Shown piece after piece: positions 1 to 64,000 of a stretch of DNA of 64,000 bases. A program made the translations under genes and the position numbers. The stretch is from Apostichopus japonicus (taxonomy: Eukaryota > Echinodermata > Holothuroidea > Aspidochirotida > Stichopodidae): NCBI RefSeq assembly GCF_037975245.1, contig NC_092575.1, forward strand, positions 2,609,001 to 2,673,000, read 5' to 3'. How positions within the stretch are numbered: position 1 is the first letter of the stretch; the number at the start of each line of letters is the position of its first letter. The notes under the pieces are model-generated. The model made no database searches. It was given only the letters and a program-made list of their open reading frames with translations, and was not told where the DNA came from.

Positions 1-362
1 TTTAAAACTTTTTTTTTCAAACCTACTTGTAATGAAACTTGTTTTGTCAATTAACGAGCTATGTCTTTTATGCAATCGTGTCGAATCGCATCAATAAATT
101 AATCTAATTCATTTGGAAGAGCCCGGCCCTTTCAGTGGATGAAACCGGTTCTGCTATCACCTGAACTGATACGTATCAAGTCATGTGCACTTATCACGTG
201 AGAATGTAGCTACGTATAAAGTCAAGTTAATACACATAAATATGTGCCAAGTCATGGATACTTATTACGTGAATACATATGGTCTGCCCTAATTTCCATT
301 GATTTACCAAACTTAATACCCTCTGATTTGCGTTGGTGATCGTTTCGATTAGCTCGTCAAAG
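1..362. repeat. 3' flank of fucosyltransferase copy 1 (part of duplicated segment)
   Basis: This AT-rich non-coding stretch lies downstream of the first fucosyltransferase gene and matches 7389-7750 with scattered substitutions and small indels, so it belongs to the duplicated segment. Copy 2 has an AATAAA signal (minus strand, 7674-7679) after its stop codon. The equivalent bases in copy 1, near 288-294, read CTAATT, so that signal is lost there. No other gene was seen. Confidence 0.8.
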
Positions 363-1856
363 TTACTTATCCAGGAATGAATATTCAGATTGGCCAAAAT
401 CTTTCAACCACTTGTGTTTTCCACATGCCTTACAGCTGCCTAGCCAATCAGGTCCATAAGGATCGACTTTTGTAATTAACGGTTCTTTCCTCCAAGCATT
501 GTTTTCCAAATATTGTAATAGAACACATGCTTTCTCATCACGACAGAATGGAAAAACTCTTTTATTGTGATACACCTCGACTTTTCCTACCTTTCTCCAT
601 TCATGATATTTCCTATATAGAGTTGCGTTTCCAGCCACTTTCTTAACATATTTGGCAAGATCCTCGATTTTCTCAAAATCGTCTGCGTATATGAAAGAGT
701 TTGGGGGAGCTAATCGCGTGTATTCCGACTTTTTCGCGCCAATAACGATAGGCACAGTTTCGAAATCTGCGAGTGCTCTCCAAAATTTCTCCGTAATGTA
801 TTCTGAACAACATGTATTCTCAAAAGCAAGATAAAATCGATGTTTTCTTAAAATGTCTAATCCTTCCGAGTTACGTGGAAGTTGGTGATTGCCACATTCT
901 CCATACATTGCAATATCGATGAATTTTGACAGAAAATAAACAAGTGCCGTTCTGTTCCAGTATGAATGGTGACAATGGCTACTTACCCAACTAACCGTCG
1001 CCACCTTCGGGGACTTTCCCATTGTAACGTTAGTTGGAAAGTCTATACTAACGTTGAAAGGAATGTAAGCACCAAATGGCGCGTACACTTCAGCTTTACT
1101 ATGGTAACCAAAAGTCATGTTGAATTGTAAGTCTTCCAATTCTCGTTTACGGCTAGTGGTAGGCGGAGACGTATAGGCACTTTCAGGAGTAGAATAGAGC
1201 CAAATTTGACGTGGATTTCTTTCACGCAGTAGTGTCTGCCAGTGTTTTATAGAGGTAGGTGTAGTAAAGATTAAAACGTCCGCGACTTTGCTGGAGTTAT
1301 CACTTGTGAAACCATCCTTAAATGAGATGGTTCTGTTCGTTCCGCGACATTTAATTGTTCGAAATAACCACTTGCTGCGATAGTTTTTGGTCACTGCAAC
1401 CAGTGATACAACTATGTCCTTATTGATATCATAAACGAGCTTTTCCGTGACATTTTTATTACCATCACTTTCATCTTTTAACGATATTGTTTTTGTAATA
1501 CTTTTACCATTCTCACCTTTCGGAGTCTTTGCAGTAGTCGTGTTATGGACGCGTTCAATAACGGTCAACTTATCCATCAAAGAAGTCACATTTTCAACAT
1601 ACGAATTTCTGATAGCTAAATCAAAAGTGAATTTATGTAAAATATCCATATTGATCATATCAAGTCCGCTCGACCTCTCTGGATCCGATATATCCATTTC
1701 AGACCAAACCAGAGATGGTTTATACCGAGGCAGTTTTCCCATCTCCAACGTGGACCTTGCAAGTTTCGTGTAGGTTCCCATTCCAATGATCACGGAAAAG
1801 CATAATAATGCAACAAAGATCGACCAACGCTGTGGCACTTGTACAGTATAAAACAT
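363..1856 (-). CDS. alpha-1,3-fucosyltransferase (GT10 family), copy 1
   Basis: Intronless 497-residue type II membrane protein. It is expected to transfer fucose from GDP-fucose to N-acetylglucosamine-containing glycans in the Golgi lumen; the exact acceptor cannot be read from sequence. A short cytosolic tail is followed by one hydrophobic anchor (about residues 12-29), then a glycosylated stem with NVT, NTT and NRT sequons. The catalytic part carries GT10 landmarks: IWLYSTPESA (the family's W-x-ESP region), FNMTFGYHSKAEVYAPFGAY (the FNxTxxYRxxSDxxxPYG region), and FYLAFENTCC followed by SEYITEKFW and VPIVIG near residues 340-375, the GDP-fucose binding motif. Length is slightly above vertebrate FUTs because of a long stem. 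The start is the only Met before the anchor. A TATA motif lies about 155 bp upstream. Copy 2 at 7751-9244 is about 90% identical by eye. Confidence 0.93.
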   Translation of the reverse strand: MFYTVQVPQRWSIFVALLCFSVIIGMGTYTKLARSTLEMGKLPRYKPSLVWSEMDISDPERSSGLDMINMDILHKFTFDLAIRNSYVENVTSLMDKLTVIERVHNTTTAKTPKGENGKSITKTISLKDESDGNKNVTEKLVYDINKDIVVSLVAVTKNYRSKWLFRTIKCRGTNRTISFKDGFTSDNSSKVADVLIFTTPTSIKHWQTLLRERNPRQIWLYSTPESAYTSPPTTSRKRELEDLQFNMTFGYHSKAEVYAPFGAYIPFNVSIDFPTNVTMGKSPKVATVSWVSSHCHHSYWNRTALVYFLSKFIDIAMYGECGNHQLPRNSEGLDILRKHRFYLAFENTCCSEYITEKFWRALADFETVPIVIGAKKSEYTRLAPPNSFIYADDFEKIEDLAKYVKKVAGNATLYRKYHEWRKVGKVEVYHNKRVFPFCRDEKACVLLQYLENNAWRKEPLITKVDPYGPDWLGSCKACGKHKWLKDFGQSEYSFLDK

Positions 1857-2011
1857 ATTTATGTATTGCTTGTTCTTGATTACTGGTCTTTAATTGTATT
1901 TTCGTGAAGAAAACTTTTACAAACTTTTCCCCTAAAGGTTTAACAGTGATCCCAATTGAACGCGTTGCGACTTCAGTGTCCAGTCGATATACCTTTAGCC
2001 TCAAAAGACCG

Positions 2012-2022
2012 TATATATATAC
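2012..2022 (-). promoter_or_regulatory. TATA-like element upstream of fucosyltransferase copy 1
   Basis: An alternating TA run sits about 156 bp upstream of the start codon at the same relative place as the TATA run of copy 2 (9397-9404). The sequence around both (AGACCG on one side, CTACTGTTG-like on the other) is conserved, consistent with a duplicated core promoter. The AT content of the region makes this only moderately specific. Confidence 0.5.
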
Positions 2023-2394
2023 TGTTGGATAAAACCAAGAGAAATCTTAACCTTGCTATGATCTGTATACCACAATTCGTTAGTAAACGCCGGTGTATAG
2101 CCGTATAGTGATGCTTTCAACATTACCTAAAATCATTGAAGGGTACACAGAGCTGGGTGAGCCATGATCGGTACAATAGTATAATATTTAGTCATATGAC
2201 GTAAATTGACGATTGTTGAAATTGCAACGGTTAAATGAGTTCAACTAACACAATAATCATAGGGGAGTGAGGAACGCTTTAATAGTTTAGTTAGATTATT
2301 ATTTTTTTTAAACTACTTTATATACACGATGTTGTTTAAAAGTAATGTATTCTCCCTGTTGCAAATAAGACATGTGTTGTATTGCCTGATCTGT

Positions 2395-2790
2395 GATTTG
2401 TGTGTTCTAAAGTCTCTCTCTATATTCCTCGTATTAAAGCTTGGAATACTTTTCATGGAAAGGATACATTTGTACTGGAGCATGTTCAGAGGAGGGCTGC
2501 TAGGGTTATTTCCAACATCTCCCTTATGGAAGTCGTTAAAGAGTTCTTGGGCTAACTACACTTGAATTGATGATAGCGACATGATACAGTTTTATAAGTT
2601 CCCTAGTGATTCTGTAGGTGCTTGGGATATTTTGAAGGTTTCAACTAGTTCTCGAACTCGTAGTCATGGACTCAAATTAACTAAAGATTTTTTTCGTCTG
2701 GATATTAGAAAATTTAGCTTCTCTCAAAGGGTTGTGAATGAAACTTTCCAGACTGGGTGGTCAGTTCTGATTCTGTGCTGTCTTTGAAAA
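2395..2790 (+). pseudogene. LINE reverse-transcriptase C-terminal fragment (degenerate)
   Basis: The conceptual translation contains LEHVQRRAARVIS, then after a frameshift near 2545 it continues through LDIRKFSFSQRVVNE. Both stretches are typical of the C-terminal end of non-LTR retrotransposon polymerases, where the usual text is close to FSQRVVNxWNSLP. Endonuclease and catalytic FADD box are absent, so this is a 5'-truncated dead insertion. It ends in A-rich DNA and a long TA microsatellite. Confidence 0.75.
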
Positions 2791-2922
2791 AAAAAATTGA
2801 TATTTTCCTTTACTAAGAGTGGTCGTATTTAATGGGGTTAAGGGTGCACTGTTTAATTTATTTATTTATTATTATTATTACTTTTTTATATAGTATAAAT
2901 TATATGTATATATATATGAATG

Positions 2923-2923
<1 letters not shown>

Positions 2924-2988
<65 letters not shown>
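2924..2988. repeat. (TA)n microsatellite
   Basis: An almost pure TA dinucleotide run of about 60 bp lies between the LINE remnant and the first recognisable SLC5 exon fragment. It may mark where the upstream part of that gene was lost. Confidence 0.95.
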
Positions 2989-2989
<1 letters not shown>

Positions 2990-3026
2990 GATGACGATGA
3001 TTTTACGCATGCGCAATACCCTTTAA

Positions 3027-3173
3027 ACAATTCGTGATCCGAAGGCTACCTGTGGCTACCCAAGGGAACACGCATTCAAAATGTACCGTGATCTCAGTAA
3101 TGCTGATATACCTTGGCCGGGATCAATCTTCGGTGTTACGGTGTCTGCCATCTGGTACTGGTGCACGGATCAG
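3027..3173 (+). pseudogene. SGLT-like (SLC5) transporter exon, 5'-truncated
   Basis: The frame reads TCGYPREHAFKMYRDL, then DIPWPG and WYWCTDQ, ending at a GTGTGG donor in phase 0. In sodium/glucose cotransporters the sequence before transmembrane segment 7 is close to CGxPREDAFHxFRDPxTGDLPWPG...WYWCTDQ, and that exon also ends after CTDQ. An in-frame TAA at 3024-3026 and the TA microsatellite prevent extension, and no good acceptor with a pyrimidine tract is visible. No exons for transmembrane segments 1-6 were found upstream, where LINE and fucosyltransferase DNA lie instead. I read this as part of a broken gene rather than a working transporter. Confidence 0.7.
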
Positions 3174-3720
3174 GTGTGGTATCAATTAAGTTTTTTTCCA
3201 ATTAAAATGGATTAACAATCTGTCCATTTAACTTATGTTGCTGTTCTTCAGTCTGCCTCTGAAGAACCTGCTTGGATCGAAGTCAGATAGGCTGATTTTC
3301 AAGCATAATGTATGAGACAACAAAACGAAGGAAATAATCGCTTTAAAACGGAATGTTAACTGTATGAATGTAAAATGTTTCATATTATTTGTTCGAAGTT
3401 AAGCTGTATGATACATTAGTACTCTTAACCAGTTTTTCTGTCTGAATTTTTGCAAATTATACCACAATTATCGTACTTTTCTTTTAAAGGGAAATTCTTG
3501 TTATAAAATTCGAACTTCGAATTGTGCAATTTATAAACCTTTTAGTTTTCTTTGCCAAAGGACAGGAACACACACAAAAGAAGCAACTTATACGGAAAAT
3601 AGAAAAATAATATAGCACTCCTATTTGTTCCAACTACTATAGACCTTCTTCTCTAAATTTGTCATCCATACAATCGTTACCATAGAAAGCATCACTTTCA
3701 TAATTCTATGATGTGTGTAG

Positions 3721-3970
3721 TGTGTTCTTATCGTCCAAAGAATAATAGCCTCCAAAGATATATTTCATGACCAAGGAGCTTGCATTTTGGCTGGATTCCT
3801 CAAGTCGCTGCCGATATTCATGTTGGTGATACCAGGAATGGTGAGCAGGGTACTGTTCCCAGATGAGGTAGCATGCGTCACCGCCGAAGTTTGTACACAG
3901 GTCTGTGGTAATCCGTCTGGGTGCAGCCAATTTGCATATACAACACTAGTGGTCGAAGTTGTACCGGCAG
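3721..3970 (+). pseudogene. SGLT-like (SLC5) transporter exon
   Basis: This exon reads IVQRIIASKDIFHDQGACILA, continues with LPIFMLVIPGMVSRVLFPDE, then a cysteine-rich loop (VCTQVCGNPSGCSQFAYTTL) and VVEVVPAG, and stops at a GTAAGT donor in phase 1. This is the strongly conserved SGLT region with the VQR-x-LAAK, PGM-SR-L and cysteine-loop motifs. The acceptor AG at 3719-3720 leaves two extra residues compared with the family's CTDQ-VxVQR join, a possible sign of decay. The following exons (SSLTSIFNSAS region) were not found before 6790. Confidence 0.78.
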
Positions 3971-5600
3971 GTAAGTTGAACTTATACAATGATACAACAT
4001 ATACGATATGAAATGGGTTGGAAAGGGCAGTGACCAAGGGTGCGAGGCAAATGTCTTAACTTCAATCCTAATTGGAAAATGACGTCGACCTCATCCCCCC
4101 CCCCCCCCCCCTCTTCGTTCCTTATTCCGCGTTCTGATTAAAAAGTTTAATGATATATTCCATTGCTATACCATGACAAGGACAAAGTCAATGTATGCCT
4201 CAGAAAGCTCTGTTTGATGCCCCTCTTCAAGTATTCAACTAGTACCCTGCCGTCCTTACCCAAATTAAACCTTCTTGGTGTTTGGGATCTAAACTGGCCT
4301 CTCTAAATGCGACATTGACTGATAATTGTGACTTTATATTATTCGAATCATAATATTTCCATGGATTCACGATGGAATGGAACAAACAAAAAACCGTTTT
4401 GCTTACATGTGTATGTTTTCATGTTTTATTTTATTGACAGGACTATAGGGGTTAAGTGATAGCCGGTGTTCATGTATTATGAATTCTTGTATTTGGTATA
4501 CACTGTTCAAGTTGCAGTGCAGTCAAGTTCAGCGCCGTGCATTACATTACAGTACACGACATTACAGTGCAGTACAACACAGTACTGAACAATGAAGTGT
4601 TACACAGTGCAGTACAGTACAGCAGTACATTACGGTACCAGAAATAAAAACGATGGTAGTTTTGAATCATTGTACTAGGTTGCCATATAATTCCACTGAA
4701 ATATTCATGAAGTCATGCTTTCCTTCTTACCTTGATCAAGTTTGACGGCTGATTTGACTTCCACGTTTGTAGAAGAACATCCTCGCTGTGTTAGGTGGAG
4801 GTCAAAGTTCGGCCTAGGTATATAGCTAAATAAGTAATTCACAGTTTGTGAAGTGGGAGGATTCAAACTTTCGGCTGTCTTAGGACTCTGAACAGTTTTT
4901 CATTACTCTTGCTCTTACTCTTGAGTCAGTTAAATCATGCCGATAAAGTTTAGACATCCTTGGGTTTCAAGCAGCTACTTTTCAAGTAATTTCATGTTCT
5001 CTCCTTGTGTTTATGCTCTACTAAACTAAACTACTCATTGTGCTTCATATTATGGATGATTTGTTGTTATAATATTGCTTGTATCAGCTTGTTACCTCTT
5101 GACCTTAAGAAGTGGTTAATCGCCATCTCTGTATTTCCCATTTATCTTCCTTGTCCCCCCCCCCCCCCATCCCCACTTCTATATGTTACAATGTAAGCGC
5201 TGACTCTATTTAAATTCATACTGCTCTCCACCTGCAGATAAACTACAGTCAGGGTTAGCTTGCGCAAACTATTCATGTGCTACATATGTAATGTATTTAA
5301 AGGCAAGTAACCACTAGGGGGAAGGGGGTTCCTTTTGGTTCTACATGCAGCCAGTTGGGATATTCTCCCATGCTAATACCATTCAAAGTATATATATACT
5401 GTGCCCTCGTCCTTCGACATACGGCGAATATGTATGCTTTTATACTATAAATATAATTTTAAATATACAAAGAGAAAGGAAGTGGTCAAAAAAATCTTAA
5501 TATGCTTAACGAGTAGATGCACCCCCCCCCCCCCCCAAAAAAACACAAATGGACTAATATACAAGATCAAATGATTTGAAACATTTAAACATTACAATAC
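3971..5600. other. Non-coding DNA between SLC5 exon remnants
   Basis: I see no coding exon here, though SLC5 genes would have several in this position. The stretch holds poly-C runs (4097-4112, 5155-5168, 5521-5536), a cluster of CAGTACAG-type motifs at 4510-4640 like those filling the Deltex introns, and AT-rich spacer. Confidence 0.6.
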
Positions 5601-6351
5601 TCCAGGTAACACAGTATTATGTACAAGTGACTATTCAATAGCTATTTGAATAATAAGTACTAAAATTCTCTTTAAACGAATCCGGTGAAGCGTTCATTTT
5701 CATTTTATTAGGCAGAGAATTCCAATAAGTATTAGCTCGATAACGTAAACTCTGCATAATAACGTTAGTTATAGAGTACGTGCTTTGTGCATGTTACCAG
5801 CCTGCCTTGTATTATGATTATGTATATATTTATTGTACGTAAAATAACAAGTGATTACAGCAGAGTTATGATTATTATTATTGGAACGGTAAGCAAACTT
5901 AGCAATGTGAACAGTATTAAGGTCAGGAAATTCAAGGAGATTGACAGAAGCAAATAGCTTGCTGGTGTGATCATTGAAGGAAGCAAAAGAAATATGACAA
6001 ATTGCTCTCTTTTGAAGCATCAGAAATGTGTTGATATTAAAATAAATTGTACTGGACCCAACTGTCACACAATAAGTGTGATGGGATGAATAAGAGTAAT
6101 ACAGAAAGAACGAAGAATTTGTCTCGGTAATGAATGCTTTCAAATTTTTCAAATTTTTTCACATCAAAGCCAGAATCAGTAGTAACCCCAAAAAACCTTG
6201 TATAATCTACTCTTTTAAGATATTTTCCATCCATTGATATGTCAAATGTCCTCCTTTTTTTTCTTATGGTGCTCTTCTTATTTTGAAAAACAGTGTAATT
6301 AGTCTTACTCACATGAAAGGAAAGTTTATTGGCATGCAGAGAACCAAGCAT
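5600..6351 (-). pseudogene. LINE reverse-transcriptase C-terminal fragment (frameshifted)
   Basis: On the minus strand the frames read LHANKLSFHVSKTNYTVFQN, then DYTRFFGVTTDSG, then LLMLQKRAICHISFASFNDH and LLEFPDLNTVHIAKFAYRSN, ending with RYRANTYWNSLPNKMK. These are consecutive C-terminal motifs of jockey/CR1-like reverse transcriptases, spread over shifted frames and interrupted by stops. The endonuclease and catalytic core are missing. It lies between the SLC5 exon remnants, so it may have helped break that gene. Confidence 0.85.
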
Positions 6352-6790
6352 AGAATCCGAAAATCAAACTTTGTCTTTAACCCACGTCATTGAACTGAAA
6401 AGCAAACCTATTGCCTACAAAAGTAAGGCATACATTATGAATAGTCATGATTATATTACTTGATGTGTATTTATTTATACATATTTTCATGTTATATACA
6501 TAATAATCCGAATTCTCGTGAAATCCATTCTTGTTTACAACTTTGTTAGTTGTATCAAATGGAATACGTTTGTTCCTTGCTACGACGGTATCCACCCCTT
6601 CCGCCCCTCCCCAAGCTAGTAAAGAAATCGCTATTAAGGGATTATTGCACCTACGCAGAAAGCAGGGTAAATTTTGTTCTAATTTCGATCAAGTTATTTA
6701 ATATTTCTCCCACTGACTTATACGTTGTTCATTTATTGTAAAAGTGTTATTTTTAATTCGTATTTCAATTCTTTTTATCACTTTTCGCAG

Positions 6791-7011
6791 ATCCAGGCCG
6801 GCCTTTGGGGAACTTTTGTGTTGATAGCTTCTGTGGAACGTCAACCAAAAGTCACAAAAGCCATGTTGAAAAAGAATCTCATTTAAAAAGATATCAAAAC
6901 GATTTTAATGTGAAACTTGTCGGAGCAAGTCTGGTGCAGAAAATTTGTCTGAATGATTCCCTGGTTACGATGTTAGGATTTTGTTTACTTCTAATAAGTT
7001 ATTTCGCGTAG
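6791..7011 (+). pseudogene. Possible terminal exon of the SLC5-like remnant
   Basis: A pyrimidine-rich acceptor (ending TTTTCGCAG at 6790) opens a frame of about 73 codons. It ends with the hydrophobic segment SLVTMLGFCLLLISYFA and a stop. SGLT proteins end in a hydrophobic helix with a very similar C-terminus (usually ...FLWGYFA). The exon starts in phase 1, compatible with the phase-1 donor of the exon ending at 3970, although intervening exons are missing. The cytosolic part (GTSTKSHKSHVEKE) is not recognisable by itself, so the assignment is tentative. Confidence 0.4.
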
Positions 7012-7673
7012 CAGAAAGAACACAAAACAACAACAACTACAAACAACTTTTGGAAGCAGATATAGGAAGGACGCTTTCTTACTATCAGTAGTTTTCAAAT
7101 TTGTTTCGGAAAGCAGCGTTTTTTACTTTCAAATTAGTCAAAGGTGTACCAGTCCGCCAAATTAATGTACTTTTTAAAAATTAGTCGCCGAAGACAGAGA
7201 TATTACTGTGTATGGCTATGACGGTGTTATACGTCTACCGTGGATTCAAGAGTTTATTCTCAAAGGGAGTAAAGATAAAGACACATGATTCATGGTTAAA
7301 TAATAATGAGCGAGTGGTTAATAAATTTGATTGAATATTCACTTATTTTTCACTTAGAATTCATTAATCAAATGAAACAAAGATTGGTTGGGAAATTTTA
7401 AAATTTCAAACCTATTTGTAATGAAACTTGTTTAATCAATTAATGAGCTATGTCTTTTATGCAATCGTATCGAATCGCATCAATAAATTAATGTTATTCA
7501 TCTGGAAGAGCCCCTTTCAGTGAATTAGACCGGTTCTTTTGCCACCTGAACTGATACGTATCAAGTAATGTGTACTTATTACCTGAGAATGTATCTACGT
7601 ATCAAGTTTAGTTAATACACATAAATATGTGCCAGGTCATGGATACTTATTACGTGAATACATGTGGTCTGCC

Positions 7674-7679
7674 TTTATT
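7674..7679 (-). terminator. Candidate poly(A) signal, fucosyltransferase copy 2
   Basis: AATAAA on the minus strand lies about 70 bp past the stop codon of copy 2. The aligned position in copy 1 is altered. The assignment rests on position only. Confidence 0.4.
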
Positions 7680-7750
7680 TCCATTGATTTACCAAAATGA
7701 ATCCCCTCTGATTTGTGTTGGTGATCGTTTCGATTAGCTCGTCAAAGTTA

Positions 7751-9244
7751 CTAATCCAGAAATGAATATTCAGATTGGCCAAAATCTTTCAACCACTTGT
7801 GTTTTCCACATGCCTTACAGCTGCCTAGCCAATCAGGTCCATAAGGATCGACTTTTGTAATTAACGGTTCTTTCCTCCAAGCATTGTTTTCCAAATATAG
7901 TAAAAGATCACATGCTTTCTCATCACGACAAAATGGAAAAACTCTTTTATTGGTGTACACCTCAACTTTTCCATCTTTTCTCCATTCATGATATTTTCTA
8001 TAAAGAGTTGCGTTTCCAGCCACTTTCTTAACATATTTGGCAAGATCCTCGATTTTCTCAAAATCGTCTGCGTATATGAAAGAGTTTGGGGGAGCTAATC
8101 GCATGTATTCCGACTTTTTAGCGCCAATTACGATAGGCACAGATTCGTACTGTGCGAGTGCTTTCCAAAATTTCTCCGTAATGTATTCTGAACAACATGT
8201 ATTCTCAAAAGCAAGATAAAATCGATGTGTCCTTAAAATTTTTGATCCTCCGGAGTTACGTGGAATTTTGTGATTGCCACATCCTCCGTACATTTCAATA
8301 TCGATGAATTTTGACAGAAAATAAACAAGTGCCGTTCTGTTCCAGTATGAATGGTGACAATGGCTACTTGCCCAACTAACCGTCGCCACCTCCGGGGACT
8401 TTCCCGTTGTAACGTTAGTTGGAAAGTCTATACTAACGTTGAAAGGAATGTAAGCACCAAATGGTGCGTACACTTCAGATTTACTATGGTAACCAAAAGT
8501 CATGTTGAATTGTAAGTCTTCCAATTCTCTTTTACGGCTAGCAGTAGGCGGAGACGTAAAGGCACTTTCAGGAGTAGAATAGAGCCAAATTTGACGTGGA
8601 TTTCTTTCACGCAGTAGCGTCTGCCAGTGTTTTATAGAGGTAGGTGTAGTAAAGATAAGAACGTCCGCGACTTTACTGAAGTTATCATTCGTGAAACCAT
8701 CTTTAAATGAGATGGTTCTGTTCGTTCCGGGACATTTAACTGTTCGAAATAACCACTTGCTGCGATACTTTGTGGTCACTGCAACCAGTGATACAACTAT
8801 GTCCTTATTGATATCATAAACAGGCTTTCCCTTCTTTACATTTTTATTACCATCACTTCCATCATTTAACGATATTATGTTTGTAATATTTTTACCAATC
8901 TCACCTTTCGAAGTCTTTGCACTAGTCGTGTTATGGACACGTTCAATAACGGTCAACTTATCGATCAAAGAAGTCACATTTTCAACATCCGAATTTCTGA
9001 TCGCTAAATCAACAGTGAATTTATTTAAAATATCCATATTGAGCATATCAAGTCTGCTCGACCTCTTTGGATCCGATATTTCCATTTCCGACCAAACCGG
9101 AGATGATTTATACCGAGGCAGTTTTCCCATTTCCAACGTTGACCTTGCACTTTTCGTGTAGATTCCCATTCCAATGATCATGGAAAAGCATAATAATGCA
9201 ACAAAGATCGACCTACGCTGTGGCACTTGTACTGTATAAAACAT
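7751..9244 (-). CDS. alpha-1,3-fucosyltransferase (GT10 family), copy 2
   Basis: Intronless 497-residue paralogue of the gene at 363-1856 with the same plan: N-terminal anchor (about residues 12-29), long stem, then the GT10 catalytic region with IWLYSTPESA, FNMTFGYHSK, the FENTCC segment, SEYITEKFW and VPIVIG. It is expected to be a Golgi GDP-fucose-dependent enzyme. Differences from copy 1 concentrate in the stem (a one-codon insertion at KKGKPVYD) and in a loop before the donor motif (MYGGCGNHKIPRNSGGSKIL against MYGECGNHQLPRNSEGLDIL), where acceptor preference could differ. The frame is fully open, ends one codon earlier than copy 1, and keeps a TATA run upstream and a poly(A) signal downstream, so this copy looks intact. 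Confidence 0.93.
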   Translation of the reverse strand: MFYTVQVPQRRSIFVALLCFSMIIGMGIYTKSARSTLEMGKLPRYKSSPVWSEMEISDPKRSSRLDMLNMDILNKFTVDLAIRNSDVENVTSLIDKLTVIERVHNTTSAKTSKGEIGKNITNIISLNDGSDGNKNVKKGKPVYDINKDIVVSLVAVTTKYRSKWLFRTVKCPGTNRTISFKDGFTNDNFSKVADVLIFTTPTSIKHWQTLLRERNPRQIWLYSTPESAFTSPPTASRKRELEDLQFNMTFGYHSKSEVYAPFGAYIPFNVSIDFPTNVTTGKSPEVATVSWASSHCHHSYWNRTALVYFLSKFIDIEMYGGCGNHKIPRNSGGSKILRTHRFYLAFENTCCSEYITEKFWKALAQYESVPIVIGAKKSEYMRLAPPNSFIYADDFEKIEDLAKYVKKVAGNATLYRKYHEWRKDGKVEVYTNKRVFPFCRDEKACDLLLYLENNAWRKEPLITKVDPYGPDWLGSCKACGKHKWLKDFGQSEYSFLD

Positions 9245-9396
9245 GTTTGTTTCTTGCTTGTTCTTGATCTCTGGTCATTAATTGTATTTACGTTCAGAAA
9301 ACTATAACTAATTTTACCTCTATTTTACGGTGATCCTAGTAGAACGCTTTGCGACTTCAGTGTCCAGTTGATATACTTATAGGCGTCACAAGACCG

Positions 9397-9404
9397 TATA
9401 TATA
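9397..9404 (-). promoter_or_regulatory. TATA-like element upstream of fucosyltransferase copy 2
   Basis: TATATATA lies about 153 bp upstream of the start codon, at the position equivalent to the TATA run of copy 1, inside conserved flanking sequence. Confidence 0.5.
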
Positions 9405-9689
9405 GCCTACTGTTGAGTGAACACGGAGAAAGTTCTTAACCTCGCTATGATCTGTATACCACAATCCGTTAGTAAAACGACGGTGTAAAGGCGTTTTATG
9501 ATGCTTTCAACGTTATATTATATTATATTATTTAAAATCATTGAAGGGTAGCCTACACAGAGATGGGTCAGTCTCGATCAGTACAATAGTATATAAATTT
9601 ATTCATACGACGTACGTTGATTGACGATTGTTGAAAATGGGACGGTTAAATGAGGTCGACTAATCATAATGGGGAGTGAGGAATGCTAT

Positions 9690-10500
9690 TATATTGACTT
9701 AAACTACATTCCGCCATACACGATGTTTTTCTTTTAAATATATGTTTCCCCTTTTTGGCAGATAAGACTGTTTGGGATTTTCCTCCCGTGTCATTTGTGT
9801 GTTCCAAAGGCACTTTTTATATTCAACATATTAAATGTATTAATTAACAAGAAAATATTAACGTCGCACATAATTTATCACATGCCACAGTAGGCAGAGA
9901 GAGGGTCAGACATTCAAGAAGGGGAAAGGACATGTGTAAGACATTTTTCCTTTAATTATATAGTGAACTTAAGCCTTAATGAATGTGACCATGTCTTCGT
10001 TCGGATTCAACTTACAAAGTATAACCGGAATCCAGGGTGTGTGTTGGTGTACATTGCTAACATCCGCCCCTCCTCGTCTACCAGCTGACACAAACAATTA
10101 AAAGAATTTGGTGTAGACTAATTAATTGATGCGTCAGATTGCACCACTACCGTGAAACTTGATGTAAAATGGGACAGGCAGGCGCGGATTCAAGGTGTGA
10201 CGGTGTACCCCCATTATTTTAACCCTGCACTCAAAAGAAATAAAAGTAGTTACTAGCACAATGATGGCGTGTATAGACCTAGTCTAATACCTATGTTATA
10301 ATATAATTATGTCTCAGAATGCGCCACCTTTTTCAATTGTAAAATTTCTGTTTATTGGGGAGTTACCCCCCCCCCCCACCCCTGTTAACCTCATACAAGG
10401 GAGTCCCTTTCAACGAAACTAGGACCATAGATATACTCCCTTCTTTTTAAATCCTGGATGTGGGAGTGATTTAGTGAGGTCGAGAGTAGCGGGGTCAAGT
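9690..10500. other. Intergenic, no gene seen
   Basis: Past the end of the duplicated segment the sequence is AT-rich with a poly-C run at 10369-10378. Neither strand shows a supported exon, RNA gene or recognisable repeat. Confidence 0.6.
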
Positions 10501-10665
10501 TTTTTTTTTCGTGCCTCTGCAAGCATCACTTTTCTTTGGATGAACCCCAGTCCCTTAATTGCATCGAGACTGTGACTGTGTGATCATCGTCAGGTGTGTA
10601 TCACGATCCCCCTCGAAGGGGAACAGATACTACACACGATCTTAGCCAAAAGGCCGAGAAACGAT
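10501..10665 (-). mobile_element. U2 snRNA-headed retroposon or U2 pseudogene with A-tail
   Basis: Read on the minus strand from 10665, the first 45 bases match the 5' end of U2 snRNA, including TCTCGGCCTTTTGGCTAAG and the branch-point recognition segment GTGTAGTATCTG. Next comes a hairpin (CCCC-TTCG-A-GGGG) closed by GTATC/GATAC, which looks like a rewritten U2 stem-loop IIa. After that the sequence leaves U2: the Sm site and 3' stem-loops are missing. It ends in an A run (T run at 10501-10511 on the plus strand). An snRNA head, unrelated body and A-tail fit a SINE with a U2-derived head or a rearranged U2 retropseudogene. It cannot be a functional U2. Confidence 0.7.
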
Positions 10666-11061
10666 CCGGGTACATGGTATAGTCGCCTTTAACGGAATAA
10701 GGGCCACACCGAAACCCTTGTGAAACCCCCATTTACCCCTACCTAAACCAGTGCCCCCGCACCATTGAAACCCTGTGCACGCCTGTATTCTCTGCATTCT
10801 CTTATCATATGTATGTTGCACAGAACTCACTAGGAAAACGGAATAGGTAGTAAAAAAGATACACAATATAATCATTCCTTAGACATAAGGCAAGAGTTGC
10901 AACAGACACTTGAAGTAATATGGACATGAGCTATACAAAGCTGGTCATACAATTTAAGAGCTGACTAGCAACTAGCGTCGTGCTACCATGGTAGCGAGAA
11001 ACATCGCACTGTTCTAGTTACGCGAAATTAAAAATGATGTGAAAATGTCGTATACTGCAAA

Positions 11062-12570
<1,509 letters not shown>

Positions 12571-13440
12571 AGTCGTACTTTACTGCTACCATGTTCTGCA
12601 TGCTTCATGAAAGACGTTAGGGCAAAATTCTGCCTGGCTGAAAAACTTTCTTCTGTGGGTGTCACTGTTGCAGCACTTTCAAATGGAGTTTGACTTTGAA
12701 AAGTTTAGAGAAAGCAATTTAACAAACGACTGTGCAAAGGTTTTCAACACAAAAACAAACTTAAAGAGGCTGTGGGGCATGTGTCTTTGATTTGAGGAAG
12801 ATAAACCACTAAACCGTCTCAAAGAGTCCTCTGTGCATTCTATACCATCGTCCCCGGTATTATGAATGTTTTGAACAAGAACATGGATACTTTCTAATTA
12901 TAATGTTTTTCTTTCAACAAAGATCACTTGTTAAATAATTAAGAAGATTAAAAATACTCACAAATGGTACTTTTAATTAACAAAAAACGGGCACTTTGGA
13001 TGTCTTTCACTCAAAATTGAGCTCACAAACCCCCTCTACTCCATCCTTCCACCTACCCACCCTGTCCATGACATATGAGCAACGGGCTTCAAGGTTGATA
13101 TTATCATTATCCTGTAAGGACATTTTACAACCTTCTTGGTTATTCTGATTTTCTCTTAACTTTTTATTATAATAAATATTGAAAGCCTGTTACAAATATC
13201 ATTATGAGATGAGGGAAGAACACAATGTATTTTGTTAACAACTAAATGGGTACTTCTGTGGTGCTTACCGTGAGCTGCCTCATTGATCTTTGCTAGTATT
13301 TTCTTTACTATTTACCCCTCCCTCACCTATTTAAGGATGAATCGCCAACCAGGGCTATGAATATGTTTTTGGTACAGGCAAAGCTATATTTCACTTCCAC
13401 TGAGCCAACAGGTCCATGCAAGTATCCTATACTTTAGGTT
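12571..13440 (+). other. Putative 3' UTR and flank of the LIAT1-like gene
   Basis: No further coding sequence is seen. An AATAAA at 13171-13176, about 600 bp past the stop, is a candidate poly(A) signal. Confidence 0.4.
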
Positions 13441-13443
13441 TTT

Positions 13444-13921
13444 TATCTCTTTGTATATTCTTGAAAGTTTTGCATTTCTGAAGAGCACCACCGATTTCGA
13501 CTTACCGCCCCAGAGAAAAACGAAGTTAGTACATGTAGTATTGTATTGGTCATTGTAAATATGAAACATAAATTTATCAATACAGAGTGATATTTCAACC
13601 TGTAAAATCAATGTTTTTTACTCATTGTTTCAAATCTGATTTATCATTTCGTGAAAGATCAACTATGTGGTTTGCAATCACTGTGTATCTCTTTGTATAT
13701 TCTTGAAAGTTTTGCATTTCTGAAGAGCACCACCGATTTCGACTTACCGCCCCAGAAAAAAAACGAAGTTAGTACATGTAGTATTGTATTGGTCATTGTA
13801 AATATGAAACATGAATTTATCGATACAGAGTGATATTTCAACCTGTAAAATCAATGTTTTTTACTCATTGTTTCAAATCTGATTTATCATTTCGTGAAAG
13901 ATCAACTATGTGGTTTGCAAT
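13444..13921. repeat. 240-bp direct tandem duplication
   Basis: The segment 13444-13681 is repeated at 13684-13921 with only a few changes, from TATCTCTTTGTATATTC to TGTGGTTTGCAATCA. Neither copy has a supported gene; the ORFs in it are repeat translations. The near identity implies a recent duplication. Confidence 0.9.
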
Positions 13922-14074
13922 CAAAAATTCCACTCGACTCAAATTTTACCCTTTAAGTACTTTTGCGAAACAACCATGTTTGATCTCCCGAAAGGGAAAA
14001 CTAAAGAGTAGTACTTTTAACAACCTTGCAAACTTGTTAGGGGGACTGCAGATTTAAAAGTCGGCAATGACTTC

Positions 14075-14076
<2 letters not shown>

Positions 14077-14155
<79 letters not shown>
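14077..14155. repeat. (TA)n / (GT)n compound microsatellite
   Basis: About 45 bp of TA repeats pass directly into about 35 bp of GT repeats. A second TA-rich block with GA repeats follows at 14225-14313, leading into the hAT-like element. Confidence 0.95.
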
Positions 14156-14160
<5 letters not shown>

Positions 14161-14267
14161 GGAATAACGGAAAAACTGTTAAACAACTATGCTGCATTTA
14201 GAGAAAGGCATTTAGAGAAAGGCTGATATATATAGGCTATATATATATATATAAAGAGAGAGAAAGG

Positions 14268-15492
<1,225 letters not shown>

Positions 15493-15589
15493 AACATAAC
15501 TGCATGCACGGCAGATGACGTATAAAGAACACACGTATGTTTGATGAAGTCTGAAATAAAGGTCTCATTCGACTACTCAAAAGTGTATG

Positions 15590-16135
15590 TTAAATGCCAA
15601 CCTTACTCATTACGAGTAGAACCGACAAATCTAACGCGCTACAGGTTTTTTCTAGCAGGATAACAACTCATTCAGAATCGAAAGAAGATCCTGCTAGTAG
15701 GCGTCAGGCCCATTCCCTATTACACATTCCCTTACACAGGCTCTATAGTGGATAAACAGTTTGCTAACAGTTTTTGTTTTTTATTAGGATAACAACTTGT
15801 GTAAAAGTAAGTGGGCCTGACGTTTCGATCCTATCAGGATCGTCGTCAGAGGCTGGAGGGAATGACAAGTAACAGAAACTACAAGGGACAAAATACAAGC
15901 ACAGATTGCAGATAGGTTATAATGAGCAGGGTGAACACAAAAAAGAGATGTGAGAGGGTTATAGTTGACAAAGAGTGGAGAGAAGAAAGAACAACTTGCT
16001 CGTGCATCTGTATCCACACCCATCGCTCACTTTAACAGAATCTGATTAGTGCAAATCTGATCTGTGAAGTACTTTGAGATCATTCTTTTGATGTAAAGCG
16101 CTATATAAGAATAAATTATTATGATTATGCAAACA
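15590..16135. mobile_element. Mosaic of Penelope-like and LINE/SINE-tail fragments
   Basis: The first part holds scrambled pieces of the sequence AAGATCCTGCTAG / GGCGTCAGGCCCA, typical of Penelope-like element flanks. A hammerhead-like motif lies at 15813-15854 on the minus strand. The segment ends at 16092-16130 with AAGCGCTATATAAGAATAAA and further ATTATTATG, the tail shared by many invertebrate LINEs and their SINEs. No coding capacity remains. Confidence 0.6.
15813..15854 (-). ncRNA. Hammerhead-ribozyme-like motif (Penelope-like type)
   Basis: On the minus strand: AGCCT, then CTGACGA (CUGANGA core), a GATCCT/AGGATC hairpin, GAAAC, GTC, then AGGCC, which pairs with the opening GCCT as stem I. 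This is the minimal hammerhead layout known from Penelope-like retroelements, with an almost absent stem III and one extra base before stem II. All core positions are intact in this copy. Activity is not implied. Confidence 0.55.
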
Positions 16136-17497
16136 GCCCTGCCATTTCCATAATCAAACAATACCGCCCTCATTTCATTTCATAACGTAGTTTTAATCCA
16201 AGTAATACATTCCAATTAGAATTAAAGGTAATATAACATCAGGCCTGCGGCGGTTGAATACTACCAGTGGAAAAGTTGAAAACATATAGCACTACCGGTA
16301 CGCGATGGTTAATATTACTATTCTCTCATATGGAAAAAAAAGCTACTGCAGATATTGTTTCATATATCACTGAATATTTTGGTTGTTGCCTATAATGTAG
16401 GCCATCTTGCACATTTATATTAAACTTATATACAAGCAATATATCACTTCCCACAATATTCATGTTATTTTTTTTCAATCTCGAGTGGTTCTAATTAATG
16501 CACTGCTGCTAATAACGAATGACAAACACGATATTTAAGCAATCAAAATAAACTAATTTTCTCGATGTTGAATATTTGTAATGTCATTTGAACCTATCGG
16601 ATATTATGAATTTCAGATTTAAGTCATTTTAACTTAGTATATAGGCACTAAACTTTCTCTTTCAGAAACTGCTTTTTGAGTGGCAAATGTAATGCATTTA
16701 CTGCATTTTGGAAATTGTGACCATTGTTTTTTATCTTTCTGTCACATTGGACTCAATTATGAAGACTATTAACTCACGTGACATTTCAAATCATCGTTTT
16801 CGGTGTGGAAAGTATAATGACATCTCATGTGATCTATGATAGTTGCGTTAAACCTATATAGTTTATGTATATTGTCGTCAGCACATCGGTTACTAACATA
16901 TTTAAACGCGCATCCAATACTTCTCGTTATGAATGTGAATCGTTTTGGTTGTGCCGTTTTATTTCCTTTCCGGCTCTGTTATTTTTTTTAGTTTAGAAAA
17001 GCAACCTGTGATCTGCTTTATTCATTATTTCACAGTGAATACTTGATTTTTCCTTCCCCTACCCCACTAACCACCCCCCATCCCCTCCATATATCCCTTC
17101 TTTAATATATTTTTGTTTTATAATATGTTTTCTTCTTTCATTATTAATTACAATGAAATGCCAACAGCCAAAGAGAATTACTGGCAATCATAACGGATTC
17201 GTATTAAAAGTTCCGTGAATCGAACCAATTCTTAATTCTTAGAAGAAGTCTTACGCCCTTAACTACGACGACGTTCTCACGTCTCGAACGTAATAACGAT
17301 GATCCATATAATACCGTACGGTGGAGGTGTACAGGATGTAAACAAAACCACAGCTGGCTGTGCAGTCACTGTGTATGAAATAATTATTTATATACTTGTG
17401 TGTGTTATGGTATACGGACTACATGTGGAGACTAGATTATTTGTCCCTTCAAACATCTGTGGCACGGTAATGTAAGCAGCAAATAACCACAAAGAAT
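16136..17497 (+). other. Intergenic and putative upstream/5' UTR region of Deltex
   Basis: AT-rich DNA with no supported exon. The last 100 bp or so before the ATG at 17498 (…AATAACCACAAAGAATATGG) may be 5' UTR. No clear TATA or initiator was identified. Confidence 0.45.
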
Positions 17498-40405
<22,908 letters not shown>

Positions 40406-40429
<24 letters not shown>

Positions 40430-40506
40430 AATGGACGAGGTGGGTCCATAGATAGTATGAGGTGGGTCCGTAGAAGGGACAAGGTGGGTCAGTAGGAAGT
40501 ACGAGG
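40406..40506 (+). repeat. Minisatellite overlapping the Deltex stop codon
   Basis: Four imperfect copies of a ~22-27-bp unit with GAGGTGGGTCNNTAG (third base A/G variable). The first copy contains the actual stop codon; the others lie in the 3' UTR, each carrying TAG at the same relative position. Confidence 0.85.
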
Positions 40507-43500
40507 CTTACAGGAGTGCTGAACAGTGGGTGAGGTTGTTGTGGCCATCTCTTTTCCTAAACCAGAGGCTGAGAATATTTAAGTCATAAGTCACGTTTAT
40601 AAGTCACGTGCGGCAGTAATGAAGACGGATCTTTTATGCTGCGGTTGCAGAATTATAACAGTCGTTGCTGGTCTGCCTGGGCGTCCACATGCTGTAATGC
40701 TTCCTCCGAGAACCTGTCCAGGGTCTCACTCGACTAGAACAAAGGTTGTGGTTTGTGCTCGTTATAGCTATTTAAGAGATCCAGGTTACTGTTAAGAAGA
40801 TAACGAAGATCAAACGATGATAAGGGGAATATATTCTTAGCATTCCCGCTGAAATGTTTGACAGTCCATGTCGTTTTTGAGGTAACATTTGAAGATGACG
40901 GCACGCACCAGAAATGAACTTGTATGGTGTCACAGATACGCACTGACAACATTTGTGTGATGGTTTTTCTTGAAAATTGACATCCGTTTATCTACTTCAA
41001 ACTTGCGATAAGTTTTCTCAATATGTATACAGTCTTTGGGATATTGCTGGCTTCAGATCTCGTTGGGGGTAGTTGGAAATGCTATCCAATCCAAAGTTGA
41101 ATCAATGAATGAAAGATAAAGCCCAACAGACTAATTTTGACTGTCAGTGTGCAGTGATGACATCACACCTGTTTGCTTCAAGTCCTTTTAGGTGCAAACT
41201 TTTGTAGGAATTGAATGCAAATTTCAACAGGATGCTTAGTCTTTGTTCCTCTTTTTCAAATGTCATATTTCGTCTCGGACTATCCTGCTTTCCTTACAAC
41301 ACTCCATCTTTTCTTACTTTTTTTAAAACAACTGTGGAGCATTTGCAACAAATCTTTTAACATATGATCCCATTTTGACATGTCTTGTGCAATTGTTGAA
41401 AAAGGTTGAAAAAGGTAAGATATTGTCATAATTTGATGGACAAGATCAAGCCTGCAACTGTTGCCAAATTGGAATTTATTGGCTAAGAAAAAAGGAGGTC
41501 TGTATTAAAGTTTGAGAGAAACAGTGATTTGGTGGTGGTGGATAGGAAACCATCCCCCCCCCCCCGGAGAGAGTATACCTTGTTGTTATTTACAGCAGTT
41601 TGCCTTCAGTTAAATATCCTTGTTGCCATTGGTTACTACCATCTGCAGTACTAAGATGTACCTCTTCCAATGTTTCTATATGTTCCATATGAAATAGTCA
41701 CATTAGAGGTGCAAAACTCCTGTTGTTTTATGTTGTTGTGGGGATCAAGGTCACTTTAGGTCAACATGGTTGAACCGTATGTTGCATGTGTGACATCGAA
41801 TGGGTGCATGGTCAAATTGAAATCAACACTCAACAATGGTAAAATAAAACAAATGTAAAATGTTGTGTGCGGTGTGACATTGTATATGTTCTCTGGTAAA
41901 ATGTGGCATGAAATCACTTAAAAGACTGATGGCTATTTTTCGGTTCCACATTAAATGCCAGATATCTTCTTGAAAGTGGGTTCTACTTTTATAAAGAAGA
42001 ATAAGAAGCAACTATGACTACACTACACCAATTTATATCCATTTAGTGTGTATGCAATTTGGAATATGCATTTATTGTGTAACACTAGTGGAAGGTTTGT
42101 AGAAATTTGTTTGCCATTAAGTATTGACTGTTCAAAGATTATGTATATAAGAGTTGAATACATATACTTTACATTTGTCAAATACTTTAGCCATTCAGGG
42201 ATATAATTTAGTGTTCAAATCCTGTGTCCCCCTCCCCTACCCTTATCTATTAAAATCTTTCTTTGTTTTTTTGGAGCATCAATGAATCATAAATCTGTTC
42301 AAGTAAACCATTCAAGCTTATCTTGTCTTCTTCATTATGTAGAAAAGAGGAATTTTGGCAATTGTAAATTTTTCAGTACTTAATTTAATTTTGAAAAATG
42401 TATAAAATGTTTTACTATCTTGGGATTTCTCTTTTGGATGTGTGAGGATAAATGTAACATGTATTGTGAATGTTACAAATGCAATTCAGATTTAAACAAT
42501 GCAAGGTTTTTTTTCCTTCTTCTTTGTCAGTGTGTTACGGCTCTCGCCAAGGAATTTACAAGCGAGCATGAACATGGTTCATACTTTTAATCGGTTTTCA
42601 CCAAAAATTAACCAGATTGTTTGAAAAATTATCAGAAAAAGTTATTTGCTGTTCCTTTAACCTAGAACTGCACCACTTTCATCACAGATTTGATCTAGCC
42701 TGGTAATGATATTATTTGCCTAAAAGAAATGGGCAAAAATTGTTCTGTATTTCACAGTATTTGTCTGAAAACTTATGTGGACTTGGCTGTACTGTGATGC
42801 TACACACCAATGTAGCAAGTGCATGAATCTAGTGGTTTTGATAGTAGAAGAGAGGAGGGTTTGGGGTGTGGGGGATAGCCAGTGCAAAGTAGCTGCTTCT
42901 GTACAGCAATTACTTACACTTTCATGTCATCTTAATAACCAATTGTTTAATGTGATGAATGAATATTTCATGATGCTTGGATTTTTCCTATTATATCCTA
43001 TCACACTAACTCAATGAAGAAACTAGCCTAATGTTATAAATATCTTGGTGTGTGAGTAATATGCAACTGTTCCACCTATGTGTATAAAAGTAATGAAGCT
43101 CTTATTGTAAGGTGTGTCATAATGGTTACGGTTTTTTCATATTTTTGAAAAATTGATAAAAAATTGCAATTTCTTGAACATGCATAGATCTTAACTTCTT
43201 GACTCTAGTTTTATAGAGCGATATTGATAAGTTTTGAAAACAGGGTCACTTTTTGGTGCTTAACAATTAATTTTTTTCTATTTAATCTTAAGAAAATAAT
43301 ACCTTTTTTGAAATGGAATTGTTCATTGCAAAAGAGATTAGAATATTATATCCAACCAGTTACAATTCTTAAAAGGGATTTTCATCAGACTTTCTATAAG
43401 ATTTATGAAAGCAAAGAATACTGTTAAATTGTTTAGGAGTTTTTGTCAAGGTTTGAGGTACATGGCTTTTATTTGTCAGTGCTTGTTATCATTCCAGGTT

Positions 43501-45640
43501 GACCCTAGCATTTTGCATACATGCATGGTTAAGTTCTTCCTTTGTTATATAATTTTTTTTGCTCCGATATGGTCGTTAACCTGAGAAGATAACTTATGGA
43601 TCGATCAAAGATCTTTTAGATATACATTCTGATTTTGCTGAAATTATTGATCAGTCAACCACCCTGGCTTTTCAAATGTCGACTGCTCCTCTGTTCCATA
43701 GGCAAAAGGACTACATTGATTTATTCTTTGGGCTGTTTTTTTTTTTCTCGTCCCTTGTCACGACTACTTACAGCTGAGAACTCTATAAATGGCAGGGTCA
43801 ACCTTACGTCAGTCTCGTTTATTTGTTGTTTGACCGGAAGTAGTTTGGCCAAACATTTTGCTCTGCTCTTTTCTATTCTACTGGTTTTGAAGTTTGAACA
43901 AAGAGTTTGAACACAGAGTGTCCTTTGTTACAATTTGTGGTTGGAGGAAGGATATGGAGGGGTATTTGGGAGGGGGCATGATGAGGTGAGGGGGTATGGT
44001 CTGATACATTTGTCGTTTGTCCAGGTTGCCAATGTGTCATGTATTCCATAATTGTTTGTAGAAGTTATATGTAGCGTGCAATATTAATATGTAGTAAAAC
44101 TTGCAATATGTGTGGGTTGAATTATAAAATCTGTGAACATTTTGATCGTCAGTGGTGACAGCTTACTGAGAAGCTATTCAATATTTGCGCGGTTGATTTT
44201 ATCCTTTATCAATGATTATTCGTAAATCATGAATAAAACATCACTCGATTATTTCAGGTCTCTGACCCCTTATGTTTCTGAGTTCAGCATTTTCCAGAGT
44301 GGTATTTTAGTATATTTGCTATCAATTTCCTGACAAAATTTGTTATTAATATTCCATCAGAATGTTGCTCATTTTGAACGAGTAGTCAAATTTCAATTCA
44401 GTTCTATTAGTCACCGGCTCCCTTAACGTTCATTTGCACAAAACAAAATGGGAGAACAATCACAAAATTATGCTCCAAAATTGAATGTTGTCATGTAAAC
44501 TTTAAAAGAAGCAGCAGTTGCAGAAACATTTTGGTAAACATTTTGATAGCTTGAAATGTTAAAGCCCGCTGTAGCACACTGCCGGACTGATCACAACCAA
44601 ACTCAACCATACTTATGTGATAGTCAAGCAGTGTATGTGTGGTAAAGCGACTAGGATTGATCAAAAATCCACAACTTATAGGTCTCATTGGCGTCATCAC
44701 TTGAACACAAAACTGAACAGTTTTAAAGTAAATGTAGCCCATATAGATACGTTTGTTGTCATTTTCATTTATTTGCAGCGGAGTGGTGGGCGCAGAGAGG
44801 GGGCAGGGGAGGGGGGTAGCCCTAGTGGCTTCTGTGGTATTTTCTCGTTAAAGACAGCTTTTATGGCGAAGAAAATAATGCACCATTTGAATAATTGTTT
44901 TTCTTCCATAATCACGGTAACTAATGAAAAGAAGAATTTATTATCGCACAGATACTATCGTCAGAGATTGGAGTTATCTCATATTTATGATTTGATATAA
45001 AAGTGTACATGGGGACTAGACAGAAGGAATTGTTTGAACTGGAGGTGAATAGTTCAAGTTGAATTAGCAGACTCTCTCAGTTCTTGCCCGTAGACCTATG
45101 TATGAGTAAGGCAGGGGTTATTGCTGGAATGATGTTTTATTTTTAACTCAGGACACCATTGTCACAGATGAGGGAAACTTCTTGGTCAGTTGATATCTTG
45201 GTATTTTTCAATTATGATCTCAAGACTATGGTAACATTTTAATATTTCTTATGTATGCATCCTCTTATGGGTTACGAGGCTTCTTAGCAGTATGCACTTG
45301 TTCAATACAGCTTCACAACAACTTTTAAATGTCATGTACATTTTTTTTTTCCAGTGAAGTTAAATATGCAGTACAAAAGTATTTTAAATAATTATGAATG
45401 AAATTTCTCTTATGCAATCTGTAAATATACATCTCACTATAAATGGTGCAAAGAAGGAGAAGAATGTTGGTCAAGCAATGTCAGTATTTATTGTTTTATC
45501 TTGTCCAGACTTTTTGTATCTCTTGTTTTTCATTAAAAAAAAGAAGCAGGATATTTAGTTTATTACCACCCTTTATATCTTCCAATTTGAACCCATCTCT
45601 GCCCCCTTGACCATTGTTTAAGGCCCTTACAACTCTTTTC
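40430..45640. other. Deltex 3' UTR and intergenic region
   Basis: No coding exon seen on either strand. An AATAAA at 41843-41848 (plus strand) is one possible poly(A) signal 1.4 kb after the stop. A poly-C run lies at 41551-41563. The last coding exon of VPS53 (minus strand) might lie here but was not recognised. Confidence 0.5.
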
Positions 45641-48605
45641 AATTTGTGGCCAAATTAATCATCATATTTCTTGTTTACAAAATCTTCCATAGGATAGAGG
45701 GCATCCTCCTGAACAATGAAGCAATCATATACTAAAAACTTACTATAAATATTTTGAAAATAAATTTTAATATGATATACTAATATTCCATAGACTGCCC
45801 CTCTCAACTTCATAGAATATCAAATCTGAGCTCTGGGAATCCATAATGACCATCCTGACTGATATTTGAGAACTTTGATTTTTTGGGCAAAATTGACGAT
45901 TTTGTAAGGCTATACCCTTATGATTTTTTCAATTTTTGGCCAAATTCAGCAATTTCTAAATTCTCTCCAAAATCATCCATAGGATGGAGGCCGTCCTCTT
46001 TGAAGATGAAGCAATCATATAATACGTTTCTATCTTCAAAGAAACTTAATATCAATATTTTGACAATTAATTTTAATATGATATACTTAATACTCCATAG
46101 ACTGCCCCTCTCAACTTCATAGAATATCATATCTGAGCTCTGGGAATCCATAATGACCATCCTGACTGATATTTGAGAACTTTGATTTTTTGGGCAAAAT
46201 TGACGATTTTGTAAGGCTATACCCTTATGATTTTTTCAATTTTTGGCCAAATTAAGCAATTTCTAAATTCTCTCCAAAATCATCCATAGGATGGAGGGCG
46301 TCCTCCTAGAAGATGAAGCCATCATACGTTTCTATCTTCAAAGAAACTTAATATCAATATTGTGAAAATTAATTTTAATATGATATACTTAATATTCCAT
46401 AGACTGCCCCACTCAACTTCATAGAATATCATATCTGAGCCCTAGGAATCCATTAAGACCATCCTGACTGATATTTGAGAACTTTGATTTTTTGGCCGAA
46501 ACTGACGATTTTGTAAGGCTATACCCTTATGATTTTTTCAATTTTTGGCCAAAATCAGCAAAATTTTAATTCTCTCCAAAATCATCCATAGGATGGAGGG
46601 CGTCCTCTTGAAAGATAAAGCAATCATTTAATATGTTTCTATCTTCAAAGAAACTTAATATCAATATTTTGAAAATTAATTTTAATATGATATACTTAAT
46701 ATTCCATAGACTGCCCCTCTCAACTTCATAGAATATCATATCTGAGCTCTCGTAATCATAATGACCATCCTGACTGATATTTGAGAACTTTGATTTTTTG
46801 GCCGAAACTGACGATTTTGTAAGGCTATACCCTTATGATTTTTTCAATTTTTGGCCAAAATCAGCAAATTTTTAATTCTCTCCAAAATCATCCATAGGAT
46901 GGAGGGCGTCCTCTTGGAAGATAAAGCAATCATATAATACGTTTCTATTTTCAAAGAAACGTAATATCAATATTTTGAAAATTAATTTTAATATGATATA
47001 CTTAATATTCCATAGACTGCCCCTCTCAACTTCATAGAATATCATATCTGAGCTTTAGGAATCCATTAAGACCATTCTGACTGATATTTGAGAACTTTGA
47101 TTTTTTGGGCAAAATTGACGATTTTGTAAGGCTATACCCTTATGATTTTTTCAATTTTTGGCCAAAATCAGCAAATTTTTAGTTCTCTCCAAAATCATCC
47201 ATAGGATGGAGGGCGTCCTCTTGGAAGATAAAGCAATCATATAATACGTTTCTATCTTCAAAGAAACTTATTATCAATATTTTGAAAATTAACTTTAATA
47301 TGATATACTTAATATTCCATAGACTGCCCCTCTCAACTTCATAGAATATCATATCTGAGCTCTGGGAATCATAATGACCATCCTGACTGATATTTGGGTA
47401 CTTTGATTTTTTGGCCAAAATTGACGATTTTGTAAGGCTATACCCTTATTGATTTTTTCAATTTTTGGCCAAAAATCAGCAATTTCTAAATTCTCTCCAA
47501 AATCATCCATAGGATGGAGGGCGCCCCATTGAAAGATAAAGCAATCATATTATATGTTTCTATTTTCAAAGAAACTTAATATCAATATTTTGAAAATTAA
47601 CTTGAATATGATATACTTAATATTCCATAGACTGCCCCTCTCAACTTCATAGAATATCATATCTGAGCTCTGGGAATCATAATGACCATCCTGACTGATA
47701 TTTGAGAACTTTTGATATTTTGCCCAAAATTGACAATTTTGTAAAGCTATACCCTTATGATTTTTTCAATTTTTGGCCAAATTCAGCAATTTCTAAATTC
47801 TCTCCAAAATCATCCATAGGATGGAGGGCGCCCCATTGAAAGATAAAGCAATCATTTAATACGTTTTTATTTTCAAAGAAACTTAATATCAATATTTTGA
47901 AAATTAACTTTAATATGATATACTTAATATTCCATAGACTGCCCCTCTCAACTTCATAGAAAATCATATCTGAACTCGAGGAATCCATTTAGACCATCCT
48001 GACTGATATTTGATAACTTTTGATTTTTTGGGCAAAATTGACGATTTTGTAAGGCTATATACCCTTATGATTTTTTCAATTTTTGGCCAAAATCCACAAA
48101 TTTTTAATTCTCTCCAAAATCATTCATAGGATGGAGGGCGTCCTCTTGAAAGATAAAGCAATCATTAAATACGTTTCTATCTTCAAAGAAACTTAATATC
48201 AATATTTTGACAATTAATTTTAATATGATATACTTAATATTCCATAGACTGCCCCTCTCAACTTCATAGAATATCATATCTGAGCTCTGGGAATCCATAA
48301 TGACCATCCTGACTGATATTTGAGAACTTCGATTTTTGGCCGAAATTAAAGATTTTGTAAGGCTATACCCTTATGATTTTTTCAATTTTTGGCCAAAATC
48401 AGCAATTATATTTTTATTCTCTCCAAAATCATCCATAGGATGGCGGGCGTCCTCTTGGAAGTTGAAGCAATCATATTATACATTTCTACTTTCAAAGAAA
48501 CTTAATATCAATATTTTGAAAATTAATTTTAATATGATATACTTAATATTCCAGTCTGCCCCTCTCAACTTTTTGGCCAAAATTGATGATTTTGTAAGGC
48601 TATTG
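45640..48605. repeat. Satellite-like array of ~306-bp units (about 10 copies)
   Basis: Landmark TCCATAGACTGCCCCTCTCA recurs at about 45788, 46093, 46397, 46703, 47010, 47318, 47625, 47930 and 48240, with a decayed copy near 48550. Each unit also holds CTGACTGATATTTGAGAACT, TTGTAAGGCTATACCCTTAT and ATCATCCATAGGATGGAGG. Copies are about 90-95% alike by eye, with small indels. Each unit gives a minus-strand frame of up to 80 codons (containing DMIFYEVERGSLW), never open across units, so coding is unlikely. A further scrap lies at 48695-48745. Confidence 0.95.
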
Positions 48606-49795
48606 TCATATCTGTAGTAGCTTACAATTAACTATGCATTCCATAGAAATTATATTCATTTGTTCAATATTATTATCTTATTATCATGAGAGATTTTTTT
48701 GGCCAATATTATCAATTTTGTAAGGCTATACCCTTATGGTTTTTTTTTTCAATTGAGTACTTAATACCATTTAGTGCAACCCATTTGGAATGTTGTACAC
48801 AGCATGTTTACAATTGGGTATAATATACCTTTTGCAATAATGTTTCACTATGGAAGCTCAACAACCTGAACTTTAAGCACAAAAGAAGAGACTGAAGACA
48901 GTTTAGTTGGTTTCGGACGAGTTATATTTTCAATTTTTGTCTGCTCAAGAAATGCTAGACAATATGTATCTTACTCACACTGATATAATCCCTCAAAACA
49001 AAATAAAATTTAAGAAAAAAAGTTTGGTTAGTTACACTTATGGGAAAAATATCTATGAAAGTTGGTGACGTAATTGTGTTTGAATCCGACACCTATTCAA
49101 GCTGACAGGTCAAAGAATAGCCTCCTGATTAGGGAATGTGATTATCTGAATTAAATCTTACAATTAATAATTTTCCATAATATCATAAAAGAAAATATTG
49201 AACTGCATTAGAAATGATATTATAATTTTCACCACCAATCTGTCTTTGTAACACAGGGTCAAGGAATCATCTAATAAATATAATAAAATCATAATAAATC
49301 ATAAAATGACTCTACTCACTAAGTTTCTGACATACCAGGCTGAATTAGCCATACAAACTAGGACTTTTCTGAACCCAAACACTGGGGTAAGGGACCTTGG
49401 CTACCTGAAATGATTCATGGCAAGGATTTCCATGTGATTGTTTTTTCACCAGAGGTGACCATTTTATTAAAGCAGCAAAGAAAAAAATTTGCTCTTCTCT
49501 AAAACAATGTTATCATTCTTGCTATCCCCCACCACTATATATATATATAACTATAATATGTAACTATGACAACTGTTACTTTTACTGGCTTTGTGAAATT
49601 TATCCACCAAACTTTAAATTATCATTCTGATACTAGCCAAAAAATCTTTATGTCACTTAATACAATTGGCAAGTTTAAGGTTGAAAACAGAAAAGTTCAC
49701 ATCTTGCTTCATGTGACAGAAAATTACATACCGTCACTACGAAAGGAGATGATTTGGGCTGACAGGAATAACAATGACGGTATATAAAAATAACT
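48606..49795. other. Intergenic, AT-rich
   Basis: Apart from a truncated satellite scrap near 48700 and a short TA run at 49539-49550, nothing is recognised. Confidence 0.6.
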
Positions 49796-50140
49796 GTGGC
49801 TCTTGAGCTGCATATCCTCCCCGTCAATGTCCGTGCCGAGTACAAGATCCTCCTCCTCGTTTATAAGTGTATACATAATTCAGCACCAGCTTATCTGTCA
49901 GAGTTGCTGGAAATTAAGACACCTGGTCGTTCAACACGCTCGTCAAAGGGCATTCTTCTCAAGGTTCCTTTCACACGCCGCAAATGTTTCGCAGGCCGCT
50001 CTTTCTTTCGACACAAGAAATTCGAAGACCATCAGAACTTTTAAAGTTGCTTTGAAGATTCATTTATTTAAGAAATCGTTTTTATAATTGTATTGTTGTT
50101 CAGCGCCATTGAGTGTTTTAACAGTAATGTGCGCTTTACC
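49796..50140 (+). pseudogene. LINE reverse-transcriptase C-terminal fragment
   Basis: Reads LELHILPVNVRAEYKILLLV, YKCIHNSAPAYLSELL, then after a frameshift TIRTFKVALKIHLFKKSFL. This is the usual L2/CR1-like tail (LPVxxRxxYKxxxLVYKxLxxxAPxYLSxLL ... FKxxLKTxLF). The LWNxLP motif is lost by a deletion near 50005. It is followed by a GCGCCATTGAGTG segment. Confidence 0.8.
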
Positions 50141-50194
50141 AAGTGTTACCACCTTAACCTTAACCTTGTCTAGCATCCCCTCCCCCACGGCCCC

Positions 50195-50250
50195 CCCACC
50201 CACCAACACCCTTTAATTGGTGCAGCACAGGTTTGAACCCTGTTCTGGTT
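50195..50250 (-). repeat. tRNA-like T-arm remnant
   Basis: Minus strand ACAGG-GTTCAAA-CCTGT forms a T-arm, followed by GCTGCACCA. No matching D-arm or acceptor 5' strand is present. Probably a fragment of a tRNA-derived SINE. Confidence 0.3.
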
Positions 50251-50699
50251 GATAATCCTTTGCTCTTTTAATCCTTTTTTCCATCTCTCTAATTTTTCAA
50301 GCCCTGTTTCCTGTTCTTGATAACCCCATGGTCTCTCTTTACCCCTGCAAAGCATGATCAAACTTTCAGTTATTAAATATACAAAACAACCAGATCTATT
50401 TTATAATTTCTTCTTGATAATTTTTTCTAATCTTCTTATCCTACTGAGCTCCTGTTCCTGCACCCTTATCTTGGATTTTGGTCTGTTCGTGTCTGTGTTT
50501 GTCTGTCCGTGTGACTGGGAGGGAGCCCTCGTCCTGTATAGCTCCAACAGAGCATTTTGCTCGTTCCGTTTGAGACCCTGTGTAAAGTTGAAACAACAAC
50601 AAAAAATATTTGGTTTAGTTTTTTTCTTTGGGTTGCAAGGGGCAAAGAAATGTTTGACTGTAAGAATTATTCAGAGATCGAGGTGTCACCTTTAACACA

Positions 50700-51272
50700 T
50701 TGATATGATACAAATTATACACCATACCCTACCATTACCCTACCATATCTTGCCATAGAATACCATACAGAATTATACCGTATCGTACCATACCATACTA
50801 TATGACACCATGCCACAACACACCATACAATGCCATACCACCCCACCCCACACCAAACCATACCATACCATACCATATCCTACCATGTCATGCCATAGAG
50901 TACCATACAGAATTACACCGTATTGTACCATACCATACTTCATCATACCATGCCACAACACACAATGCCATACCTTACCTTACCACACCAACCATACCAC
51001 ACCAAACCATATCCTACCATGTCTTGCCAGAATACCATACAGAATTATACCGTATTATACCATACCATATATACCATGCCACAACTCACCATACAATACC
51101 ATACCACCCCACCCCACACCATACTATACCACACCAAACCATACCATACCCTACACAACCATACCATATCACACCATACCATACCATTCCCTACAATACC
51201 ATACCATTACCCACCAAACCATACCACACTTAACCCTACCATACCATACCCTACAATACCATACCCAAATTT
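50700..51272. repeat. (CCATA)n pentanucleotide array
   Basis: About 570 bp of imperfect ACCAT/CCATA pentamers with interspersed CCACC and CTACAA variants. Three frames stay open over it (peptides of YHTIP type) because the repeat lacks stops. A longer internal repeat, AATACCATACAGAATTA, recurs at about 50760, 50900 and 51033. Confidence 0.95.
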
Positions 51273-51808
51273 AGGTATTTTACCAACAAATAAGAAACAT
51301 GCAAGTCCAAGTTAATGACCATCTAGGTCTTCTTCACAAACTGCAAGCTTCGTTTTGTTTCGGATCAGATTTTTAGGTTAAACTTATTCAACCTTCCTTG
51401 TGACATTTAAAGTTCCATCCTAGTGTCTGCTGCGTTGGCAGCTGATGCCAGATAATCTTCAGAGAGTTGTTACCAATATTCCTGATGATAGAACTGCATC
51501 ACACATGACACACACCCCCACACAAACCCAGCTGTATGTTACATTCAGACCGAGGACCCCATTGTTTATTTCCATTGTTTAAATCCACCCACCCTAACCT
51601 TAACAATACCCCTTAACAATAGAATTCATGTGTGGTGATTCTTTAGAAATCACCTCCGAGGACCTGGAATTCTTTTGTTTAAGCCCTCAGTCAGAAGTCA
51701 AAACAAACGCACAAACATGCACGCAATCTGCCATTGGGTTAACCTATTAAATACCCGGATAGATATTACAATGACAGTGTGAGCTTTCCCGTGAAGCCTA
51801 AAACTTAC
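51273..51808 (-). other. VPS53 region after exon L, no exon recognised
   Basis: This should be intron downstream of exon L. I looked for the basic, coiled C-terminal coding exon of VPS53 and did not find it. Confidence 0.5.
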
Positions 51809-51913
51809 CTTCATGTCTAAGATTTTCTGGAAATCTGAAGTCTCTGTATCCATCATGAGTTTGATGTAATTGTCCACGAAAGATGACTGAGGATCGGCTG
51901 GTGACATCACAAT
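51809..51913 (-). CDS. VPS53: VPS53 exon L
   Basis: 35 codons, phase 0 both ends, GTAAGT donor. Reads [20 protein letters not shown] then FQKILDMK, matching the [10 protein letters not shown]...FQKILDMK segment near the VPS53 C-terminus. The vertebrate protein continues with another 50-100 residues whose exon is not identified here. Confidence 0.93.
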
Positions 51914-54900
51914 CTACAAACAAGATGAGATATCTATCCTTATTTGTCTCAATTTGTGAACAACCGTGTCAGAGACAATAGCTGTCTTGTATGCGATGCT
52001 ATTTGTTCTCGTTAACGAGAGGGTGAGAGGTTTTTCCGTTTAACTGACGAGTGTTTAGTCCACACTATTACTAAGGGGCAAGTGCAAACATTTGAAGAAC
52101 TGTTCATTGTCTCTTGAGACCACCTCTTAAAGGGATATGCTGGAAAGCAGCCAATGCGACAATAACAACTGTTAACAACTGTTAACAACAATAACAACTG
52201 TTAACAAAACTAACAACTGTTACAACTTCTCTTGCCATATATTCCAACTCGCACACTTCGTTCTTCCAACAAACTGTATTTAACTGTTCCTAAACCACGC
52301 TTGAAGACCTATGGTTACAGAAGCTTCGAATACTCTGGCTCTTATCTCTGGAACAAGTTACCAGATCACATTCGAACATGCCATAAACTTTCTACATTCA
52401 AAAGTCTACTTAAGACCCATTTTTTCACTCGTTCTTTTGTAAATTAATTTACTCTCTTTGTAAAGCCCCTTGAGCAGTGACTTTTGTCTACTGATTTGGC
52501 GCTATATAAGTCTCATTTATTATGATTTTTATTATATAACAATAACAACTGTGACAATAACAATGAGAGAAACATGATTCTACACCGTCCATTGAACACC
52601 TCCATCTCAACATCTTTACTCAAAACTCTAGATATGGTTGTTTGAATGGAACCTGTTCTGACTGGCTAAACCTTTCCTTTTCTCAAGGAAGTGTATCAAA
52701 GTGGGTGGTCTGTGATGCTATGTAACCACAGTGACGGTCATTGTAACCATGGTGACCGCAGTGTCACCACGGTGATAGACACCGTAACTATGGTGACTAC
52801 AGTTTACCTATGGTGAATCAATGAGGAATCCAGGAAGTAACTTGATCAAGTAGCATTTGCAATTCTGTTACAGAATGCAGCAAGTTTATCAAATGTCCTG
52901 AATATTGATATAAACATGATGGGAAAAACCATCAAACAAAATAAAGGTGTCTTAGCGCTGTTCCATCGATTGATCATAATAAATTATACATTAATAATGC
53001 TATTAAGAATCTGTCAAATTTAGCATGAAATACAGTTTTGTTACAATTTTTTGAAGTACTGACTAAAAAACACCAATGAAAACTGATGAAAATATTACCA
53101 AGTTTCATTGCCTACTTTTCAAGTTTGTTTTGTTTCAAATTCCCCATCAGTTTTCTGTTTTTCATGAGCTACGTTTCTCGGTTTATTATTAACGAGATAT
53201 TGAACAGTTTCAACTTACAAGCAAATGTATAACTGATTTTTGTAATGGGATTGAAGACGTATGTACAAAAACATCTGCACTTTATAATTAAAACATTGAA
53301 GAAAGTATCAAAGAATGGAATGTTACCTTCAAAATCATTTCAGCTTTGGTCATACCCTTCACGACAATCTTGGTATAACTGTAAACAGATAGTAACATGA
53401 GAAGATGATGATAAACGTACCAAAAACTAAACAACAACAAAAATCATAATAAATTATGACTTTCAAGTCAAGTCTTGAAAAAAAAAACACTTATACAGTA
53501 TACTTATCTAATCTACATAGCTTGAAATGACAACTTAAGTGTCATGTGATCAAACTCTCCTTGAAAAACGTAAATATTGATCAGAAAATTAATCAGGACT
53601 CCTAAAGAAAAAACTCCTCCAGTAAAAAACTAAAGAAAAACCACTAAAACTCAGTAACTAAATAATATGCATTTTCATGTTACTAATTTTTGTGTCAATA
53701 TATTATTTATTGATACGCTAGGAAATGAACGACACTTTTGAGGGCAAAAAGCCACTTATTAGGATCAATCTTTGTAGTTTTTGAAATACATAATCCAGAA
53801 GGTGGGTTGATTGTGAATAACCCAACAGCACAATAACAAGATGGGCCAAACCTCAGATCTGTTGACAAAGCCAAATATATATTTTTTTCCATGTTATCTA
53901 TAAGCACAAATTTACCTCATTTCACTTTGACGAAGAATTGGATTTGTAACTTCTTACACAGGTGATGGCCATTTCAAACTCATCCTTCCCTTCCCCTCCC
54001 TCATCCACCCCTCCCCCACTCCCCAACCATTTCCAAATACTCCCTCCTTCCCCTCCCTCCTCCACCCCTCCCCCACCCCCAACCATTTCCCAATACTCCC
54101 TCCTTCCCCTCCCTCCTACCTCCCCCACCCCCCAACCATTTCCCAATACTCCCTCCTTCCCCTCCCTCCTCCCTCCCCACCCCCAACCATTTCCCAATAC
54201 TCCCTCCTTCCCCTCCCTCCTCCCTCCCCACCCCCCAACCATTTCCCAATACTCCCTCCTTCCCCTCCCTCCTCCCACCTCTCCCACTGTGTCTCAATAC
54301 ACCCATGTCTGAAATACTGTAAAAATCAGCCACTACTGAAAAGTCAAAAAATTCTGACAACTTAATAATTGAGTAAATTAACCTTTTGAAGAAAATTTTT
54401 ATTCTGATGCATCATCAAGTTTGCCCTGAAAACATAAAAAGCCCAGGAAATTAACTATTCCACGGAAGTACTGATAAAGTTACCCACGAGACTCTGACCT
54501 CTGCATGGAACTATGATCACCTTCGGTCAGCAAATCTTAATTTATTTCCTACAGAAGAACGATACTGAACACATGGCACATTGAGTACCTGTGTGATCTG
54601 TCTGTGACCTTTGACCTTAAATTCCCAACTCTCCTCCAAAACTTACCTGGCAGGTGCTTTCCTACCCGCTTGGGAACCGATGGATGGCAGGTCTAAGAGA
54701 ACGGTCTTGAGAGAATGGGTATCCAATAGCAACTGTTCGGCACCCACGGTGCTGATTGGCTTACACTTGAACAGATGGTTGATGAAACGAGGAATGAAAG
54801 AGCTGCAATAGACAGGAAAAAGAAACAAAAAGAACAACATGCTAATTAATCATTCTTGTAATATACACTTTTCCCCCCCTCCGCCCCCCCCCACCGCAAG

Positions 54901-57900
54901 GATAACAATGTTAAACAGACCATATTCACTAACACAGGCTGGGCATGTACAGTAGTGGGCATTTTACAGAAGTGAAATTTTGCACCCATATCAAAGATTT
55001 TGCATTATGGCCCCCGAGAAAGAAAATCACGATGGATATTGTCCATCTCTCAAAAAATAAACTTTGAAAAAGTTTTGGAGCTCCCAGGAAGTTCTCCTGT
55101 GGGCTTCAATGTCAGATGAAATGTTCTGATGGAGAATGAGCAATGGTGAAAAATTTATTAAAATCATTTGTCTGTTTTTAACATTTCCTGAGACTTTACA
55201 ACCGAGTCCATTGAGAATAACTCAGAATGGAAAATATTAACACATCTGTCAAGACTTTTGTCACCTCATGAATATTAACTAGTTACAAAATACTGATGAG
55301 GGGTTGGGGGGCTTCAGCCACACCCAAAATCAGAAGACATCACTGTCATGAGGGTCCTATGTGGTTTTGCAAAACTTGACAAGCTGCAGTCTCTGACTGC
55401 AGGTCACAATGGTACAGAACGATTTCATTTGTTATTATTAAAGAAGAGATCTATATATCTACATTTATTTAAACTTTCGAATTAAACTAATTACTTTAAG
55501 CACCTTACTTGTGTTTTCTAAATCACATTTTTTTGTTTGGCTGAACTGCACAAGTGGAATCTAAAAACTAGTCAATCACCCAGCGTGTCTGCAGACAAAT
55601 TCAACCTGTGATCGAGCACGTTTGCATGCCTGTGAGCACTGTCACACACTCATGTTTCTATGATCAAAAGATCTATAAACAGTAGTAGATATATGACAGC
55701 ATCCACAGTTAAAATGCTGAAGTGCTTCAATATTGATACCATTCAGTTAAAAAAAGGATCAACAAGGCCCGTTTCCATGTCATTACTAATCAAAACAAAT
55801 CTACACCCCCTCTCGCTCGCCCTTCGTTTCCCTTCACCCCCTCTCGCTCTCCCTTCGTCCCTCTACCAGTTACCCCCAAGCACCCACTCTCCCTCTCCCT
55901 TTGTTCCCCTACACCCCCTCTCCCTCTCCCTTTGTTCCCCTACACCCCCCCTCCCGCTTCCTCTGTTCCCCTACCAGCTATCCCAAAGCCGAAGAAAAAA
56001 TACAGATTGGCAATATTTTTACAGGATCCAAACAACTCACTTGACAAATTTGATGCAAAACTGTGTGAAATATTTCCTAGCAGATGCTAAATTCTCTCTG
56101 ACGACTGGCACTGTTCTGGATATATGAGTGGTGATGGCGTTGACGTACCCACTCTGGTCACCCACGGTCTCTATGCTTGACCAATTGACCTAAAGAGAGA
56201 CGATAGAGAAGAGTCACCTCGTTGATATTTACTTTAAGCTTAAAGAACCCTTCAGGGAGAACGACACAGTATTATGCAGTCAAAAAAACAAACATTACAA
56301 AAATATCAACAACAAAAAATCAAAACCCCCCCAAAAAAAAAAATCAAAAATATATAAAGAAATAAATATAAAAAATAAATAATAATAAATAAATAAATAA
56401 AAACAAAACAAACAAGGGTAGAAACTTCGCACAAATTAACAAATCCCAGAGTAACTTGATATGCCATAATTGTATATGATGTCACCGACCATTGACATGC
56501 TAGACTTTATCTCAATTTGATAGAATTTCAAATCTATTAGTCTATTTGTGGGAATCCATGATTGTCACAGTTGCGCAAAGCAAGAGTGGAGAGAAAAAAT
56601 TATTGAGAATAAATAAGAGGAACTTTAAGTTGTTTTTATTAACAAGCGCTTTTTAAACTAAACTTGTAAATTTAGTGTCATTGCTCATATAAAAATGGCA
56701 AGTTAGTCTTGACCCTTCATTCCCCCTTCCACAAACTCCCCCCCCCATCCCCACCCAACAACCCTTAACCAACCATTGTCCCACAGGTGAGATATTGGTC
56801 TTGTTTTCATTTAACCTAGTAACACCACAACAAAATACCATTCTTCACATGAGTACAATTCGCATCAAAACATCGTGTACCCCAAAAAACTTGAAGGTAA
56901 AGAAAATGGACTAGGAGATCTGAGAATTGGAGTCAGATCGACGGAGAGGGATCTAAGACGAAATATCTTGCAAGATACTGTATTTGTTGAAATGTTTGAA
57001 CAAAAGAATGAAATAAATCTGTGATCTTATCTTTTTTCTCTGTTGGCTTAAAGAATGTGAAGACTCGCGCAAAAAGCAACGTCTAATGCTGGTAATCTGA
57101 CCTAGTTTCTAATGAGGTGTAACAGAAGTGTAAGACACCACCATCGATCCCAGAAAATATGCACACAGCTTGCTACCTTCGGTAATTAGACACTAGTGTA
57201 CAGTCAATACATACAGCTGCGGTCAATACCCACAGGACAGTGTACAAACCATACAACGATGGATTTCTCAGGTCCAGCTGAAGATAACAAGGTATCAGGT
57301 TTCATTATTGTCTGCATTTTGTAGCGACAAGCAGAAAATTTCACTTGCAAGCAACGGAAAGTTAACATTTTCAGAGTGCGGCATGCGGTTTGGGGCGAGT
57401 CTTCAATGCCTTTAAATAAAATTTACCTTGTTCATGGCTGTCATAGCTGGTTCACAAGCTGATTCTAAATCTTGAACCAAGAGTTGAATACAATTTGATA
57501 TTACTCTACGAAAAGAAGAAGAAGAGGAAGAAAACGGGAGGTAAAAAGAAACAAGACACCTTCTCCTTATGGAAACAGAATCATTTGTTATCCACCTTCA
57601 GGAAGATGATATTAAGCTCAAAAAACAATAAAAATTAAAAATACTTAGGAAATGTTACTTTAACATAAAGTCTAATGTTTGAATCGACTCAACCTTGATC
57701 TGGTTTTACAATAAAAAACAATAAAAATTACAAAAAACAATAAAAATTAAAAATACTTAGGAAATGTTACTTTAACATAAAGTCTAATGTTTGAATCGAC
57801 TCAACCTTGATCTGGTTTTACAGCATGGTGTCAGCAGAATTACAGGCCTAGAATCTCACAAACTTATTGACTTGTTTAGAAAAAGGAGGTGTTTCATAAA

Positions 57901-60900
57901 TCTATTGGCTTAAATCATGTTTTCATGAATTAAAATACATCTCAGTCACTGTACAGGCTTTTGAGAGCAGCCCAATAGTATCTGCTAATAATAAGCAGTA
58001 ACAAGGGGCTTATGCTAGGTATCTGACATTTATCACAAAATAACAAAGAAGCTGCAACACCAAATAACTCACTCATGAAATACATCAAATAACTCACCCA
58101 TTAAATACATCAAATAACTCACCCATGAAGTACACCAAACAACTCACTCATTAAATACATCAAATAACTCACCCATAAACTACACCAAATAACTCACCCT
58201 TGAAATACATCAAATAACTCACCTATAAAATACACCAAATAACTCACCCATGAAATACATCAAATAACTCACCAATGAAATACATCAAATATCTCACCCA
58301 TGAAATACATCAAATTACTCACCCATGAAATTCACCAAATAGCTCACACATGTAATACATCAAATAACTCACACATGAAATACACCAAATAACTCACCCA
58401 TGACATTACACCAAATAACTCAATCCATGAAATACATCAAATAACTCACCTATGAAGTACACCAAACAACTCACTCATTAAATACATTAAATAACTCACC
58501 CATGAAATTCACCAAATAACTCATACATGTAATACATCAAATAACTCACCTATAAAATACACCAAATAACTCACCCATGAAATACATCAAATAACTCACC
58601 AATGAAATACATCAAATATCTCACCCATGAAATACATCAAATTACTCACCCATGAAATTCACCAAATAGCTCACACATGTAATACATCAAATAACTCACA
58701 CATGAAATACACCAAATAACTCACCCATGACATTACACCAAATAACTCACCCATGAAATACATCTACTTCTCCACTCAGAGATATTTGTTCTCGTAAACT
58801 TGAATCTATTTTCTCCTTGAGTTTTTCTTCCAGCTGAAAGAATGAAGAAGCAGTAGATTTATTTTACAGGACCATTCTAAAATTATATGCAGGTGTAGGG
58901 CACACTATACCTGTTGTGTGGTATCCAGGCAGTCAATGGGGGAATAACATGGAGTGACTATGCAGGTGTAGGGCACACTATACCTGTTGTGTGGTGTCCA
59001 GGCAGTCAATGGGGGAATTACATGGAGTGACTATGCAGGTGTAGGGCACACTATACCTGTTGTGTGGTGTCCAGGCAGTCAATGGGGGAATTACATGGAG
59101 TGACTATGCAGATGTAGGGAACACTATACCTGTTGTGTGGTATCCAGGCAGTCAATGGGGGAATTACATGGAGTGACTATGCAGGTGTAGGGCACACTAT
59201 ACCTGTTGTGTGGTATCCAGGCAGTCAATGGGGGAATTACATGGAGTGACTATGCAGGTGTAGGGCACACTATAACCGGTTGTGTGGTATCCAGGCAGTC
59301 AATGGGGGAATAACATGGAGTGAATAACAGGTGTAGGGCACTCTATACCTGTTGTGTGGTGTCCAGGCAGTCAATGGGGGAATAACATGGAGTGAATAAC
59401 AGGTGTAGGGCACTCTATACCTGTTGTGTGGTATCCAGGCAGTCAATGGGGGTATTACATGGAGTGACTATGCAGGTGTAGAGCACACTATACCTGTTGT
59501 GTGGTGTCCAGGCAGTCAATGGGGGAATAACATGGAGTGAATAACAGGTGTAGGGCACTCTATACCTGTTGTGTGGTATCTAGGCAATCAATGGGGGAAT
59601 TACATGGAGTGACTATGCAGGTGATGGACACACTATACCTGTTGTGTGGTATCCAGGCAGTATTCAGCCGTGACCAGAATGCTACAGACTCTGTACTGCT
59701 CATCTGCTGTAAACTTTGGCACCTCGCTGGAGCTCTCCTTCAGACCCTCTTTAAGTAACGTCGAAAAATTCAAACTGGTCGGCATCGGCGTTTGAGATCT
59801 GTGAATGAGGAAGAACAATGAGAACTAACATATCAAGAAGAAGTGGAGGTAAAAATTGGGTGGGTGGGGGGGTGGGTGGGGGGGGACTTGTAAGAATTGT
59901 TTCAGCTCAAAATAATCTCATTTATACGGTGATCATAATTCAAAGTTGACTTGTGAAAGTTCAGCCTGACTTATGTGATATAAATATAAAATATCATTAT
60001 TTCTTATGAAAATTCTGTTTAATTGAAGAGAAAATATATCAAATTCTTGATAAGGGAGAGCACTGCAGGTCAAGTCAGAAACTCGATACAAAATATTCTT
60101 TACACAAAGTAATCGAATGGTACTTCATAAAAAAAGAAGAAAAAAATGGAAACTATCTTTCAAGAAGAAAAATATTTGACAGTAAGCCTCTGAAGAAGGT
60201 CCTGCTAGGATCTAAACGTCAGATCCTCTGGCTTATATATTTTTACCTACAACACAAACAAATATATTTTACAGACACAAACACGAATATATTTTAACGA
60301 CACGAGCACAAACATATTTAACCTACACAGGCTGCAAGAGATAACCTTCAGGGAGTTAGCAGGGTAGATTTGAATTCGTTTGAGATAGACACACAAGTTT
60401 GCAAAAGACTGTTACAATTTCAAAAGTTGTGACTTACTTTGGGAGGTTTCCACTGAGTAATCTGTTGGCGTATTCTCGGAGGTATTTCTGGAATGATGCT
60501 GTCAGGGAGAGGAGAGGTTGTCCGGTGCTGAGCTGGGAACACTGTACCATACACTTCTTGTAGAAGACAAAGAGATCCGCACAGCTGGGGAGTACCGCCC
60601 CGCCCTCCTCCGCCTGGATCGGGGGCGGACCCTGCGTGCGGAAATCGTCCATGAACCTCTGGATAAGGTCCGATAGATTCCTGAGGAGTCGAAGAAAAGA
60701 TGGGATGAGACGACGGGAGGACAGTGACGGGACTGACCCTTTAAATTTTATGAAAGATTTAACGGTCGGAAGAGGCGGTAAAACATGACGAGGGAGAAAG
60801 ATGTGTCTGAGATGGTGAAGGATAACATGTCAGTACAAATAATAATAATCATAATAAATGAGACTTATATAGTGCCAAATCAGTAAACAAAAGTCACTGC

Positions 60901-63900
60901 TCAAGGCGCTTTACAAAGAAAACATATTAATTTACAAAAGAACAAGTAAAAAAAAAAAAAATGGGTCTTAAGTAGACTTTCAAACATAGAAAGTTAAGAG
61001 CATGTTCGATGTGATCTGGTAACTTGTTCCCGAGATACGAGCCAGATTATTCGAAGCTTCTGTAACCGTATGTCTTCGAGAATATTTAGGAACAGTTAAA
61101 TACAGTTTGTTGGAGGAACGAAGTGTGTGAGTTGGAATATATGGCAAGAGAAGTTGGGACAGGTACACAGGCTGTTCCAGATGATGAGCACAAAAGGTGA
61201 GAAGAAGTATTTTAAAAGAAGTCAGTGATAGAAATCCTTAGGGATTATTTTTATTGGGTGGGGCAGGGGCGAGGTGGATGGTTGAGGAGGAGGGGTGGGG
61301 GTTGGGCAAGCTACTTCTCTTCTTCTTTCTCCTTTTACTTTTTGGTTTATACCGAAAGAAAACCGTTCACTTGCAAATTTTTCACGACATAACAGCATAG
61401 ACATAATTTCCGCATAACTTACCAAAAAAACGGAGTAAGAAACGAGAACCCTTTTACCGAAATATCTTACCTATCTTGGGATTCGATATAAATGTGCAGG
61501 TGAGGCTCAAAGCACTGACTGATGATACGATGGAATGGAGAGACTCGAGGTTTGGCTGCGGGCTTTGAGAATGGAGAAACCAAGAAACGTAACAGACACG
61601 TTACTGACTAATCACAAAGTATCTATCGTATAGAACCAACTCTTTGGGTTAAAATAGGAAATTATCGATTTCGATATCTGAGAAGAAAATGTTTTGACAA
61701 CTCTATACATTGAGAAAATAATAATTTTTGATGATCTGGCTTCCCACAAGGTGTTCCCTCTTTACTAGACTGGTAGGACGTATCGCTTTATTTTTGGAAT
61801 GCACTATGTCGTTACTTCACCTAAAGTCAAAATTAATTTCAGTAAAATTTTCAAGTTAACAGTAACTCATTTCGTGTCTCCTGTCTTTAATCTGAGGACC
61901 ATTTTGTCGTTCTGAAGATTCTACCAGGAATTCCTCTTCCGTGAAGATATTGGTCGTGAAGAGACACAGAGTGATGAAACTGACAAGCCTGCTAATGACC
62001 AAGACTCACACTTGACCTTTCCGACTCACACTTGACCTTTCCGACTCACACTCGACCTTTCCGATAATAAATCTCTCATCTAAATTAACCAAAGAAATAT
62101 CTCATATGATATCGCGCAAAAAAAGTATCGCAAATGACCAGTTTTTCACGGCCAAAATCAAACAATCATTGCAAAAGACAGAAATTACTTTGCAATCTTC
62201 TTTCTACGGATTTGATCTGAGTTTGATCTGTGCAACTTATACTGCTGTATACCTCACAATGGAATCTTGTCAATTGGTTCTGAATATTATGCAGTTACAT
62301 CATTGCTACTTTAAAGGTATCTATAGGAAACAGAGAAAGACAACACAAAACTCATATTTCACTCTTCGTTTCTGATCATTCATGAGAAATACAATCACTC
62401 ATATAATTCTGTACATGATGAAGATATGATGAGAAATACACTTTCTCATACATTTCACATCCAGAGCATTTCTTCATACCTTAATCTCTACGGCTTCCGT
62501 CTCGTCTTCGTCCTCGTCCACGTCAAACGGATTCAGAGGATCGCGATCCCTCTGTTGGGCGTCTTTATCTTCTGGTGTCGGCTCGCTGCTCTGAAAATAT
62601 CGGAGAAATATTTCAAGCCAGATAATCATACTCGCAAGAGTCTGTACTCTCATTTTCATTGACTCACTTGAGTAAAAAATTCCTTAAAAGAGGAGAGCCT
62701 GGTCCTGGGGTCCTGCTCCTTTGGGCCTGGGCCTGGAGGCCCGACCTGGCTCTCGACACCACTGGGTACATACAGTCAAAATAGGACCTTTTGTTCTCCG
62801 CAGTTTCACAGGAGGCATAGATTGTCTATAGTGATAATTTCTATTGTTTGACATTGATTCAACTTTGCTGGAGAGTTTTTTAAGCTTCTTCCTTTTGACA
62901 CTCAGTGGGTATCTTGTTATAGCATTGGAATACAGCTCCACGATCTTGTTTCTTTTCCTTTGCATACATAACGAAGACGAGTTAATTCAAAAGGGAATCC
63001 GTTAATCATTTGCCATCTCACACAGAAGATGAATAGCATATCTTAAAATAATAGTCTAGGTCAAAATTTCGGTCTGATAAGTTAAAGAGGAACATAATCT
63101 AACCAGTTACTTATGAACTATTCAAGTGTGTTAGATTTTTTTACACCCTTACTTACTTGGCTTTTCTCTACATGAGGCAGCAAGGTGGTTCCCTTGAATC
63201 TTTTGGCTAATAGTGTTTCAAAATTGGTTGTTCTCTGGATGGCAAACAGTAGTAACTTGACCTCTATCTCCATCGACCTATTCTGCATGACCATCGACAG
63301 GCCATCCCTGAAAACAGGAGAGAGAGGGTGCACATCACTCGATACTCTACTACTAACATTGAAACTAACATTGAGGTTCAAGGGAACAGTGATGCAAAAA
63401 CAGATACTACAATGAATCTTGAAAATAAAACTCCACTATTGAAAAAGCAAAGTCTAAAATATTTTATATTATTTATTAAAAAAAAACCATCCATCATAAC
63501 GAGAGGAAAACATTTCTGGGTAAAGAAAAACGAGATCTGAATTTTCTCTCATAAAATAGTTTCTAGATTAATTTAAGCATCATGAATTCACTCCTAACTA
63601 TGTGGTAAAGGTCACAAAAAATCATGCAACACAATTTATCATTTTTTTTGTCCCATCATTTTTTCCTCCCTTCTCTCCCCTCCTTCCCTCCCCCTCCCCA
63701 CACTCAGTAAAATTGTAATTCAAATGCTTACTGGGTCACATGACAAAATTCCACACAGATCCTCTCTGCTACCTCCCAATCGCTTGGAAATATTCGTCCG
63801 TATTTCTCTTCGAAGCCAAGGACGGCCCTCTGCACCCAGGCAAACCGTCTGTCTATTTTATCCAGCCAGGCTACGTCTTGATTCTCCTGAAACAGGACCA

Positions 63901-63947
63901 AGTATTCTTGCAGCTGAAGTTTGACAAACCACTTCAGTAGATCTTTC
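51809..63947 (-). CDS. VPS53: VPS53, GARP/EARP tethering subunit (12 internal exons, 532 codons)
   Basis: Minus-strand exons, in transcript order: 63732-63947, 63157-63307, 62480-62590, 61471-61562, 60438-60680, 59639-59798, 58751-58833, 57427-57505, 56041-56189, 54647-54802, 53327-53378, 51809-51913. All phases agree. Diagnostic stretches are [50 protein letters not shown] followed by [31 protein letters not shown] and [17 protein letters not shown]53 is a rod-shaped CATCHR-family subunit of GARP (with VPS51, 52, 54) and EARP (with VPS50), tethering endosome-derived carriers at the trans-Golgi network. Exons for the N-terminal part lie beyond 64000, and the final C-terminal exon was not located. 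Introns F and G are filled by exon-junction minisatellites. Confidence 0.95.
51914..53326 (-). other. VPS53 intron K
   Basis: Holds an AACAACTGTTAAC-rich stretch (52165-52225), the LINE tail 52215-52545 on the plus strand, and a GGTGACC-type inverted-repeat cluster at 52715-52825. No exon. Confidence 0.8.
52215..52545 (+). mobile_element. LINE 3' end (RT C-terminus plus tail), plus orientation
   Basis: Frame [20 protein letters not shown], then [20 protein letters not shown] and [19 protein letters not shown], stop. This is a typical CR1/L2-like C-terminus; the tail has GGCGCTATATAAGTCTCATT. It is inserted in VPS53 intron K and is a close match (about 90% by eye) to the copy at 60838-61180 in opposite orientation. 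Confidence 0.9.
53327..53378 (-). CDS. VPS53: VPS53 exon K (52 nt)
   Basis: Completes a Ser codon with exon J and encodes [17 protein letters not shown], almost identical to the vertebrate [17 protein letters not shown]. Phase 1 in, 0 out; GTAACA donor. Confidence 0.95.
53379..54646 (-). other. VPS53 intron J
   Basis: AT-rich except for the pyrimidine/G-rich minisatellite at 53990-54295. No coding exon. Confidence 0.8.
53990..54295 (-). repeat. ~50-bp minisatellite, G-rich on the transcript strand
   Basis: Five to six copies of CCAACCATTTCC then AATACTCCCTCCTTCCCCTC and CCTCC. On the minus (transcribed-sense) strand each unit has several G runs (GGAGGGAGGGGAAGGAGGGA), so the intron RNA has serial quadruplex-forming potential. 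Confidence 0.92.
54647..54802 (-). CDS. VPS53: VPS53 exon J
   Basis: Phase 1 start after exon I's phase 2 end. Reads [20 protein letters not shown], then [20 protein letters not shown] and GRKAPA. Very close to vertebrate VPS53. GTAAGT donor. Confidence 0.97.
54803..56040 (-). other. VPS53 intron I
   Basis: Contains a poly-C stretch (54872-54893) and a pyrimidine minisatellite at 55803-55975 (units like CACCCCCTCTCCCTCTCCCT then TTGTTCCCCTA). No exon. Confidence 0.8.
55803..55975. repeat. Pyrimidine-rich minisatellite
   Basis: About four to five imperfect copies of a 35-45-bp unit, ACACCCCCTCTCCCTCTCCC followed by TTTGTTCCCCT, ending about 65 bp before exon I's donor (on the intron side). 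Confidence 0.8.
56041..56189 (-). CDS. VPS53: VPS53 exon I
   Basis: Phase 0 in, 2 out, GTGAGT donor. Reads [20 protein letters not shown], then [20 protein letters not shown] and IKFVN, matching the GDQSxYV...[16 protein letters not shown] block of VPS53. Confidence 0.95.
56190..57426 (-). other. VPS53 intron H
   Basis: Contains an A-rich AAATAAATAA microsatellite (56280-56410) and a poly-C run (56738-56747). No exon recognised. Confidence 0.8.
57427..57505 (-). CDS. VPS53: VPS53 exon H (79 nt)
   Basis: Phase 1 in, 0 out. Reads [20 protein letters not shown] then MTAMNK, close to vertebrate [26 protein letters not shown]. The acceptor is CGTAGAG; the AG at 57506-57507 fits the phase. Confidence 0.95.
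57625..57825. repeat. ~105-bp tandem duplication in VPS53 intron G
   Basis: AACAATAAAAATTAAAAATA through CTTGATCTGGTTTTACA appears twice in direct orientation with almost no differences, implying a recent event. Confidence 0.93.
58060..58765 (-). repeat. 25-bp minisatellite built from the exon G / intron G splice junction
   Basis: About 28 copies of CAAATAACTCACCCATGAAATACAT (written on the plus strand in two parts: CAAATAACTCACC, CATGAAATACAT). On the transcript strand each unit is ATGTATTTCATGG followed by GTGAGTTATTTG, i.e. the last 13 exon bases plus the donor of VPS53 exon G. Units vary at the donor (GGTGAG, GAGTGAG, TGTGAG). A block of about 210 bp is itself duplicated (about 58219-58420 and 58548-58745). 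Confidence 0.95.
58751..58833 (-). CDS. VPS53: VPS53 exon G (83 nt)
   Basis: Phase 0 in, 2 out. Reads [20 protein letters not shown] then GEVDVFH, as in vertebrate [24 protein letters not shown]. Its last 13 bases and its GTGAGT donor are the first copy of the 25-bp minisatellite that fills over half of the following intron. Confidence 0.95.
58886..59662 (-). repeat. 73-bp minisatellite built from the exon F / intron F splice junction
   Basis: Eleven copies in all, the first being the real junction at 59639. On the transcript strand the unit opens with ACTGCCTGGATACCACACAA then CAG|GTATAG, the last 23 bases of exon F and its donor. Unique intron sequence follows (TGCATAGTCACTCCATG, CCCCCATTG). 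The array takes up nearly all of the 805-bp intron F. One copy, near 59277, has a changed donor (CCGGTTATAG). Confidence 0.96.
59639..59798 (-). CDS. VPS53: VPS53 exon F
   Basis: Phase 1 in, 0 out. Reads [20 protein letters not shown], then [20 protein letters not shown] and YCLDTTQQ, matching vertebrate [28 protein letters not shown]. Its GTATAG donor is weaker than the GTAAGT donors of other exons, and the exon's 3' end is the seed of the 73-bp array. Confidence 0.95.
59799..60437 (-). other. VPS53 intron E
   Basis: GTAAGT to CACAG. It has a GGGTGGG-rich run at 59857-59886 and a Penelope-like hammerhead relic (60186-60225). No exon. Confidence 0.8.
60186..60225 (+). ncRNA. Decayed hammerhead-like motif (Penelope-like)
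   Basis: Plus strand: GCCT, CTGAAGA (intact core), GGTCCTGCTAGGATC hairpin, TAAAC (GAAA core changed to TAAA), GTC, AGATCC. Stem I is partly disrupted. It is antisense to VPS53. Confidence 0.5.
60438..60680 (-). CDS. VPS53: VPS53 exon E
   Basis: The longest VPS53 exon in view, 243 nt. Reads [65 protein letters not shown]. This is among the best-conserved VPS53 regions. Phase 1 in, 2 out; GTAAGTC donor. Confidence 0.97.
60681..61470 (-). other. VPS53 intron D
   Basis: Carries the minus-orientation LINE tail (60838-61180) and a GGGTGGGGCAGGGG-type run at 61255-61305. No exon. Confidence 0.8.
60838..61180 (-). mobile_element. LINE 3' end (RT C-terminus plus tail), minus orientation
   Basis: Minus-strand reading gives [20 protein letters not shown], then frameshifted remains of LWNKLPDHI and LKTHF, and the tail AAAGCGCCTTGAGCAGTGAC ... 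TATATAAGTCTCATTTATTATG. Same family as 52215-52545, inverted relative to it. Confidence 0.9.
61471..61562 (-). CDS. VPS53: VPS53 exon D (92 nt)
   Basis: Reads [20 protein letters not shown] then [10 protein letters not shown], phase 0 in, 2 out. Two AGs are close together; the upstream one (…CTCAAAG) is chosen because only it keeps the frame with exon C, whereas GCCCGCAG would shift it. Confidence 0.93.
61563..62479 (-). other. VPS53 intron C
   Basis: Contains three tandem copies of a 20-bp unit (CGACTCACACTTGACCTTTC) at 62002-62062 and otherwise unique sequence. Confidence 0.8.
62002..62062. repeat. 20-bp x3 tandem repeat
   Basis: Three direct copies of ACTCACACTTGACCTTTCCG, the last with one C-for-T change. 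Confidence 0.9.
62480..62590 (-). CDS. VPS53: VPS53 exon C (acidic linker)
   Basis: 37 codons, phase 0. Reads [20 protein letters not shown] then [17 protein letters not shown]. Corresponds to the poorly conserved linker of VPS53 with an NPF-containing acidic stretch. The GTATGA donor and phase support it. Confidence 0.88.
62591..63156 (-). other. VPS53 intron B
   Basis: GTAAGT to TATTTTCAG. Unique sequence with a GGCCTGGGCCTGG stretch near 62720. No exon. Confidence 0.8.
63157..63307 (-). CDS. VPS53: VPS53 exon B
   Basis: Completes a Gln codon with exon A; reads [50 protein letters not shown]. The [16 protein letters not shown] block is diagnostic. GTAAGT donor repeated as GTAAGTAAG. Confidence 0.96.
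63308..63731 (-). other. VPS53 intron A
   Basis: GTAAGC to TGTTTTCAG; AT-rich with a pyrimidine block at 63660-63705. No exon. Confidence 0.85.
63732..63947 (-). CDS. VPS53: VPS53 exon A (first exon in view)
   Basis: Phase 1 in, 2 out. Reads [57 protein letters not shown] and VEFCHVT, the middle of VPS53. The acceptor is TTTGATCTCGTCAG. Upstream exons with the N-terminal coiled coil lie past the window edge. Confidence 0.96.
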
Positions 63948-64000
63948 CTGACGAGATCAAATAGGAGACAATTTATTAAGAGGAAGTGAGATCAGCGGTG
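63948..64000 (-). other. Start of the VPS53 intron upstream of exon A
   Basis: Only 53 bp are visible, including the acceptor tract; the intron continues past the right edge. Confidence 0.8.

Follow-up and report, generated by a model that had tools for sequence, protein, structure and literature searches.

Why does an intron consist almost entirely of repeated copies of its own 5' splice site? The question is raised by a VPS53 gene in a 64,000-nucleotide stretch of the Apostichopus japonicus genome (the window, in what follows). Thirteen recognised exons on the minus strand form one open frame of 590 amino acids, the 5' part of the gene lying beyond the window, and the product carries the Pfam domains Vps53_N (E 1.3e-59) and VPS53_C. 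The closest VPS53 proteins were from a sea cucumber and from other echinoderms, and the predicted protein fits the sea cucumber A. japonicus: its tabulated identity to a VPS53 entry of this species was 100% over 89% of the query, the printed sequences differing at one exon G residue (R/Q) and at the C-terminal end of the entry. A full-length VPS53 protein with 89% identity, from a different species that may be without the arrays described below, had normal joins at junctions F and G; it came from a contig of 2567 bases, a length indicating that this contig was spliced. Two A. japonicus VPS53 entries (P0002 and P0010) are associated with public contigs measuring 757,360 and 774,547 bases; these may represent two haplotypes and could supply array copy numbers for further alleles.

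Intron F opens with an array in which Tandem Repeats Finder identified a period of 73, with 10.7 copies, 93% matches and a score of 1333 (Table 1). It had been proposed in the original prediction that the 73-bp unit comprises the last 23 bases of exon F together with the donor (CAG|GTATAG), and that the junction at 59639 is followed by ten more near-identical copies. The repeat and unit alignment bore out this structure, with exon F ending CAACAG|GTATAG and the further copies at +73 to +728: CAG|GTATAG is exact in nine of the ten, and the remaining variant copy, with its donor at 59276, reads CCG|GTTATA. The array was also said almost to fill the 805-bp intron, of which it does occupy 753 bp. 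The complete units display 86–99% pairwise identity, and the mean unit identity is 0.916 and 0.901 for the first two and 0.922–0.953 for the remaining eight, a small difference. Sampling of 500 introns with matching first-order composition yielded no copy of the junction F 24-mer at up to four mismatches, which excludes chance as the source of array F. Without the 728 bp of extra copies, intron F would measure 77 bp, other introns ranging from 424 to 1413 bp; if it was ever that short, a 73-bp unit could hardly have missed a junction.

The next intron, overlooked in the original prediction, likewise begins with its own donor-seeded array (period 25, 28.2 copies, score 1004, Tandem Repeats Finder). 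Its unit consists of about 14–18 exon bases plus GTGAGT, and the junction G 24-mer was also absent from 500 sampled introns of like composition. The order of units G01–G08 is repeated as G14–G21, 327 bp further on, and 226 of the 230 bases compared are identical, indicating that array G grew partly via block duplication; within one assembly, this duplication points indirectly to turnover. Every copy of junction F or G that was detected is located downstream, which leaves the upstream exon end and its donor unchanged.

Table 1. Coordinates of the VPS53 junctions and donor arrays in the window, and donor-seeded arrays at Pfam-matched exons elsewhere in the genome
Feature	Positions	Strand	Description
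Exon F	59639..59798	-	160 bp; contributes its final 23 bases (59661-59639) to the 73-bp unit
Donor F	59637..59638	-	True GT (CAG|GTATAG); sole donor preserving the 590-aa frame at F
Intron F	58834..59638	-	805 bp, phase 0
Array F	58886..59661	-	Junction unit and ten further copies, the last incomplete (Tandem Repeats Finder)
In-frame TAG	59633..59635	-	Second codon of intron F; met on any F decoy use
Exon G	58751..58833	-	83 bp; sits between arrays F and G
Donor G	58749..58750	-	True GT (TGG|GTGAGT)
Intron G	57506..58750	-	1245 bp, phase 2
Array G	58057..58764	-	Junction unit and 27 further units, 25 keeping GT; includes the 327-bp block duplication
In-frame TGA	58747..58749	-	GG|G TGA; met on any G decoy use
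Exon H	57427..57505	-	Next downstream exon
L032			Donor-seeded array at Pfam-matched exon (Saf4_Yju2)
L035			Donor-seeded array at Pfam-matched exon (TIL)
L038			Donor-seeded array at Pfam-matched exon (Glyco_transf_21)
L040			Donor-seeded array at Pfam-matched exon (Y_phosphatase)
L044 and near-identical paralogue L045			Donor-seeded arrays at Pfam-matched exons (Aa_trans)

Echinoderm VPS53 proteins conserve the residues encoded by the exon ends of the F and G units. The repeat was thus derived from the exon, and the converse, a repeat older than the exon, was ruled out. We consider it probable that the arrays result from the neutral growth of a minisatellite that took in the donor, the first copy being the one used, with nearly neutral consequences. 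The first step would have been a tandem duplication across the exon-intron junction, after which slippage or unequal exchange would have amplified the unit in the downstream direction. The duplication would cost little, because the upstream copy keeps the exon end and the donor intact. The units differ among themselves and array G contains a block duplication, as expected of minisatellite turnover.

Two other origins were considered. Repeated junctions could have been created by misassembly, and one amphioxus array of this type was described as aberrantly assembled in a draft genome in the accessible text of PMC3087553, but the complete F units differ by 1–14% in a patterned manner, the A. japonicus genome is in 35 contigs and the same anatomy is found at other genes, rendering an artefact very unlikely. 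Alternatively, the intron itself may have been born from a tandem duplication, according to the AG|GT gain model that the same source proposes for amphioxus, and the units here do carry AG|GT. Both the AGGT tandem-duplication mode of intron gain (PMC4974935) and the internal tandem repeats of human genes (PMC2812944), as far as the available portions of these reports describe them, resemble the VPS53 arrays in that the duplication involves splice-site sequence. However, neither acceptor (tttcag|CTGG for F) is a copy of the unit, which places the growth of the array within an intron already present, and unrelated sequence separates the array from the acceptor; intron birth is therefore scarcely credible.

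If minisatellite growth is the origin, which donor would be used? At both F and G, the 590-aa frame is obtained from the first donors only. Reading through into intron F gives TTQQV*, in agreement with the earlier statement that, in phase 0 and with GTA TAG following, the use of a decoy introduces an in-frame stop as the second extra codon. The upstream donor would be favoured as the one closest to the 3' splice site of its exon, under exon definition, and as the first transcribed. Minigenes that carried two identical donors and had flanking introns of 365 nt, under exon definition, were spliced only at the upstream donor (PMC9225289, in the part of the article available), which suggests that the decoys are silent for the most part. 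According to the same source, short introns favour the downstream of two identical donors; the introns flanking exons F and G are 639, 805 and 1245 bp long, and with surrounding introns of this size the first donor should win at both under exon definition. Tethering of U1 to the polymerase, with retention of the first-made donor, would favour the same choice (PMC8316553, accessible sections). The suggestion in the original prediction that the array may be a harmless by-product of slippage is the best-supported reading.

The alternative in which the arrays act as a rheostat, with copy-dependent use of decoys leading to a stop and to degradation, such that array length sets the level of VPS53, has several observations in its favour. 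GT is preserved in 25 of the 27 further G units, several of which equal or exceed the true donor in strength: TAG|GTGAGT decoys at +201, +301 and +528 score 10.6, versus 8.4 for the true donor, on a donor matrix. Stops follow at once in both introns. Repeat donors can also be used, as in the human IFI6 gene (PMC4526556, in part). The stronger donor was dominant in 86% of human donor pairs surveyed (PMC9225289, as excerpted); this and the G decoys that outscore the true donor count against the neutral reading, and some leakage to decoys at exon G is plausible. Nevertheless, the rheostat is unlikely: only the upstream of two identical donors was used in exon-defined minigenes (PMC9225289), the amphioxus arrays are reported to be silent in the available text of PMC3087553 and PMC3902484, and arrays strike unrelated genes, which suggests that they have no shared regulatory purpose. 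With neutral growth, any use of a decoy would lead to a stop within two codons and probably to destruction of the mRNA by nonsense-mediated decay (NMD), if NMD is assumed to operate, and leakage would lower the yield a little without creating a new protein. A function for the arrays is neither needed nor excluded.

A second functional proposal treats the array as a landing pad for U1, the copies recruiting U1 against premature polyadenylation, aiding splicing or serving as a U1 sponge. U1 is a suppressor of intronic polyadenylation, and most units are predicted to pair with U1 about as well as the true donor does. However, introns of 0.8–1.2 kb hardly need such protection and ten sister VPS53 introns have no arrays. 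The abundance of U1 in the nucleus makes 37 further units negligible, and so many units on one pre-mRNA cannot titrate it. On this stoichiometry, the sponge put forward in the original prediction was rejected, and there is very little likelihood that the arrays serve as a landing pad in any of these forms.

Arrays of this kind have precedents. The minisatellite of human IFI6 (6-16, G1P3) reportedly contains multiple splice donors, as described by Turri et al. in 1995. In amphioxus, tandem duplications of exon-intron boundaries, known as mirages, are found in Adh genes (Adh3) and the globin genes BflGb6 and BflGb9 (PMC3087553), with TnC and PGBD5 as further cases (PMC3902484); these and the following statements are taken from the accessible parts of the two reports. 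As in the mirages, the VPS53 units span an exon-intron boundary (with 23 exon bases in F and about 14–18 in G), they are of minisatellite size (73 and 25 bp, within the 10–160 bp reported in PMC3087553), and many of them retain splice signals. The VPS53 arrays differ in belonging to a sea cucumber rather than a lancelet, in occupying two adjacent introns of one gene, and in involving only the donor side, whereas amphioxus includes acceptor-side cases. In addition, splicing was reported for amphioxus, and said to be undisturbed (PMC3087553, PMC3902484), whereas in VPS53 it is predicted from the sequence, the functional frame needing the first donor. Two further traits considered for mirages are an escape of edge units from homogenisation, to which the small difference between the first two units of F and the others relates, and length instability between alleles or somatic cells, to which the turnover suggested by the array G block duplication relates. 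Cephalochordates are the group in which mirages were described, which is not a defining criterion. In IFI6, two downstream repeat units of the minisatellite serve as donors (PMC4526556, partial text), which counts against a neutral reading. The VPS53 arrays are similar in offering tandem donors downstream of an exon (nine of ten further donors kept in F, 25 of 27 in G), but the downstream units of IFI6 give isoforms, whereas an in-frame stop precedes the first decoy at both F and G. The original prediction holds for the anatomy, the frame and the stop, with the slippage by-product as its best-supported interpretation, but not for the U1 sponge or for the view that such arrays were undescribed as a class, since the amphioxus mirages (PMC3087553, PMC3902484) and IFI6 (PMC4526556), even in the portions available, precede it. 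Literature searches combining sea cucumber minisatellites with introns, or tandem repeats with splice sites, listed no account of such arrays, subscription papers being mostly outside their scope; as far as the literature searched shows, these are mirages in a new phylum.

We compared the donors of the window with its background of repeats. Local copies within 3 kb were found for two of 20 donors (12 from VPS53 and eight from a deltex gene), all within 0.75 kb, and for none of 21 acceptors. Among 1500 random window positions, 218 had a copy within 1.5 kb; the window is thus rich in repeats and its donors are struck at about the background rate. There was no repeat enrichment at window donors relative to random positions, a result counting against an attraction to donors. 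The presence of arrays in the adjacent introns F and G would be uncommon by chance alone, although the window was chosen for it, and this counts against the neutral reading. One candidate third mirage, a repeat at 30997–32222 (80-bp unit, 15.6 copies) in an intron of the deltex-like gene, was rejected: its unit carries ATG|GTATGT / ATGGTATGT, but it lies mid-intron, between the deltex exons at 26797–26873 and 34019–34171. A 307-bp tandem array of 9.2 copies (45736–48571) lies between the deltex and VPS53 genes.

Recurrence was investigated in the genome (671.6 Mb, 35 contigs) with patterns of three AGGTRAGT motifs at periods of 16–46 bp and 47–77 bp, arrays being chosen regardless of genes. 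Among the matches listed, there were 12 distinct arrays at 16–46 bp (contigs C1, C2 and the start of C3) and seven new ones at 47–77 bp (C1 and C2), and these 19, each containing at least three strong donor motifs, were fetched. In six of the 19, an open frame with a Pfam match exceeding the curated cutoff runs up to the first donor copy and ends there (Table 1). When the longest ORF of each flank was taken blindly, Pfam matches were obtained for 6/19 5' flanks and 0/19 3' flanks (P 0.010; treating the paralogues L044 and L045 as a single locus, 0.023). On our own reading, four further loci without Pfam matches are exon-like in frame and splice signals (L039, which presumably resembles serine palmitoyltransferase, L041, L047 and L050), three are ambiguous as to junction status (L033, L043 and L048) and six are not junction arrays (L034, L036, L037, L042, L046 and L049). 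The six arrays at Pfam exon ends and the four exon-like loci indicate that mirages recur in this echinoderm.

There was no excess of donor motifs over backward motifs, a further point against an attraction to donors: the two period-range patterns gave 680 versus 687 and 761 versus 714 matches, and the strict motif AAGGTAAGT gave 27 versus 25, its 27 matches falling in seven arrays on contigs 2, 3, 5, 15 and 21. These counts are of overlapping units, not arrays, and are therefore dominated by long arrays. A general test of 55 arrays, from the window and the 19 fetched loci, revealed no further clear mirage by eye; it found both VPS53 arrays, missed those of L040 and L047, and added noisy candidates. 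From 12 arrays in about 54 Mb, a small sample, our guess would be ~100 strict-motif arrays genome-wide, not all of them mirages. Donor-seeded arrays probably constitute a recurrent, genome-wide class without function, perhaps comprising some 100 loci or more. An in-frame stop precedes the first decoy in 10 of 12 arrays (F, G and ten genome loci, exon frames being assumed for four of these loci). The exceptions are L041 (33-bp unit, near 5206) and L050 (51-bp unit, near 4739; both positions in reverse-complement coordinates), whose unit lengths are divisible by three; provided that these exons are genuine, the use of decoys there could insert extra peptide units. It is doubtful that, in some genes, donor copy number sets the productive share of mRNA or, as in L041 and L050, adds variable peptide units.

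The repeated occurrence of mirages in an echinoderm suggests that they are not a lancelet oddity. With ten to forty near-identical donors per intron, they constitute a natural experiment on 5' splice site choice, in which the nearest donor to the exon, the first transcribed and the strongest could be separated as rules, copy number providing a built-in dose. For automatic gene prediction they represent a pitfall, as every unit carries a plausible exon end.

A corresponding class of acceptor-seeded arrays was rejected. Three TTTTCAG motifs gave 620 + 817 matches, versus 113 + 125 for the backward control, but most of these, among the matches with letters shown, belong to a single 26-bp repeat, often in opposite-facing pairs. 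This repeat, beginning TTTTCAGTCCGAAAATG, forms short arrays on contigs C1–C3, frequently in opposite-facing pairs some 0.5–3.5 kb apart, and probably represents the ends of a mobile element. Elsewhere in the window, two similar intronless fucosyltransferase-like genes (Glyco_transf_10) are located at 366–1889 and 7754–9274 on the minus strand. A U2 snRNA match on the same strand (10578–10665) is probably a fragment, covering 88 bases of a 192-position model at 46.4 bits, against a cutoff of 46 bits, and ARAGORN identified a 93-base tRNA-Gln (anticodon ttg) at 27141–27233 on the plus strand.
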